Assembly: GCA_016217545.1 (NCBI GenBank) | Contig: JACRHT010000012.1 | Coordinates: forward strand, 1,116,001-1,180,000 | DNA: 64,000 nt | Reading direction: 5' to 3' | Origin: Opitutia bacterium | Lineage (GTDB): Bacteria > Verrucomicrobiota > Verrucomicrobiia > Opitutales > Opitutaceae | Shown here: positions 1-64,000 of the stretch, piece after piece | How positions within the stretch are numbered: position 1 is the first letter of the stretch | How the letters are laid out: the number at the start of each line of letters is the position of its first letter | Translations under genes and position numbers: made by a program | The notes under the pieces: model-generated | Databases searched by the model: none | Told to the model about the DNA's origin: nothing | Seen by the model: only the letters and a program-made list of their open reading frames with translations

Positions 1-68
1 GGAGGCCCGCGGAAAACTCACCGCTCGTCACGGCGCAGGGCGCGCGCGTTAGGGCGCGTCTTCAAATG

Positions 69-176
69 GTCATGGCGAGGAGTCCCGCCGCGCGGGACGA
101 CGAAGCGACCGAGCGAGGCGACAGCATGACATCCAGCTGGATCGCCGCGGCCCGCTCTGCGGGCCGCGCGATGACG
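69..176. repeat. Palindromic intergenic repeat (paired hairpins)
   Basis: The block opens with GTCATGGCGAGG and closes with CGCGCGATGACG, and holds inner hairpins at about 91-106 (GTCCCGCCGCGCGGGAC) and 145-169 (CGCGGCCCG/CGGGCCGCG). A wider, imperfect inverted repeat flanks it (TTAGGGCGCGTCTTCAAATG at about 50-67 against CATTTTGAAGATGCGCCTTAG at 179-199). The layout resembles the widespread bacterial repeat with TCATTGCGAGGAGCGAAGCGA ends. No coding is supported here. Confidence 0.6.
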
Positions 177-198
177 CGGCATTTTGAAGATGCGCCTT

Positions 199-536
199 AG
201 TAGTCCATTAAGAACTTTCGTTTTGGGCAGGTGCCGTTTTTAGAGGAGGAATCTCACTGGTATTGTTCGTTAATGGAAACGAATGACGAGGAGGGCGGGG
301 CCGCCGCTGGGAAAACCGGGTGGATTTTCAGCTTGTTGCGGGAGCATGCTTGCAGGCGACCGCAAGATGTTCGTGGCGGAAGGGAAACGGTCGTCTGCAA
401 GCAGGCCCCTGCAATTGTGGTTCCGGTCGGCGGCGGACTTACATTTGTCATACAGTGGCTAATAGTTGGCGCGCGCACGGGGCTTGGCGTTGCGAGGGGC
501 GGTGGGGCGGAGTTCCTTGGCGCCACTCTTTCCCCC
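199..536. other. Non-coding leader of the beta-oxidation gene, with one palindrome
   Basis: The frame of the downstream gene stays open back to 231, but the translation of 231-536 matches no enoyl-CoA hydratase N-terminus and is rejected as coding. An inverted repeat lies at 349-401, with arms CTTGCAGGCGACC and GGTCGTCTGCAAG. A weak promoter-like pair, TTACAT (439) and TAATAG (460), has a 15-bp spacer and is not convincing. Confidence 0.4.
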
Positions 537-2597
537 ATGAGCAACCCCGCCACGGTTTCCCACTCCGTCGATGCCGACGGCATCGGCTGGATCGTTTTCG
601 ACGACCCCGCGAGTCGCGCCAACGTCTTCAATCCCCCGACCCAGGCCGCGCTGCGCGCCGCGGTCGAAGCGCTCGCGGCGCAGCCGGTGAAGGCGGTCGT
701 GGTCACGAGCGGAAAGGAAAAAATCTTCATCGCCGGCGCGGACCTGAAATGGCTCGGCAAGATCGCAACGCCCGCAGAGGGCAAGGACGCCTCGCGCGCC
801 GGTCACGCGCTCTTCGGCCTGTTGGACAACTTCAAGGTGCCGGTCGTGTGCGCAATTCACGGCGCGTGTGCCGGCGGCGGCTACGAACTCGCGCTCGCGT
901 GCCACTGGCGGCTCGCGAGCGACGCGAAGGAAACCGTGATCGGGCTGCCTGAAGTCGGCATCGGTTTGATTCCCGGTTGGGGTGGTTGCGCGCGCTTGCC
1001 GCGGTTGATCGGCGCGAAGGCCGCGGTCGACCACATCTTGAAGGCGCAGCTGCTGCCGGCCGCCGAGGCGCACAAGGCCGGACTCGTCGATGAACTCGTC
1101 CCGGCGGCGGAGCTGAAGGCGCGCGCGAAAGCCGCCGCGCTGAAGCTCGCGGCCGAGGGCGGCGAGCCGGCGAGGTGGAGCGGATTGACCTCAATCCGCT
1201 CCGAACGCGTTGAGGTCAACGCGTTCCACCGTGGTCAGCCTGCGGACGCGACGTTCTTCGCCGAGCAGCGCAAGGTTGCCGCTTCGCGTATGCGCGGCCA
1301 GCCGGCACCGGCCGCCGTGCTCGATGCCGTCGAAAAGGGCGCGGGGCTCTCCCTCGAAGCCGCGCTCGATCTCGAAGCGTCGCTCTTCGGCGAAATCGCG
1401 GCGGGCGATGTCGCGCACAACATGGTGCACGTGTTCTTCCTCAAGGACGCGGTGAAGAAGCTCACGGTCGACGCGTGGTTCCCGAAGCCGGCGGAGGCCG
1501 TCGCGCCTGCGCCGTTCAAGAAGATCGGCGTGATCGGCGCCGGCGTGATGGGCTCGGGCATCGCGCAGTGGTGCGCGGCGCGCGGCTACAGCGTCGTGAT
1601 GCGCGATGTGAAACCGGAGTTCGTCGAGCACGGACTCGCGGTGATCAAAGGACTTTTCGATGAAGCGGCGAAGCGCGGCAAGATGTCCGCCGACGCGGCG
1701 GCGCAGGGCACGGCGCGCGTGCAAGGCACGACGGAGCTGGCGGCGTTCGCGGATTGCGACCTCGTGGTCGAGGCGATCGTCGAGAACGTCGCGGCGAAGC
1801 AGGCGCTGTTCGCCGAGCTGTCGCGGGTCGTGCGGGCGGATTGCGTGCTCGCCTCGAACACCTCGGCGCTGCCGATCGAAGAACTCGCCGCGACGGCGAC
1901 GCATCCCGGCCGCACGATCGGCATCCACTTCTTCAATCCGGTCAGCCGCATGCCGCTGATCGAGATGGTGCTCTCGCCGCACACAACGCGCGAGACCGCG
2001 GATCGCGTGCTGGCGTTCGCGAAACACCTCGGCAAGACGCCGGTCATCTGCCGTTCGTCGCCGGGCTTCCTCGTGACGCGCGTGCTGTTTTTCTATCTCA
2101 ACGCTGCGTGCGAACTCTGGGAGCAAGGCGTGCCGACGGACGTCATCGATCGCGCGGTGCGCGATTGGGGCTGGCCGATGGGACCGATGCGCCTGATCGA
2201 CGAAGTCGGCGTGGACGTGACGGACTTTATCTACGGCGAGATGAAGCACTATTTCCCCGCGCGCTTCGCCAGCACGAGCGTGTGCGGCAAGATGCTCGCG
2301 GCCGGCATGAAGGGTCGGAAGAACGGCGCGTCGACCGGCTTCTACGTCTACGAGGGCGGCAAGGAAGCGCTGAATCCCGCGATGGCGCAGTGGGCGCCCG
2401 CAGCCGTGAAGGCGATGGACGCCGCCGCGATCCAGGACCACCTCAACGGCGTGATGATCGACGAGACGAAGCGCGTGCTCGACGAAGGCGTGTTGAAGAC
2501 CGCGGACGACGCGGACTTCGCGCTGCTGATGGGCACGGGATTTCCGGCGTTCCGCGGCGGCCTGATGCGCTATGCGCGCGCGCGCGGCCGCGTCTGA
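537..2597 (+). CDS. fadJ: Multifunctional fatty-acid oxidation protein: enoyl-CoA hydratase / 3-hydroxyacyl-CoA dehydrogenase (FadJ/FadB type)
   Basis: This is a 686-residue cytoplasmic enzyme expected to hydrate trans-2-enoyl-CoA and oxidise 3-hydroxyacyl-CoA with NAD in beta-oxidation. The N-terminal crotonase domain (about 1-200) shows the oxyanion segments FIAGADLKW and AGGGYELALAC and the catalytic-Glu segment LPEVGIG. The NAD-binding domain starts near residue 328 with IGVIGAGVMGSGIA and continues to the 3HCDH signature HFFNPVSRMPLIEMV. The ATG at 537 begins the recognisable domain (MSNPATVSH); the frame is open upstream to 231 but unlike the family. Residues about 213-231 are encoded by a 57-bp palindrome (1174-1230) placed between the hydratase core and the linker helices, so they look like an insertion. 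No thiolase partner (fadA/fadI) lies in the window. FadB and FadJ cannot be told apart from this reading. Confidence 0.9.
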   Translation: MSNPATVSHSVDADGIGWIVFDDPASRANVFNPPTQAALRAAVEALAAQPVKAVVVTSGKEKIFIAGADLKWLGKIATPAEGKDASRAGHALFGLLDNFKVPVVCAIHGACAGGGYELALACHWRLASDAKETVIGLPEVGIGLIPGWGGCARLPRLIGAKAAVDHILKAQLLPAAEAHKAGLVDELVPAAELKARAKAAALKLAAEGGEPARWSGLTSIRSERVEVNAFHRGQPADATFFAEQRKVAASRMRGQPAPAAVLDAVEKGAGLSLEAALDLEASLFGEIAAGDVAHNMVHVFFLKDAVKKLTVDAWFPKPAEAVAPAPFKKIGVIGAGVMGSGIAQWCAARGYSVVMRDVKPEFVEHGLAVIKGLFDEAAKRGKMSADAAAQGTARVQGTTELAAFADCDLVVEAIVENVAAKQALFAELSRVVRADCVLASNTSALPIEELAATATHPGRTIGIHFFNPVSRMPLIEMVLSPHTTRETADRVLAFAKHLGKTPVICRSSPGFLVTRVLFFYLNAACELWEQGVPTDVIDRAVRDWGWPMGPMRLIDEVGVDVTDFIYGEMKHYFPARFASTSVCGKMLAAGMKGRKNGASTGFYVYEGGKEALNPAMAQWAPAAVKAMDAAAIQDHLNGVMIDETKRVLDEGVLKTADDADFALLMGTGFPAFRGGLMRYARARGRV
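1174..1230. repeat. Palindromic element inside the fadJ reading frame
   Basis: A 57-bp imperfect palindrome runs from GGTGGA to TCCACC. Each half is itself a hairpin: GCGGATTGACCTCAATCCGC and AACGCGTTGAGGTCAACGCGTT. The arms differ between the halves by paired, compensatory changes (CGGA/TCCG against ACGCG/CGCGT) while TTGACCTCAA is kept, which is the sign of a structured repeat. It is translated in frame as about 19 residues of the FadJ-like protein. Confidence 0.7.
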
Positions 2598-2704
2598 CGC
2601 GTCGCTTAGCGGCACAGTTTCTCCACGCAACCCTGCATCGCGGCATCCAGAATTGCCGTTGCCGCACAGAACGTTTTCCGAAACCTACCCCTCCACGTCT
2701 CGCC

Positions 2705-5700
2705 ATGGCCAAAGCCACGAACTCCACTCTGAACAAGGAGCAGCGCCGCCACCTGCTGCGCACGATGCTGGAAAGCCGGCACGGCGATCTGCGCGAGGAG
2801 AGTCTGAACCGGCAGGGCAAGGGACACTTCCATGTGTCGGGGCGCGGTCACGAGGCTTTCAGCGCGCTCGGGGCACAGTTGCGCGACGGCGATTTCATCG
2901 TGCCGTATTACCGCGATCGCGGCTTGTGCATGGGGCGCGGCATGAACACGCGCGAGCTGGCGCTGGAGTATTTCGCGAAACGCGAGTCGTCGTCGCGCGG
3001 GCGCATGATGCCGTCGCATTTCTCGTCGCGCGCGCTGAACATCGTCAGCGTGCCGACGCCGCTCGGTTCGCAACTGTTGCCGGCGTGCGGCGTGGCGTGG
3101 GGCATGAGGCTCGATGGCAAGGCCAGCGTCGTCGTCACCAGTATCGGCGACGCGGCGACGCGGCAGGGCGATTTCTACGAGGCGATCAGCTTCGCGCAGG
3201 AGAAGAAGCTCCCGATTCTCTTCATCGTCGAGGACAACGCCTACGGCATCTCGACGCCGACGCGGAAAATCAATCCGCTCGCGATCGACGTGCTCAACAA
3301 GTCGCAGTGGCGCGTCATTGACGGCTCCGATCTCGAACTCGTGCACGCCGAGACGGAGAAGGCCATCGCGCAGCTCCGCGCGGGCGACGGGCCGGTTTTC
3401 CTCTGGGCGAAGGTCGAGCGACTCTCGAGCCACACCAGCTCGGACGATCACACGCTCTACCGCTCGAAGGAGGACATCGCCGCGATGGAAAAGGCGGACC
3501 CGATTCGCGTGCTCCGCGACAAGATGATCAAGGCCGGTGAGCTGACCGAAGCGGAGTTCGCGAAGTTCGACGAGGAGATCAAGGAGAAGGTCCGCGCCGA
3601 TTACGCGGCGGCCGAGAAGGCCGAGGATCCGCGCGTCGACGAGTTGCTGCTCGATGTCACGGGCGCGTCGCCCGACCTGAACGAGGAGCTCTTCAAGCCC
3701 GGCAAATACCGCATGGGCGACTTGATTAACAAGACGCTCCGCGCCGGGCTCGATGCCGATCCGGGCCGCGTGATCTTCGGCGAAGACATCGAGGATCCGA
3801 AGGGCGGCGTGTTCCGCCTCACGCAGAAACTTTCGACGGATTTTCCGGAGCAGGTGTTCAACTCGCCGCTCGCGGAGTCGACGATCTTCGGCATCGGCGG
3901 CGGTCTCGCGCTCTACGGACGGCGTCCGGTGTTCGAACTGCAGTTCATCGATTTCAGTTTCCCCGGCTTCAACCAGATCGTGCAGAATCTCGCGAACATC
4001 CGCTGGCGCTCGAATGGCGCTTGGAAGGTGCCGGCGGTGTTTTACGCGCCCTACGGCGCCTACCTGCCGGGCGGCTCGCTCTGGCATTCGCAGGCGAACG
4101 AGTCGGCCTACGCGCACTTTCCCGGCATCAACGTCGTCATTCCGTCGACGCCCGAGGACGCGGCCGGCCTGCTCTGGACGGCGATGCATGGCGAGGACAT
4201 CACGCTCTTCCTCGCGCCGAAGCACATGATGTGGGCGGAGGTCGAATCGAAGCAGTCGATCAAATCCATCCCGCTCGGCTCGGCGCGCGTCGTGACCGAG
4301 GGCGAGGACCTCACGGTCGTCGCGTGGGGCAACACGATGGAGAAGGCCCACGAGGCGATCGCGGAGTTGAAGGGCGAAGTGAGCGTCGAGCTCATCGACC
4401 TGCGCTCGATCGTGCCGTGGGACAAAGCGGCGATCGAGACGTCGGTGCGCAAGACCGGTCGCTTGATTGTCATTCAGGAGGACACCGAGGCGTGCTCGGT
4501 TGGCCAGATGATCGTGCAGCACGTCGTCGGTCGCACGGATCTCTTCGGCGCGTTGAAGGCGCCACCGCGCCTGATCACGAAGGGCAACGTGATGATCGGC
4601 TACAACCCGATCTACGAATACGCCGCGCTGCCCGCAGTGCCGCAGATCGTGGAGGCGATTTGGGAGTTGGTGTCGATGAACCTCGCGCGCGGCGAGATGC
4701 CCGCGCCCCGACCGCCTGTCGTCGCTGTAGCCGGGGTCGGCGACCCCGGCCCGGGCTCGACGAGCCCGGCTACAACGAACCAAACCGCTTCTGGTCATTC
4801 GCCGCAGAACACCGTCATCGCGGGCACGAGCGACATCATCGTGCGGGTGCCGATCATGGGCGAGGGCCTGCGCTCGGCGCGCGTGGCGAATTTGAACAAG
4901 AAGCCCGGCGATGCCGTGAAGCACGACGACGTGCTTTGCGAACTCGAGACGGACAAGGCCGTCTATCCGGTCGAGGCGTCGTTTGCCGGCCAGTTCAAGG
5001 AGTGGCGCATCAAGGTCGACGACACCGTGCTCATCGGCCAGGAGATCGCGCTCGTCACCGGCGATGCCGCGAGCGTGGCGGGGTTGTCGATCGAAGGCGC
5101 GGCGAAGCATGTTGTAGCCGGGGCCGGTGGCCCCGGGCCGGGCTCAGCGAGCCCGGCTACAGCGAAGCCATCAGCTTCCGCACCGAAAGCCGCGCCCGCG
5201 TCGGTCTCTGTTTCCGCTTCCTCCTCCATGAATGGCAATGTCCGCCCGCCTGCCTTGCACCCCGCGATCACGAAGCGCCTCGATGCCGTGGTGCCCGCGA
5301 ACATGTTGATGGACGTGCGCTGGGAGCCGTTGAAGAAAGCGCGCGAGGCCGCGAAGGCGAAGCTCGGCAAGGCCGCGCCGTCGCCCTCGGCGATGATGGC
5401 GTGGTGCGTCACGCGCGCGCAGGAGTTGCATCCGGCTTTCCGCTGCATCGTCGGCAAGGACGGCACGATTCTCGAGCAGCCGGTCTTCGATCAAGGCGTG
5501 GCTGTCGCGCTCGAAGGCGACCGGCTCGCCACGGCGGCGATTGCGGGCGCCAACAAGCTCGCGTTCGCCGACTTCAGCGCCGCCTACAACCGCGCGGTCG
5601 AGGAAACGCGCGCGGGCAAGCTGCTCGACGTGCAGGCGCCGCTCAACATCACGAGCCTCGGCGCGTTCGGCGTCGAGAGCGCGACGCCCATCGTGGTGCC

Positions 5701-5890
5701 GCCGGCGATGGCGACGCTCTTCATCGGCACGGCGCACGAGCGCATGATCAATGACGGTGGCGTGATCTATCCGTGCGAGGTCGTGACGCTCTCGCTGACG
5801 TTCGATCACAAGGTCGTGAACGGCGCCGGCGCGGCGGCATTTCTCCAGGAAGTGAAGAAGCAGTTCGAGACGTTCACGCTCCCGGCGTGA
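2705..5890 (+). CDS. Single-chain 2-oxoacid dehydrogenase: E1 alpha - E1 beta - lipoyl domain - E2 acyltransferase core
   Basis: This 1,061-residue fusion should oxidatively decarboxylate a 2-oxoacid (branched-chain or pyruvate type) and pass the acyl group to CoA. Residues about 1-310 are E1 alpha, with the thiamine-diphosphate motif GDAATRQGDFYEA followed by EDNAYGIS. E1 beta runs from about 334 (YRMGDLINKTL) to 660. A lipoyl domain occupies about 708-790, with the lipoyl-lysine motif ETDKA (Lys751). An E2 catalytic core fills about 865-1061. No E1/E3-binding domain is visible. The E2 active-site motif reads FDHKVVNG (1033-1040), with Asn where DHRxxDG enzymes have Asp. The linkers on both sides of the lipoyl domain (about 674-690 and 803-819) are translated palindromic repeats. 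The start is the ATG at 2705, where E1 alpha similarity begins; upstream frame is an artefact. No E3 (lpd) gene lies nearby. Confidence 0.88.
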   Translation: MAKATNSTLNKEQRRHLLRTMLESRHGDLREESLNRQGKGHFHVSGRGHEAFSALGAQLRDGDFIVPYYRDRGLCMGRGMNTRELALEYFAKRESSSRGRMMPSHFSSRALNIVSVPTPLGSQLLPACGVAWGMRLDGKASVVVTSIGDAATRQGDFYEAISFAQEKKLPILFIVEDNAYGISTPTRKINPLAIDVLNKSQWRVIDGSDLELVHAETEKAIAQLRAGDGPVFLWAKVERLSSHTSSDDHTLYRSKEDIAAMEKADPIRVLRDKMIKAGELTEAEFAKFDEEIKEKVRADYAAAEKAEDPRVDELLLDVTGASPDLNEELFKPGKYRMGDLINKTLRAGLDADPGRVIFGEDIEDPKGGVFRLTQKLSTDFPEQVFNSPLAESTIFGIGGGLALYGRRPVFELQFIDFSFPGFNQIVQNLANIRWRSNGAWKVPAVFYAPYGAYLPGGSLWHSQANESAYAHFPGINVVIPSTPEDAAGLLWTAMHGEDITLFLAPKHMMWAEVESKQSIKSIPLGSARVVTEGEDLTVVAWGNTMEKAHEAIAELKGEVSVELIDLRSIVPWDKAAIETSVRKTGRLIVIQEDTEACSVGQMIVQHVVGRTDLFGALKAPPRLITKGNVMIGYNPIYEYAALPAVPQIVEAIWELVSMNLARGEMPAPRPPVVAVAGVGDPGPGSTSPATTNQTASGHSPQNTVIAGTSDIIVRVPIMGEGLRSARVANLNKKPGDAVKHDDVLCELETDKAVYPVEASFAGQFKEWRIKVDDTVLIGQEIALVTGDAASVAGLSIEGAAKHVVAGAGGPGPGSASPATAKPSASAPKAAPASVSVSASSSMNGNVRPPALHPAITKRLDAVVPANMLMDVRWEPLKKAREAAKAKLGKAAPSPSAMMAWCVTRAQELHPAFRCIVGKDGTILEQPVFDQGVAVALEGDRLATAAIAGANKLAFADFSAAYNRAVEETRAGKLLDVQAPLNITSLGAFGVESATPIVVPPAMATLFIGTAHERMINDGGVIYPCEVVTLSLTFDHKVVNGAGAAAFLQEVKKQFETFTLPA
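4726..4774. repeat. Translated palindromic element, copy 1 (TGTAGCCGGGG family)
   Basis: A 49-bp element with ends TGTAGCCGGG and CCCGGCTACA contains the inner hairpins GGGGTCGGCGACCCC and GGGCTCGACGAGCCC. It is read in frame as VAGVGDPGPGSTSPAT in the linker between the E1 beta and lipoyl domains. Confidence 0.85.
5113..5161. repeat. Translated palindromic element, copy 2 (TGTAGCCGGGG family)
   Basis: A second 49-bp copy with the same TGTAGCC/GGCTACA ends and inner hairpins GGGGCCGGTGGCCCC and GGGCTCAGCGAGCCC. It is read in the same phase as copy 1 (offset 387 bp), giving VAGAGGPGPGSASPAT between the lipoyl domain and the E2 core. Confidence 0.85.
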
Positions 5891-5971
5891 GTGCGTCGAT
5901 GGCTTGCGATGGAAGGCTCGTCTCTGGACGGGCCGGGGGAGCTTCACGCGCTACGGCGTTTTAAAAAATAA

Positions 5972-6050
5972 TGTAGCCGGGGTCGCTGACCCCGGAAAGG
6001 GACGTTCCCGCGGGAGAAAGCGCCGACCGGGCTCAGCGAGCCCGGCTACA
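5972..6050. repeat. Palindromic element, copy 3, intergenic and longer
   Basis: A 79-bp copy lies between the convergent 2-oxoacid dehydrogenase and GNAT genes. It has the same ends (TGTAGCCGGGGTCGCTGACC and GGGCTCAGCGAGCCCGGCTACA) and an extra roughly 30-bp centre with its own hairpin GGGACGTTCCC. It may serve as a bidirectional transcription barrier, although no T-run follows. Confidence 0.8.
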
Positions 6051-6153
6051 GAAAAACAGACTAGGCGCGAGTGGAGATGCGCGGCGCGCGGGGACGCGCA
6101 CCCTCCAGGGAGGGCACGAGCGAATCCGGCGGTTGGCGCGAGTCGTGCGCCGC

Positions 6154-6675
6154 TCAGTCGTGCCCGACGGTCTTGCTGCGACGTTCGAGCAGCAGCGTGT
6201 CGCACCAGTGGCCGGCGAGCGGGCCTTGCGGCATGCGGCCGATTTTCTCGCGAATGCCGATGATGTGGAAGCCGTGACGTTGCTGGAGCGCGACGCTCGC
6301 GGCGTTTTGGGGAAACGTGGAGGACTGGAGCGTCCAGAAGCCGCGCGCCTCGCTGAGCCGGATCATTTCCTTCATCAGCGCATCGCCGACGCGCTGACCG
6401 CGATGCGACGCGGCGACGTAGAGGCTCATTTCCGCGACGCCGCGGTAGACGTAGCGCGAAGAAACCGGGATGAGCACGGCCCATGCGGCGATCGCGCCTT
6501 TCGCGTCGCGAGCGACGACCGCGAGGTCGGCGATCTTGGTCTTGATGAAATCGGCGAAGGTTTCCGGAGGCGTGGCCTCGAACGTGGCGATGCCGGTCGC
6601 GATACCTTCGGCGTAGATGCGTTGCACGTCGGGCCAATCGGCCTCGGTCATGAGGTGAAACGTGACGTGGGGCAT
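6154..6675 (-). CDS. GNAT-family N-acetyltransferase (phosphinothricin/amino-acid acyltransferase-like)
   Basis: This is a 173-residue cytoplasmic acetyl-CoA-dependent acyltransferase. It begins MPHVTFHLMTEADWPDVQRIY, the usual beta1-alpha1 opening of the Pat/MnaT branch, and continues with GIATFEATPP. The acetyl-CoA-binding loop is ASHRGQRVGDALMKEMI, and NAASVALQQRHGFHIIG matches the conserved C-terminal half. The ATG at 6675 starts at the family N-terminus; the frame runs further upstream without similarity. The family acetylates phosphinothricin, methionine sulfone or other amino acids, and the substrate cannot be read here. It follows the ACT-domain gene by 32 bp and is probably cotranscribed with it. 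Confidence 0.85.
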   Translation of the reverse strand: MPHVTFHLMTEADWPDVQRIYAEGIATGIATFEATPPETFADFIKTKIADLAVVARDAKGAIAAWAVLIPVSSRYVYRGVAEMSLYVAASHRGQRVGDALMKEMIRLSEARGFWTLQSSTFPQNAASVALQQRHGFHIIGIREKIGRMPQGPLAGHWCDTLLLERRSKTVGHD

Positions 6676-6707
6676 GACGGCGGGGCAGCCGGTCCCGTGC
6701 CAGACGC

Positions 6708-7091
6708 TCAGAGTCGTTCGACGGTGTGTTCCGCGTTGCGGAGCGTGCGGATGGCGTCCTCGAGCTGCGCCTGTTTCACGAGCACGTAGTCGGTGTCGAA
6801 CGTCGAGTGTGCGAGGATGCTGATGCGCGAGAAGGCGAGGGGATCGAGCACGGAGGAGAGGATGCCGGTCTCGGTGAAGTTGAACGGGCCGCGCAGCTTG
6901 AAGAGGCGCCAGCCGGCTTCGTGTTTCACGTCGGCGGGGATTTGCGCGGCAGGGCAGAGGATCGACAGCTCGTCGGTGGTGCGCGTCGTGGCGCTGAAGA
7001 CGGTGGAGTTCACCCACTCGGGAATCGGTGCGGCGGCGGGGAGACGGGCGATCGCGAATTCGCCGGGAAGAAGTTGGATGACGAGCGGCAT
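6708..7091 (-). CDS. ACT-domain protein (CASTOR/ACT_7-like)
   Basis: This is a 127-residue protein starting MPLVIQLLPGEFAIARLP. The C-terminal half (GPFNFTETGILSSVLDPLAFSRISI...) is the classic ACT segment in which a small ligand, usually an amino acid, is bound at a domain interface. The whole resembles the short two-ACT proteins related to aspartate-kinase regulatory domains and CASTOR. No catalytic domain is present, so a sensing or regulatory role is inferred. The ATG at 7091 was preferred over an upstream open frame reaching into a palindromic repeat. It is followed directly by the GNAT gene, so the pair may act on amino acids together. Confidence 0.75.
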   Translation of the reverse strand: MPLVIQLLPGEFAIARLPAAAPIPEWVNSTVFSATTRTTDELSILCPAAQIPADVKHEAGWRLFKLRGPFNFTETGILSSVLDPLAFSRISILAHSTFDTDYVLVKQAQLEDAIRTLRNAEHTVERL

Positions 7092-7181
7092 GGCGTTGGC
7101 AGACAAGCGCGACGGCGGCGCGACCGCAAGCGCGCGGCCCGTGTCACTCGGGGCTAGCCGAAAACGCGCTTTGCCGAAGCG

Positions 7182-7242
7182 GTAGGCAGCGACCTTGGTC
7201 GCGCCCCCGAGAGCAACGGGCGCGTGCAAGCACGCTGCCTAC
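7182..7242. repeat. Palindromic intergenic repeat (GTAGGCAGCG/CGCTGCCTAC)
   Basis: The ends GGTAGGCAGCG and CGCTGCCTACG flank a centre reading ACCTTGGTCGCGCCC...GGGCGCGTGCAAGCA. It lies upstream of the ACT gene and downstream of the mla terminator. It resembles in design the GGTAGGGGC elements at 25361 and 26366. Confidence 0.65.
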
Positions 7243-7273
7243 GGTGGAAACGCGGTCTTCGGATAGCTTCCAG

Positions 7274-7307
7274 GCAAAAGAAAACCCGCGTCGGATACGG
7301 CGCGGGT
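7274..7307 (-). terminator. Rho-independent terminator of the mla operon
   Basis: Read on the minus strand, CCCGCG-(10 nt)-CGCGGG is followed by TTTTCTTTTG. It lies about 60 bp beyond the mlaD stop codon. Confidence 0.7.
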
Positions 7308-7365
7308 GTGGAGAACTGAAACCGGAGTCGATCGACCCGCGCCCGGAGGTCGCGGGCCACCTTGC

Positions 7366-8355
7366 TCAGAAGAGCGCGTTGGCGACGACGCCGACGGCTT
7401 GGATCGGGCCGGAGTCGCCGAGGCCGTCGAGGGCGCGGTCGGCTTTCTTCACGACGCCTTGGACGTCTTTATACATCGAGTCGTCGTTGAGGAGCTTGCC
7501 GAGCGTGCCTTCGCCGCGCGCGATCTTGTCGGTGACGCTGCGGGCGTTGGCGACGGTGGCCTTGAGGTTGTCGGCGGTGGCTTGGTCGTAGAGCAGCGCG
7601 CCGACGGCACCCTTGCCGGACTTCACGTCGGCGATGATGCCGCGCGTATCGGCCATGAAGACTTTCGCGTCGCCGGCGGCAGCTTTGATTTCGCCGACGG
7701 CGGCGACGAGGTCGTCGTGGAGTTTCGGATCGTTGACCAGTTTGCCGAAGGTGCCTTCGCCGCTTTTGATTTTGGAAGTGATGTCCTGGAGGTTGGCGAT
7801 GGTCTCGGTGAGCTTCGGGCCGTTCTGGTCGACGAGTTTGTCGAGCTTGTTGAAGAGCGAGCCGGAGCCGCTGTCACCGCCGAGCGCCTTGCCGATGTTG
7901 TCGGCGACGCCTTCGAGTTTGGCGCCGAGGGAGCCGAGCTGGGCGATGACCTCGTTCATGTCGGCGGTGTTCTTGGTCTTCATCGTGTCGCCGTCCTTGA
8001 GCATCACGGCGGAGTTGCCGAAGCTGACGGCGAGGTGCTGACTGCCGAGGAGGCTGGAGGTTTCGACGGAGGCGACGGCGTCGTTCGGGATGGAGACTTT
8101 CGGGTCGATGCTGAGCACGGCTTCGACGCGCTGGTTGCCGAGGCGCGTGGAAGCGACGGAGCCGATCTTCACGCCGGCCATCTGGACCTCGTCGCCTTCC
8201 TTGAGGCCCTTGAGGTTCGCGAAGGGCGCGAGGACGGTGTAGCCGCGCTTCTTGAAGATCTGGCCGCCGCTGAGCGACTCGAACGTGATCCAGGCCAGCG
8301 CGCAGCCGAGGAGGAAGAAAAGACCGACGCGAACGGTCTGTTGCGTGTTATTCAT
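7366..8355 (-). CDS. mlaD: MlaD/MCE-family lipid-transport substrate-binding protein
   Basis: This is a 329-residue inner-membrane-anchored periplasmic protein of a lipid ABC transporter. One N-terminal transmembrane helix (about 8-26, VGLFFLLGCALAWITFESL) is followed by an MCE domain (about 38-115: YTVLAPFANLKGLKEGDEVQMAGVKIG split across the hexamer-forming barrel). A long helical, low-complexity tail contains repeated segments such as KIxxGEGTFGKL and ARGEGTLGKLLND. Tails of this kind form a tunnel toward the outer membrane in other MCE proteins. Its start overlaps the end of mlaF by 8 bp. The family moves phospholipids between the membranes; direction and lipid are unknown here. Confidence 0.9.
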   Translation of the reverse strand: MNNTQQTVRVGLFFLLGCALAWITFESLSGGQIFKKRGYTVLAPFANLKGLKEGDEVQMAGVKIGSVASTRLGNQRVEAVLSIDPKVSIPNDAVASVETSSLLGSQHLAVSFGNSAVMLKDGDTMKTKNTADMNEVIAQLGSLGAKLEGVADNIGKALGGDSGSGSLFNKLDKLVDQNGPKLTETIANLQDITSKIKSGEGTFGKLVNDPKLHDDLVAAVGEIKAAAGDAKVFMADTRGIIADVKSGKGAVGALLYDQATADNLKATVANARSVTDKIARGEGTLGKLLNDDSMYKDVQGVVKKADRALDGLGDSGPIQAVGVVANALF

Positions 8356-9151
8356 GGGAGTTCTCCAGTTGTTTAAAGCGGGGGTTCTTGAGGTCGATCG
8401 TGGGCGTGAGGAAGTTCGCGATGTCGCGCTCCTTCGGCTCGCGGAAGTCGGCGGGTTTGCCGGTGGCGCGGATCTTGCCGTCCATGATGATGGCGATGCG
8501 GTCGGCGATGTTGATCGCGAGGTCGCGGTCGTGCGTGACGACGATGCTGGTGACGGCGGTCTGCTCGCGGAGGGTGGCGATGATTTCGCTGATCGTGGCG
8601 CCCATCACCGGATCGAGTTCGGAGGTCGGCTCGTCGTAGAGGAGGAGTTGCGGCTCCATGACGAGGGCGCGGGCGATGGCGACGCGCTTCTTCATGCCGC
8701 CGGAGAGTTCGGACGGGAATTTCTGCGCGGCTTTCTCGAGCGAAAGGATCGAGAGCGCGCGCATCACGCGCTCGCGGATGCCGGCCTCGTTGCACTGGCG
8801 ATGTTCGCGCGGGTAGAGCGCGAGGTTGTCGTAGACCGTGAGCGAGTTGAAGAGCGCGCCGGCCTGGAAAACGAGGGCGAGGTGGACCTTGTCGCGCGTG
8901 TCGGGATCGGCGGCATCGTATTCGCCGATGCGGACGGAGCCGCTCGTGGGCAATTCGAGGCCGGCGATGTGTTTCAGGAGGACGCTCTTGCCCGAGCCGC
9001 TGGGGCCCATGATGCAGAAGATTTCTCCGGGGCGCACCTCAAGGTTGATGTCCTTCAGCACGGTGACGCCGCCGAATTTCTTCGTCAGGTGGTCGACGGT
9101 GACGCCGAAGGTTTTGCCGGCGAAGGGAGTGGCGGTATAGGTGGAACTCAT
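8348..9151 (-). CDS. mlaF: MlaF-type ABC transporter ATPase
   Basis: This is a 267-residue cytoplasmic ATPase that powers MCE lipid transport. The Walker A motif is GPSGSGKS, the signature motif LSGGMKKRVAIARAL (the LSGGM variant is typical of MlaF/Mkl ATPases), and Walker B is LLLYDEPTSELDP with the H-loop VVTHD. It sits between mlaE (7-bp gap upstream) and mlaD (8-bp overlap downstream), the standard order. No mlaB STAS-domain gene or mlaC chaperone gene is seen in the window. Confidence 0.93.
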   Translation of the reverse strand: MSSTYTATPFAGKTFGVTVDHLTKKFGGVTVLKDINLEVRPGEIFCIMGPSGSGKSVLLKHIAGLELPTSGSVRIGEYDAADPDTRDKVHLALVFQAGALFNSLTVYDNLALYPREHRQCNEAGIRERVMRALSILSLEKAAQKFPSELSGGMKKRVAIARALVMEPQLLLYDEPTSELDPVMGATISEIIATLREQTAVTSIVVTHDRDLAINIADRIAIIMDGKIRATGKPADFREPKERDIANFLTPTIDLKNPRFKQLENSHE

Positions 9152-9158
9152 GGCCGGG

Positions 9159-9911
9159 TCAGAGGAGCGCCTTGGTGACGAAGTAATCGAGCACCAGGAT
9201 GAGGATGAGCGAGGTGACGACGGCCTTGGTGACGGAGGCGCCGATCTCGCGCGGGCCGCCGCGGGTGTTGAGGCCGATGTAGCAGCAGACGGCGACGATC
9301 ACGAAGCCGAAGACCTCGGCCTTCAGCAGACCGTCGGTGATGTCCTTGAAATCCATGTAGCGTTTCAGCGCCGCGAAGTAGGATTCGCTGGGGACGGAGA
9401 TGAAATTGGTGTGCTCGCAAACGAGGGCGCCGCCATACCAGCCGCAGAGGTTGGCGATCAGCGCGAGCACGGGCATCATGACGAGCACGGCGGCGAGGCG
9501 CGGCAGCACCAGCATGCGCTCCGGCGGGATGTTCATCGTCACGAGTGCGTCGATCTCCTGGTAGACCTTCATCGAGGCGAGTTCGGCGGTGATGGCGGAG
9601 CCGACGCGGCCGGCGATGAGGATGGCGACCATGACGGGGCCGAGTTCGCGCGCCATCGACAGGCCGACCAGCGTGCCGATGAACTGTTTCGCTCCGAAAT
9701 TCTGCATCGAGTAACCGCTCTGCAGCGCGAGCACCGAGCCGATGAAGAAGCTGAGGATCGTGACGATCGGCAGGGAGGTGTAGCCGATGACGAAGCACTG
9801 TTCGATGAAGCGCCCGAACTGTCGCGGCAGCGTGCCGGTGAACTTCAGCGTGCGCGTCATGAGGAGCACGACGCCGCCGATGTGGCCGAGGACGAGGGAG
9901 AGTTGCTTCAT
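9159..9911 (-). CDS. mlaE: MlaE-type ABC transporter permease
   Basis: This is a 250-residue inner-membrane permease with about five hydrophobic segments, beginning MKQLSLVLGHIGGVVLLM. The conserved MlaE core is visible: GTLVGLSMARELGPVMVAILIAGRVGSA, followed by ITAELASMKVYQEIDAL in the coupling region (read in two parts). The ATG at 9911 overlaps the stop codon of the upstream exported protein (ATGA), so translation of the two is probably coupled. The frame upstream of 9911 belongs to that protein's region and lacks similarity. Confidence 0.92.
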   Translation of the reverse strand: MKQLSLVLGHIGGVVLLMTRTLKFTGTLPRQFGRFIEQCFVIGYTSLPIVTILSFFIGSVLALQSGYSMQNFGAKQFIGTLVGLSMARELGPVMVAILIAGRVGSAITAELASMKVYQEIDALVTMNIPPERMLVLPRLAAVLVMMPVLALIANLCGWYGGALVCEHTNFISVPSESYFAALKRYMDFKDITDGLLKAEVFGFVIVAVCCYIGLNTRGGPREIGASVTKAVVTSLILILVLDYFVTKALL

Positions 9912-11389
9912 GGCTGGGTGGCCGCGGGGGCCTTGGTAGCAGGCGTGCGGCGGAAATCGAACAGGGAAAACTTCCAACGGGCCTCACCCGGAGCGCGGCG
10001 CCAGCTGAGCAGGCCGTTGCCGAGCGCGACGCGCGCGCCGGTCTCGGGCGTGGCGCGCGTGCTGAAGAGCGGGCCGAGGTGGAACTCGCGTTCGGTGGCC
10101 GAGCGACGGCGGCTGACGAGGTTCCAGAGGATGTTCCAACGTGTGTCGCCCGGCGCGCGTTGCTCGAAGCGGTAGACGGCGAAGATCGGCGAGTAGAGTT
10201 CGCGGATGGGCTCGTTGTTGGTGAAAAGGACTTCGAACGGGCTGAAGAGCTGGAATTGGCGGCGGCCAGCGCCGTTGTCCCACGCGCTGAAAAGCGGCCA
10301 GAGGTGGCGCTTCGAAGCGGGCGCGGCGGCGGGGTTCGAGAGGCTGCGTTGCTCGTGCGACCAGTAGACGACGAGCAGGAACTGATTTCGCTCATGCGCG
10401 ACGCCCTGTTCGTTCCACTCGGCGTGGCGGACGAGCGGCCAGAGCACCCAGGTCTTGTCGTAACCCTTCACGACGCTGTGGGTGTAGAAGGGCGCCCAGC
10501 GGTTCACGGTGCGGTTGTCGCCGCGGCCCTGCACGAGGAACGGCCAGAAGTAGCGCGTCTCGTGGTAGCGGTGCGGCGCGGTGCGGTCGGTGTAGCCGAA
10601 GAACGGCCAGAGATAGTTCTCGTCGACGAAGCCCGGGGCGGTGGCGCGGGTGTAGAACGGCAGGAAGCCGAGGTTGGTGCGCGTGGCGCCAGCGGGGTCG
10701 TCGAGCTGTTTCGTCTGTTGGTAGATCAGCGGCCAGAGAAAATACCGATTGTCGTAGTCGTTCGGACGCGCGACGTGACCGAAGAGCGGCCACGCCTCGA
10801 AGCCGTGGTGGCCGTTGCCGCCGGTGAAGCGCAGGAAGGGCCACGGCACGTAGTTCGTGTGGCGTCCGTCCTTCTCGACGCGGAAATAAAGCGGAGCTGC
10901 GACCCAGCTGAGGCGGTCCTTGCCGAAGCGGTGCTTCACCTCGCCGGCGATCGGCAGCAGCGCGCGGTAACTCGTCGCCGGGTCGCCGGTATCACGCGAG
11001 AAATAGAGCGGCCACACGTCGAAACCGCGGACGGGATGGCCGCCGTCGCTGGCGAGGCCGGGCTGGCGGCGGAAATTGATCAGCTGAAAGAACGAGAACG
11101 ACTCGCTCGCGGCGTCGTGCTGCCAGGAAAACAGCGGGTAGAGAAAATAGGAGGCTTCGCGGTCGGCTTGCTTCGTGTTGAGGAACAGCGGGCGCCAGGC
11201 GCGGATTTCCTTGCCGTCGGCGGTTGTGCGCTCGGCGAGGAGCGGGCCGAGGCCTTGTTGCGCGGTGACTTCGCCGGTCTGGTCGTCGACGGTCGCGACG
11301 CGCAACGGCCAGCCGTTGAGTTCGGCGCCGCGGAGCGGTAGCGCGAACCCGGCCGCGGCGAGGAGCCAGAAGGCGAGTCGAGACTTCAT
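9908..11389 (-). CDS. Exported protein of unknown function with repeated WPLF/WPFF motifs, head of the mla operon
   Basis: This is a 493-residue protein with a clear Sec signal peptide (MKSRLAFWLLAAAGFALP, then LRGAE). The mature part is rich in Trp, Pro, Phe and Tyr and repeats a short motif about a dozen times: RPLFLNT, LYPLFSW, VWPLYFS, APLYFRV, VPWPFLR, AWPLFGH, LWPLIYQ, LPFYTRA, LWPFFGY, FWPFLVQ, APFYTHS, VLWPLVR, LWPLFSA. The spacing of 25-45 residues suggests a repeated beta-hairpin or beta-barrel fold in the periplasm or outer membrane. I do not recognise a named family. Its stop overlaps the mlaE start by 4 bp, so it is the first gene of the mla operon, and a role as outer-membrane or periplasmic partner in lipid transport is inferred only from this. 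The ATG at 11389 was chosen for the signal peptide. Confidence 0.75.
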   Translation of the reverse strand: MKSRLAFWLLAAAGFALPLRGAELNGWPLRVATVDDQTGEVTAQQGLGPLLAERTTADGKEIRAWRPLFLNTKQADREASYFLYPLFSWQHDAASESFSFFQLINFRRQPGLASDGGHPVRGFDVWPLYFSRDTGDPATSYRALLPIAGEVKHRFGKDRLSWVAAPLYFRVEKDGRHTNYVPWPFLRFTGGNGHHGFEAWPLFGHVARPNDYDNRYFLWPLIYQQTKQLDDPAGATRTNLGFLPFYTRATAPGFVDENYLWPFFGYTDRTAPHRYHETRYFWPFLVQGRGDNRTVNRWAPFYTHSVVKGYDKTWVLWPLVRHAEWNEQGVAHERNQFLLVVYWSHEQRSLSNPAAAPASKRHLWPLFSAWDNGAGRRQFQLFSPFEVLFTNNEPIRELYSPIFAVYRFEQRAPGDTRWNILWNLVSRRRSATEREFHLGPLFSTRATPETGARVALGNGLLSWRRAPGEARWKFSLFDFRRTPATKAPAATQP

Positions 11390-11589
11390 GCTTGGTTGAT
11401 GGTAAAGGCGTTGCCTTTGCGTCGACCTGGGCCAGTTAGGTGGTGGCCCGGGCCGAACAGGGACAGGTAAATCCCGGTCCGCTGGGGCGCAAACAGTATG
11501 TTGAAACCGCAACGAGCAGAAAGTGTTCCGCTGCAACAGCGTCTTGAGGCGCGGCGTGCCGGTGTGATTCGCGTCGGAGGGCGCTTCGG

Positions 11590-12174
11590 ATGCGCATAAC
11601 CGGCGGCAACGCGCGGGGCATCCCGCTCAACTTGCCGAAGGGCGACGCCGTGCGGCCGGCGACCGATGCGATGCGGCAGGCGGTTTTCTCGAGCATCGCG
11701 AGTCGGGTGCCGGGCGCGCGTTTTTTGGACCTTTTCGCCGGCAGCGGAGCCTACGGGCTCGAGGCGCTGAGTCGCGGAGCGGCGGGCGGCGTGTTCGTGG
11801 AGAAGAACGCCAAGACGGTCGCATTCATCCGCCAAAACATCGCGGCGGTGTGCAAAAGCCTCGGGCGGGGGACGGAGGATTTGCGCGTGGTGAATGCCGA
11901 CGCGACCGGCGTGCCCGATGCGGGCGAGCTGCCGGATCTCGTTTTCATCGATCCGCCCTATGACTTGATCGCGGAGGTGGCGCCGAAGCTGTTCGCGCGG
12001 CTGACGACGTTGCTCGCGCCGAAGCCGGATCCGGTGATCGTGTTCGAAATGCCGGGCGAGCTGGAAGTGGCGGCGGAGGACTGGACGTGCGTGCGGCGCC
12101 TGGGCAAGGGCGCGCGCCAGCCGACGGTGTGTTTTTTCAAGCGCGCCGAGCTCGCCGCGGCCGAGGCGGGCTAG
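11590..12174 (+). CDS. rsmD: 16S rRNA (guanine(966)-N2)-methyltransferase RsmD
   Basis: This is a 194-residue SAM-dependent methyltransferase that modifies G966 of 16S rRNA. It opens with the family start MRITGGNARGIPL, followed by VRPATDAMRQAVFSSI. The SAM-binding motif I is FLDLFAGSGAYGLEALSRGA, and the catalytic motif IV is FIDPPYD, as expected for exocyclic-amino methylation. The length is normal. The gene ends 4 bp into the convergent rsmE, so two rRNA methyltransferase genes meet tail to tail. Confidence 0.93.
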   Translation: MRITGGNARGIPLNLPKGDAVRPATDAMRQAVFSSIASRVPGARFLDLFAGSGAYGLEALSRGAAGGVFVEKNAKTVAFIRQNIAAVCKSLGRGTEDLRVVNADATGVPDAGELPDLVFIDPPYDLIAEVAPKLFARLTTLLAPKPDPVIVFEMPGELEVAAEDWTCVRRLGKGARQPTVCFFKRAELAAAEAG

Positions 12175-12890
12175 AACGTGCCGCGTGCGGCCTTGGCGAG
12201 GGCGAGCGTGGCGACGACGGCGGTCTCGAGGCGCAGCACGCGCGTGCCGAGGTGGGCGAGTTCGAAGCCGGTGGCGCGAAGCTGGTCGCGATCGCGCGGG
12301 CCCCAGCCGCGCTCGGGACCGAGAGCGAGGACGAGCGGGCGTTCGCGGGCGAGGCGACAATCGGCGAAGGCGCGAGTGGCTTCGTAGTTGTCGAGCGCGA
12401 GACGTTGCGTGTCGGCCGGGAGCGCGGCGATGGCCGCGGCCAGCGGTCGGTCGGACGTGACCTCCGGGATGGAGGTGGTGAAGGACTGTTCGGCTCCGGC
12501 GAGGACGTGCCGGCGCCATTCGCCGTCGCGCCAGAGGGTGCTGTGGGCGTAGCTCGGTTCGGTTTTCTCGGTCGCGACGAAGTGGATGGCGCTCACGCCG
12601 AGCGTGGTGGCGTCGCGCAGGATATCGCGCGCGGTTTGGGGGCGCGGCAGTCCGATGAGGAGCGTGAGGGTGTCCGGTGGCGCGGGCGGAACGGACCACG
12701 TGAAGGCGAGTTCGATCTCGGCCTCGCGCACGGCGACGATGCGGCCCTTGCCGCGCGGGCCGTTGACGATGCCGGCGTCGAACTCGTCGCCGGGGCCGCG
12801 GTGCAGCACGTCGAGCAGATGGCGCGCGCGAGGATCGGGGCGGGGAAGCGCGGCGGAGATTTCGGCGGCGGTGAAGAGCACCAAGTTCAC
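12171..12890 (-). CDS. rsmE: 16S rRNA (uracil(1498)-N3)-methyltransferase RsmE
   Basis: This is a SPOUT-fold methyltransferase of 239 residues from the GTG at 12890. The N-terminal PUA-like part contains DPRARHLLDVLHRGPGDEF, the usual RsmE segment around H(L/I)xxVLR. The C-terminal trefoil-knot domain has LALGPERGWGPRD (family ALGPEGG...) and the closing HLGTRVLRLETAVVATLALA. Another GTG at 12944 would add 18 residues (RSKPSVDISCITRYPDR); the shorter form starts VNLVLF and fits family N-termini better. Neither start has a good ribosome binding site. The gene is divergent from the response regulator. Confidence 0.92.
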   Translation of the reverse strand: MNLVLFTAAEISAALPRPDPRARHLLDVLHRGPGDEFDAGIVNGPRGKGRIVAVREAEIELAFTWSVPPAPPDTLTLLIGLPRPQTARDILRDATTLGVSAIHFVATEKTEPSYAHSTLWRDGEWRRHVLAGAEQSFTTSIPEVTSDRPLAAAIAALPADTQRLALDNYEATRAFADCRLARERPLVLALGPERGWGPRDRDQLRATGFELAHLGTRVLRLETAVVATLALAKAARGTF

Positions 12891-12956
12891 GCGGTCGGGG
12901 TAGCGGGTGATGCAGGATATGTCCACGCTTGGCTTGCTGCGCACGGCGTTTGGGGT

Positions 12957-13661
12957 ATGCCTGCGGCCGTGAATGCGAGTGTAAATTCTCCCGCCAAAGA
13001 TGATGGCGACCCGCTGCGTGGGCAGCGGGCGATCATTGTGGAGGACCAGAAACTCTTCGCGGATTTCCTTGCCGGTTGTTTTCGCGAATGGGGGATCGAA
13101 GTGTTGCTCGCGACGGCGTCGGGTTCAGCCGGACTCGCCGCGGTGCACCAGATGCGCCCGGACCTGCTGATGCTGGATTTTTCCCTGCCGGATATCGACG
13201 GGCTGGAGGTCGCGCGGCAGGTGCTGACGGACCGGAGTTTCTCCGCGATGAAGGTGATCGGCATCTCCTCGCACCGGGACCCGTGGACGATGTTGCAGGT
13301 GCAGAAGCTGGGCCTGCACGGTTTCGTGGACAAAATGGATCAGAGCGCCGAGACGCTGCGGACGGCCGTCATTTCAGTCGTGAGCGGAAATGTTTTCTAC
13401 ACCAGCGCGGTGGTGGAATCGAGCGCGCGGCTGCGGCGCGACCCGAAGGCGTTCAACCGGGTGCTCTCCGACTACGAGTTGAAGATCCTCGCGCTGATCG
13501 GCCACGCGATGACCGATGAGGAGATCGCGGCGGAGCTCGGCATCAGTCCCTCGACCATGCAGTCGCGGCGGCGCGACATCATGAAGAAGCTCGACGTCCA
13601 CTCGACGCCGAAGCTGATCCACTACGCGATCGCGAACGGCCTCACGCGGGCTCGCAATTGA
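12957..13661 (+). CDS. NarL/LuxR-type response regulator
   Basis: This is a 234-residue transcription regulator. A receiver domain (about 22-140) begins RAIIVEDQKLFADFL and has the phospho-acceptor Asp in LLMLDFSLPDIDG. A LuxR-type helix-turn-helix (about 170-230) follows: LSDYELKILALIGHAMTDEEIAAELGISPSTMQSRRRDIMKKL in consecutive pieces. The ATG at 12957 is used; another Met at 12972 is possible. The gene ends inside the 3' end of the convergent hybrid kinase gene (20-bp overlap), which is the likely, though unproven, signalling partner. Confidence 0.88.
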   Translation: MPAAVNASVNSPAKDDGDPLRGQRAIIVEDQKLFADFLAGCFREWGIEVLLATASGSAGLAAVHQMRPDLLMLDFSLPDIDGLEVARQVLTDRSFSAMKVIGISSHRDPWTMLQVQKLGLHGFVDKMDQSAETLRTAVISVVSGNVFYTSAVVESSARLRRDPKAFNRVLSDYELKILALIGHAMTDEEIAAELGISPSTMQSRRRDIMKKLDVHSTPKLIHYAIANGLTRARN

Positions 13662-16600
13662 GGCGCGTCAGCGTGTCGTGCAGGGAGGTCCAATCCTGCG
13701 TCAGCTCGGTCGCCAAGGGGCGGGCGGCGGCCCAGTTGCCTTGCTGGCACAGGCGCTCGAGCTGGAGCGCACGCTTCATGGCGGCGGCGGCGTGAAGGAA
13801 GCCGAAACGGCCGGCGAGTTTGTGGGCGGCGCGGGCGCTATGCTGCCGATCTTCGGCGGTGAGGCCGGCGTGCAGCTCTTCGAACTCGGCTCGGGCGGCG
13901 GTGGAGAACTCGGCGAGTTCGGCTTCGAGGGTCTGCGCGTGCTGGCGGGCGAGCGTTTGGAGATTTTCGAGGGGATCGAAGCTGTCGCGCGAAGGGAGCA
14001 CGAAGTGCCGGGCGTCGCCGGGCGAGCGCGATTGGATGGCTTCGGCGAGCGCTGAGCCGAGCCGTTCTTCGCCGATGGGTTTGCTGAGGAAGCCATCCAT
14101 CCCGGCGGCCAGGCATTCGCGGCGTTTCTCGACGGTGGAGTAGGCGGTGGTGGCGATGATGAGCGGCTGGCGTTGCTGCGTCGTCTGGCGGATGCGCTTC
14201 GCCAAGGCGGGGCCGGTGGTGTCCGGCATGTCGTAGTCGAGGAAGACGACGTCGGGATGCTGCGTGAGGGCGGCGAGGGCGGCGTCGGCGTTGGCCGCGC
14301 GGAGGACTTGGAAGCCGCGGCGTTCGAGCATCGTGGCGAGGGCGACGAGGTTGTAGTCCTCGTCGTCGACGATGAGCGCGAGCTTCGGCAGGTCGACGAT
14401 GGTCTGCGTCGCGTTGTCGAGGGTGACGGGTGCCGCGATCGGGAGCTCGAGGGAAAGGAAAAAGGTGGAGCCTTCGCCCGGGGCGCTCTCGACCCAGGCG
14501 TTGCCGCCCATCTTGGTGGCGAGGCGCCGGCAGACGGCGAGGCCCATGCCGGTGCCCGGGATGCGGTTGCTGCGGGCGCCGGCGCCGCGCTCGAATTTTT
14601 CGAAGATGCGTTCCTGCTCCTCGAGGGGAATGCCGGGGCCGGCGTCGGAGACGGCGAAGGTGAGGACGGCGTTCTTTTCGCCGACGATGCGCGCCCACAC
14701 CGTGACGTCGATGTCGCCTTGCGGGGCGTATTTGATCGCGTTGCTGACGTAGTTGAGGAGGACCTGGCGGATGCGGCGGGCGTCGCCGATCAGGCGGGGC
14801 GGCACGGAGGGACCGAGGGCGAACTCGACTTTCACGCCTGCGGCGGCGCTGACGGGCGAGGTGATGGCGGAGACGGCGTCGAGCAGTTCCGCGGGCGAGA
14901 ACGGCTGCGGGTCGAGCTCGATGGTGCCGGATTGGAGTTTGGAGAAGTCGAGGATGTCCTCGAGGAGCGAGGCGAGGTGGGTGGCGCAGTGGCGCAGGAG
15001 CCCGAAGCGGTAGCGGCCCTCCTCGTCGAGGTGGGAGATGTCGATCGCCGCGGAGAGGCCGACGACGCCGTTCATCGGGTTGCGGATCTCGTGGCTCATG
15101 CTGGCGAGGAAGTCGTCCTTGGCGGCGTTGGCTTGGACGAGTTCGGCAGTGCGTTCGGCGACCTGTTTTTCGAGTTCGAGGTTGCGGGCGCGGATGCGGC
15201 GTTCGCGGATGCGGATGGCGCCGAGCAGCGCAGCGATGAAGAGAGCGGCGTAGGCTGCGTAGGCCCACACGGAGCGATACCAAGGAGGAAGGATGGTAAA
15301 CGAAATCGCGACGGGCTCGCTGACGAGGCCGCCGGGGTTGATGGCGCGGGCGGCGAACGTGTAGTCACCCTCTCTGAGGTTGGAGTATTCGAAGGACGTC
15401 TCGTCGGCGGGCGGCCCCCATTCGGGCGAGCCGGGGCCGAAGCTGACTTGGAAACGGAGCGCCGGACGCATCGTTATGTCGGGCGAACTGACCCGGAGCT
15501 TCGGGCGTCCATCATGGCTGAAAACGGCGTCGACGGGCGTCGGCGGGGCCAACTCGACCCGGGGCGGACTTGGTTTGGACCACTCCGGCAATTCTTCGGG
15601 GCGAGCCTGCATCAGGCCACCCTCACCGCCGATCCAGAGGGTGTCAGTGCCGCCCTCGCGTGTGACCGCCAGCCGGGTGATGCCGCCGATGGACTGCAGG
15701 CCGGGAACAAGAATATCCCGCAAACGTTGAACTTCACCGGTGGGCGATAGATCGAGCGCCGCTATGCCGGTCTCGAATCCCACGGGAGAGTTTGACCGCG
15801 TGAAGACTACATACAATCGCCGCTCATCGGGTGAAAGCGCGGCCAGCGAAACGGTTCCAGGCAATGAGCCCAGTTTTGCCGGCTCGCGCCCGGGCCGAAG
15901 CAGAAACAGGGTGCGGTTCGCCAAGGCAATGATGTCGTGCTCGCGCCGGATCACGGCGCTGGGCGCGCCACTCGAGTTGCGAAACACCGCTGGGGCATCA
16001 GCGGGAACAAATCGTCCATCCGACCAAGTGAACCGGCGCGGTGGCGCCCAGAACGAGGCGGTCCAGAGGTCATGGGCCTCGTCGAAAGCGAGGGTGTGGA
16101 CCGGCCCGAGCGAGACCTGATATTCGGTCGACTGCCATTTTCCACTGACGGGGTCGCGCGCGAGTTGAACCTGGCCGCGAGCGTGCACGGCGAGGAACTG
16201 GTCGGGGTTCCACAAGGGCAGCAGCGCCGTGAAGGAGCGCCCGGACAAGTCACAGATGGTTTCGGTTCGATTCGGGCGCGCGAGGTCGATTCCGCCGAAA
16301 CGGGCTACCACCGCGCTGCCGTCGCTGCGCGCGGAGAGCGTGTAGAAATTGTTAGGTGTCGTCGGGACGTTTTCGAGTGCGAGGCCGGCCGATCCTGCTG
16401 CCGCGCGGAAGAGCCGGTTGATGGCCCCGATCCATACGGCGCCATGTGGGTCGACAGCTAGGGCTCCGATGCTCGGTTGCGGATCTTCGCGCGCGAGCGG
16501 GACGCGGGCGACGGCTCCGGCGCTATCGAAGCGGAGCAGCCCGAAGGCGTTGCACACCCACAGTTGTCCGTCTCGGTCGAGAAAAGGCTGCTGCGTGTCG

Positions 16601-17469
16601 CCGAGAAGGGGCACCTGACGGAGGAAATTCCCCTCGCGGTCGACGATGGAAATGCCGCCGCTGAGAGTGATCAAGGCGCGGTGTCTGGCGGTAAGCTCCA
16701 CCACTCCGGTGAGGCGATGGACTTGGGTGAATTCCCCCAGCGCTGTCGGCGAGATCTGTTTCGATTGCGGACCAATCGACCGGAAGCCGCGGTTGGAAGC
16801 GCCAATCAGCTGACCGTCGCGTTCCTCCAGCCAGAATAGCCCCTTGTCGGGCAACTCGGCGGGTTTCGCGACCTGCTTCGGGCCGTCCTCGTCAATGCGA
16901 TAGAGGCCGCTTTCGAGGTGGTGAAACCAGAGCGCGTTGTTGAAGCGCACCGGAAAAAGCCGCACTGCGGTCGGATAGTTCCAGACGCGGAAACGCGAAC
17001 CGTCCCAGCGGAGAAGGCTGTTGCTCGTGACGAGATAGATGCCGCCGGCAGTCGGGTAGCAGGCCCAGACGGTGTGAAAATCGGCGGCCGAGGAAGGCAC
17101 CTTGTCGCGCAATGATACAACGTGCGGTGGCGCGGTGGGACTGAGCTCGATGTAACCGAAGTCGCCGACGCCACCCCACCAAAGCCGTCCCTCGTGATCG
17201 AAGTCCAAACGGGCGATCGCGAATCCGGTGAGGAGGGTGGACCAGGACTTGCCGTCGAAAGCCACGAGGCCTCCACTGCAACCGACGTATATGACTCCCG
17301 TATTCGGGTGCTGGGTGACAAAGTAGGCAGTTCCATGGTTGCCCATGTCGCGGGCCGTGAAGCGTTGCAGCAGCGGTTCGCCCCAAGCTACGTCGTTCCA
17401 CGCGGCATGAACGATCGGCGCGGAGGCGAACGCGAGGGCAAGCCACAGCCATGTGCGGAGGCGAAACAT
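13642..17469 (-). CDS. Hybrid histidine kinase with periplasmic two-component-regulator propeller, receiver and HPt domains
   Basis: This is a 1,275-residue membrane sensor. After a signal peptide (MFRLRTWLWLALAFASAPIV) comes a long periplasmic region of beta-propeller repeats (GVIYVGCSGGLVAFDG, GRLWWGGVGDFG, GAVWIGAINRLF, DTLWIGGEGGL), then a Y_Y_Y domain (REGDYTFAARAINPGG) and one transmembrane helix (WAYAAYAALFIAALLGAI). A HisKA domain has the phospho-His in MSHEIRNPMNG, and the HATPase domain shows QVLLNYVSNAIKYAP, DAGPGIP and GTGMGLAVC. A receiver domain (LALIVDDEDYN, VVFLDYDMPD) and a C-terminal HPt domain (SARAAHKLAGRFGF) follow. Similar propeller-kinases sense polysaccharide breakdown products in Bacteroidota. 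The ATG at 17469 is preferred to a GTG at 17517 because of the signal peptide. Confidence 0.9.
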   Translation of the reverse strand: MFRLRTWLWLALAFASAPIVHAAWNDVAWGEPLLQRFTARDMGNHGTAYFVTQHPNTGVIYVGCSGGLVAFDGKSWSTLLTGFAIARLDFDHEGRLWWGGVGDFGYIELSPTAPPHVVSLRDKVPSSAADFHTVWACYPTAGGIYLVTSNSLLRWDGSRFRVWNYPTAVRLFPVRFNNALWFHHLESGLYRIDEDGPKQVAKPAELPDKGLFWLEERDGQLIGASNRGFRSIGPQSKQISPTALGEFTQVHRLTGVVELTARHRALITLSGGISIVDREGNFLRQVPLLGDTQQPFLDRDGQLWVCNAFGLLRFDSAGAVARVPLAREDPQPSIGALAVDPHGAVWIGAINRLFRAAAGSAGLALENVPTTPNNFYTLSARSDGSAVVARFGGIDLARPNRTETICDLSGRSFTALLPLWNPDQFLAVHARGQVQLARDPVSGKWQSTEYQVSLGPVHTLAFDEAHDLWTASFWAPPRRFTWSDGRFVPADAPAVFRNSSGAPSAVIRREHDIIALANRTLFLLRPGREPAKLGSLPGTVSLAALSPDERRLYVVFTRSNSPVGFETGIAALDLSPTGEVQRLRDILVPGLQSIGGITRLAVTREGGTDTLWIGGEGGLMQARPEELPEWSKPSPPRVELAPPTPVDAVFSHDGRPKLRVSSPDITMRPALRFQVSFGPGSPEWGPPADETSFEYSNLREGDYTFAARAINPGGLVSEPVAISFTILPPWYRSVWAYAAYAALFIAALLGAIRIRERRIRARNLELEKQVAERTAELVQANAAKDDFLASMSHEIRNPMNGVVGLSAAIDISHLDEEGRYRFGLLRHCATHLASLLEDILDFSKLQSGTIELDPQPFSPAELLDAVSAITSPVSAAAGVKVEFALGPSVPPRLIGDARRIRQVLLNYVSNAIKYAPQGDIDVTVWARIVGEKNAVLTFAVSDAGPGIPLEEQERIFEKFERGAGARSNRIPGTGMGLAVCRRLATKMGGNAWVESAPGEGSTFFLSLELPIAAPVTLDNATQTIVDLPKLALIVDDEDYNLVALATMLERRGFQVLRAANADAALAALTQHPDVVFLDYDMPDTTGPALAKRIRQTTQQRQPLIIATTAYSTVEKRRECLAAGMDGFLSKPIGEERLGSALAEAIQSRSPGDARHFVLPSRDSFDPLENLQTLARQHAQTLEAELAEFSTAARAEFEELHAGLTAEDRQHSARAAHKLAGRFGFLHAAAAMKRALQLERLCQQGNWAAARPLATELTQDWTSLHDTLTRLNCEPA

Positions 17470-17623
17470 GGGGAAAATGTGGGCGCAGAATGCCGCGACG
17501 GCCAATCGGAGAAACACCTAAATTCAGGCGTTGGAGGCGGGAATGAGAGCGCCGATGGCACCTCACAGCAGGCTAATTCCGCACGTCAGTTACTGAGCGC
17601 GATCACAGTAACATCCGCCCGCC

Positions 17624-17791
17624 ATGAAAAAACTCCACCGTTTCATTCTCGGGCTGGTCACCAGCCTCCTTTTATCGGCCGGTTTCGTTCGCGCGGCCGA
17701 AGTCACCTCCGGCACGCCCGCCGTCATCCAATCCCCCGCGCCGTTGCTGCCCGATCTCCCGTGCGAAGTCACGTCGTGCAACATCCTCTGA
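17624..17791 (+). CDS. Small signal-peptide-bearing peptide, candidate YcaO substrate (RiPP precursor)
   Basis: This 55-codon gene encodes a peptide with a typical Sec signal (MKKLHRFILGLVTSLLLSAG, then FVRA-AE as a plausible signal peptidase I site). A mature part of about 31 residues remains, ending LLPDLPCEVTSCNIL. The motif EVTS occurs twice (EVTSGTP and CEVTSC), and the tail has two Cys four residues apart with Thr and Ser between, the residue types YcaO enzymes cyclise or thioamidate. The stop codon is 9 bp before the YcaO-like start, so the two are surely one transcript. No strong Shine-Dalgarno is seen. Whether it is a RiPP precursor, or merely a small exported protein needed by the enzyme, is inference. 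Confidence 0.65.
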   Translation: MKKLHRFILGLVTSLLLSAGFVRAAEVTSGTPAVIQSPAPLLPDLPCEVTSCNIL

Positions 17792-17800
17792 TTCGGTTCC

Positions 17801-18691
17801 ATGTTCAACTTCGCTGCTTTTCGTTACCGAGAGGTGATGGCCCCCGAAGGCGGGCCGATCGAGCGGGTCGTATGCGCTGAGACGCCGGTGCTCGGGGCGC
17901 GTTGGTTTGCGGCCAACGCGCACCTGAAGCCTGAACTCAAATCGAACACGTGGAAGCGCCAGGTGTTCGGGAACGCCAACGGCAGCGGCACGGATCGCTC
18001 GCCGCTGGTCGCGCGCTTCAAGGCCATCTCGGAGGCGATGGAGCGCTGGGCGCACTGGCAGACGTTCCGCAGCGGCGAGGGCGCGCGCTACGGTTTCGAC
18101 GTCGATCCGTCGAGCAACGGCATGGCGGCGTTTCCGGGCCTGTTTGCCCGTCAAGCGCGGCATGGCGCGCTGATGGAAGCGGCGGAACGGTTCAATTTGA
18201 TGAACTGGTGGGAGGGCAGGCTGCTGGCCCATCCCGTGAACTCGCCGCGGCCGGACGTGCAGGCTTTCGCGATCGAGTCGGAAGCGCCCGGCGTGACGGT
18301 GGTGCTGCACCGCCGGAGCGATCGCGGCCATCACGCCTACGGGCATGCGTCGGCCGATACCGTCGAGGCTGCGTGTTGGAAGGCCGCCGTCGAACTCGAG
18401 CGGCACGATGCGGTGGTGGGTTACTACGTCTTGGCGGGGCACGCGTCGCACGAGCGTGATGCGATGCATCCTATCGAGCAGCGCAGTCTGTTTTTCGCCT
18501 CGGACGCGGGCTACGATCTCTTCTCGTCTCGCGTCTGCGCGGGCCTCAGTGGCACGCGCGCCAAACCGCGCCTGGTGTTCGACGGGGTGGTGCCGGGGCC
18601 TTGGCAGGGCTACGCGCACGTCTGGCGTGTGTTGTTCGAGCCGCCGAGCCTGCGCTTCCTGTCGCGCGAAGTGGAATACTTCCTCTGGTGA
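17801..18691 (+). CDS. YcaO-like protein (short, stand-alone)
   Basis: This 296-residue protein keeps the YcaO layout. A first ATP-binding segment reads SPLVARFKAISEAMERWAHW (family ...ASALGEAxERY), a second reads GMAAFPG...ALMEAAERFNLMNWW (family GLAAG...ALxExxERDAxxxWW), and a third reads YGHASADTVEAACWKAAVELE. YcaO enzymes use ATP to activate peptide amides, making azolines or thioamides. This copy is shorter than the usual 400 or more residues and lacks the Pro-rich C-terminus of azoline cyclodehydratases, ending LRFLSREVEYFLW. Ser of the first motif and Asp of the second are replaced (Lys, Phe), so activity is uncertain. No E1-like, TfuA, protease or transporter gene is adjacent. ATG 17801 follows the peptide gene by 9 bp. 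Confidence 0.75.
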   Translation: MFNFAAFRYREVMAPEGGPIERVVCAETPVLGARWFAANAHLKPELKSNTWKRQVFGNANGSGTDRSPLVARFKAISEAMERWAHWQTFRSGEGARYGFDVDPSSNGMAAFPGLFARQARHGALMEAAERFNLMNWWEGRLLAHPVNSPRPDVQAFAIESEAPGVTVVLHRRSDRGHHAYGHASADTVEAACWKAAVELERHDAVVGYYVLAGHASHERDAMHPIEQRSLFFASDAGYDLFSSRVCAGLSGTRAKPRLVFDGVVPGPWQGYAHVWRVLFEPPSLRFLSREVEYFLW

Positions 18692-18757
18692 ACGCGGACC
18701 TCGAGTGAGGGCCCGCTTGCTCGGAGCTGGCGTGCCAGCCGGAGCCTTGGCGGAGAC

Positions 18758-18831
18758 TGGTGCGGGCAGACGGAATCGAACCGACGATACCTGTTTGGAA
18801 GACAGGAGTTTTACCACTAAACTATGCCCGC
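18758..18831 (-). tRNA. tRNA-Gly (anticodon TCC)
   Basis: On the minus strand the acceptor stem GCGGGCA/TGCCCGC closes a normal cloverleaf. The anticodon stem-loop is CCTGT-CTTCCAA-ACAGG (anticodon TCC, reading GGA/GGG), and the T-arm is GTCGGTTCGATTCCGTC. Discriminator A and CCA are encoded. It is convergent with the YcaO-like gene. Confidence 0.95.
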
Positions 18832-18947
18832 GAAGGCGTGGGCGTGAGAGTGGCGCGGGCGAACCGTCATTCAAGCTTTAGTTAAACTCGGCTGCACCCG
18901 CGAATGGGGTTGCGAGCGTAAAATCGTTGCGCTTAAACGCCCACACC

Positions 18948-20087
18948 ATGGCAACTCCCGCGGCCGCCAAACCGAAGTCGAGCGTTCAACAGGCCCAAGC
19001 CCTGGCCAAACAGAAGGCCCTCGAGAAGAAATCGAAGACTTACAAGCTGGGGCTCGGGGAACTCGCCATCTTCACCAGCCAGCTCGCGTCGCTGCTCCAA
19101 GCCGGCCTGCCGCTCGTGTCGTGTCTCGAGGCGTTGCAGGACCAGACGGAGGATCAGGTTTTCCGCATCGTCATCCGCGACGTGCGCAACGACATCGCGA
19201 CGGGCACATCGTTTTCCGCCGCAGTGAAGAAATTCCCGAACTCGTTCAATTCGCTCTTCGTCTCGATGGTCGAGGCGGGCGAGGCCTCCGGCGGCCTCGC
19301 GGAAATTCTGGCCAAGGTCGCGGCGTATTTCGAATCCACCGTGAAGCTGACCAAGAAGGTGAAGTCGGCCATGACTTACCCGATCGCGGTCATCGGCCTC
19401 GCCGTCGCGCTCGTGAACGTGCTGCTCATCTTCGTCATTCCGGTGTTCGCAGACATGTTCAAGGACTTCGGCGCCAAGCTCCCCGCGCCGACGCAGATGC
19501 TGATCGATCTCTCGAACTTCCTGAAAACCTGGTGGTGGGCGATCCTGTTGGGCGCCTACGGCGCCTTCACGCTGTTGAAGAAATACACCGCCACGCCGGC
19601 CGGCCGGCGCCAGAAGGACAACTTCCTCGTGCGCGCGCCGATCTTCGGCAACCTGGTGCACAAGATCGCACTCTCGCGCTTCTGCCGCACTTACGCGACG
19701 CTCATGCGTTCCGGCGTGCCGATCCTGCGCACGCTCGAGATCGTCTCCTCGGCCTCCGGCATGTGCCAGGTGGAGGACGCGTGCGTCGAGATCGCGAAGC
19801 ACGTGTCGCAAGGCGGGCAAGTCTCCGAAGTGATGGCGGCGAATCCGTTTTTCCCGCCGATGATGAAGCACATGGTCAAGGCCGGCGAATCCACCGGCAA
19901 CGTCGACGGCATGATGAACAAGATCGCCGATTTCTACGACACCGAGTGCGACGCCACGGTGGCCGCGCTCACGTCGCTGATCGAGCCGATGCTCATCGTG
20001 TTCCTCGGCATCGTGGTCGGCGGCATCGTCATGGCGATGTTCCTCCCGATCTTCCAACTCGGTGCGGTCGCCGGCGGCCAAGGCTGA
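18948..20087 (+). CDS. Type II secretion / type IV pilus inner-membrane platform protein (GspF/PilC family)
   Basis: This is a 379-residue polytopic inner-membrane protein. It has two copies of the T2SF domain: one near residues 40-165 (FTSQLASLLQAGLPLVSCLEALQDQ) and a second near 245-370 (FCRTYATLMRSGVPILRTLEIV). Hydrophobic helices follow at about 150-175, 195-215 and 350-372 (MLIVFLGIVVGGIVMAMFLP). The Ala/Lys-rich N-terminus (residues 2-35) is cytoplasmic. It would link the assembly ATPase to the pseudopilus or pilus. No other secretion or pilus gene is near, so the system it serves cannot be named. ATG 18948 was chosen at the family start. Confidence 0.9.
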   Translation: MATPAAAKPKSSVQQAQALAKQKALEKKSKTYKLGLGELAIFTSQLASLLQAGLPLVSCLEALQDQTEDQVFRIVIRDVRNDIATGTSFSAAVKKFPNSFNSLFVSMVEAGEASGGLAEILAKVAAYFESTVKLTKKVKSAMTYPIAVIGLAVALVNVLLIFVIPVFADMFKDFGAKLPAPTQMLIDLSNFLKTWWWAILLGAYGAFTLLKKYTATPAGRRQKDNFLVRAPIFGNLVHKIALSRFCRTYATLMRSGVPILRTLEIVSSASGMCQVEDACVEIAKHVSQGGQVSEVMAANPFFPPMMKHMVKAGESTGNVDGMMNKIADFYDTECDATVAALTSLIEPMLIVFLGIVVGGIVMAMFLPIFQLGAVAGGQG

Positions 20088-20118
20088 CGTCGCCGTCGCC
20101 TTACGCGATTTTCCATTC

Positions 20119-20146
20119 GGCGCCCGGCGAAACCGGGCGCCTTTTT
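20119..20146 (+). terminator. Rho-independent terminator after the GspF/PilC gene
   Basis: A perfect stem GGCGCCCGG/CCGGGCGCC with loop CGAAA is followed by TTTTT, 31 bp after the stop codon. Confidence 0.85.
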
Positions 20147-20290
20147 CGCGCCGCGCGAAGCCGTCATGCAGCGAACCGCAGCGACGGAGAAACGTTTCTA
20201 AACACTTCGTTTACCGGTTCCGCGCCGGTTGACCGAAACCCGCTTGCGTGCACCGTGGGCGCTCCGCAAAGTCACGGACCCTTCAGCCCC

Positions 20291-21553
20291 ATGCCTTCCA
20301 TTCTGATCGTCGACGACCTCATCTCGATTCACGAGATGCTCGAGGCCGTCATCCAGCCGACCGGCTTCGCGACCTCGTTCGCGACCGACGGCGAGAAGGC
20401 GATGGTGCGCTACAAGGCCGAGAAATTCGATCTCGTGCTGGCCGACATCGACATGAAGCCGATGGACGGCATCACGTTGCTCAAACAGCTGAAGCAATAC
20501 GACCCGGCCGCCGTCGTCATCATCATGACGGCCTACGCCAGCACCGAGAGCGCGATCCAGGCGCTGAAATTCGGCGCGTTCGATTACCTCCAGAAACCTT
20601 TCCGCGTCGACGAACTCATCCAAACCCTCAAGCGCGGCGTGGAGTTCAAACGCGTCGTCACCGAGCGCGAGGCCGCGCGCGGCACCGGCGTCGGCGCCGT
20701 CCAAGCGGGTGACTTCGACGCGCGCCTCGTCGGCTCCAGCGCCAAGATCAAGCGCCTCGTCACCCAGCTCAAGAAACTCGCCACCGCGCACGCTCCCGTG
20801 CTCGTCAGCGGCGAACTCGGCAGCGGGCACGAGATCGCGGCCGAGTTGCTGCACCTCGCCGGCTCGCCCGCGGGCAGCCCGTTGATCAGCATCGACTGCA
20901 AGCTCCTCGACGCCGCCACGCTGCACGATGGCCTGCTCGGCACCGAAGGCACCGGCGGCAAATGGGTGCAGCAAGCCAAAGGCGGCACCCTCGTGCTCCA
21001 GCACATCCAGTGCCTCGCGCCGGAGTCGCAGGAAAAGCTCGTTTCCGTCCTTCGCACCCACGCCCCGCATGTCCGTGTGATCTGCACCTCGGAGGTCGAC
21101 CTCGAAAAGCTCACCGAGGAAGGCGGGTTCAACGAAGAGTTGTTCTACCGCATCGCAGCGCTGCCTGTGCATATGCCGGCCCTGCGCGAGCGGACCGAGG
21201 ACATCCCGCTGCTCCTCAAGGACGTCGCGGCGAAGGCCGCCAACCCGCAATTCGACGCACGCCAGATCGAGTTCACCGACGACGCCCTCGCGACCCTCAA
21301 GGCCTACCGCTGGCCGGGCAATTTGGTCGAGTTCACGCAGGTCGTGTCGCAGGTGATCTCGGCCGCCGAGGCGCGCGTGATCACTTCGGCCCAGTTGCCG
21401 CTCCGCGTGCATGACCTCAAGGATTGGCCCGCGCTCTCGGATTATCTGGCGGGGCAGGAAAAACAGTATGTCGCCCGCGTGCTCCATGCCTGCGGCGGCG
21501 ACAAAGCCAAGGCCGCCAAGGTTCTAGGCATTGATCCGACGAGGCTGGTCTGA
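20291..21553 (+). CDS. Response regulator with degenerate NtrC-type AAA+ domain
   Basis: This is a 420-residue protein. The receiver domain (about 3-115) is intact: ILIVDDLISIHEML, phospho-acceptor Asp52 in LVLADIDMKPMDG, and TAYAS...FDYLQKPF. The following domain has the shape of a sigma-54 activator AAA+ module (arginine-finger region ELFYRIAALPVHMPALRERTEDIPLL; WPGN). Its working residues are gone, however. Walker A reads GELGSGHE (174-181, His for Lys), the Walker B region reads GGTLVLQHI instead of GGTLFLDEI, and no GAFTGA loop is present. The C-terminal Fis-like helix-turn-helix stops early (KAAKVLGIDPTRLV). It is therefore probably an ATP-independent regulator or scaffold rather than a sigma-54 activator. 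A terminator separates it from the PilC-like gene. Confidence 0.82.
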   Translation: MPSILIVDDLISIHEMLEAVIQPTGFATSFATDGEKAMVRYKAEKFDLVLADIDMKPMDGITLLKQLKQYDPAAVVIIMTAYASTESAIQALKFGAFDYLQKPFRVDELIQTLKRGVEFKRVVTEREAARGTGVGAVQAGDFDARLVGSSAKIKRLVTQLKKLATAHAPVLVSGELGSGHEIAAELLHLAGSPAGSPLISIDCKLLDAATLHDGLLGTEGTGGKWVQQAKGGTLVLQHIQCLAPESQEKLVSVLRTHAPHVRVICTSEVDLEKLTEEGGFNEELFYRIAALPVHMPALRERTEDIPLLLKDVAAKAANPQFDARQIEFTDDALATLKAYRWPGNLVEFTQVVSQVISAAEARVITSAQLPLRVHDLKDWPALSDYLAGQEKQYVARVLHACGGDKAKAAKVLGIDPTRLV

Positions 21554-21560
21554 GCGCTTC

Positions 21561-21613
21561 GGAAGACGGAAGACGGACGACTGAGGACGGAAGGCAGAGG
21601 GCAGAGGAGAACA
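21561..21613. repeat. Purine-rich GGAAGACGGA-type repeat upstream of carB
   Basis: A run built from GGAAGACGGA, AGACGGACGACTGAGGACGG and AGGCAGAGGGCAGAGGAG begins just after the stop of the response regulator. A pyrimidine-rich counterpart (CTCTCCGTCCCCCGTATTCC, GCTGTCCTCCGTGCGCC) lies at about 21703-21748 in the same gap. The same type recurs at 25097-25156 and, inverted, at 26463-26525. Confidence 0.6.
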
Positions 21614-21826
21614 GGCGGCCAACGCGCCAAGGTTCGCTGCGACGTCGTTGACCGCGGATCTTCCGCAGTTTGCGCAGTTTTTCGCACCTTGCTGCATCGG
21701 TCTTAGCTCTCCGTCCCCCGTATTCCGTGCGCTGTCCTCCGTGCGCCGCACGGTATGCCGCGGGCTTGAGCTTTTCCCTCTTGCCGCGCCCAAACCCGGT
21801 CCCAACCTTCGCCGAAATCTGCGCTC

Positions 21827-25093
<3,267 letters not shown>

Positions 25094-25096
25094 TGC

Positions 25097-25156
25097 GTGG
25101 AGGACGGATTCCGGAAGACAGAGGACGGAGAACTGAGGACCGAGGACGGAACGCTG
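25097..25156. repeat. Purine-rich GGAAGACAGAGGACGG-type repeat downstream of carB
   Basis: The run GTGGAGGACGGATTCCGGAA, GACAGAGGACGGAGAACTGA, GGACCGAGGACGGAACGCTG follows the carB stop by a few bases. It matches the style of the run upstream of carB (21561-21613). Confidence 0.6.
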
Positions 25157-25360
25157 AGCCCGGACACGCGCTTGCGGATCGGCCATGGCGTTCACCGGCG
25201 GGCGGAAACTGGCGTTACGATGCGACGTTAGCCGCGTGAGGTGGTCGCCGCCGTCCCGGTGGCGACGCGAACGCGGCAGGTGCAATGCTGCTCCTTGGCG
25301 TCGCCGGGGACGTCGACGCCCACCTTGCCGGTGCGCTTTTTTGCGGGGCAATCTGCGGCG
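25157..25360. other. Intergenic stretch between carB and purU
   Basis: About 200 bases with no supported gene lie between two repeats. Open frames here show no family similarity. Nothing else is recognisable except the short run GCGCTTTTTTGCGGGG near 25333. Confidence 0.4.
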
Positions 25361-25437
25361 GGTAGGGGCCGTTGCCCTCAACGGCCCTTTGCTTGCGCGC
25401 GTGATCCTCGAAGGTGCTTGAGAGCAAGCGCCCCTAC
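25361..25437. repeat. Palindromic repeat GGTAGGGGC/GCCCCTACC, copy upstream of purU
   Basis: The ends GGTAGGGGC and GCGCCCCTACC flank the inner hairpin GGCCGTTGCCCTCAACGGCC and a second half GTGCTTGAGAGCAAGCGC. It is preceded by CGGCG, as is the second copy at 26366-26446; both have the same orientation and bracket purU. Confidence 0.75.
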
Positions 25438-25505
25438 CATCGTCCACCTACGCATGACACGCGCGCTGCTCCCCAACGTGCGTGCGCTCGTCTAGCTTTG
25501 CCGCA

Positions 25506-26333
25506 ATGTCCGCCGAAAATCCGCTCACGCTCGTCGCCTTGCTGCACGGTCCCGATCAACGCGGCCTCGTCGCGCGAGCCTCGGGTTGGATATTCCAGCG
25601 CGGCGGAAACATTCTCCACGCCGACCAACATCGCGACGAGGACGAGGGCATCTTCTTCCAGCGCATCGAATGGGTGCCTCCGGCCGGGGCGAAGCCCGCT
25701 GCCGAGGAAAAGGCGTTTCTCGCCTACGCGCGCGACGAGCTGGGCATGAGCGCCCGCGTCTCCGACTCTGCGCATCGTCCGCGCTTGGTGCTCTTCGTGT
25801 CGAAGGCCGAGCATTGCTTTCACGACATCGTGCTCCGCTGGCGCGCGGGCGAATTTCCCTGCGAGATTGTCGGGGTCGCCTCCAACCACCGCGACCTCGC
25901 CGCCGCGGCGCGCGGTTACGGGTTGAAGTTCTTCCACCTGCCGGTCACGGCCGATACGAAGACGGAGGCCGAGGCGCGCCAGCTCGCGTTGCTGCGCCGC
26001 CTGAAAGCCGACGTCGTCGTGCTCGCGCGCTACATGCAGGTGCTCTCGGCAGACTTTCTCGCGGCGTTCGCGAAGCCGGTGATCAACATCCATCACTCGT
26101 TCCTGCCGGCCTTCGCCGGCGGTCGGCCGTATCACCAGGCGCACGAGCGCGGCGTTAAGCTCATCGGCGCCACGGCGCATTACGCGACCGCCGTGCTCGA
26201 CGACGGGCCGATCATCCATCAGGACGTCGCGCGCGTGACGCACCGCCACGGCGTCGAGGACCTCATCCGCAAGGGCCGCGACCTCGAGAACCGCGTCCTC
26301 GTCTTCGGGCGCAAGACGGTCGTCTTCGACTGA
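25506..26333 (+). CDS. purU: Formyltetrahydrofolate deformylase
   Basis: This is a 275-residue cytoplasmic hydrolase of 10-formyl-tetrahydrofolate, which yields formate and tetrahydrofolate and balances one-carbon pools. An N-terminal ACT domain (LVALLHGPDQRGLVARASGW) precedes the formyltransferase-fold domain. Catalytic residues are seen in VINIHHSFLPAF (Asn, His) and in GATAHYATAVLDDGPIIHQD (His, Asp). The ATG at 25506 gives the family N-terminus MSAENPLTLV; an upstream ATG at 25482 would add eight residues. It is bracketed by two direct copies of a roughly 80-bp palindromic repeat. Confidence 0.95.
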   Translation: MSAENPLTLVALLHGPDQRGLVARASGWIFQRGGNILHADQHRDEDEGIFFQRIEWVPPAGAKPAAEEKAFLAYARDELGMSARVSDSAHRPRLVLFVSKAEHCFHDIVLRWRAGEFPCEIVGVASNHRDLAAAARGYGLKFFHLPVTADTKTEAEARQLALLRRLKADVVVLARYMQVLSADFLAAFAKPVINIHHSFLPAFAGGRPYHQAHERGVKLIGATAHYATAVLDDGPIIHQDVARVTHRHGVEDLIRKGRDLENRVLVFGRKTVVFD

Positions 26334-26365
26334 GTCACGCGAAACGCGACGCGAACGTTGCGGCG

Positions 26366-26446
26366 GGTAGGGGCGGTTGCCCCAACCGCCCGTCGTCCGC
26401 GGTCCGTGAGATCACGCAAGGGCGCTTGAGGGCAAGCGCCCCTACC
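26366..26446. repeat. Palindromic repeat GGTAGGGGC/GCCCCTACC, copy downstream of purU
   Basis: A second copy with the ends GGTAGGGGCGGTTGCCCC and AAGCGCCCCTACC, inner hairpin GGGCGGTTGCCCCAACCGCCC and second half GCGCTTGAGGGCAAGCGC. It begins 32 bp after the purU stop and is followed by the pyrimidine-rich run at 26463-26525. Confidence 0.75.
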
Positions 26447-26462
26447 GGTGGCCGCAGCTACG

Positions 26463-26525
26463 CGGTTCCAGGTATTCCGTCCTCTGTCTTCGGTCCTCCG
26501 TCCTCTGCAATCCGCCCTCCGATTC
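26463..26525. repeat. Pyrimidine-rich CCGTCCTCTGTCTTC repeat
   Basis: The run GGTATTCCGTCCTCTGTCTT, CGGTCCTCCGTCCTCTGCAA, TCCGCCCTCCGATTCC is the complement-strand form of the purine-rich runs beside carB. Confidence 0.55.
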
Positions 26526-26570
26526 CGGGCTTGAGCGCGTTCGTGGCGTTCCCCATGTTGCGCGATTCCC

Positions 26571-27290
26571 ATGAGCAACGTCCCTTCCGCCACTCCCCCG
26601 CATGACCCGGCCAACCCGCCGCCGCCCGCCGGTGCCGACGCTTTTGCCGCCGACGTGCAGACCTTCTGGGAGAAAAATCGCTCGTTCATCTTCATCCTCG
26701 TCGCCGCCGTGCTCCTCGGCCTCATCGGCCGCGAAGGCTGGCAATGGTTCCAAGCCTCGCGCGAACAGGGCGTGCAGGAGGAATACGTCAAGGCCGGCGA
26801 CAACGTCGGCACGCTCGCGAAGTTCGCCGCCGCCAACAAGGGCCATGCGCTCGCCGGCGTCGCGCTGCTGCGCGTCGCGGACGACAACTACGCCAAGAAC
26901 GATTTCAAGTCCGCCGCCGCCAACTACACCCAGGCGACCGAGACGCTCGAGAACGACGCGTTGAAGTCGCGCGCCAAGCTCGGCGCTGCCATGAGCCAGA
27001 TCGCCGCCGGCGATCGCACCGCCGGCGAAACGGCGCTCAAGGCCGTCAGCGCGGACACCAAGGCCGTCGCCGCGACCCGTGCCGAGGCCGCTTATCACCT
27101 CGCCGTGCTGTTGAAGGACGCGGGCCGCGTCGACGATGCCAAGAAGGCCATCGAAGAAGTGAAGAAGATCGACGCCGCCGGCCTCTGGGCACAGCGCTCC
27201 TTCGCGCTCAGCGCGCAGCTGGAAGCCGCCCAACCCTCGGCCCCGGCCACGACCGGCGCTCCGACGGTGGAGTTCAAGCCGAAGGGCTGA
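26571..27290 (+). CDS. YfgM-like membrane-anchored tetratricopeptide protein
   Basis: This is a 239-residue protein with a short cytoplasmic Pro-rich N-terminus, one transmembrane helix (about 41-58, FIFILVAAVLLGLIGREG) and a helical TPR-like periplasmic domain. The pattern (EKNRSFI...WQWFQASREQG...EYVKAGDN...LAGVALLRVADDNYAKNDF) fits the YfgM/UPF0070 family, an ancillary SecYEG-translocon chaperone and envelope-stress factor in E. coli. The assignment is by layout and motif, not by a search. Repeat blocks separate it from purU, and a strong terminator follows, so it is probably a single-gene transcript. Confidence 0.7.
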   Translation: MSNVPSATPPHDPANPPPPAGADAFAADVQTFWEKNRSFIFILVAAVLLGLIGREGWQWFQASREQGVQEEYVKAGDNVGTLAKFAAANKGHALAGVALLRVADDNYAKNDFKSAAANYTQATETLENDALKSRAKLGAAMSQIAAGDRTAGETALKAVSADTKAVAATRAEAAYHLAVLLKDAGRVDDAKKAIEEVKKIDAAGLWAQRSFALSAQLEAAQPSAPATTGAPTVEFKPKG

Positions 27291-27314
27291 GCGAAAAGCT
27301 CTAAGCAGTAAGCA

Positions 27315-27340
27315 GGGCGGCCCATCGGCCGCCTTTTTTT
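27315..27340 (+). terminator. Rho-independent terminator after the YfgM-like gene
   Basis: A perfect stem GGCGGCC/GGCCGCC with loop CATC is followed by seven Ts, 25 bp after the stop codon. Confidence 0.85.
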
Positions 27341-27407
27341 GAGCGCGCGACGAACGAAGGGATGAGGCTGCCACCCCGGCGCGGTTGGGCGCAGGTTTTC
27401 CCTGACG

Positions 27408-27548
27408 CTACTCCGTTAGGTGCGGGATGCTCGCTGTAGAAGCGAAAGAATTTGTGGGCCGGGTGCCCCCACCCGGCGATTTAACGGCTGCGGGAGCGAA
27501 AATGCGCGGGATGGGGGCAACCCACCCACATCCAAGTTAACGGAGTAG
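27408..27548. mobile_element. MITE-like element with 11-bp terminal inverted repeats
   Basis: The 141-bp non-coding segment is bounded by CTACTCCGTTA (27408-27418) and its exact complement TAACGGAGTAG (27538-27548). Inside are two related G/C-rich blocks (GTGGGCCGGGTGCCCCCACC and GGATGGGGGCAACCCACCCA). No transposase is present. It occupies most of the 27341-27591 gap; the rest holds nothing recognisable. Confidence 0.6.
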
Positions 27549-27591
27549 TTCTAAAGGTGTCGCGCGCCGACGTGACGGGCGCGGGGGGCAG

Positions 27592-27618
27592 AAAAAAGCC
27601 CACCGAAAATCGGCGGGC
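27592..27618 (-). terminator. Rho-independent terminator of the first PEP-CTERM gene
   Basis: On the minus strand GCCCGCC-GATTTTC-GGTGGGC (one G-T pair) is followed by TTTTTT, 24 bp beyond the stop codon. Confidence 0.8.
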
Positions 27619-27642
27619 GAAAGAAGAGAGGAGTAGTTGAGT

Positions 27643-28425
27643 TCAGAGCAGCGGGGCAGCGCCGCGTTGCTTGCGACGTTTCCAAGCTACACCGGCTAGC
27701 GCGAATACGCCTGCAATGGCCACATAGGTGGACGGTTCCGGGATAGCGGAATAATTGAGTGAAAAATTGTCGATGCCTAAGGTGTCGTAAGTGGAGTCCG
27801 ACGCGCCGCTGGCATTGCGGAATCTGAAGGCAACGCTGCTGGATTGATTGTTGATCGAACTTAGCGTCGTAGAATCGACCGTTAGAGTAATTGATCCGAG
27901 CGGAGTGGTGGAGGAGTATGCCCCCAGCGACGTGAACGAACCACTGCTGCCAATTCGGTATTCGAGCGTATAAGTTTGGTTTGTTGTTCCTGCATTGTTT
28001 CCCGTGAACAGGTCGACGCTCAGGCTAAAATTTCCGTAGCCGCTGGTATTCGCTAGCTCGAAGACAATACCGCCATCGCGAGACGCTGCAGTCAGGGGTT
28101 TCCAACCTAACGCTCGATTCAGATCTGATGATTGTGTAGATGTGCTCGCGTTTGACGCGATATCATTGCTCGCAATATTTCGGAAAAAAGTTCCAGCGGT
28201 CGCGCTATTCCAAGCGGTGGCGGCAGACGTGAAAGCGGCAGATGTGCCGTAGCTTGAACTGGTCGCGCTCGTATAAACCGACCATCCGCTTGGCAGGCCC
28301 GAACTCAGCGAATTGAAGTCTTCTGTATAGCTGGTTCCACTGAGGGAAATCTGCGCACTGGACGAAATCGCCAGACAGGCGGCGCATAGTGCTAGGGCGC
28401 GGCGGAGAAACGAAACGGGGGACAT
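27643..28425 (-). CDS. PEP-CTERM sorting-domain protein, unknown function
   Basis: This is a 260-residue exported protein. It has a signal peptide (MSPVSFLRRALALCAACLAI, then SSSAQ) and a Ser/Thr/Asn/Gly-rich beta-strand body (YTEDFNSLSSGLPSGWSVY near the start). The C-terminal PEP-CTERM signal is IPEPSTYVAIAGVFALAGVA followed by WKRRKQR. Such proteins are cut and attached or released by an exosortase; none is encoded in the window. The opening EDFNSLSSGLPSGWSVY recalls lectin/glucanase-like secreted proteins with choice-of-anchor domains, but no catalytic motif is seen. The ATG at 28425 was chosen for the signal peptide. It has its own terminator and is unrelated in body sequence to the three PEP-CTERM proteins further on. 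Confidence 0.85.
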   Translation of the reverse strand: MSPVSFLRRALALCAACLAISSSAQISLSGTSYTEDFNSLSSGLPSGWSVYTSATSSSYGTSAAFTSAATAWNSATAGTFFRNIASNDIASNASTSTQSSDLNRALGWKPLTAASRDGGIVFELANTSGYGNFSLSVDLFTGNNAGTTNQTYTLEYRIGSSGSFTSLGAYSSTTPLGSITLTVDSTTLSSINNQSSSVAFRFRNASGASDSTYDTLGIDNFSLNYSAIPEPSTYVAIAGVFALAGVAWKRRKQRGAAPLL

Positions 28426-28648
28426 GACAGGGTATGCGAGGTGTGCGTTGTCAGTCGTAGAGGCCAAAAGCAACGACGGGGAAGTTGGTAGTGGAGCGGT
28501 GATTTCCTTGCACGCCTTTTCTCTGTGAGAATCCCGTGTCAGGCGCGACGAAGGGGTCGACAAGGCGTGCTGACCTTAGTGCAGGAAGCGAGCCAGCTCC
28601 TCCCCCTTGACTATCGCGATGGGATTGACTCCGCTGTGTGTCGGTCGC

Positions 28649-28725
28649 CGGGGTGTAGCTTAGCCTGGTAGAGCGCCTGGTTTGGGACCAGGAGGTCGAG
28701 AGTTCGAATCTCTCCGCCCCGACCA
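28649..28725 (+). tRNA. tRNA-Pro (anticodon TGG)
   Basis: The acceptor stem CGGGGTG/CGCCCCG (one G-U-type pair) closes a standard cloverleaf. The anticodon stem-loop is CCTGG-TTTGGGA-CCAGG with anticodon TGG at 28683-28685; the T-arm is GAGAGTTCGAATCTCTC; ACCA is encoded. Confidence 0.96.
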
Positions 28726-28935
28726 ATTTTCGGAGGCCGTTTTTCGGCTGATGGAGCGCATCGTGATGAAACCTGCACTGCGGCCGGTCGGCAGATTTTG
28801 GCGGAAACCACGCGTCGTCGCGCAGGTGACGGCGGCTCAGCGAGAAGCCCGCGTCTCCGGGGCCATTTCGTGAACAAATGCTTCTTGCCTCACTCGGAAG
28901 CGGCTCCTACACAAGTTTCTTCAATCTCTCACCAA

Positions 28936-29466
28936 ATGGACACTCTTTCCCGCGACAGCAGCTCCAGCTCCAGCAATATCGTGCCGATGATCGGCGCGTT
29001 CACCGGCGTCATCGGCCTCCTCCTGGCCGTGGTGGCTCTGGTTCAACTCTCCACGGTCAAGAAGACCCTGGCCGCGCACGGCGATGAAATCGCCAAGATC
29101 GCGACGATCGAGAACGAGGTCCGCTCGAACGCTTCCAAGACCGAGGCCGACATGAAGAATCTGCGCGACGGCGTGCAGAACGCCCTCAACCAGGTCGGCA
29201 CCGAGATCGGCGCCATCCGCGCCCAGCTGACGAAGATGGAAGAGGCCATGAAGAAACCCGCTCCGGTCGTCGGCAAGGGTGGCAAGGCTGCTCCGACGGG
29301 CGTGAAGAACGCCGACGGCACCTACACGGTCGCCAAGGGCGACGGTCTCTCCGCCATCGCGCGCAAGTTCGGCACCAGCGTCGACGCGCTCCTCGCCGAG
29401 AATCCCGGCCTGAATCCGAACAAGATGCACATCGGCCAGAAGATTAAGCTGCCGGCCGGCAAGTAA
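28936..29466 (+). CDS. LysM-domain envelope protein with coiled coil
   Basis: This is a 176-residue protein. A Ser-rich N-terminus is followed by one transmembrane helix (about 16-35, VPMIGAFTGVIGLLLAVVAL), then a predicted coiled coil (about 40-110, LSTVKKTLAAHGDEIAKIAT...EAMKK). A C-terminal LysM domain (about 130-174) reads YTVAKGDGLSAIARKFGTSV and ...LNPNKMHIGQKIKLP. LysM binds peptidoglycan, so the protein probably links the inner membrane to the cell wall. It has no signal peptidase site and should be an anchored type II-like protein. A strong terminator follows. Confidence 0.88.
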   Translation: MDTLSRDSSSSSSNIVPMIGAFTGVIGLLLAVVALVQLSTVKKTLAAHGDEIAKIATIENEVRSNASKTEADMKNLRDGVQNALNQVGTEIGAIRAQLTKMEEAMKKPAPVVGKGGKAAPTGVKNADGTYTVAKGDGLSAIARKFGTSVDALLAENPGLNPNKMHIGQKIKLPAGK

Positions 29467-29490
29467 TCGGATCGCTCGATCAATTTCGAA

Positions 29491-29519
29491 AAGCCCCCGC
29501 GCGAGCGGGGGCTTTTTTG
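29491..29519 (+). terminator. Rho-independent terminator after the LysM gene
   Basis: AAGCCCCCGC-GCGA-GCGGGGGCTT is followed by TTTT, 24 bp after the stop codon. Confidence 0.9.
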
Positions 29520-29618
29520 TATCCATGCGTGCCGCGCCACACGCGCGACACGCATCGGGCGTGAGCGCGGAAGCACTCGCCGCTTGTCACTCGGAGCGCC
29601 GCGCCTTTTTCTGCGCCG

Positions 29619-30188
29619 ATGAGCTCAACGGAAAAGCCGCAGCGCTGGAAAAAACTCGGAGCGCGCTCGGTCGCGCACACGCGCATCTTCGATGTGGAGA
29701 GCGTGGACTTCCATCACCCGGCGCATCCAGCGCCGCGCGATTTCTTCCTGATCAACGCACCGGATTGGGTGAACGTCGTCGCGCTCACGCCGCAGCACGA
29801 GATCGTGCTCGTGCGGCAATTCCGCTTCGGCACGAACGACATCTCGCTCGAAATTCCCGGCGGCGTGATCGAGCGCGGCGAAGCGCCGATCGCGGCCGCG
29901 GTGCGCGAGCTCGCGGAGGAAACGGGCTACGTCGGCGAGAACGTGCGCCTGCTCGGCTCGGTGCATCCGAATCCCGCGATGCAGACCAATCGCTGTCATC
30001 TCGTGTTGGTCGAAAACGCGCGCCGCACGAGCGAGCTCGCGTGGGATCCGAACGAGGAATTCGAGATTCTCGCGGTGCCAGTGGAGGAGGTCTATGCGCG
30101 CGCGTATAGCGGCGAGATCACGCACTCGCTCGTGCTGGACGGGTTGCTGCTGTTTCGCCCGCATTGGGAGAGGTTGCGCGGGAAGTGA
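29619..30188 (+). CDS. Nudix hydrolase, ADP-ribose pyrophosphatase-like
   Basis: This is a 189-residue cytoplasmic hydrolase of nucleoside-diphosphate-linked compounds. The Nudix box is complete in GGVIERGEAPIAAAVRELAE followed by ETGYVG (G-x5-E-x7-RE-x2-EE-x-G). The preceding VVALTPQHEIVLVRQFRFGTN and the later GSVHPNPAMQTNRCHLV match the ADP-ribose/NudF-type subgroup, but the substrate is an inference. The ATG at 29619 fits the family start. It stands alone between the LysM gene's terminator and the adenylate-forming enzyme gene. Confidence 0.88.
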   Translation: MSSTEKPQRWKKLGARSVAHTRIFDVESVDFHHPAHPAPRDFFLINAPDWVNVVALTPQHEIVLVRQFRFGTNDISLEIPGGVIERGEAPIAAAVRELAEETGYVGENVRLLGSVHPNPAMQTNRCHLVLVENARRTSELAWDPNEEFEILAVPVEEVYARAYSGEITHSLVLDGLLLFRPHWERLRGK

Positions 30189-30322
30189 ATGCGCGCGTGG
30201 TGCGGGGCGGACGGGAAAACTGTCCCGCTCATCCGCAGCGGCGGCTGATTTCTCGCGGCGGAGGATAGGACGGGTGCGTCGTTTGACATTACCCCGGGGC
30301 GGCTTTTACTGCGCCATCCCCG

Positions 30323-31597
30323 ATGGAAAGCGCCGTGTCCACGCCTGCGTTCGCCAACTCGACCGACTCGCTCGGCGAGGTGGACGACTGTCGCCTGCCG
30401 GCGACGCTCGAAAACGAGATCCGCGCCATCTACGCGCGCAGCCCGCTCTACACGCAACGCTTCCCGCTGCATGGCGCGCCGCTGCAGTGGTCGTGCTACC
30501 GCGAGATTCCCGTGCTGACGAAGCAGGAGATCGTGCAGCGCGGGCACACGGCGTTCTTCGCGGACTACCGAGAAATCGAGCGGGGATTCGCGCAGAAAAA
30601 ATTCGAATACGAGCACACCTCCGGCACGACGAGCGGCCCGATGACGGTCGTGATGGAGGACGGCTGGTGGAACGCCCAGACGCGGCGCGCCTACCTCGCG
30701 CATCCGGTGCTGGCGCAGTATGTCGATCGGCCGTATCGTAAGTGCGTCCTCGCGCCGGTCGGGTGCTCGAGCAATCTCTGCCCTTACGAGGATCATCCGT
30801 TTCCGCATCGGTATTTCGACGGCACGGTCTACCTGAATCTCTCGAGTGATCCGTTCGCATTTCCCGAGGGCGAGTGGGAGCGCATCGTGCGCGAGTTGCA
30901 GGCGGTGCAGCCGGAGGTGATCGAGGGCGAGCCGGTTTATCTCTCGTTGCTCGCGCGCGCGTTGAAGCGCCGGCATATCGCGGTGCCGAGCGTGAAAACG
31001 GTCATCCTCACCTACGGCAAGGCGAGCCTGCAGCACAGCCGGCGGGTCGCGGAAGCGTTCCCGGGCGCGGCGCAGGTCGATCTCTACGGGTCGACGGAGG
31101 CGGGTTATCTTTTCGTTGGTGACGCGTTTCGCGACAACCTGCGCGTGGTCGAGGCGAACTGCTTCATCGAACTCGTGCCGTGGCGCGCGGAGTCGGATCC
31201 GGACGCGTTCCAGATCTACGTGACGACGCGCGATCGCGTGGCGATGCCGCTGCTGCGCTATCACACGGGAGACATCGTGCGGCGCACGCCGACGGGTTAT
31301 CGCATTCTCGGGCGCGAAAAGGATCTGCACACGCGCGGCGATGGCGTGGTGGTGTCGGCCTTCGAGATCGATCAGGTGATGCCGGCGGAGTTCCAGTGCT
31401 GGCACTGGAGCCTGGTGCAGGTTTCGGAGCAGCGGTGGGAATTGCAGTATGTGGCCGACTTGATCGCGCCGGACGGTTTCGCGGAAAAGATCGCGGCGGT
31501 GCTGGGCGACGGGGCGCGCGTGACGCTGTTCCGCCGCAAATTCATCCAGCCGGCGGCAAGCGGAAAGTTCGCGTTGCTAAAGCCGCTCGCGCGGTGA
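30323..31597 (+). CDS. PaaK-like adenylate-forming enzyme (phenylacetate-CoA ligase family)
   Basis: This is a 424-residue enzyme of the ANL superfamily that should activate a carboxylate with ATP. The nucleotide-binding loop is HTSGTTSGPMTVVM (about 98-111), the A5-like motif is VDLYGSTEAGYLF, and the hinge region is LRYHTGDIVRR...GYRILGREKD. The overall form (IYARSPLYTQRFPLHG near the N-terminus) follows PaaK, FadD-like CoqE and coenzyme F390 synthetase relatives. The substrate cannot be read, and no phenylacetate-pathway genes are nearby. TTGACA at 30283 lies 40 bp upstream of the start, but no convincing -10 box accompanies it. The gene is convergent with a PEP-CTERM gene, 2 bp apart. Confidence 0.8.
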   Translation: MESAVSTPAFANSTDSLGEVDDCRLPATLENEIRAIYARSPLYTQRFPLHGAPLQWSCYREIPVLTKQEIVQRGHTAFFADYREIERGFAQKKFEYEHTSGTTSGPMTVVMEDGWWNAQTRRAYLAHPVLAQYVDRPYRKCVLAPVGCSSNLCPYEDHPFPHRYFDGTVYLNLSSDPFAFPEGEWERIVRELQAVQPEVIEGEPVYLSLLARALKRRHIAVPSVKTVILTYGKASLQHSRRVAEAFPGAAQVDLYGSTEAGYLFVGDAFRDNLRVVEANCFIELVPWRAESDPDAFQIYVTTRDRVAMPLLRYHTGDIVRRTPTGYRILGREKDLHTRGDGVVVSAFEIDQVMPAEFQCWHWSLVQVSEQRWELQYVADLIAPDGFAEKIAAVLGDGARVTLFRRKFIQPAASGKFALLKPLAR

Positions 31598-31599
31598 GT

Positions 31600-32634
31600 T
31601 CAGTGCGCGGCGGTTTTGCCGTGCGTAGAGCGCCAGCGGCGGAGGCCAAAAATCGCGAAGCCCGCGCCGAGGAGGATCGCGCCGTAGGTCGACGGTTCGG
31701 GATAGCGGCGGAACATGACGCCGTTGACGGCGGCGAGGTCGATGCCGCCCGTGCCGGTGGCGTTGCTCGTCGAGGTGGGGTAGTAGGCCGCGTTACTCCA
31801 ATCGACGAGGTTGGACATGTTACCGCCGTTGGTGACGTCGTTGCCGAAAAGCGAGTAGCCGTAGATCGTGGTGCCGGCGGCGATGCCGAGATCGGCGAGG
31901 GTTACCACGACGCCGCCGATGCCTTGCGTGCCGGTTTCGGAGTTGGAATTCCAGTAGGACGGGCTGCCGAGGTTGTCGCCGTTGCCGTAGCGGAAGAGGT
32001 TGTAGGTGCCGTTGCCGACGACGTTGGCGGTGCCGTAGTTGGCGCTGGTGATGCTGATGAGGTTGCCGGCGTAGGCGGTGGGCTTGTTGTTCACGGAATC
32101 CCAGCCGGTGATGAGCGCGATCTTCACCTGGTCGTGAACGTTGATCGCGCCGCGGTCGAAGATGGCGAAGGCCATGTCTGTGGTGGCGGCGGTGCCGCTC
32201 GTGCTGAGCACGAAGTCGAGCCGCTCGATGTTGCCGTCTTGCGCGCCGGAGCCGTTGGCGAAGGTGTTGTCGGAGCCGCGATAGAGATTGTTGCCGAGGA
32301 GAAGTGACGAGTAGTTGCTCGAGTAGGGCGCGCGGAACTCAGTGGTTGGCGAGCCCTGCATATACCAGACGGACGACTGGTTGGCGTTGACGCCGTTGCG
32401 ACGGGCATAGGCGGCGACGCCGGTGCCGGAAAACGTGTAGGTGTTGCCTGTAGCGGAGGTGAAGGTGCTCACCGCGAGCGTCGAGTTCTCGAACGTGACG
32501 CCGTTGGTGTTGGTGTTCGCCAGGTCCGACGACGTGGTCGTAATCGCGGTGATCGCCGTCTGCGCCGACGCGGTGGCGGCGAGCAGGCCCAGCCACACCG
32601 GGATGAGGAGGGAAATCTGGCGGTGGCGCTTCAC
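31600..32634 (-). CDS. PEP-CTERM sorting-domain protein, family A
   Basis: This is a 344-residue exported protein with signal peptide (M)KRHRQISLLIPVWLGLLAA and C-terminal signal YPEPSTYGAILLGAGFAIFG plus LRRWR. The body is Asn/Ser/Thr-rich beta structure. Segments LLGNNLYRGSDNTFANGSGA, NIERLDF and TIYGYSLFGNDVT are shared with the two PEP-CTERM genes at 34409 and 35623, making a paralogous family. The start is uncertain: a GTG at 32634 gives a compact signal peptide with AGGAG 13 bp upstream, whereas a TTG at 32673 would add 13 residues. Function is unknown; exosortase-dependent surface or matrix location is expected from the tail. Confidence 0.85.
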   Translation of the reverse strand: MKRHRQISLLIPVWLGLLAATASAQTAITAITTTSSDLANTNTNGVTFENSTLAVSTFTSATGNTYTFSGTGVAAYARRNGVNANQSSVWYMQGSPTTEFRAPYSSNYSSLLLGNNLYRGSDNTFANGSGAQDGNIERLDFVLSTSGTAATTDMAFAIFDRGAINVHDQVKIALITGWDSVNNKPTAYAGNLISITSANYGTANVVGNGTYNLFRYGNGDNLGSPSYWNSNSETGTQGIGGVVVTLADLGIAAGTTIYGYSLFGNDVTNGGNMSNLVDWSNAAYYPTSTSNATGTGGIDLAAVNGVMFRRYPEPSTYGAILLGAGFAIFGLRRWRSTHGKTAAH

Positions 32635-32696
32635 GGCGGTCGGCACTCTCCTGTTGCTAATCTGCTCCGTCAAATGAATAGGTCTTTACCCCTACT

Positions 32697-34412
32697 TTGA
32701 CGACCTTTTCGAACGACCCCGAGGGAGACCATCCCGACTTCTTCGAGCGCTTCGAAGCGTGGCGATCGTCGCCGCGGCTGCTGCGTCGGTTGGGAATCGC
32801 GGCCGCGGTCCTGGCTTTGGTGGCGGGTGTCGCGGCGTGGCGCTGGTGGGCCTCGGCCGAGGCGCGGGCCTTGGCCAAGGCGGCGGAATTCCAGGAGGTG
32901 GGTGATTGGCGGCGGGCGGAATTGTTGCTGCAGCAGGCCTTGGATCGTCACCCCGGGAGCCTCCCGGCGCATCGGGCCTATGCGGCGTTTCTCGATCGGG
33001 TGAACCGGCCGGATGCCGTGGAGCTGTGGCGACGAGTGGTGGCGCTTTCGCCGGACGATGTGGGCGCGAGACTGAAATTCGCGGCGGCGGCGGTGCGCTC
33101 CGGGCAGTTCGACGAGGCGCGTCGTGCGTTGCAGGCGGTGCCGACGACGGCGCGCGAAGCGGAGTATCATCGTCTGGCCGCGGCGCTCGCGTTGGTGCGA
33201 GGCGATTCGGCGGAGGCGCGGGCGCGGTTGCGCTCGGTGGTCGCGCGTGCTCCTGACGATGCGCGGGCGCGCTTGAGCCTCGCGCTCGAGCAGTTGAAGG
33301 CCGCGGCGGAGGAGCAGGAGCGGGGACGCCAGGAGTTGGAGCGGCTATCGCGGCAGCCCGCCACCGCGCTGCGCGCCACGCTGGAGTTGATGCAGGACGC
33401 GGAGCGGCGCTGGCCGGGTGCGGCGGACGCGGAGGAAATTCTGGCGGATCGAATTTTGCTGGGGGCGGCGGGGGCGAAGTTGCGCGCGGCGGGGGAATCG
33501 GGGCGCATGAGATTGCTGCGCCACTTGTGGGCGCTGCCGGTCAGCGAGCCGGCCGATGTCGCGGTTTTTCTGCGGTGGAGTGCACAGGAGGGACTGGCGC
33601 GCGAGGCGTTGCGCTGGTGGGGAAACCAGACGGCGGTGGATCGCAGCCACCTGCTCGTGCAGTTGCCGCTGGCCGAGTGCGCGATCGCAGCGGGGGATTG
33701 GGGTGCGTTGCGGGACGCGCTCAAACGCGGGGCGTGGGGCCCGGTGATGTCCGACGTCGTGGACGAGGCTTTCGTGTTGCATGCGCAGGGTGTCGAAGGC
33801 GCGGGCGATTGGCTGCGGGTGCGGGAGCGCGCGGTAAATTCGGTGGCGACGTTGCAAGTGCTGGCGCAGCTTGCACGCTTGTGGGGCAACGATGGACGGG
33901 CGGAGCAGACGTGGCGAATGATCACGCGACAATATCCGCAGGAGCGGCGTGCTTGGGGCGAAATGCGGGCGATTTTCCTGCGGCGCGGAGACACTGCGGC
34001 GCTCAAGAAACTCTATGCGGAGTGGGAGGCGAGCGGGGCAGCGAGTGCCGACGTCAAAATCGAGCGGCGGATTCTCGCGCTGTTGACGGGCGACGAAGAC
34101 GCGGTCGCGCTTCGGGAGATTTCTCGTTTCGCGGAGGAATTGCCGGACAGTGAATCATCGCGGGCGCTGCGGGCTTTGGTGTTGCGGGCCGAGGGACGCG
34201 GAGCCGAGGCACTGGCGTTGATGGAAGCCGCGCTGGCGGGCAATCCGCCGCCGCGCTGGTCGCTGATTTTCGGCGTGCTGCTCGCGGAGAACGGGCGAGG
34301 GGAAGAGGCGGAGCGGGCGCTTGCGAAGGTGAGCGGGCCGTTGCTGCCTGAGGAAGAGGCGTTGCGCGAGCGGGCGCGCGGGCGAATCGCGGCGAGTCGG
34401 CCGCGCCGTTAA
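32697..34412 (+). CDS. Membrane-anchored tetratricopeptide-repeat protein
   Basis: This is a 571-residue protein starting at a TTG (MTTFSNDPEGDHPDFFERFE). One transmembrane helix (about 33-50, GIAAAVLALVAGVAAWRWW) is followed by about ten helical repeats with TPR spacing, for example GDWRRAELLLQQALDRHPGS, GQFDEARRALQAVP and GDSAEARARLRSVVARAPDD. It should be periplasmic or cytoplasmic scaffold material; TPR proteins of this form (PrsT-like) accompany PEP-CTERM/exosortase loci in other bacteria. It lies between two paralogous PEP-CTERM genes, sharing a 24-bp divergent start region with one and overlapping the other's end by 4 bp. No enzyme domain is seen. Confidence 0.75.
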   Translation: MTTFSNDPEGDHPDFFERFEAWRSSPRLLRRLGIAAAVLALVAGVAAWRWWASAEARALAKAAEFQEVGDWRRAELLLQQALDRHPGSLPAHRAYAAFLDRVNRPDAVELWRRVVALSPDDVGARLKFAAAAVRSGQFDEARRALQAVPTTAREAEYHRLAAALALVRGDSAEARARLRSVVARAPDDARARLSLALEQLKAAAEEQERGRQELERLSRQPATALRATLELMQDAERRWPGAADAEEILADRILLGAAGAKLRAAGESGRMRLLRHLWALPVSEPADVAVFLRWSAQEGLAREALRWWGNQTAVDRSHLLVQLPLAECAIAAGDWGALRDALKRGAWGPVMSDVVDEAFVLHAQGVEGAGDWLRVRERAVNSVATLQVLAQLARLWGNDGRAEQTWRMITRQYPQERRAWGEMRAIFLRRGDTAALKKLYAEWEASGAASADVKIERRILALLTGDEDAVALREISRFAEELPDSESSRALRALVLRAEGRGAEALALMEAALAGNPPPRWSLIFGVLLAENGRGEEAERALAKVSGPLLPEEEALRERARGRIAASRPRR

Positions 34413-35500
34413 GCGACGCGCGATTGGCGCCAGCGGCGGAGGCCGAAAATGGCGAGGCCGGCGCCAAGGAAGAGGGCGCCGTAGGTCGAGGGCTCCGGGA
34501 CCGGCCGCGAGATCTGCGCGCCGAAGCCCATGAAGTCCATGTTGCCCCAGGTGTTCGCGTCGGTGTTCGTGAGGTAGACGCAGTCGTTGTTCCAGTTCAC
34601 GAGGTCCGAGGCGCTGCCGGCGGTGACGTCGCCGGCCATGAGCGAGTAGCCGTAGATGGTCTGGCCGACCGAGAGGCCGAGGTCGGTGAAGCGGATGAGA
34701 ATGCCGACGAGGTAGAGGTCGTTGCTGTTCGGCGTGCCGCTGTTGGTGTCGAGCGTGGTGATCGACTGACCGCTGGCGAGATTGTCGCCGTTCGTGGTGG
34801 TGGAGCGAAGATATTTGGCGTTCGAGCCGTCGGGCGTGGCGACGGGATTGCCGAAGGTGTCGGGTTGGACGAGGAGGCCGGTGTTCGCGTAAGCGGTGGG
34901 AGCGTTGCTGACGCCGTTGACGGTGCCGACGGAGGTGAACGCAGCGATGCGGAAGCCGTCGCCGAAATTGCCGACGTTTTCCAAGTCGAAGAAGACGATG
35001 GCGTCGCCGGCCTGCACGGTGTAGCCGCCGGCGAAGGAGAAATCGATGCGCTCGATGTTCGAGTTGGTGGAGCTGGAGCCGTTCGCGAAGGGATTGCGGA
35101 GGCCTTGCGTGAGGTCGTTGCTGAGCATGACCTCGGAGAGGGTCGGCGTGGTGTCGCCTTTGCCGATGACGGTCGCGCTGCCGCCGCCAGTGGACGAATA
35201 CTGGTAGAAGACGGTCGAGTTGTTGGGATTTCCCGCGCCGGTGTTGCGGCGGAAATTGACGGAGCTGGCGAGCGGGCCGTTGAAGCTGTAGGTGCCGAGC
35301 GAACTGGAGATGTATTCGACCGGCGTGTAAGTGTTGCTGTAGGTGATGTTGCCGGCGGTGCGATTCGTCGTGTCGACCGGGGTGCCGTAGTCGACGGCGG
35401 TCACCGCGATCTGTCCAAGGGCCCGGAGGGCGAGCGCGCCCGCGACCACGCTCGCGCAGAAGGCGCGGCGGAGGCGGTGATGCGGGCGGCTGAATTCCAT
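34409..35500 (-). CDS. PEP-CTERM sorting-domain protein, family A
   Basis: This is a 363-residue exported protein. The signal peptide is RRAFCASVVAGALALRALGQ after a short basic start, and the PEP-CTERM signal is VPEPSTYGALFLGAGLAIFG plus LRRWRQSR. The body opens IAVTAVDYGTPVDTTNRTAG and contains LSNDLTQGLRNPFANGSSST, NIERIDFSF and VGQTIYGYSLMAGDV. It is strongly similar by eye to the next gene (35623-36720) and more distantly to 31600-32634, so tandem duplication is likely. The start is the ATG at 35500. It shares 4 bp at its 3' end with the convergent TPR gene. Function unknown. Confidence 0.88.
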   Translation of the reverse strand: MEFSRPHHRLRRAFCASVVAGALALRALGQIAVTAVDYGTPVDTTNRTAGNITYSNTYTPVEYISSSLGTYSFNGPLASSVNFRRNTGAGNPNNSTVFYQYSSTGGGSATVIGKGDTTPTLSEVMLSNDLTQGLRNPFANGSSSTNSNIERIDFSFAGGYTVQAGDAIVFFDLENVGNFGDGFRIAAFTSVGTVNGVSNAPTAYANTGLLVQPDTFGNPVATPDGSNAKYLRSTTTNGDNLASGQSITTLDTNSGTPNSNDLYLVGILIRFTDLGLSVGQTIYGYSLMAGDVTAGSASDLVNWNNDCVYLTNTDANTWGNMDFMGFGAQISRPVPEPSTYGALFLGAGLAIFGLRRWRQSRVA

Positions 35501-35622
35501 GCCTCTCGTATGCGAGGGGCGTTCGGCTCAGTCAACGAAATAGGTGGAAATACCCAGTTGCAGTCGGGATAATTTGCAATGCGCGAGGTTTGGCGCACCG
35601 TAAAGTCGCGCTCGGTCTTACG

Positions 35623-36720
35623 TTAAATGTTAGGAGTTATCTGTTTAAGACCTTTGCGGAGTGTGCCGACCAAGACACCGAGCGCCAGAAGGGCGCCGCC
35701 GTAGAATTGGGGTTCGGGCACGGCGCGGGCGATCGTGCCGCCAAAAGCCGCGAAGTCGGCATTTCCCCACCCGTTGGGGTCCGTGGTGGTGGAGTAAACG
35801 GTGGAGTTGTTCCAGTTGACGAGATCGCTGCCGCTGGACGCGCTGACGTCGCCCGCCATGAGCGAATAGCCGTAGATTGTCTGACCGACGGAGAGGCCGA
35901 GATCGGTGAAGCGAATGAGAATGCCGACGAGGTAGAGATCGTAGGCGCCGGGGGTGCCGGCGTTGTAGTCGAGCGACGTGATCGACTGGCTGCTCGCGAG
36001 GTTGTCGCCGTTGGTGGTGGTGGAGAGCAGATAGCGGCCGTTTGTCCCCGTCGGAGTATTCACGGGATCGCCGAGGGTGCCCGGCGAGATGAGCAAGCCG
36101 GAGTTGGCGTAGGCGGTGGGGGCGTTGGCAGCGCCGTTGACGGTGCCGACCGAAGTGTAGGCGGCCACGCGAAAGCCGTCGCCGCGATCGCCATAGTTCT
36201 CGAGGTCGAACAGGACGATGGCGTCGCCCTCCTTCACGGTGTAGCCGCCGGAGAAATAGAAGTCGATGCGCTCGATGTTGGAGTCGGTGGAGCTGGAGCC
36301 GTTCGCGAACGGATTGCGCACGCCTTGAGTGAGGTCGTTGCTGAGCATCACCTCGGGCAGGGTGGGGCTCGAGTCGCCTTTGCCGTAGACGGTGCCGCTC
36401 CCGGAGTTCAGCGAGGAATACTGGTAGTAGACGTTGGCGCTGTTCGCATTGCCGGCGCCGGTGTTGCGGCGAAAGGACACCGAGGTGGCGGCGCCGCCGT
36501 TGATCGCGTAGGTGCCGAGCGAGGAAGAGACGTATTCGACGTTCGTGAACTGATTAAGGAACGTCAGGTTGCCGGCGGTGCGGTCCGTGGTGTCGGTGGT
36601 CGTGCCGTAGTCGACGCCGCTGATGGCGACTTGCGCGCGCGCGCGCGGATCCAAAGCGAAAGCTCCCACTGCGACGAGCAGTGAGCCGAGTCGACGAAGA
36701 CTTGGCCTGTGAGGGTTCAA
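35623..36720 (-). CDS. PEP-CTERM-like protein with atypical tail, family A
   Basis: This is a 365-residue exported protein from a TTG at 36720 (MNPHRPSLRRLGSLLVAVGA as signal peptide, then FALDPRARAQ). The body is nearly parallel to the 34409 gene: VAISGVDYGTTTDTTDRTAG, LSNDLTQGVRNPFANGSSST, VGQTIYGYSLMAGDVSASSG. The C-terminal signal is altered: VPEPQFYGGALLALGVLVGT followed by LRKGLKQITPNI instead of VPEPSTYG...LRRWR. The Ser-Thr after PEP is lost and a polar tail is added, so exosortase processing may be impaired. The frame is open to 36858, but the added residues are not signal-like. It is divergent from sdhC. Confidence 0.8.
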   Translation of the reverse strand: MNPHRPSLRRLGSLLVAVGAFALDPRARAQVAISGVDYGTTTDTTDRTAGNLTFLNQFTNVEYVSSSLGTYAINGGAATSVSFRRNTGAGNANSANVYYQYSSLNSGSGTVYGKGDSSPTLPEVMLSNDLTQGVRNPFANGSSSTDSNIERIDFYFSGGYTVKEGDAIVLFDLENYGDRGDGFRVAAYTSVGTVNGAANAPTAYANSGLLISPGTLGDPVNTPTGTNGRYLLSTTTNGDNLASSQSITSLDYNAGTPGAYDLYLVGILIRFTDLGLSVGQTIYGYSLMAGDVSASSGSDLVNWNNSTVYSTTTDPNGWGNADFAAFGGTIARAVPEPQFYGGALLALGVLVGTLRKGLKQITPNI

Positions 36721-36939
36721 TCGCTGGCCGGTAATCGGCGCGGGCCGCCTCGGGCTTGAGTGGTTTCCGGCATCGCAGACTCCGTGGCGACGGCTCTTCT
36801 TGTCCGGGTTAGGGAGCCTAATAAAGCCGCTCCGTCCGAAATGGTCCGGGCGGCGCACTTTACATCGGGCGGGCGCGTTGGTTTCTTGCGGACCACTTCG
36901 GCGTCACCCCTCCACGCGCCTTTTGACTCCATTCATGCG

Positions 36940-37632
36940 ATGAACCTCCTCGGCTCGCTCTTCACGTCCTCTATTGGCCGGAAGTTCCTCATGGCGTTCA
37001 CCGGACTCGTCTTGTTCGGCTTCGTCACGGGGCACTTGGTCGGCAACCTCCAGATCTTTCTCCCGCCGGAGAAGATCAACCACTACGGTCACTTCCTCGA
37101 GTCGCTCGGCTCGGCGCTGTGGCTGATCCGGGCGTTCCTGCTCGCCTGCGTGGTGATCCACGTCTGGCTCGCCATCCAGCTCACGCTGGAAAACCGCGCC
37201 GCGCGTCCCGATGCCTACGGCATCGACAAGGTCAATCGCGCCACGCTCGCCTCGCGCGTCATGGCCCGCACCGGTCTCGTGGTGTTCGCCTTCCTCGTGT
37301 TCCACCTTTGGCACTACACGATTCGCGGTAGCCACCCCGAGTGGAGCGAGCACACCTACAAGCTCGCCGACGGCACCATGGTCCGCGACGTCTACAAGAT
37401 GGTCGTGCAAGGCTTCAGCAGCGTGCCGGTCTCGGTGTTCTACATCATCGCGGTCGGCCTGCTCAGCTACCACCTCGCGCACGGCATCTCGTCGATGTTC
37501 CAGAGCCTCGGCTTGAAGAACGAGACGTGGACCCGCGGCCTCGAAGGCTTCGCCAAGGTCTACTGCTGGGCCTACTTCCTCCTCAACGCCGCCATCCCGC
37601 TCGCGGTCCTCAGCGGCTACGTCCACCTCTAA
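36940..37632 (+). CDS. sdhC: Succinate dehydrogenase cytochrome b subunit
   Basis: This is a 230-residue inner-membrane subunit that anchors the dehydrogenase and passes electrons to quinone. It has about five transmembrane helices, starting MNLLGSLFTSSIGRKFLMAF. Likely heme-ligand histidines are in FVTGHLVGN, VIHVWLA, FHLWHYTIRG and YHLAHGISSMFQSLG. This single-subunit, di-heme type (fused SdhC/D, as in Bacteroidota and Bacillus) fits the absence of an sdhD gene. The ATG at 36940 begins the family N-terminus; a Met-stop at 36935 just upstream is not a gene. sdhA follows after 12 bp, giving the operon sdhCAB. Confidence 0.93.
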   Translation: MNLLGSLFTSSIGRKFLMAFTGLVLFGFVTGHLVGNLQIFLPPEKINHYGHFLESLGSALWLIRAFLLACVVIHVWLAIQLTLENRAARPDAYGIDKVNRATLASRVMARTGLVVFAFLVFHLWHYTIRGSHPEWSEHTYKLADGTMVRDVYKMVVQGFSSVPVSVFYIIAVGLLSYHLAHGISSMFQSLGLKNETWTRGLEGFAKVYCWAYFLLNAAIPLAVLSGYVHL

Positions 37633-37644
37633 GCCTTTCCCGTC

Positions 37645-39567
<1,923 letters not shown>

Positions 39568-39590
39568 GAAGCCCCCGACGAATAACCGCC

Positions 39591-40403
39591 ATGGTTGCTC
39601 ACACCACTTCCAAGAAACTCTTCAACGTCACCCTCCGCGTCTGGCGCCAAGCCGGCCCGCAGGACGCCGGCAAGTTCGTCGACTATCCGGCCAAGGACGT
39701 GAATCCCGACATGTCCTTCCTCGAGCTGCTCGACGTCGTGAACGACGAGCTGACGAAGAAAGGCGAGGACCCCATCGCGTTCGCCCACGACTGCCGCGAA
39801 GGCATCTGCGGCACCTGCTCCTGCACCATCAACGGCAAGCCGCACGGCCCCGGCAAAGGCATCGCCACCTGCCAGACCTACATGCGCAGCTTCAAGGACG
39901 GCGACACCATCCTCGTCGAACCCTTCCGCGCGAAAGCCTTCGCCATCCAGAAGGACCTGATGACGGACCGCTCCGCCTTCGACAAGATCCAGCAGGCCGG
40001 CGGCTTCATCTCCGTGCGCACCGGCGCCGCGCCCGACGCGAACTCCATTCCCGTTCCGAAGGAAGACGCCGATCTCGCAATGGACGCCGCCCAGTGCATC
40101 GGCTGCGGCGCCTGCGTCGCCGCGTGCAAGAACGCCTCCGCGATGCTCTTCGTCGCCGCCAAAGTCTCGCAATTCGCGCTGCTCCCGCAAGGCCAGCCCG
40201 AGCGCGAGAGGCGCGTGCTCGCGATGGTGAAGACGATGGACGATCTCGGCTTTGGCAACTGCACCAACCAATACGAGTGCAGCGCCGTGTGCCCGAAGCT
40301 GATCTCGCACGACTTCATCGCCCGCCTGAACCGCGAATACATCCGCGCCCTCGTGAAGACGAAGTTCAGCTCCACGTCGAACGCCACCGGCGGCGCGGGC
40401 TGA
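39591..40403 (+). CDS. sdhB: Succinate dehydrogenase iron-sulfur subunit
   Basis: This is a 270-residue subunit that carries electrons from FAD to the membrane heme and quinone. The [2Fe-2S] motif is [16 protein letters not shown] with the last cysteine in IATCQTYM. The [4Fe-4S] and third-cluster cysteines are in [17 protein letters not shown] and [11 protein letters not shown]. The length is a little above the E. coli protein, as is usual for the sdhCAB type. It is the last gene of the operon and is followed by a terminator. Confidence 0.96.
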
Positions 40404-40428
40404 GCGCAAATCCAGTTTTCATTCACCC

Positions 40429-40455
40429 ACGGCGCGGCCCTCCGCGCCGTTTTTG
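40429..40455 (+). terminator. Rho-independent terminator of sdhCAB
   Basis: ACGGCGCGG-CCCT-CCGCGCCGT is followed by TTTTG, 26 bp after the sdhB stop codon. Confidence 0.85.
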
Positions 40456-40559
40456 TTTTCGCGCGATCGCTGCTTCCGAACGCGTCGATCCGGAAGTTTC
40501 ATTATTTTGGATGGTTTCGTCCGCTCTGCTTCGCGTGAGGCCGCAGCTAAGCTCCGGCC

Positions 40560-43500
40560 ATGGATGTCGTGCGGGATGGAAACGAAAGTCACACAAAGGT
40601 CCGCGATGCCGGAAACGCTGAGCAGCGCGCTGCATGCGGTCGCGATTTGTCGAGCAGCTCGACGCGCACGCGCCAGTTTTGGACGCTGCACCGAGGTCGT
40701 TCGGCGCTCCGCCGAGCGCTGATGGTGTTCGCGCTGTTCGCTGGCGCCGCGAGGGCATTCGCGATTTCGACTCCCGCGCAGGGAGCGATCGCCGCCGGCG
40801 GGCATCACGTGCTCGCGCTGAAAGCGGACGGCACGGTCTGGAGCTGGGGCGCGAACGACACCGGCCAGTTGGGCACGAATGACGGTCCGGCACGTGAGGC
40901 TCCCGCTCCGATTGCGGGCCTCAGTTCCGTTGCGGCAATCGCGACCGGCTACGGCCACTCGCTCGCACTGAAGGTCGACGGAACGGTTTGGGCCTGGGGC
41001 GACAACAGCTTCGCCCAGCTTGGCGATGGCACGCAGACAAATCGGACTTCGCCGGTTCAAATTTCCGGGCTTTCCGACGTCGTTGCGATTGCGGCGGGCC
41101 GCATGCACTCGATGGCCTTGCGAGCCGATGGCACGGTTTGGACATGGGGTGCCAACTTCTTTCAGCAACTCGGCGATGGTGGCTTCATGCCCCAATCGCG
41201 TCCTGTTCGGATCGCCTCGCTCGGTCCCACCGCCCGCATTGCGGCATCCTACTATGCGAGCGCGGCGGTGTTGGTCGATGGCACGGTCTGGCGCTGGGGC
41301 TACAGCTCCAGCCCTGATCTGCCCCGCGCGGGCGTGCCGACGCGAGTGACAGGCCTGCCGGTGATCGAAAGTGTAGCTTTGGGCTTTGAACACTTGGTGG
41401 CGCGTGTGGCGGACGGCTCTGTTTGGGTCGTCGGCGCCAATGACTACGGACAGCTTGGGTTGGGCAACACGGTGGGCAGCGCCGCTGTGCCGATCGGTGT
41501 GATCTCCAATGCTTCGTCAGTCGTCGCGAACACGAATTCGTCCTTCGCTCTGCTCGGTGACGGCAGCCTCAGAGCATGGGGCTCGAACATCGCAAGCGGG
41601 TTGGGAGACGGCACGAACGTCAATCGTGTCAGTCCAGTGCCGATCGGCGGCGCGCGGCACTATGTCGCCGTTGCCGCCGGCGAGTTCTTTGGTGTCGCCC
41701 TCGACGATGCGGGCGGCATTTGGCAGTGGGGCTGCAACGACGCGGGCCAGGCGGGGGATGGCAGTTCGCAAACCGCCACGCATTTGGTGCAGTTGCCAAA
41801 ATTCCAGCAGCTCGTGGCCGTGTCGCTCTCGTCCAAGACGGGATTGGCCCTCGAGGCGGATGGCTCGGTATGGACTGCGAGGGGTGAGCCGGTTCCTGGT
41901 CTGGGCAACGTCACCTCCGTGGCGGCAGGCGCGTATCATTTCGCGGCGCGCAGAACGGATGGTAGTGTTTGGATGTGGGGCGCCAATGAGGCGGGCCAAC
42001 TGGGCGATGGCACGTTGTCCGCGCGCTCGGTCCCGGCTGCGGTGACAGGCCTCACCGGTGTGAGCAGCGTGGAGACGGGCTTGAATCACACCATCGCTTT
42101 GAAGAGCGACGGGAGCATTCTCTCCTGGGGCGGGAATGGCAGCGGCCAACTGGGCGATGGCACCAAGGTCGCTCGCTCGATTCCCGTTGCGACCACCACG
42201 GTGGCACGTGCGAACGCGGTCAGCGCAGGCTACAATTTTTCTGTGGCCGCGAGAGACGATGGCACTGTCGTGCGCTGGGGTTTGAATGGCACAATGGTGG
42301 TGCCCGGCCTCGCGGGCATCGTGTCGTTGTCGGCCGGAAACAACCACGTGCTCGCGCTCAAGAGCGACGGCACGGTTTGGGGGGTTGGCGACAATACGTT
42401 TGGCCAACTCGGCGGCGGGACGGCGGGTGGTTACCAAAACACCGCGACCCAGGTGCCAGGCCTCAGCGGCATAGTCGAAGTCGCCGCGGGCGGCACGCAC
42501 TCGCTCGCACGCCAACTCGACGGCACCGTCTTCGGCTGGGGCGACAACAGCCGGGGGCAGTTAGGTGACGGAACAACCATCAATCGACCGAGCCCGATAG
42601 TCGTCTCGCCGGGTTTCGCGGCGCGATCGATCGGTGCAGGTGACGCCACAACGGCGCTCGTGAAATCTGATGGCACGTTGTGGGTTGGCGGGGACGGCTT
42701 GGTGTTCGCTCTCGATGCCTTTGCACTTCGGCAGGCGGCGATCCGATTGGTGCCTTCGGCGATCGATTCTGATCAGGACGGGATGCTCGATGCCTGGGAA
42801 ATCACCCAGTTCGGTGGCTTGAGCCATACGGGTGCCGAGGACAGCGATGGAGATGGAGCGCGAGATTTGCGCGAATCCCAACTCGGCACCGATCCGAGCG
42901 TCGCCGATTCGGATGGCGATGGCATGAACGACAACGCCGATCAAATTCCGAACGACTACTATGATGGCACGCCGCCCACGCTGACTATTGTCGGCGGCAA
43001 CAACCAGACTGCGGCCCCCGGCGCTTTCGTTCCGCTCGCGCTGGATGTGGGCGTGTGGAACAGCGGAGGCACTTCCCCGTTGGTCAATGCCCCGCTGACG
43101 TTCACCGTGACCAGCGGAGGCGGCAAGTTGGCGAGCAACGTCGGAGGTCCTCTGGCGGATTCGATTACGCTCAGGTCCGACGCCGACGGCACAGGACAGG
43201 TTTTCTACCGGCAGCCGTCAGGTGTGGGTGTCGCGAGCTCGATTACTGCCGTCGCGGGCCTGGCCTCGGTCGTTTTCCACGCTTCCACTCCGGCCGACGG
43301 ACCCGGTCCAGACACTGATTCTGATGGGCTGCCGGATGATTGGGAACAAAGTCACTTTGGAACGGTAGGCGCAAACCCAGCCGCCGATGCGGACGGCGAC
43401 GGGTTGACGAATCTACAGGAATACCAAGCACAGACCGACCCCCGCCGGCCGCACCCGGGCTGGGCCTATTTCGCGCTCCCGTCTAATTTGATCCCTTTGG

Positions 43501-46382
43501 CTGCCAGCCCGAACGGGGTGGCGTTGCTGCGGGATGAGACGCATTACTGGCGCTGGGCGAACGGAAGCCTGATTCAGTTGGCGGAGTATGCCGAAGGAGT
43601 GGAAATCGGCCCCCGCAAGTATCGTTCAACCGAGGCGGTCTTGAATCGGCGAGGCGACGTGGCGATTCAGACGGTCGATCTCCAACGCCCAACAAGTAGT
43701 AGTAGTGACGGCGATAGGACGGATGAAGAAACGGCAGTAACTCAAGTCTACCCTGTGGATGTGACACAACCTTGGAGCTTCGCTGCGCCCTCGCTTGTAG
43801 CTGTCAGCGATTTCATCGACTCAGCAGTCTACGACGTGAATGGCAATTTTGTGCGATGGTCGCAGGACACTCTTATCAGCAATCGTCTATACAGCATGGC
43901 GGTTGGAGACGATGGTGCGCTTTGGGGATTGGCGCCCGTTGCGGTAGAGACGTATCACGATGATGACATGAACGCGAATTACCAAGGTTTCATCAGGGAC
44001 CTCGTGCGCGTTTCGGCCGGCGGAGGTGGCGCGGTGAGCCGGCGGGCGCGCGTCGGTATTTTCCGCGGGCTCGATGAGCAGGATCATGCCATCGGGCAAT
44101 CCGGGCCGGACGGGATCGGCTTTGTCGGAACATCAGCAGTTAGCTACACGCCGTCAGCGATCAGCGCCAGCGGGCAAGTGATCGGCTACGACGGCATCGC
44201 GACGAGCTACTATCCCAGTGGTCCGCAGCGTGTCTACGCGGTCGGGGGAAACACCGGGCGCCTCCTGCCTGAGGCAGACTATCCCTACTATTTCGATGCG
44301 CAGGAGCGGATCAACGAGCGCGCCTACACCAGCAATGGCTTCGCGCACTATTTGGTGACGCCGACTGGTCCCGAAGGTGCGTGGCAACGCATCGCGCACG
44401 TTCCGCTGCCGACGCCGGCGGGGTGGGGCAGCAGTCACCGCATGGCGGTCGGCGGCGAGTCTGCGCAACTCGGATACGCCTCGATCAACGGTGGCGCCCC
44501 GCAACCGTTCCTAGCCCTGCCCAACCCCGCCCGCCTGCAGGTCGACAACGACCGCGACGGCGCAATCACCGCCGACCTCCCCGACCTCGCCACGCCGGAG
44601 AAGCCGTATCGATTCTGGATCAATGATGATATTGACCGAGGGCACACCGTCGATGGAAACGACTTTGAACAAGATGACATCAGCCCGGCCGAGGCAGCGA
44701 CCAACAACTGGGTCGAGGATTGGAAATACAACACGGCTCAATCCTTGCGCGACTTGGAGGACTTCTCACGAATCGTGGTCTCGACGAGCGGCCTGAGCGA
44801 CGCGTTCAGAAACGGCGACCTGTATCTCGGCCTGAAATGGGTGGACACGACAGGGACGCCGTCGATCAAGCTTTACAAGCAATACGACGCGACCGGTGGC
44901 ACGAGTTACCTGACCGACGATTATCAGGCCAGCGTGCAATTGCCGGAGAACGCGATCCTCAACCAGCGGTATCCGAACGACGACGTGTCGTCGATGTCAG
45001 CGCACACCGTCGTTACGCCTGGCGACCTGTTCGTGTTGCCACAAGGTCTGTGGATCGGCACGACGGGCGACATCAAACGATCGCTACTGTTCGAGGGCTG
45101 CACCGCGGGAACGGGACAGCTCAAGCTCGTCATTCTCAAGAAGGATGGGACCGACTACACCGAGATTGGCGAGGGTCCCGGCGTGTGGCTCGATCTGAAA
45201 AAGATCGGCGACATGTATGAGCACTGGTCCGTCGGAAACAGCAATGGCGGTGCGCCGAACCCGGTGGCGGGTCGCATCGCCTCTTTGTCAGGCAGCGGGT
45301 CGGCTTTTGCCTACACATCAAGCAGTGCGGAGGAGCAGAAATACATCCTCTACGTTCACGGCTGGAATATGGAGCAATGGGAGAAGGAGCGCTACGCCGA
45401 GACGGCTTACAAGCGGCTTTGGTGGCAGGGTTACAAGGGGCTTTTCGGGCTGTTCTCGTGGCCGACGACGAACGGGTTTACGACCAAGTTCGATGCGGCG
45501 GTCAACAGCACGAACTTTGATCAAGGCGAGTTCACTGCGTGGCGCTCGGCCACACCGTTACGTCAGTTATTGCAGACGCTGAACACGGCTCACGGTGGCC
45601 AGCTTTACGTTCTTTCGCACAGCATGGGCGGCATCGTAACGAGCGAGGCACTCCGTCTGCAAAGTGATGCCAATGGTGCACCCATTGTGCAGGTCTACGT
45701 GGCAAGCCAGGCGGCGTTCTCCGCACACGTTTACGATGGCACGCTTTCGGACGCCACCGGATCGCCGAATGCGTTGCAGTGGACCTATGCGTATCCGGGA
45801 ACTGGGGTTGCGGTAAACTACGGCCCGCAAACACCGAACATCTACAGGAACTGGACTGCTTTCGTGCTTAGGGGCTCCGCTGTTTCATCGTCGTCCGTCA
45901 ATCGCGTGGTAAATTTCTATAACGAGAACGACTACGCCCTGTCTGCTCCGGTATGGCAGTTCAATCAGCTCACGAAGCCAGACTTTGCCGACTATCCCGA
46001 ATTACTATGGGAGTATTACTATGTCGGAGATTTTACCGGCGTGCCTGCGAGTGATGGGTTCCGCAAGGTGGGCAAATACACCAATCTATCCGGAGAGGTT
46101 ATCCTCAACCTGGGAAACCGCACGGCGGTGGAGGATCGTTACGAGATCATGTCCTTTGGGGCCGAATCGCGAGTGAAAGCCTTCGGTGCAATGCCGAACA
46201 TCAGTCAGGGCATTAGCAATGCGGTCGACCTTCAGACGCTCTGGCTTGCTGATCCGGACAACCACAGCGCGCACAAATGGCATAGTGCCGAGTTTCGTTC
46301 GACGATTCAACTTGAGCGAAACTACTGGAAGACGCTGTTGAGCGACCGTGGCTTCGACATCTCGACGGTAACCTTGCCATGA
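40560..46382 (+). CDS. Giant exported RCC1-repeat protein with C-terminal alpha/beta-hydrolase domain
   Basis: This 1,940-residue protein carries about eleven RCC1 blades (about 75-720), each with GTVWxWGxNxxGQLGDG and HSLALKxDG. Asp-rich calcium-binding repeats follow (DSDQDGMLDAWE, DSDGDGARDL, DSDGDGMNDN; later DTDSDGLPDDWE and DADGDGLTNLQEYQ), with a Big-1-like Ig segment between (PLTFTVTSGGGKLASNVGG). A middle region of about 500 residues is unknown. The last 350 residues form an alpha/beta hydrolase with oxyanion motif YILYVHGWNM (about 1593) and nucleophile LSHSMGG (about 1685). The signal peptide is ALMVFALFAGAARAFA; if the ATG at 40560 is used it lies 50 residues in, so a TTG at 40647 may be the true start. 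It overlaps the next gene by ATGA. Lipase or esterase action at the cell surface is inferred. Confidence 0.82.
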   Translation: MDVVRDGNESHTKVRDAGNAEQRAACGRDLSSSSTRTRQFWTLHRGRSALRRALMVFALFAGAARAFAISTPAQGAIAAGGHHVLALKADGTVWSWGANDTGQLGTNDGPAREAPAPIAGLSSVAAIATGYGHSLALKVDGTVWAWGDNSFAQLGDGTQTNRTSPVQISGLSDVVAIAAGRMHSMALRADGTVWTWGANFFQQLGDGGFMPQSRPVRIASLGPTARIAASYYASAAVLVDGTVWRWGYSSSPDLPRAGVPTRVTGLPVIESVALGFEHLVARVADGSVWVVGANDYGQLGLGNTVGSAAVPIGVISNASSVVANTNSSFALLGDGSLRAWGSNIASGLGDGTNVNRVSPVPIGGARHYVAVAAGEFFGVALDDAGGIWQWGCNDAGQAGDGSSQTATHLVQLPKFQQLVAVSLSSKTGLALEADGSVWTARGEPVPGLGNVTSVAAGAYHFAARRTDGSVWMWGANEAGQLGDGTLSARSVPAAVTGLTGVSSVETGLNHTIALKSDGSILSWGGNGSGQLGDGTKVARSIPVATTTVARANAVSAGYNFSVAARDDGTVVRWGLNGTMVVPGLAGIVSLSAGNNHVLALKSDGTVWGVGDNTFGQLGGGTAGGYQNTATQVPGLSGIVEVAAGGTHSLARQLDGTVFGWGDNSRGQLGDGTTINRPSPIVVSPGFAARSIGAGDATTALVKSDGTLWVGGDGLVFALDAFALRQAAIRLVPSAIDSDQDGMLDAWEITQFGGLSHTGAEDSDGDGARDLRESQLGTDPSVADSDGDGMNDNADQIPNDYYDGTPPTLTIVGGNNQTAAPGAFVPLALDVGVWNSGGTSPLVNAPLTFTVTSGGGKLASNVGGPLADSITLRSDADGTGQVFYRQPSGVGVASSITAVAGLASVVFHASTPADGPGPDTDSDGLPDDWEQSHFGTVGANPAADADGDGLTNLQEYQAQTDPRRPHPGWAYFALPSNLIPLAASPNGVALLRDETHYWRWANGSLIQLAEYAEGVEIGPRKYRSTEAVLNRRGDVAIQTVDLQRPTSSSSDGDRTDEETAVTQVYPVDVTQPWSFAAPSLVAVSDFIDSAVYDVNGNFVRWSQDTLISNRLYSMAVGDDGALWGLAPVAVETYHDDDMNANYQGFIRDLVRVSAGGGGAVSRRARVGIFRGLDEQDHAIGQSGPDGIGFVGTSAVSYTPSAISASGQVIGYDGIATSYYPSGPQRVYAVGGNTGRLLPEADYPYYFDAQERINERAYTSNGFAHYLVTPTGPEGAWQRIAHVPLPTPAGWGSSHRMAVGGESAQLGYASINGGAPQPFLALPNPARLQVDNDRDGAITADLPDLATPEKPYRFWINDDIDRGHTVDGNDFEQDDISPAEAATNNWVEDWKYNTAQSLRDLEDFSRIVVSTSGLSDAFRNGDLYLGLKWVDTTGTPSIKLYKQYDATGGTSYLTDDYQASVQLPENAILNQRYPNDDVSSMSAHTVVTPGDLFVLPQGLWIGTTGDIKRSLLFEGCTAGTGQLKLVILKKDGTDYTEIGEGPGVWLDLKKIGDMYEHWSVGNSNGGAPNPVAGRIASLSGSGSAFAYTSSSAEEQKYILYVHGWNMEQWEKERYAETAYKRLWWQGYKGLFGLFSWPTTNGFTTKFDAAVNSTNFDQGEFTAWRSATPLRQLLQTLNTAHGGQLYVLSHSMGGIVTSEALRLQSDANGAPIVQVYVASQAAFSAHVYDGTLSDATGSPNALQWTYAYPGTGVAVNYGPQTPNIYRNWTAFVLRGSAVSSSSVNRVVNFYNENDYALSAPVWQFNQLTKPDFADYPELLWEYYYVGDFTGVPASDGFRKVGKYTNLSGEVILNLGNRTAVEDRYEIMSFGAESRVKAFGAMPNISQGISNAVDLQTLWLADPDNHSAHKWHSAEFRSTIQLERNYWKTLLSDRGFDISTVTLP

Positions 46383-47494
46383 CCACACGTAGAAAAGCAC
46401 TCCTCCTAGTCGGAATCGTTGCACTGCTGATTGCTGTGCTGTGGTTGTGGCGGCGACAAACGCCGTCAATGTCGCGTCAGCAGCCGTCGTCAGAGCAGGT
46501 GGCGACTGGGGCGGGGGCGCCCAACTTAGCGCGGACTGCAGCGAGCGTCGAGCAACCGGCGAGTCAGCCTACGCCAGCAGCGTCTGCCCCTGCTCCCACG
46601 CAAAAGCCCAGTGTTGAATTAAAGCGCACGTTTGAGACGCTCAATCATCGCCCGATCGAGTTTTATGGGTGCGCTGTCGATCAGTTTGGTGTAGCGGTTT
46701 CCGGAGCAGATGTGACGGGCAGTGTGATCCACAACACCGGCACGGCATCGGGTCGAAGACTCGCGCATACCACGACGGATGCGAACGGCTACTTCGAATT
46801 TCGCGCCTTGGAAGGCCAGAGCCTTGGCATCAACTTGAAAAAGTCGGGTTACGAATTTAATCCGCGCAAAACGCTGTTCTGGTATTCGTATTTCGAAGCC
46901 GACCATAAACGGCATCAGCCCGACCCGCGGAATCCCGTGGTCTTCACGCTTTGGAAAAAGCAGGAAACGGAGCCCTTGGTGCACTACGATAAAGTGTGGC
47001 GTTTCCCTGCGAATGCGGGGCCGGTAAGAATCAACCTGGTAACAGGTCGGATTGGCGGGTCGGATGCTGACTTGGTGGTCACGATCTCGCGGACCCCGCT
47101 TCAAATGCGATATGGAGAACAGGGCTTTGCTTGGACGGCCATTGTCGACGTTGAGGGCGGTGGATTGATCCGTGCTGGACAACGCGATTATTACAACGTT
47201 GCGCCAGAGTCTGGTTATGTGCCGCGTTTTGAAATCACACAGGATGCGCAAAACACGCGCGATGTTCAGGACGAAAAGACCAAGTGGACCTGGAGAGAGG
47301 ATTTTTCGGATACCTTTTTTGTTTCCAGCGGCAACGGAAAGCACTTCGCACGGGTTGCGCTCCGCATCCGACCCAACAGCGACCGTAAGGAGGGCGACAA
47401 CGAGTCGCTGATTGCAGCCGAAGTCTGGCTGAATCCGAACAGATCACGCAACTTGGAGTTCGATCCAAGCAAAGTGATCGCGACGCCGCGGTAA
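46379..47494 (+). CDS. Membrane-anchored periplasmic protein with carboxypeptidase-regulatory-like (beta-sandwich) domain
   Basis: This is a 371-residue protein with an uncleaved N-terminal helix (about 7-24, ALLLVGIVALLIAVLWLW), then a Pro/Ala/Gln-rich spacer. A beta-sandwich domain (about 95-165) shows the carboxypeptidase-regulatory pattern: GCAVDQFGVAVSGADVTGSV, TTTDANGYFEFRALEGQSL and INLKKSGYEF. The remainder (about 165-371) is not recognised. The start codon overlaps the stop of the RCC1-hydrolase gene (ATGA), so the two are translated together and probably act together, for example as enzyme and anchoring, export or immunity partner; this is inference. Base composition is less GC-biased than the neighbourhood, suggesting transfer. 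Confidence 0.72.
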   Translation: MTTRRKALLLVGIVALLIAVLWLWRRQTPSMSRQQPSSEQVATGAGAPNLARTAASVEQPASQPTPAASAPAPTQKPSVELKRTFETLNHRPIEFYGCAVDQFGVAVSGADVTGSVIHNTGTASGRRLAHTTTDANGYFEFRALEGQSLGINLKKSGYEFNPRKTLFWYSYFEADHKRHQPDPRNPVVFTLWKKQETEPLVHYDKVWRFPANAGPVRINLVTGRIGGSDADLVVTISRTPLQMRYGEQGFAWTAIVDVEGGGLIRAGQRDYYNVAPESGYVPRFEITQDAQNTRDVQDEKTKWTWREDFSDTFFVSSGNGKHFARVALRIRPNSDRKEGDNESLIAAEVWLNPNRSRNLEFDPSKVIATPR

Positions 47495-47643
47495 CACTCG
47501 GAGTATGACATTTCCGCTGGGATAATGAGCGGCGCATGGCTAGTTTCCGCCGTTGCCATCTTTAAAGTCGTGTGGCGGGTGTTGCTGAGCCTGCAACTTT
47601 TCCGCCGCTGCTGGGTATTCTAGGCGTCATCCCACTGATCCCT

Positions 47644-47883
47644 ATGAAAACCGCTCTGATCTCCTTCCTCGCCGCGACCGCCGCCGGTCTCGTTTTCTTT
47701 GCGAGCGGTGCCATCGACACCGCCGAATTTTCCGCCCTCTTCTTCGCCGCCGGCCTCGCGGCCTGGACGCTCGAGCAATACAGCCGCGAGTATCGTCCGC
47801 TCACCCTTGCCCGGCCCATCCGCCTCCCGGCGCCTCTCGGTGTCCGTCACATCGAGTCGCGAGTCGGCCGGCTCGCCGCCTAA
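47644..47883 (+). CDS. Small membrane protein, unknown function
   Basis: This is a 79-residue protein starting MKTALISFLAATAAGLVFFA. Two hydrophobic segments (about 3-20 and 27-43, EFSALFFAAGLAAWTLEQY) are followed by a basic tail (REYRPLTLARPIRLPAPLGV). It could be a small inner-membrane protein or one with a signal-anchor. No family is recognised. The frame extends upstream to 47572, but the hydrophobic start at 47644 is preferred. A terminator follows, showing it is an independent transcription unit. Confidence 0.6.
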   Translation: MKTALISFLAATAAGLVFFASGAIDTAEFSALFFAAGLAAWTLEQYSREYRPLTLARPIRLPAPLGVRHIESRVGRLAA

Positions 47884-47901
47884 AGGCGAACGGACTTCGG
47901 G

Positions 47902-47937
47902 CAGCGGCGCTGGAGCGATCCGGCGCCGCTTTTTATT
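47902..47937 (+). terminator. Rho-independent terminator after the small membrane protein gene
   Basis: A perfect stem AGCGGCGC/GCGCCGCT with an 11-13-nt loop is followed by TTTTATTT. It overlaps the last codons of the convergent LEA-like lipoprotein gene. Confidence 0.75.
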
Positions 47938-48358
47938 TCAGCACCACGGTGCCGCTGCCGAGGAGTTTCAGCTTTTCCGTGTTGTCGTCGTAAAGCGTCA
48001 CCGTCACCTGCGTTTCGAGTTGGTAGCGCGCCGTCCCTGACGGAATCGCCGCACCTTTCTCGGCCGTGAAGACGCCGCTCGCTTCCACCGCCGCGCTGGC
48101 CGGGATGCCCACGGCGTTCTTGATGGCGATCGTGCCCACCGGCTTGCCGTCGATCAGCACGCGCGTCGTCGTTTCCTTGAAATTGTAGGCCACGATGCCG
48201 CGGTTCAGGAAACGCAGCGTCGCCTTCCCATTGCCGTCGGCGCCCCGGTCGAGCGAAACCAGTTCGAGGTCGACGCTCACGGGAATGTGGCCGCCGCAAC
48301 CGGTGAACGACACGATCAACGCGAATGCGGCGCAGAATGCCAACAGGGTTTTTTTCAT
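47933..48358 (-). CDS. LEA14-like (WHy-domain) lipoprotein
   Basis: This is a 141-residue protein with a lipoprotein signal (MKKTLLAFCAAFALIVSFTG, lipobox FTGC at the cleavage point). The mature part is one beta-sandwich: VSVDLELVSLDRGADGNGKA, TLRFLNRGIVAYNFKETTTR, VLIDGKPVGTIAI and a matching C-terminal strand set. This is the pattern of late-embryogenesis-abundant type 2 (LEA14/WHy) domains, known from bacterial envelope and stress proteins. The ATG at 48358 starts the lipoprotein signal. It is last of a three-gene minus-strand cluster (49387-47933) with a DUF4203-like and a small membrane protein. Confidence 0.75.
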   Translation of the reverse strand: MKKTLLAFCAAFALIVSFTGCGGHIPVSVDLELVSLDRGADGNGKATLRFLNRGIVAYNFKETTTRVLIDGKPVGTIAIKNAVGIPASAAVEASGVFTAEKGAAIPSGTARYQLETQVTVTLYDDNTEKLKLLGSGTVVLK

Positions 48359-48401
48359 GGGGAAATCGCAGTGTGCGGCGCGGCCGGGGCGCGGCAAGGA
48401 G

Positions 48402-49067
48402 TTAGTCCTTCTCGGGCTTTTCCTTCTTGTCCTTCTTCTTTTTCGCGCCGGAGCCGCCTCCGCCCTTGCCTCCGCCGATCTCGAATTGCGCGATCGCGCC
48501 CACGGCCGCGAGCACTAGCACCGACGGGAAGACCCACGTGTTCGTGTCGATCACCGCCGGGATCTGCTGCGGCTGGCGGATGTAATAGATCCAGTCCAGC
48601 TGGTTGGTGAAATACATCAGCGCGAGGATCGCGCGGAACGCGCCGGTCAGCGCCGTCGCGAGGATGATCACCACGCGTTGCAGCTTCACGGCCGCGATGC
48701 CGCCGATGATGCCGACGATCACCGCCGCCAGCAGCGCGACCATCCGGTGGAAATGCGACAGCAACAACAGCGCGAGCGTCGCGCCGAAACCGAATCCCGC
48801 AATGAACACGCCCGCGAGGTAGAGCAGGAACGCGAGTCCCGCGCCGAGTAGCGCTCCCACGAGCAGCGCCGCGAGTTCCGCGCCGTTGCCGAGCCCGGCC
48901 GCGTGCGCCGCCATTTGCGCGAGCAACGCGCCCGCGAGCGCCCCGAGCAGAGTGACGGTCAGCTTGAAGACGCGGTAGCCGAAGAAGCAGTCGAGGAGAC
49001 CCCACACGAGGGCCGCGACGGAAAACCACGGATACAGGTCGGCATCAATATGCACTTCGCGAGGCAA
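48402..49067 (-). CDS. Multipass membrane protein (DUF4203/TMEM198-like)
   Basis: This is a 221-residue protein with about six to seven transmembrane helices, rich in Gly and Ala: WFSVAALVWGLLDCFFGYRV, FKLTVTLLGALAGALLAQMA and VALLAAVIVGIIGGIAAV. The FFGYRVFK and G-x3-G patterned helices resemble the DUF4203 domain also found in TMEM198. A charged, Gly/Lys-rich cytoplasmic tail ends GAKKKKDKKEKPEKD. The start is uncertain: TTG 49067 or GTG 49055 (MHIDADLYPWFS). It lies 44 bp upstream of the LEA-like gene and 44 bp downstream of a small membrane protein gene. Function unknown. Confidence 0.7.
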   Translation of the reverse strand: MPREVHIDADLYPWFSVAALVWGLLDCFFGYRVFKLTVTLLGALAGALLAQMAAHAAGLGNGAELAALLVGALLGAGLAFLLYLAGVFIAGFGFGATLALLLLSHFHRMVALLAAVIVGIIGGIAAVKLQRVVIILATALTGAFRAILALMYFTNQLDWIYYIRQPQQIPAVIDTNTWVFPSVLVLAAVGAIAQFEIGGGKGGGGSGAKKKKDKKEKPEKD

Positions 49068-49111
49068 ACGCGCCCGCCTGCGCCGCGCAACTTACTTTGC
49101 GCCCGCCCGGC

Positions 49112-49387
49112 TCAGAAAATCGCGACCGCCCGCGCGCTCTCGATCACCACCCACGCCACCGCGAACGCCGCCGCCCACATCAGGGCCGTCTTGGCGAAGC
49201 GCCGGCGCTGCAGCGAGCGCTCGTAGGTGTCCACGCTGTGCGTGCGATAGCCGCTCGACTCGAGAAAACTCACGAATTGCGCGCGGCGCGAGCTCGTCGT
49301 CCGCAGCCGCTGGTCGAGCCGGCGCGGTTGGCGCGCGGGCACACGTTGCAGCAATTGACGGAGGAATCTGCTCACGGGGAAACTCAT
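49112..49387 (-). CDS. Small protein with C-terminal membrane helix, hypothetical
   Basis: This is a 91-residue protein starting MSFPVSRFLRQLLQRVPARQ. The first 65 residues are basic and polar, and one hydrophobic helix near the C-terminus (about 67-90, AKTALMWAAAFAVAWVVIES) would make it a tail-anchored membrane protein. No family is recognised. Support comes from its position: it heads a compact minus-strand cluster and is divergent from lysA, with a 66-bp shared start region. Confidence 0.5.
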   Translation of the reverse strand: MSFPVSRFLRQLLQRVPARQPRRLDQRLRTTSSRRAQFVSFLESSGYRTHSVDTYERSLQRRRFAKTALMWAAAFAVAWVVIESARAVAIF

Positions 49388-49453
49388 TTGGAAATCGCTC
49401 TTCCGTTCAAGGGCAATCTAGGTATTCCCCTGCGTTTCATCGCGACTTTACCC

Positions 49454-50761
49454 GTGCACCACTTCCACTACGTCGGGAATCAACTCCACGCCGAGGGCGT
49501 CGATCTCAGCACGGTCGTGGGCCTCCACGGCACGCCGACCTACGTCTACAGCGCGCAAACGATCGCGGACAACTACCGCCGTCTCGCCGCCAGCCTCTCG
49601 GGCCTCGACCTGAAGATCTGCTACGCGATGAAGGCGAACTCCACGCTCTCCGTCCTCCGCCACTTCGCCAATCTCGGCGCGGCCTTCGATCTCGTGAGCG
49701 GCGGCGAACTCCGTCGCGTCGTCGCGGCGGGCGGCAATCCCGGCGAAAGCGTCTTCGCCGGCGTCGGCAAATCCGAAGCCGAGATCCGTCTCGCGCTCAC
49801 GACCGGCGTCTACGGCTTCCACGTCGAGAGCGAACCCGAGCTCGCGCGCATCGACCGCATCGCGGGCCAGCTCGGCAAAAAGGCGCCCGTCGCCATCCGC
49901 ATCAACCCTGACGTCGATGCCCACACGCACGCCAAGATCACCACCGGCAAGAGCGAGAACAAGTTCGGCATCCCGCTCAAGTTCGCCGCCGCCGCCTACG
50001 CCGCCGCCGCCAAATACCCGAACGTCGAGCTCAAGGGCGTGCAGATGCACATCGGCTCGCAGCTCACCAAGGTCGGGCCGTTCGTCGAGGCGGTGCAGAA
50101 GGTGCTCCCGTTCGTCGAGGAGCTGAAAAAACTTTACGGCATCCGCTACTTCTCCGTCGGCGGCGGCATCGGCGTCGTCTACCAGGACGCGCTCGCCAGC
50201 GGCGCCGCCGCGTGGTGGGACGCGAAGCCCGAAGGCGAGCGCCCGCTCACGCCCGAAGCCTACGGCGCCGCTTTGAAGCCGCTGCTTGCGCCGCTCGGCC
50301 TGAAGATCCTGCTCGAGCCCGGTCGCTTCCTCGTCGGCAACGCCGGCGTCCTCGTCTCCCGCGTCGAATACGTGAAGCGCGGCCAGGGCAAATCCTTCGT
50401 CATCCTCGACGCGGCAATGAACGACCTCGTCCGTCCCGCGATGTATGATGCCTACCACGAGCTCGTGCCGGTGGTGCGCGACTCCGCCCGCCCTGCGCTG
50501 ACGGCCGACATCGTCGGCCCGGTGTGCGAGAGCGGCGACTGCTTCGCCAAGGACCGCACGTTGCAGGAAGTCCGCGAAGGCGAACTCGTCGCCTTCATGA
50601 CCGCCGGCGCCTACGGCTACACGATGGCCGGGCGCTACAACACCCGCCCGATGCCCGCCGAGGTGCTCGTCTCGGGCAACCGCTTCGAACTCGTCAACGC
50701 CCGCGAAGCCTACGAAAACATGTTCGCCGGGGAGAAGATTCCCGGTTTCCTGAAAAGCTGA
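49454..50761 (+). CDS. lysA: Diaminopimelate decarboxylase
   Basis: This is a 435-residue PLP enzyme that converts meso-diaminopimelate to lysine, the last step of lysine synthesis. The PLP lysine is in CYAMKANSTLSVLRHF. Other family marks are HIGSQLT, VGGGIGVVY, LLEPGRFLVGNAG and the active-site Cys segment CESGDCFAKDR. The GTG at 49454 (MHHFHYVGNQLHAEGVDLST) starts at the family N-terminus; the frame upstream is an antisense artefact of the small membrane gene. gpsA begins 10 bp after the stop, so they may be cotranscribed. Confidence 0.95.
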   Translation: MHHFHYVGNQLHAEGVDLSTVVGLHGTPTYVYSAQTIADNYRRLAASLSGLDLKICYAMKANSTLSVLRHFANLGAAFDLVSGGELRRVVAAGGNPGESVFAGVGKSEAEIRLALTTGVYGFHVESEPELARIDRIAGQLGKKAPVAIRINPDVDAHTHAKITTGKSENKFGIPLKFAAAAYAAAAKYPNVELKGVQMHIGSQLTKVGPFVEAVQKVLPFVEELKKLYGIRYFSVGGGIGVVYQDALASGAAAWWDAKPEGERPLTPEAYGAALKPLLAPLGLKILLEPGRFLVGNAGVLVSRVEYVKRGQGKSFVILDAAMNDLVRPAMYDAYHELVPVVRDSARPALTADIVGPVCESGDCFAKDRTLQEVREGELVAFMTAGAYGYTMAGRYNTRPMPAEVLVSGNRFELVNAREAYENMFAGEKIPGFLKS

Positions 50762-50771
50762 TTACCCCCGC

Positions 50772-51815
50772 GTGACTGAAGAGCAGTCAGTTCGTTTTGC
50801 CATCATCGGCGCCGGAGCCTGGGGCACGGCCGTGGCCGCGCACCTCGCGCGCTGCGGGCAAAACGCCACGCTCGTCACACGCCGCTCCGAGCACGCCCTC
50901 GCCATGCAGCTCGCGCGGGAGAACCGCGACTACCTGCCCGGCATCAAGCTCCCGGAGAATCTCGCCGTCACCTCCGACTTTCGCGCCGGGCTCCTCCACG
51001 CCGACGTCGTGCTCGTCGCCAGCCCCTCGCATGCGCTGCGCGCCTGGTGCGAACAGATCAAGACCGTGCTCGCTGAGGCCGAGCGCCTCCGGCTCTTCAT
51101 CAGTCTCGTCAAGGGCCTCGAGATCGGCACGCACCTGCGTCCGAGCGAGGTCATGGCGGAGATTCTTCCCGGCGTGAACGTCGCCACGCTCACCGGCCCG
51201 ACCAACGCGGCCGAGGTCGCGCGCGGATTGCCTGCCGCGATGGTGCTCGCCGCCGCGCGGGCCGATGCGTTCGTCGCGCGCGTGCAGGCCGCCATGAGCA
51301 GCCCGTCGCTGCGCATCTACACCAGCGACGATCTGCCCGGCGCCGAATATGGCGCGTGCCTGAAAAACATCTACGCGATCGCCTCCGGCTTTTGCGACGG
51401 CCTCAAACTCGGCGACAACGCCAAGGCCGCCCTCCTCACGCGCGCGCTCACCGAGATGGTCCGCGTCGGCGAAGCGCTCGGCGCGAAGCGTGAGACTTTC
51501 TACGGCTTGTCCGGTTTCGGCGACCTCGTCGCCACCTGCCACGGCGCGTGGAGCCGCAATCGCGAGTTCGGCCAGCGCATCGGCGAGGGCAAGTCGATCG
51601 AGGAACTCATGGCGGGCCGCAAGACGGTCGTCGAAGGCCACCGATCCACCGATGCGTTTCACGGCCTGTGCGTCGAGCGCGGCATCACGGCACCGATCAT
51701 GACCGAGGTGCGTTCGATCCTCTACGAGAACAAGAAGCCGGCCGACGCCCTCTACGCGCTCATGACGCGCGAGCTGAAGCGCGAGACGCACGCGCCTTTC
51801 CCTCGCAAAGCCTAA
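50772..51815 (+). CDS. gpsA: NAD(P)-dependent glycerol-3-phosphate dehydrogenase
   Basis: This is a 347-residue cytoplasmic enzyme that reduces dihydroxyacetone phosphate to sn-glycerol-3-phosphate for phospholipid synthesis. The Rossmann motif is FAIIGAGAWGTAVAAHLARC, the catalytic Lys region is ACLKNIYAIASGFCDGLKLG, and the substrate helix is YGLSGFGDLVATCHGAWSRN. Start is GTG at 50772, only 10 bp downstream of lysA. The length is normal. Confidence 0.96.
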   Translation: MTEEQSVRFAIIGAGAWGTAVAAHLARCGQNATLVTRRSEHALAMQLARENRDYLPGIKLPENLAVTSDFRAGLLHADVVLVASPSHALRAWCEQIKTVLAEAERLRLFISLVKGLEIGTHLRPSEVMAEILPGVNVATLTGPTNAAEVARGLPAAMVLAAARADAFVARVQAAMSSPSLRIYTSDDLPGAEYGACLKNIYAIASGFCDGLKLGDNAKAALLTRALTEMVRVGEALGAKRETFYGLSGFGDLVATCHGAWSRNREFGQRIGEGKSIEELMAGRKTVVEGHRSTDAFHGLCVERGITAPIMTEVRSILYENKKPADALYALMTRELKRETHAPFPRKA

Positions 51816-51887
51816 AGCCGCAGCGTGCGGAACCCACGGCAGCCGGCCCGGACCAATTTCCACGTCTCTTCCCCGGCCGAAATTCCC

Positions 51888-53024
51888 ATGCGCGTTCTCG
51901 TAGCGTTCGACAAATTCAAGGACTCCCTCGATGCCGGCGCCGCTTGTCGCATCGCCGCTGAAGCCCTGCACAGCGCGCGGCCCGACTGGCAGATCGATCT
52001 CTGCCCGCTCGCGGACGGTGGCGATGGCTTCGCCGAAATCCTGACGCGCGCCGCCGGAGGCGAACTCCGCCGCGCGACGGTCACGGGGCCACTGGGCACG
52101 CCGGTCGAGGCCGCGCTCGGTTTCGCGGAGTCGCCCGCCGCCGCGCATTCGTTCGTGGGCGCCGGGAAGATCGCATTGATCGAGATGGCGCAAGCGTCCG
52201 GCCTCGCCCTTGTTCCACCCGCGCAGCGCAATCCGTGGCGAACGACAACGCGAGGCACCGGTGAACTCATCCTCGCCGCGGCGCGCGGAAACGTCTCGGC
52301 CATCGTGCTCGGCGTCGGTGGCAGTGCGACGCACGATGCCGGTCTCGGCGCACTCACGGCGCTGGGTCTCACCGCGCGCACGGCGGACGGCGCGACGATC
52401 GCGAATCCGATCCCCGAAACGTGGGCCGCGCTCGCGAAGGTCGATGGCCGCATCGCCACGCCGCTGCCGCGGCTCTACCTCGCCACCGACGTGACGAATC
52501 CGCTCATGGGCACCTTCGGCGCCGCGAGCGTTTTCGCGCCGCAGAAGGGATTGCTCGAGGAGGACTTCACGCGACTCGAATACATGACCGGTCGCGTTGC
52601 CGCGATGCTCTGCTCCCAAGCGGGCAAGCACCCGCTGCTGTGCGAAACGCCCGGTTGCGGCGCGGCCGGCGGGCTGGCCTTCGGACTGCACTGCGCCGCG
52701 GACGCGACGCTGTTGCGTGGCTTCGACTTCGTTTCCGCCTGGCTCGGGCTCGATGCACGGCTCGCTGCGGCGGATGTGGTGATCACGGGCGAGGGAAGTT
52801 TCGATTCGAGTTCGCTCGCCGGCAAGGCGCCGGGCGAGGTCGCGCGTCGCGCGCTCGCTCTCGGCAAGAAAGTCCACGTCTTCGCCGGCACCGTCGCGGC
52901 GCCGGCGGAGGGATTTCTCGCCCACGCGATCACGCCATCGGGGACCGACCTTGCGACCGCGTTGCGCGGCGCACCGGAGAATCTCGCGTTGGCCGTGCGC
53001 ACCGCTTTCACCCGCTCCCCATGA
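51888..53024 (+). CDS. Glycerate kinase (GlxK/GarK family)
   Basis: This is a 378-residue kinase that phosphorylates D-glycerate, usually at the 2-position. It starts MRVLVAFDKFKDSLDAGAAC and shows LCPLADGGDGFAEILTRAAG, IVLGVGGSATHDAGLGALTA and VVITGEGSFDSSSLAGKAPG, the standard blocks of this family. The ATG at 51888 begins the conserved N-terminus. Its stop codon overlaps the start of a secreted bicupin gene (ATGA). A link to uronic- or glycolate-derived glycerate use is plausible but not shown by neighbours. Confidence 0.92.
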   Translation: MRVLVAFDKFKDSLDAGAACRIAAEALHSARPDWQIDLCPLADGGDGFAEILTRAAGGELRRATVTGPLGTPVEAALGFAESPAAAHSFVGAGKIALIEMAQASGLALVPPAQRNPWRTTTRGTGELILAAARGNVSAIVLGVGGSATHDAGLGALTALGLTARTADGATIANPIPETWAALAKVDGRIATPLPRLYLATDVTNPLMGTFGAASVFAPQKGLLEEDFTRLEYMTGRVAAMLCSQAGKHPLLCETPGCGAAGGLAFGLHCAADATLLRGFDFVSAWLGLDARLAAADVVITGEGSFDSSSLAGKAPGEVARRALALGKKVHVFAGTVAAPAEGFLAHAITPSGTDLATALRGAPENLALAVRTAFTRSP

Positions 53025-53857
53025 AGTATCGCTTCCCCATCCTTGTCGCCGGCGCGGCGCTGCTCGCGGCCGGGCGCCTGTCATCCGCGGAGAAGCCGGT
53101 CTTCCCGGTGCACGAGATGCCCGGCGGCTCATTCGTCGTGCATGCGTCCGAGGTGAAGGACCAGGCCAAACCCACCAGTGCTCGCGGGGACTATTGCGAT
53201 CAGGCCACGCCGACACTCACGCGTTTCGAGGTGCATCGCACGACGCTGCAGCCGGGTGCCAAGCCCCACGACGCCCACCGGCACGAGCGGGAGGAAATGA
53301 TGATCCTCCTCGACGGCGAGCTCGAGGCCTCCATCGAGGGCGTCGACACCCGCATCGGCGCCGGTTCGGTCTTGTTCATGGCTTCGAACGATCTTCACGG
53401 CGTCAAGAATGTCGGCGACAAGCCCGCGACCTACCTCGTGTTGAATTTCTACACCGCGGCCGGCACGAAGATCCCGCCTGGCAAAAAGCCCGCGATCGCC
53501 TCGACGGTGTGGGATTGGGCCAAGATTCCGGTAAAATCCTCGCCGGCGACCGAGCGACGGAACTTCGTGGATGCCAGCACGCGCACGCTCCTGAAATTCG
53601 AGATGCACGTCACGACGTTGCACGCCGGGGCGCCGCAGCACGGCGGCAAGCATCCCGACGAGCAGTTCTTCGTGATGAAGGAAGGCCAGATGGACGCCGT
53701 GGCGGGAGGCCAGACTATCCGCGTCGGGCCGGGCGACCTGTTTTTCGCGGCTTCGGACCAGGAGTTCGGCTGGCATCACGTGGGTGACCAGCCGGCCACT
53801 TATTATGTCGTGCGTTTCAGCACGCCTGCGACGCCGAGCACGCCGGCGGCGCATTAA
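53021..53857 (+). CDS. Secreted bicupin protein
   Basis: This is a 278-residue exported protein. A signal peptide (MKYRFPILVAGAALLAAGRL, then SSAEK) is followed by two cupin domains. The first (about 65-145) has HDAHRHEREEMMILLDGELE and the metal-binding pattern H-x-H...E...H (LHGVKN). The second (about 185-265) has HGGKHPDEQFFVMKEGQMDA and WHHVGDQPATYYVV. Bicupins of this kind include sugar isomerases, oxalate decarboxylases and quercetinase-like dioxygenases, and the reaction is not readable here. Translation is coupled to the upstream glycerate kinase by ATGA overlap, an odd pairing of a cytoplasmic kinase with an exported enzyme. Confidence 0.85.
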   Translation: MKYRFPILVAGAALLAAGRLSSAEKPVFPVHEMPGGSFVVHASEVKDQAKPTSARGDYCDQATPTLTRFEVHRTTLQPGAKPHDAHRHEREEMMILLDGELEASIEGVDTRIGAGSVLFMASNDLHGVKNVGDKPATYLVLNFYTAAGTKIPPGKKPAIASTVWDWAKIPVKSSPATERRNFVDASTRTLLKFEMHVTTLHAGAPQHGGKHPDEQFFVMKEGQMDAVAGGQTIRVGPGDLFFAASDQEFGWHHVGDQPATYYVVRFSTPATPSTPAAH

Positions 53858-53951
53858 CCGCCCTCCGCGTCCTTTCCCTCAGCCTACTGACCGGGTGGCT
53901 CGGGAATAAATCCCTCAAGCACCCAGCTGGGGGACCGATGGAACGTCTCGG

Positions 53952-54794
53952 ATGATTACCACCACGGTTTCAGAACAGGAGCTGCAGGCAGTTGCCGCGC
54001 GGCTCCCGACCGCGCCGCGATTGCTCGTTGAGCTGGGCCAGCTCATGAACGATCCGGCGGCGGACGCTACGGATGTCGTTGGCCTTCTAAGGCGCGACCC
54101 GCCGTTGGTGGCGCAGGTCATCCGGATATCGAACAGCGCGGCCTATTGCCCGAGCGAGCCGATCGGCTCCCTCGAACGTGCGATCGCTTTCGTCGGGTTC
54201 GCCGAGGTGCATCGCCTCGTCGGCGTCGTCGCCAACGCCCAACTCGCTGAGCAACGTCTCCGCCTTTATCCGTTCAATGCCGCGCACCTGCGGCAGAACA
54301 CCCTCTTCGTCGCCTTGCTGATGGAGGAAATGGCCAAGCCGGCCGGCGAGCGCCCGCGCAGCTGCTACACGGTGGGCCTCCTCCGCACGATCGGCATGAT
54401 GGCGCTCGAGCGTCTCGCGCACGAGGACCGGAATATTCCGCCCTTCCGCGACAGCGGCGAAACGGCCCTCGATGTGTGGGAGCAGAAACACTGGGGCATC
54501 ACCAACGTCGAGGCAGCGGAAAAAATCCTCCTGCACTGGCGGCTCCCGCATGAGACGGTGATGGCGATCCGCTATCACTGTCAGACTTCCGGGAAGCACA
54601 ACCCGATCATCCACCTGCTCAAACTCGCCGCCACCGCGGCGTCGGATCGCTTCGGCGGCCTGCCCGGCGAGGAAGGCTATTGGCGCGTCACGCCCGACAA
54701 TTTCGCGAAAGCGGGCATCACCGAGCGTGACTTCCAGATCGCTTGCGAGCGTGCCCAGCGGAAATTCGAGCAACTGAAAGCCGCTGTCGGTTGA
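53952..54794 (+). CDS. HDOD-domain protein
   Basis: This is a 280-residue cytoplasmic signalling protein with one HDOD domain (about 12-215). Family segments are LPTAPRLLVELGQLMNDPAA, DVVGLLRRDPPLVAQVIRIS followed by NSAAY, and SLERAIAFVGFAEVHRLVGV. The catalytic HD pairs of HD-GYP proteins are absent, as is normal for HDOD. HDOD proteins are linked to c-di-GMP, stress and DNA-uptake signalling. It stands alone; no motif points to its partner. Confidence 0.88.
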   Translation: MITTTVSEQELQAVAARLPTAPRLLVELGQLMNDPAADATDVVGLLRRDPPLVAQVIRISNSAAYCPSEPIGSLERAIAFVGFAEVHRLVGVVANAQLAEQRLRLYPFNAAHLRQNTLFVALLMEEMAKPAGERPRSCYTVGLLRTIGMMALERLAHEDRNIPPFRDSGETALDVWEQKHWGITNVEAAEKILLHWRLPHETVMAIRYHCQTSGKHNPIIHLLKLAATAASDRFGGLPGEEGYWRVTPDNFAKAGITERDFQIACERAQRKFEQLKAAVG

Positions 54795-54849
54795 GCGCCC
54801 GGCGCTCTCGCGCCGAGGCCACTGTATTTTCGGGCGCGGAGTTTCCGTG

Positions 54850-55314
54850 CTAGAGCCGCGCTTCCATGCGCAGGAAGCCGCGCTCCTCGCGCGCGTCGGC
54901 GAAGCCGAGCTTGCGGTAGAGAGAGCGCGCCCGCCGGTTCTCCGGATAAACGTAGAGCGAAAACGCGTGGACCGGCAGGAACGTCGGCGCGATCTGCATC
55001 AGCTGCTCGCACAGCACGCGCCCCAGTCCCTGTCCGCGCCACGCCGGGGCGACGATGATGCGGGCGAGGTGCGCGAAACCATCCTCGCGCGTCATCACTT
55101 GGCCAAAACCCACGACTTCTCCGCTCGTATCGGTGCAAAGCACGAACGCGGCTCCGGGCGCGTGATGCAGATTGTCCCACAGCTGTTCCGGCGAAACCGG
55201 AAAACCGATCGTCGGCCCCGCCCACAGGCGCGTCGCATCGGCGTCCGGTGCCCAGGCGAGCACGCCAGCGAGGTCCTCGAGTCGAGCGGGTCGGAGCCGA
55301 TAAGCGGCGTTCAC
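54850..55314 (-). CDS. GNAT-family N-acetyltransferase
   Basis: This is a 154-residue protein from a GTG at 55314 (MNAAYRLRPARLEDLAGVLA). The acetyl-CoA loop is RIIVAPAWRGQGLGRVLCEQ and the C-terminal marker is NRRARSLYRKLGFADA, as in RimI-like and general GNAT proteins. VVGFGQVMTREDGFAHLARI fits the beta4-beta5 region. The frame is open far upstream but encodes Arg-rich sequence opposite the next gene, so it is rejected. Substrate unknown. It is divergent from the inositol-monophosphatase-like gene. Confidence 0.85.
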   Translation of the reverse strand: MNAAYRLRPARLEDLAGVLAWAPDADATRLWAGPTIGFPVSPEQLWDNLHHAPGAAFVLCTDTSGEVVGFGQVMTREDGFAHLARIIVAPAWRGQGLGRVLCEQLMQIAPTFLPVHAFSLYVYPENRRARSLYRKLGFADAREERGFLRMEARL

Positions 55315-55378
55315 GTCCGCACCTTGGGCCGAATTTTCAGTCTCGTCAGCACTGCTCTTCGACCGGAAGACTGCCGGC

Positions 55379-56374
55379 GTGAATCTCGATCGTGCCCGTC
55401 GCCTGCTCTGTCGCCTGCAGGATGAAATTCGCCGCGCGATCGTCGCCTCGCGCCGTCGTGGCGCCGCCGGACTCGGACGCGTGGCCAAAGTCACTGCGGC
55501 CGATACGATCTACGCCGTGGATGAGGTGAGCGAAACGGTCGTCCTCGCGTGGCTGGAGCGCCACTGGCCGCGGGCCTGGCCGGTGGAGTTGGTGATGGAA
55601 GGACTGGAGGGGAAAGGACCGGTCACGTTCCCGCGCGGCACGCCGGTGGCCGCGACGAAGTGGAAACTCATTCTCGATCCGATCGACGGCGCGCGCGGCC
55701 TGATGTTCGACAAGCGCAGCGCGTGGAGCCTCGCCGCTCTCGCGCCCCAGCGCGGCGCGCGGAACACGCTCGCGGACCTCGTCGTTGCCGCGATGACCGA
55801 GTTGCCGACGAGCAAGCAGGGCGCTGCCGACCAGCTCAGCGCCGTGCGCGGTCGCGGCGTGCGGGCCGAGCGCGTGGACTTGCGCACGGGGCGGCGGAGC
55901 AAATGGCGGCCGCGTCCTTCGACGGCGCGCGACGTGACGCACGGCTTCGCGTCGTTCGCGAAGTTTTTCCCGGAGGGCAAAAGCTGGATCGCCGCGCGCG
56001 AGGAAGCGCTGTGGCGCGCGCTCGGCGTGAGCGGCGCGGCTGGCGGGCAACCGGTCTTCGACGACCAGTATCTCTCGACTGGCGGACAACTCCACGAACT
56101 CATCGTGGGGCATGATCGCTTCGTCGCGGACGTGCGACCGCTGGCTTTCGAACGCCTCGGGCTCGCGCGGGGCGCGGCGCTGGCGTGCCACCCTTACGAC
56201 ATTTGCACCGCGCTGATCGCGCAGGAAGTCGGCTGCGTCGTGACGGCGCTCGACGGCAAGCCGCTGCGCGCGCCACTCGATACGACGAGCCCGGTCGCGT
56301 GGGTCGGCTACGCGAATCGCGTGCTCGCCCGCCGCATCGCGCCGGCGCTGCGACGGGTGCTGGCGCGGCAGTAA
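55379..56374 (+). CDS. Inositol-monophosphatase-family protein
   Basis: This is a 331-residue protein from a GTG at 55379. The metal-binding motif LDPIDGARGLMF (family DPIDGTxxF) is clear near residue 103. A Glu/Asp set upstream is seen in DTIYAVDEVSE, where the first Asp and the Glu match the family D...E motif loosely. The C-terminal metal motif is HPYDICTALIAQEVGCVVTA (family WDxAAGxLLxxEAGG). Insertions around residues 160-230 make it longer than inositol monophosphatase (about 265). It may act on a sugar phosphate or 3'-phosphoadenosine compound; the substrate is unclear. The TlpA-like gene follows after 12 bp. Confidence 0.75.
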   Translation: MNLDRARRLLCRLQDEIRRAIVASRRRGAAGLGRVAKVTAADTIYAVDEVSETVVLAWLERHWPRAWPVELVMEGLEGKGPVTFPRGTPVAATKWKLILDPIDGARGLMFDKRSAWSLAALAPQRGARNTLADLVVAAMTELPTSKQGAADQLSAVRGRGVRAERVDLRTGRRSKWRPRPSTARDVTHGFASFAKFFPEGKSWIAAREEALWRALGVSGAAGGQPVFDDQYLSTGGQLHELIVGHDRFVADVRPLAFERLGLARGAALACHPYDICTALIAQEVGCVVTALDGKPLRAPLDTTSPVAWVGYANRVLARRIAPALRRVLARQ

Positions 56375-56386
56375 GCTCGATTCGCC

Positions 56387-57193
56387 ATGAACGGAAGCTC
56401 TTCAACGGAATCGTCGCACCGAGGTTCGGCGATCCTTCGTGGGGTGATTGATTGTGCCGCCCTCGTGGGCGCGCTGGCCGGAAGCGTCGGCGTTCTCGGT
56501 GCGTCGATACTGCTGGGATTGGTGCTCATGACGGTGGCCGCCCCATCGGATGGGGTGAAGTGGTCGCTGCATCCCTACAGATTCGAGGTGAATCACGGTG
56601 GCGGCTCTTTTTCGGTGAGGCTGACGCTTCTGGCGGTGCTTTTCCTGGGCGCACCTGGACTGCTCGCGGCGAGTTGGTTTCGCTTGCGGCATCGCTCGCC
56701 CATGACGCTCCTCCGGCTGGCTGCGTTGACGCTGGCGGTGGTGGCGGGATCGGTCGGAGTGTATCGCTGGTCGCGCACGGAGTCGGCGGATTTTATTCGC
56801 CAGCGGATGCCCGAGTTGCGCGTGGAATTTCTCAGCGAGCGCCCGGATACCACGGGCAAGGTGCTGCTCGTCGAGTTCTGGGCGACATGGTGCGGGCCGT
56901 GCGTCGCGAATATCCCGCACTTGAACGCGCTGCAAAAGGAGTTCGGCCCCGACGGGCTGGTCGTCATCGGCATCAGCGGAGAAGACGACTGCGCCGCCGT
57001 GGAGAAATTCTGGCGCAAGGGCGAGATGCGCTACGCGGTCGCTTACCAGGAAGGTGGCGCGCTGCAGAAGGAGCTTGGCGTGCACGGAATCCCCCACGCG
57101 TTTCTCGTCAATCGCAGGGGCGTCATCGTTTGGGAAGGCCACCCGGCCTCGCTTTCGGGTGCGGTGTTGCGCGGCTTCCTCGCGCGAAAATAG
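56387..57193 (+). CDS. Membrane-anchored TlpA/ResA-like thioredoxin
   Basis: This is a 268-residue protein. Three hydrophobic segments (about 20-50, 80-95 and 108-125) precede a periplasmic thioredoxin domain (about 140-268) with the redox site WCGPC in VEFWATWCGPCVANIPHLNA. GIPHAFLVNRRGVIVWEGHP carries the cis-proline. Family members reduce or oxidise exported proteins such as cytochrome c apoproteins. The unusual multi-helix N-terminus makes the topology uncertain. It lies 12 bp downstream of the inositol-monophosphatase-like gene and is convergent with the GH95 gene, 2 bp apart. Confidence 0.85.
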   Translation: MNGSSSTESSHRGSAILRGVIDCAALVGALAGSVGVLGASILLGLVLMTVAAPSDGVKWSLHPYRFEVNHGGGSFSVRLTLLAVLFLGAPGLLAASWFRLRHRSPMTLLRLAALTLAVVAGSVGVYRWSRTESADFIRQRMPELRVEFLSERPDTTGKVLLVEFWATWCGPCVANIPHLNALQKEFGPDGLVVIGISGEDDCAAVEKFWRKGEMRYAVAYQEGGALQKELGVHGIPHAFLVNRRGVIVWEGHPASLSGAVLRGFLARK

Positions 57194-57195
57194 CC

Positions 57196-59496
57196 TCAGC
57201 GCCAGAGGAAGGTCTCGCCTTTGGCGATCGCCAGCGGGCGGGTCTCGCGGCCGTGGCGCACGGTGGTCGCGCGGCCGAGGGCGGAGACGATGCGAGCTTC
57301 GGTGAGTCTCCCGTCGGCCCACGCGAGATCGACCGTGTAGCCGCCGCGCGCGCGGAGACCGGTCACGCGACCGGTTTTCCACGTGGAGGGCAGCGCGGGC
57401 AAGAGGTGCAGCTCGCCATTCTGACTTTGCAGCAGCATCTCGGCGATGGCGGCGGTGGCACCGAAGTTGCCGTCGATTTGGAAGGGCGGGTGGGCGTCGA
57501 AGAGATTCGGGTAGGTGCCGCCGTGGCTGGAGTTGCCGGCGGTTGTCGGCTCCACGAACAGGAGCTGTCGCATCAGCATCCGGTGCGCGTGGTCGCCGTC
57601 GAGGAGCCGCGCCCAGAAATTGATTTTCCACGCGAGCGACCAGCCGGTGCCGTCATCGCCGCGGAATTCGAGCGAGCGGCGCGCGGCGGCGAACAGCTCC
57701 GGCGTGCGCGGCGTGATCTCGTTGCCGGGATGCAGCGCCCAGAGGTGCGAGACGTGGCGGTGCGTGTTTTTCGGATCGTCGAGATCGGCGAGCAGCCATT
57801 CCTGCAACTGGCCATGCTGGCCGATTTTGTTGGGGATGAGTTTCGCCGCGGTGGCGCGCAGTTGCGCCGCGAACGCGGCGTCGGTGCCGAGTTCGTCGGC
57901 CGCGCGTGCGGTCCAGTCGAAGAGTCCGCGCAGGATTTGGTGATCCATCGCCGGCGCCATCACGAGGCCGCCCTGCTCGGGCGAGTTGGACGGGCCGGAC
58001 ATGAGCTGGCCCGTGCTCGGTGCCGGGACGAGATAGCCGAGGAAAAACTCGGCGGCGCCGCGCAACAGCGGATAGGCCCGCGCGAGGAAGGCGCGGTCGC
58101 CGCTGAATTGGTAGTGTTCCCACAAGCTTTGGCAGAGCCACGCGCCGCCCATCGGCCAGATGCCGTGGTTCGAGGCGTTGATCGGCGCGGTGCCGCGCCA
58201 GAGATCGGTGTTGTGGTGCAACACCCAGCCGCGCGCGCCGTAGTGCTCGCGCGCGGTCAATTCGCCGCTCGGCACCAGGTCCGCGATCATCGCGAAGAGC
58301 GGTTCGGCGCACTCGGGCAACGCGGTGACCTCGGCAGGCCAGTAGTTCATCTCGGTGTTGATGTTCACCGTGTATTTGCTGCCCCACGCGGGCTTGAGGT
58401 CCTGGTTCCAGACGCCCTGCAAGTTGGCGGGTTGATCGCCGGGCCGGCTGCTCGCGATGAGCAGGTAGCGGCCGAATTGGAAAACGAGCGCGGCGAGCTG
58501 TGGGTCGGCGGATTTGTCCTCGGCGCGCAGGCGTTGGTCGGTCGGGAGAGCGGCCGCGGGCGACGTGCCGAGATCGAGCGTCACGCGCCGAAACAGTCCT
58601 CGATGATCGGCCTGATGCGCAGCGAGCAATGAGTCGGGCGTGGTGGCCGCGAGCGATTGCAGTTGGTCCGTGCAGCGCGCGACGAGGTCGGCGTCGGTCG
58701 AGAGCGCGCGCGAATTGATGAAGTTGGTCGCGGCGGTGAGCACGAGCGTCACACGGTCGGCCCCGGTCACGCGCAAACGATCGCCTTCGCGAGACGTCGT
58801 GCCGCCCTCGACGCGCGCGTGGATTTGGGCGGCGAAGCGCATGCCTCCGTCCGACACGCGTCCTTCGATCGCCAGGCCGGGAAGCGGCGTCTCGCGCGAC
58901 ATGCTGCCGGCGTGCGGACTCGTGAGACGGACCGTGAACGTGAGTTGGCCCGGTCGGCTGGCGGCGAGGCGGACGACGATCGCATTCGCCGGGTGGCTCG
59001 CAAAAACCTCGCGTGTGAACGTTGTGTCGCCGACGCGGTAGCGGGTGGCGGCCACGGCGTCGTCGAGATCGAGTTCGCGGCGATAGTCGGTGGCGTTCTC
59101 GTGCCCCGGGAAGGCCAACTCGAGGTCGCCGCAGGGTTGATAGTTCTGTTGCCGGAGCGGCTCGCTCATGAACTCGCGCAGCGCGAGCGCTTCGGCTTCC
59201 TTCTGCTTTCCCTCGGCGAGCAGGGCGCGGATCTCGGGAAGGAATTTCGCCGCGCCGACGTGATGATACGCGTGCGGCGCGCCGGTCCACAGCGTGTCCT
59301 CGTTGAATTGGATGCGCTCGGTCGCCGTGCCGCCGAAGACCATGGCGCCCATGCGGCCGTTGCCGACGGGCAGCGCCTCGACCCACGCGGTGGCGGGGCG
59401 TTCATACCAAAGGCGGAGATCGGAGGCGGTCGCGAGCGCGACCAAACCGAGAATCGCGGCCGCGACGCAGAGCGAGCGGCGGGGGTGGAGGAGCAT
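57196..59496 (-). CDS. GH95-family alpha-L-fucosidase-like glycoside hydrolase, exported
   Basis: This is a 766-residue protein with a signal peptide ([19 protein letters not shown]). An N-terminal beta domain opens [20 protein letters not shown] and contains [12 protein letters not shown], the GH95 opening. The (alpha/alpha)6 barrel contains the signature [20 protein letters not shown] with its His-Asn-x-Asp pair and [20 protein letters not shown]. The C-terminal domain ends in a short beta cap. GH95 enzymes remove alpha-1,2-L-fucose or L-galactose from plant and animal glycans. This copy keeps the whole domain set and normal length. It stands alone and is not in a polysaccharide utilisation cluster. 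Specificity within the family is not decidable here. Confidence 0.92.
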
Positions 59497-59575
59497 CTAC
59501 CAAGCAAAGCCGGCCGCGCGCGTCGTCGCAAGAAGCGGCGCCGTCGCGTCGTTGACCGCGGCGCGGTCAGGCGCG

Positions 59576-60028
59576 TCAGTCCTTGGTCTGCTCGATGACC
59601 GAGACCTTGCCGTTCGCGAACGTCACGCGGATGCGTTCCTCGACTTCGGGACGATACATGTCGGCGAACACCGGCTCGTAGTAGACGCGGTAGGTATTGA
59701 GGTAGCGATCGTAGTAGACGCGGCGGTGGTAGCCGGCGAAGCGCGTGCCGTCGTAGCGCTCGAAATATGTGCTGTAGACCCAGACGGTTTGCGCGCCGTT
59801 GGCGGTGCGGGCCTCGCGTTTCTGGTCGGGGGCGCCGAGCGCGAGGTAGACCATGTCTTCGGTGTAGCCGATGTCGATGATGCCCTGCTTGATCTTGTTC
59901 TGGGTCGCGGCGTCGAGGCTGGCGAAGAGCTGCGGATTTTCCGCGATGCGTTTGTCGACGGTTTCGCAACCGGCGACGAAAAGCAGCGCTGCGAGCGCCA
60001 ACACGGAGGTGAGAAAGCGTGGGTTCAT
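59576..60028 (-). CDS. Lipoprotein, SmpA/BamE-like fold possible
   Basis: This is a 150-residue lipoprotein with signal MNPRFLTSVLALAALLFVAG and lipobox VAGC. The mature part has a conserved-looking helix-strand block (AATQNKIKQGIIDIGYTEDM, VYLALGAPDQKREARTANGA, TVWVYSTYFERYDG). GYTEDMVYLALGAPDQ is the pattern of SmpA/OmlA-type domains (TxxxVxxxLGxP). The Tyr/Arg-rich second half is not recognised. The ATG at 60028 starts the signal. It follows the P-type ATPase gene by 65 bp in the same direction. Confidence 0.75.
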   Translation of the reverse strand: MNPRFLTSVLALAALLFVAGCETVDKRIAENPQLFASLDAATQNKIKQGIIDIGYTEDMVYLALGAPDQKREARTANGAQTVWVYSTYFERYDGTRFAGYHRRVYYDRYLNTYRVYYEPVFADMYRPEVEERIRVTFANGKVSVIEQTKD

Positions 60029-60093
60029 GATAGAGGGGAAGACGGCGCGAAGCCTACTCAGGTTCCACGGGATTTCCAGCGCCGCGGCGCGGA

Positions 60094-62133
60094 TCATAGC
60101 CGGACGCGGCGGAGGCGCAGGGCGTTCGACACGACGGTGATCGAACTGAGGCTCATCGCGGCCCCGGCGAACATGGGACTGAGCAGCCAGCCGAAAAGCG
60201 GATAGAACGCGCCCGCGGCGAGCGGCAGACCGAGGCCGTTGTAGATGAAGGCCCAGAAAAGGTTCTGCTTGATGTTGCGGAGCGTCGCGCGGCTGAGGTG
60301 CAGGGCGCGGACCAGCGCTTGGAGATCGCCCTTCACGAGCACGAGGCCCGCGCTGTGCATCGCGACGTCGGTGCCGGTGCCCATCGCGATGCCGACGTTC
60401 GCGGCGGCGAGGGCGGGGGCGTCGTTCAAACCGTCGCCGGCGAACACGACGCGCTCGCCGCGGGACTGGTGCTCGCGGACGAGTTCCTGTTTGCGGGCGG
60501 GAGTGACCTCGGCGTGGAAGCCGTCGAGCTTCAGCTCGCGCGCGATCGCCTCGGCGGCGGCGGTGCGGTCTCCGGTGACCATGAACACGCGGAAGCCGCG
60601 GTGCTGCAGCTCAGCGATGGCAGCGGGCGTGGTGGGTTTGATGCGATCTGAGAGCGCCAGCGTGCCGGCGAAGGCGCCGTCGACGTGCACGCTGACGATC
60701 GTCGCCTGCGGCAGCGCCGGCAATGATGCGCCCGGCGCGCGACCGACGACGACCTCGCGCCGACCAACGCGGGCGCGCACGCCGAAACCGGGCGTGGCGG
60801 CGAAGTCGGTGACGGGCGGCAGTTCGAGGCTGCGTTGGAATGCGGCGGCGACGATCGCGCGGCCGAGCGGGTGCTCGCTGGGCGACTCGGCGGCGGCCGC
60901 GAGTCGGAAGAGCTCCTCGTCCGTGAAGCCCGGTGCGGCGGCGAAGGCGACGAGTTCAGGGCGGCCTTCGGTCAGCGTGCCGGTCTTGTCGATGAGCAAG
61001 GTGTTCGCGCTCGCGAGCGCTTCAAGGGCGGCGGCGTTCTTCACCAGCACGCCAGCCTGCGCGCCACGGCCAATGCCGGTGACCAGCGACATCGGCGTGG
61101 CGAGACCGAGCGCGCACGGGCACGCGATGATGAGGACCGAGACGGCGTTGATCAGGCCGTAGAGCCAGCCGCGTTCGGGCGCGAGGAGCGTCCAGGCGAG
61201 GAACGACGTGGTGGCGATCGCGAGCACGACCGGGAAGAACCACGTGATGATGCGGTCGGCGACGCGGGCGATGGGCGGCTCGCTTTCGATGGCTTCCTCG
61301 ACGAGCCGGACGATCTGCGCGAGCAGCGTGTCGGCGCCCACATGCTCCGCGCGGTAGATGAAGGAGCCGGTGGTGTTGAGCGTGCCGGCGCTGACTTTGT
61401 CGCCGACGGATTTGGCGACGGGCAACGGTTCGCCGGTGAGCATGGACTCGTCGATTTCCGTGGCGCCGGCGGTCAGCACGCCGTCGACCGGCAGGTTCTC
61501 GCCCGGGCGGACGCGCAGGACGTCACCCGGTTGAAGCTTCTCGATCGGCACCTCGTGCTCGCTGCCGTCAGCGTCGATGCGATGCGCGATTTTCGGGGCG
61601 AGATTCATCAGCGCGCGGATGGCAGCGTCGGTGCGTGCGGTGGCGCGCTGCTCAAGGATCTGGCCGAGGAGGACGATGGTGGTCGTGAACGCCGTCGCCT
61701 CGAAGTAGAGCGTGGCTCCGTGCGCAGTGAAAAACTGCGCCGGCAGGTGCGCCCAGAAAAGTGTGACTACGGCGCTGAAGAAATACGCGGCACCGGTGCC
61801 GGTCACGGTGAGGAGAAACATGTTCGGATCGCGCGCCCGGATCGCTTTCGCCCAGCGGCGGATGAACGGCCAGCCGCTCCAGAAAAATACCGGCGTCGTG
61901 AGGACGAATTGAATCCACGCCGACTGCTGCATCGTGAGCCAGTCGTAGATGTTGTGGGAGAACATCGGCCACATCGCGAGGACGAGGACCGGCAGCGAGA
62001 GCGCGGCGGCGACGTAGAATTTCGGCCGCAGGTAACGCTCGTGCGGCAGGCCCATGTGCACGGGCTGGTCGGGTGGCGGGAGCGCGGGAGAGTCGGGTCC
62101 GGCGGGGGGGCCGTGATGAGAATGGGAGGACAT
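60094..62133 (-). CDS. copA: P1B-type copper-translocating ATPase (CPC class)
   Basis: This is a 679-residue inner-membrane pump for monovalent copper or silver. It has the CPC metal-site helix [13 protein letters not shown], actuator motif [12 protein letters not shown], phosphorylation site DKTGTLTEG, the HP motif SEHPLGRAI and hinge [20 protein letters not shown]. There is no N-terminal heavy-metal-associated domain; instead a short His-containing leader ([10 protein letters not shown]) is present, as in CopB-like or short CopA-like pumps. Its start lies 1 bp after the stop of the upstream 87-residue protein, and it closes a chain with the 57-residue Cys-rich peptide. Copper rather than silver is inferred from CPC and context. 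Confidence 0.92.
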
Positions 62134-62134
62134 G

Positions 62135-62398
62135 TCAGCGGATCAGTTCGAGTTCAGCCGTGCGCGGTGCGGAGGAACCGGAACGCGACGGACCGTAGGC
62201 GATGAACAACAGGAACGCCAGCGCGATGGGCACCAGCGCACGCAGCAGCGGCGAGCGCCGCGGATATCCGAGCGAGTAAGGCTCGACGGCGTCGACGTCG
62301 CGGGCGGGCGCGACGGATTCGTCGGGTCGCGCGAGACGGCGCCAGGCCGCTCGGCGGCGGCGCTCGAGCAGGTCAGCTTCGAAAAGGGCCGGGCTCAT
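62135..62398 (-). CDS. Small membrane protein coupled to the P-type ATPase
   Basis: This is an 87-residue protein starting [20 protein letters not shown]. One transmembrane helix (about 52-70, [18 protein letters not shown]) follows a basic, cytoplasmic half and precedes a short polar tail. The ATG at 62398 overlaps the stop codon of the Cys-rich peptide gene (ATGA), and the ATPase starts 1 bp after its stop, so all three are coupled. No family is recognised; it could be an assembly factor or small regulator of the pump. Confidence 0.65.
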
Positions 62399-62568
62399 GA
62401 CGTGTAGGCGCGCGCGGCGCGGCGAAGATCCCAAAGCGCGAGCGCGATCAGGGCGTTGAAGACGTGGCAGCGGCAACGCGGTGCGTTGGCGCAGGTGCAG
62501 CGCGGGCAGCCGCAGGCGGCGGTGCGGGAGGCGCGCGGTGGGCGGGAACGGGCGGTGGATTTTGGCAT
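62395..62568 (-). CDS. 57-residue Cys-rich, probably metal-binding peptide
   Basis: This short gene encodes MPKSTARSRPPRASRTAACG followed by CPRCTCANAPRCRCH and a hydrophobic, then basic, tail (VFNALIALALWDLRRAARAY). Cysteines are at 19, 21, 24, 26, 32 and 34 with His35, giving a CxCxxCxC...CxCH array typical of metallothionein-like or metal-chaperone sites. The Arg/Ser/Pro-rich start is unlike an export signal. It is translationally coupled (ATGA) to the 87-residue membrane protein and through it to the copper ATPase, so copper binding or sensing is inferred. The frame is too short for most gene callers. Confidence 0.65.
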   Translation of the reverse strand: MPKSTARSRPPRASRTAACGCPRCTCANAPRCRCHVFNALIALALWDLRRAARAYTS

Positions 62569-62645
62569 GGGATGAGTCGCTTCATCCCGGAGACGGACCT
62601 CGCGCCGGAATCTTACACTCGTGTTCGCCCGTCCGGCTTCCTCTC

Positions 62646-62665
62646 GAGTAACCTAATAGGTTACC
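62646..62665. promoter_or_regulatory. Palindromic site 1 (GTAACCTAATAGGTTAC)
   Basis: The 17-bp core (62648-62664) is a near-perfect dyad around AAT/ATT, set in a 20-bp unit GAGTAACCTAATAGGTTACC that is repeated exactly and inverted at 62712-62731. It lies upstream of the Cys-rich peptide/ATPase chain (80 bp from its start) and downstream of the ECF gene. An operator for a dimeric regulator is the simplest reading. Confidence 0.6.
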
Positions 62666-62711
62666 CAGGCTTCCGCATCCACCGCCTCTTTCACTGTGGA
62701 ATGGAGATCGC

Positions 62712-62731
62712 GGTAACCTATTAGGTTACTC
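62712..62731. promoter_or_regulatory. Palindromic site 2 (GTAACCTATTAGGTTAC)
   Basis: The complement of this 20-bp unit is identical to site 1. The two centres are 65 bp apart, about six helical turns, which would suit cooperative binding or looping. It lies 38 bp beyond the stop codon of the ECF sigma gene. Confidence 0.6.
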
Positions 62732-62768
62732 AAGCCGCGTGGCTCAGGGTGCGCGCAAGAGCGTTGTC

Positions 62769-63323
62769 TCAATCGGCGCAGTCGCAGTCGAGGCACGCGC
62801 CGTCGGCGCAGTCGCCGCAGAAGGCCTCGAGGCGTGCGCGCAGTTCCTTGCGGGCACGGTGGAGCGTGACGCTGGCGTGGTTGGCGGAAATCTTGAGAGC
62901 TCGGGCGGCGTCCTGCACGGGCTCGCCGTCGAGATCGACGCGGCGCAGCAACTCGGCTTGGAGCGGCTTCAGCGTGCCCACTACGCCGCCGAGGCAGGTG
63001 CAAAGCTGCTTTTCGACGACCGCGGCGGGTGCGACGTCGTCGCCGAGCGCGGTGATGAGCGTGCCGAGGGCTTCGTCGCGGCGGCGCGCGGCGCCGCGTG
63101 CGCGATAGTGATCGACGAGCGCATGCCGCAGCAGCTGGTAGAACCACGCCACGGCCTTTTCATCGTCGCGGATCTCGCGGGCGCGCTGCACGGCTTTGGC
63201 GAGGCCGTGCTGGAGGATGTCCTCCGCTTCGGCCTCGCTCCCGACGCGCGCAGCGAGGAACGCCTTGAAGGCGCCGCGGTGCGCGTGGAGCGCTTGGGCA
63301 AGGGGCGTGGCATCGCGCGGCAT
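62769..63323 (-). CDS. ECF sigma factor with CxC linker motif and Cys-rich tail (CorE-like)
   Basis: This is a 184-residue sigma factor. Region 2 spans about 15-75 (GSEAEAEDILQHGLAKAVQR, AWFYQLLRHALVDHYRARGA) and region 4 about 115-168 (LKPLQAELLRRVDLDGEPVQ, DAARALKISANHASVTLHRA). Between them is a CxC motif (Cys108, Cys110), and the C-terminus carries five cysteines (169, 172, 177, 180, 182; CGDCADGACLDCDC). This is the plan of the CorE-type ECF factors described in Myxococcus, which bind copper or cadmium/zinc directly and need no anti-sigma factor. It starts 8 bp after the RND pump stop, so it is probably cotranscribed with it. Confidence 0.85.
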   Translation of the reverse strand: MPRDATPLAQALHAHRGAFKAFLAARVGSEAEAEDILQHGLAKAVQRAREIRDDEKAVAWFYQLLRHALVDHYRARGAARRRDEALGTLITALGDDVAPAAVVEKQLCTCLGGVVGTLKPLQAELLRRVDLDGEPVQDAARALKISANHASVTLHRARKELRARLEAFCGDCADGACLDCDCAD

Positions 63324-63331
63324 GGCGGCTC

Positions 63332-64000
63332 TTACGCTGTCCGGAGCTCGCGTTCGCGCAACCAGGCGAAAATCACCGGCGTGACGATCAGGATGTGGAT
63401 GAGCGACGAGATCATGCCGCCGACGACCGGCGCGGCGAGCGGCTGCATGATTTCGACGCCGGTGCGCGTGCTCCAGAAAATCGGCAGGAGCGAGGCGACG
63501 GTGGTGGCGACGGTCATGACTTTCGGGCGGAGGCGCAGGCGGGCGCCTTCCTTCACGGCGGCGAGCAGGTCCTCGCGCGTGAGCGCGCGGCCGGTTTCCC
63601 GGCGCCGCTTTTCGAGCGCTTCCTCGAGGTAGACGACCATGACGACGCCGGTCTGGATCGCGGTGCCAAAGAGCGCGATGTAGCCGACCCAGACGGCGAC
63701 GGAGAAATTGAAGCCCATGAACGCCTGCAGCAGCACGCCGCCGGTGAGGGCGAACGGCACGGCGAGAATCACGTGCGCGGCTTCGGCGACGGAGCGGAAC
63801 GTCACGACGAGCAGCGCGAAGATGATCACGATGACGGCGGGGAAAACGTAGGTCAGTGTCTGGCGCGCGCGGATCTGGTGCTCGTATTGGCCGGAGTATT
63901 CGACGGTCATGCCGGGATCGAGCGTCACCTCCTTTTCGATGCGCTCCTTGATCTCGTTGACGAAGCCGCCGAGGTCGCGGTCGCCGACGTTGGCCTGCAC
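63332..64000 (-). CDS. CusA/HME-type RND efflux pump, C-terminal part (runs off the window)
   Basis: This is the last 222 residues of a pump of about 1,040 residues; the start lies beyond 64000. The visible part begins [20 protein letters not shown] and [20 protein letters not shown], then shows four to five transmembrane helices and the conserved [20 protein letters not shown] and [20 protein letters not shown] of heavy-metal (CusA/CzcA) pumps. CusA-type pumps drive copper or silver out across both membranes. It precedes the ECF sigma gene by 8 bp. Confidence 0.9.

Follow-up and report, generated by a model that had tools for sequence, protein, structure and literature searches.

A conserved YcaO-linked peptide gene and its neighboring hybrid histidine kinase: a candidate peptide signaling unit in relatives of Opitutus

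A gene for a 55-codon peptide and a gene for a short YcaO-like enzyme lie next to each other in the window, i.e., the whole stretch of 64,000 nucleotides analyzed here, which comes from a genome of 5.09 Mb. The pair was confirmed to be real. The initial annotation had described a two-gene unit. Since a hybrid histidine kinase and usually also a response regulator accompany the precursor and ycaO genes, the arrangement is larger than that, and the earlier interpretation as a whole is partly supported. The best single reading, and one that we hold to be fairly probable, is that the modified peptide binds the linked kinase as its ligand and acts as autoinducer of the unit. The signaling role is suggested by the anatomy of the locus.

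Both ORFs were found where they had been placed, with a gap of 9 nt between them (Table 1). The ATG at 17469 was chosen as start of the kinase gene, the listed ORF beginning at a GTG at 17517. The kinase and response regulator genes are positioned tail-to-tail. Beyond the tRNA-Gly gene, an ORF from 18927 resembles, by appearance, a type II secretion/pilus inner-membrane protein.

Table 1. Features of the unit and its immediate surroundings, in positions of the window.
Feature	Position	Strand	Basis
Precursor peptide gene, 55 codons, ATG start	17624..17791	+	ORF list, relatives, profile, pN/pS
Stand-alone YcaO, 296 aa	17801..18691	+	PF02624, structure model, fold comparison, ATP-site residues
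Hybrid histidine kinase	13642..17469	-	Pfam, sensor model, BT4663 match, conservation next to ycaO
Response regulator, receiver and LuxR/GerE HTH	12957..13661	+	Pfam, linkage; start picked by eye
Candidate operator dyad AACACCTAAATTCAGG, located between the precursor gene and the divergent kinase gene	17513..17528	.	Dyad scans
tRNA-Gly (tcc), shortly past ycaO	18758-18831	-	

Conservation of the peptide and YcaO genes

A protein search of 95 related genomes gave a match in 33, counting the genome of the window and one whose match contains stop codons, and a profile search gave matches in 14 of 387 genomes of the phylum and in 40 of 372 genomes of the order. The gene set is patchily distributed and was seen only in this order among the genomes searched; beyond the phylum the search comprised only a short-pattern scan together with phage and plasmid collections. 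Named records carrying relatives (56-57% identity) are Opitutus sp., Oleiharenicola sp., and Verrucomicrobiota bacterium. A phage or plasmid origin was rejected, as neither collection gave a match, and so was a defense system: PADLOC found no match for the YcaO or the peptide and one weak match for the kinase, in its receiver region.

The study set comprised 65 loci, of which 40 came from the initial searches and 25 were held out. Precursor genes adjoining ycaO were accepted in 62 of them, 50 found by profile and 12 picked by eye. The first 40 loci contributed 34 by profile and 3 by eye, and the held-out loci 16 by profile at E ≤ 1 (15 of them below 0.1) and 9 by eye. No precursor was accepted at L061, at L068, where ycaO is broken, or at L069, a pseudogene with stops. 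The initial annotation had regarded absence of the small ORF beside YcaO homologs as fatal to its proposal; the ORF was found beside nearly all of them, and the peptide and the short stand-alone YcaO do form a conserved unit. The first precursor profile was built from 27 leaders, so the matches of these 27 are in-sample, and the alignments A1 (37 sequences) and A2 (33 sequences) both came from the first 40 loci. When the 95 whole genomes were scanned with the precursor profile, 30 of them yielded matches at E ≤ 0.001, 34 in total. All except one adjoin a ycaO copy (33 of 34, one copy broken); the last is found where a contig ends, next to a kinase and a regulator gene. At this threshold the divergent precursors of G022, G046, and G053 escape the A2 profile. 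The distance from the precursor stop to the ycaO start is ≤50 nt in 42 of the 62 loci and ≤253 nt overall.

The 62 precursors are 39-104 aa long. The window peptide has a hydrophobic Sec-like leader at approximately residues 1-24 (by eye), followed by a variable C-terminal part with PCEVTSC. The leader consensus is MKxxxxxxxGLxSSLLLxxGxxxAAxxxDP. Its N-terminal helix is conserved in sequence, to a degree exceeding the needs of a Sec signal alone. The pN/pS of the leader, pooled over 14 chosen pairs and uncorrected, was 0.39, which indicates purifying selection; outside the leader it ranged from 0.17 to 1.01 by pair, the value of 0.17 belonging to the repeat region of L059/L104. Because an ORF accepted as related adjoins ycaO in 62 of 65 loci and the leader is under purifying selection, the small gene is more than a chance ORF. 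Co-conservation with the enzyme, a conserved leader and a variable core are found together here, as is required of a RiPP precursor and its enzyme.

By a crude rule 40 of the 62 precursors were found to be Sec-like, the window peptide among them, and 22 failed. In the window's clade several of the failing leaders are without an N-terminal Lys/Arg (e.g., L031, L041, L043, L095, and L097), while L109, L110, L111, L114, and L115, which also fail, form one clade with short, more amphipathic-looking leaders. The Sec signal originally assigned to the precursor is plausible for the window peptide, but it is not universal. A lipoprotein reading was rejected, a lipobox-like Cys being seen by eye in only a few leaders.

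Cys is present in 56 of the 62 C-terminal parts, compared to 14.4 expected from the Cys frequency of neighboring proteins. Most cores hold one or two Cys and six hold none. At one site within a single clade, L111 and L115 have PCEV where L109 and L114 have PTEV, and the L031 repeat has Thr at the position of Cys in the L095 repeat. Judged from these sequences, such an exchange at one site seems to fit better with Cys/Thr cyclodehydration than with a disulfide. Retention of Cys/Thr in the variable part had been expected, and its loss had been named as a point against the proposal. Most precursors do retain Cys, or Thr in its position; the six cores without Cys are the part that does not hold. 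Tandem cores were found in 6 of the 62 precursors, with four copies in L095, three in L031, L059, L104, and L116, and two in L064. In L055 a second, shorter precursor-like ORF is located downstream of ycaO (10009-10134). That the peptide is the substrate of the YcaO is very probable and well supported by the comparison of loci.

The enzyme of 296 aa, earlier described as short, stand-alone and YcaO-like, matched PF02624 above the cut-off (30.9 vs. 25.7 bits), and no second PF02624 gene was found in this genome. Of the 37 aligned members, 28 match the family at E ≤ 0.001. An NCBIfam search gave matches below cut-off only, and a sequence-profile search against PDB chains gave no match for the YcaO, whereas comparison of folds did. 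The structure model has a mean pLDDT of 92.5, and about 260 residues align with McbD and LynD. The Z values were 16.6 for McbD, 16.5 for LynD, 15.8 for Methanopyrus YcaO, 14.3 for Methanocaldococcus YcaO, and 12.3 for E. coli YcaO. Since matches within 1 Z are tied, they do not choose the chemistry. On this model a YcaO fold is well supported, which removes the concern that the fold might be missing. E199, E202, and R203 of E. coli YcaO, annotated as a ribosomal protein S12 methylthiolation accessory factor, correspond by alignment to E126, E129, and R130 of the window enzyme and are kept in 36, 36, and 35 of 37 members, respectively. E75 and E78 correspond by motif to E78 and E81 (37 and 36 of 37), and E191 corresponds to Q118. 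These E. coli residues are those that we take to bind ATP/Mg. Two family residues had been thought to be replaced. The E191 equivalent is indeed Gln, while the main Glu/Arg positions are retained; as 31 of 37 relatives have Gln at this position, the change belongs to the whole family.

The linked kinase, the regulator and the promoter dyads

When the ORFs at 40 loci were clustered, the YcaO and the long kinase were each found in 39 and a response regulator cluster in 32. Among the clusters listed these three are the widely shared families, the others being mostly antisense kinase frames or confined to close relatives. Transporter, protease, immunity or metal genes were not seen among the shared neighbor families listed for the 40 loci. 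In one clade, genes with TonB-dependent receptor domains are located downstream of and convergent with ycaO (L109, L111, and L116); such receptors might carry the product over the outer membrane.

In 62 of 65 loci the kinase gene starts upstream of the precursor gene and runs divergently from it, a linkage as strict as that of the enzyme. The exceptions are L054 and L118, where too little contig is present, and the degenerate L069. The chain consists of an N-terminal signal-like stretch, a predicted periplasmic sensor, a presumed TM helix, and HisKA, HATPase_c, receiver, and Hpt domains, the last four all above the Pfam cut-off in one chain. Y_Y_Y (PF07495) reached 19.5 bits, under its cut-off of 26.6. 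The sensor model (764 aa, encoded at 15178-17469 on the minus strand; pLDDT 90.9), in which the C-terminal helix 734-763 is taken as the TM helix, was matched by the sensor domains of BT4663, BT3049, and BT4673, and Foldseek against BT4663 gave an E of 5e-27 and a TM-score of 0.63 at 14% identity. The model points to a periplasmic sensor of the BT4663-type fold in the kinase.

The regulator carries a receiver and a LuxR HTH domain (Pfam) and was found linked in 51 of 65 loci (33 of 40 in the first set and 18 of 25 held out), counting the partial regulator of L039 at a contig edge. Six contigs are too short to include it (L031, L044, L049, L054, L060, and L118), and the flanks retrieved for eight other loci showed no regulator gene (L064, L068, L103, L109, L110, L111, L114, and L115). 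Its position shifts while the linkage holds: it is located downstream of ycaO in L063, L066, and L108, and L067, L106, L113, L117, and L119 carry it on the same strand as the kinase. Pairs of a same-family kinase and a LuxR-type regulator were also seen with no ycaO or precursor nearby at G010:C424 (L141; 1.4 kb flank) and G021:C18 (L142), and possibly represent receivers that lost or never had a signal of their own.

The YcaO and kinase trees agree, with a patristic r of 0.894; for 51 of 54 loci, the relative closest by YcaO was also one of the three closest by kinase. In both trees the two copies of G035, G482, and G535 group by type rather than by genome, while the G092 pair are sisters. 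The trees took 54 of the 62 kinase ORFs; L035 was excluded together with seven ORFs below 1150 aa (two off contig and five short or interrupted). The agreement is partly explained by shared descent of a linked block.

Between the window and G007 the unit kinases are 39% identical in the sensor and 92% in the kinase domain, and the precursor cores 32%. A control pair of hybrid kinases, located approximately 40 kb from the unit in both genomes (L151 in G000 and L152 in G007) with no peptide or ycaO gene, has 30% identity in the sensor and 92% in the kinase domain. Co-divergence of sensor and peptide as proof of ligand specificity was rejected because the control pair diverges equally, and fast sensor divergence is therefore no evidence for the unit. 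From the sequences it looks as if sensor domains were replaced very fast in the G000 and G007 genomes.

Dyad statistics cover 61 of the 62 precursors, those with less than 120 nt upstream being skipped. Of the 61 loci, 15 have TACC-N8-GGTA in the 200 nt preceding the precursor gene (0.05 expected; 1 of 61 in the control downstream of ycaO), and this dyad recurs in 22-bp steps, three in L051 and two in L057. Within the window's clade, 13 of 17 loci have CACCT-N5/6-AGG (0.05 expected; control 0 of 17); it is placed at -106 to -110 in 12 of the 13, and the copy of the window is the dyad at 17513-17528. These ratios overstate independence because the patterns were picked after viewing the same sequences and the loci are related. 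The dyads resemble NarL-type 7-2-7 sites. A sigma-70 scan did not find a promoter-like site.

With one mismatch or less, TACCGGAATTCCGGTA has 1 to 8 copies in seven of nine genomes, and the reversed-pattern control has none except one in G035. It occurs as a single copy at the precursor promoter in both G027 and G039, and as a single copy approximately 2 kb downstream of ycaO in G709. G719, G666, G018, and G035 hold 5, 6, 7, and 8 copies, respectively, each set including the precursor promoter, while G000 and G007 have none. A regulon defined by the dyad was rejected, since no shared theme was visible among the genes around the other copies (20 stretches by eye). AACACCTAAATTGAGG, which is close to the precursor-promoter dyad, was seen upstream of a recA-like gene (by appearance) in G000 and G007 (L143 and L145). 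Near matches to the window motif in these two genomes also lie in terminator-like hairpins (by appearance), and the near matches at both kinds of place weaken the operator reading in the window's clade.

A proposed signaling circuit and its alternatives

In the proposed circuit the conserved N-terminal helix of the precursor would act as leader for the neighboring YcaO and double as Sec signal in most members. Using ATP, the YcaO would modify the C-terminal Cys/Thr/Ser region, most likely to azolines. The core would then be exported and cut out of the precursor, and the product would bind the periplasmic sensor of the divergent hybrid kinase. Phosphate would pass from the kinase receiver through Hpt to the LuxR-type regulator, which would act on the precursor-promoter dyads and close the autoinduction loop. 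We infer the modification and its chemistry, the export, the ligand binding and the protein that binds the dyads.

Several features of the loci speak for such a circuit: the pairing in 62 of 65 loci, a kinase and regulator linkage that survives rearrangement, the agreement of the trees, the cores, the BT4663-like sensor and the dyads. Against it count the transporter and protease genes unseen among the shared neighbor families listed, the 22 of 62 leaders that fail the crude Sec rule, a heparin sensor among the solved relatives of the sensor, the 12 of 62 precursors picked by eye and the regulator not found in eight loci. The product also has to cross the Gram-negative outer membrane, and we know of no peptide sensing by BT4663-type sensors. 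For the circuit in its full form, i.e., a cassette in Opitutus relatives in which a BT4663-like kinase would read an azoline-bearing, Sec-exported pheromone and which would provide strain-specific, self-contained Gram-negative quorum sensing, we see the chances as evenly balanced.

The exported RiPP could instead have a different function, antimicrobial or metal-binding like that of bufferins, with kinase and regulator only controlling its production on another cue. Cys-containing cores with a Sec-like leader do resemble bufferins, regulators are common next to RiPP genes, and TonB-dependent receptor domains were found in genes adjoining the unit (by Pfam in L109 and L116, by appearance in L111). 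However, most cores have only one or two Cys, immunity, transport or metal genes are not among the shared neighbor families listed, and the kinase linkage is as strict as that of the enzyme. We regard this explanation as possible, though rather unlikely.

An improbable alternative is that the peptide is a kinase signal or accessory and the YcaO acts elsewhere or makes a non-azoline change (thioamide, amidine or macrocycle). The annotation of E. coli YcaO as an accessory factor of S12 methylthiolation involves no RiPP role, Gln occupies the E191 equivalent, and six cores are without Cys, all of which would suit it. Against this alternative speak the precursor that adjoins ycaO in 62 of 65 loci, in 42 of 62 with a gap of ≤50 nt, and the Cys/Thr exchange at one site. 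The short length of the ORF, the weak Sec features in some members and the sigma-70 scan without a promoter-like site would also suit a regulatory leader ORF or a chance ORF in the ycaO 5' region that gives no secreted product. Given the pN/pS values (0.39 for the leaders, 0.17 for the L059/L104 repeat region), the tandem core repeats and the genome-wide specificity of the profile, this is hardly credible.

If true, and subject to experimental confirmation, the circuit would represent a novel way for bacteria to signal by peptides, in which a YcaO product gains a signaling role and a glycan-type hybrid sensor reads a peptide. It would provide a Gram-negative peptide communication system with separately testable parts and a minimal RiPP pathway, general Sec export replacing a dedicated transporter and protease, and its quorum-sensing parts would be unlike those of agr or ComQXPA.

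Comparison with known systems

No description of such a unit was found in the open-access literature searched, subscription papers being mostly outside its scope. According to the available part of one study (PMC10352776), the Bacteroidales RiPP clusters BGC4, 5, 7, and 8 are near suspected signaling proteins, BGC8 has a YcaO, BGC5 has a kinase and a regulator, and its authors consider the nearby signaling proteins a hint of a possible non-antimicrobial role. These clusters differ from the present unit by having peptidase-containing transporters and GG-type precursors, and in the same part of the source a conserved unit of YcaO, precursor and propeller kinase is not described for them (PMC10352776).

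Sec signals are rare among bacterial RiPPs and export was demonstrated for bufferins, as stated in the accessible portion of PMC12452194. Since bufferins carry them, Sec-type RiPP leaders are not unprecedented; the initial annotation had described typical leaders as cytoplasmic. As far as that portion describes them, bufferins and MNIO-modified RiPPs (PMC12452194) likewise have a Sec-like precursor adjoining the modifying enzyme and a Cys-containing core; the unit described here differs in having a YcaO as modifier, short cores and a dedicated two-component system. Bufferins are characterized by an MNIO enzyme with a DUF2063 partner; here the modifying gene next to the precursor encodes a YcaO. 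Stand-alone YcaO proteins of bottromycin biosynthesis are postulated to heterocyclize (PMC4979651); the literature consulted also includes PMC7298704 and PMC10885120.

The window enzyme has the fold, the ATP-site Glu/Arg and PF02624 in common with the YcaO superfamily (McbD, LynD, and the archaeal and E. coli proteins). It differs in its length of approximately 295 aa, in the Gln at the E191 position, in that no partner gene was seen in the unit among the ORF families listed for the 40 clustered loci, and in being linked to a kinase. Azoline-forming TOMM/LAP clusters, by comparison, carry a partner (E1-like/ocin-ThiF) or dehydrogenase gene. The unit kinase and the BT4663-type hybrid sensors share a predicted periplasmic sensor fold, HisKA, HATPase_c and a receiver. 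BT4663 senses heparin/heparan sulfate, according to the title of its structure, whereas the unit kinase ends in Hpt and has a separate LuxR-type regulator and a linked peptide gene.

As here, a single locus of the agr and ComQXPA systems encodes a precursor together with its modifying enzyme, a sensor kinase and a response regulator. Signaling of the agr type uses an AgrB-type membrane endopeptidase and an AgrD precursor. The present unit has a YcaO as modifier and a Gram-negative host, and its precursor, enzyme and sensor domain show no apparent homology to those of the two systems.
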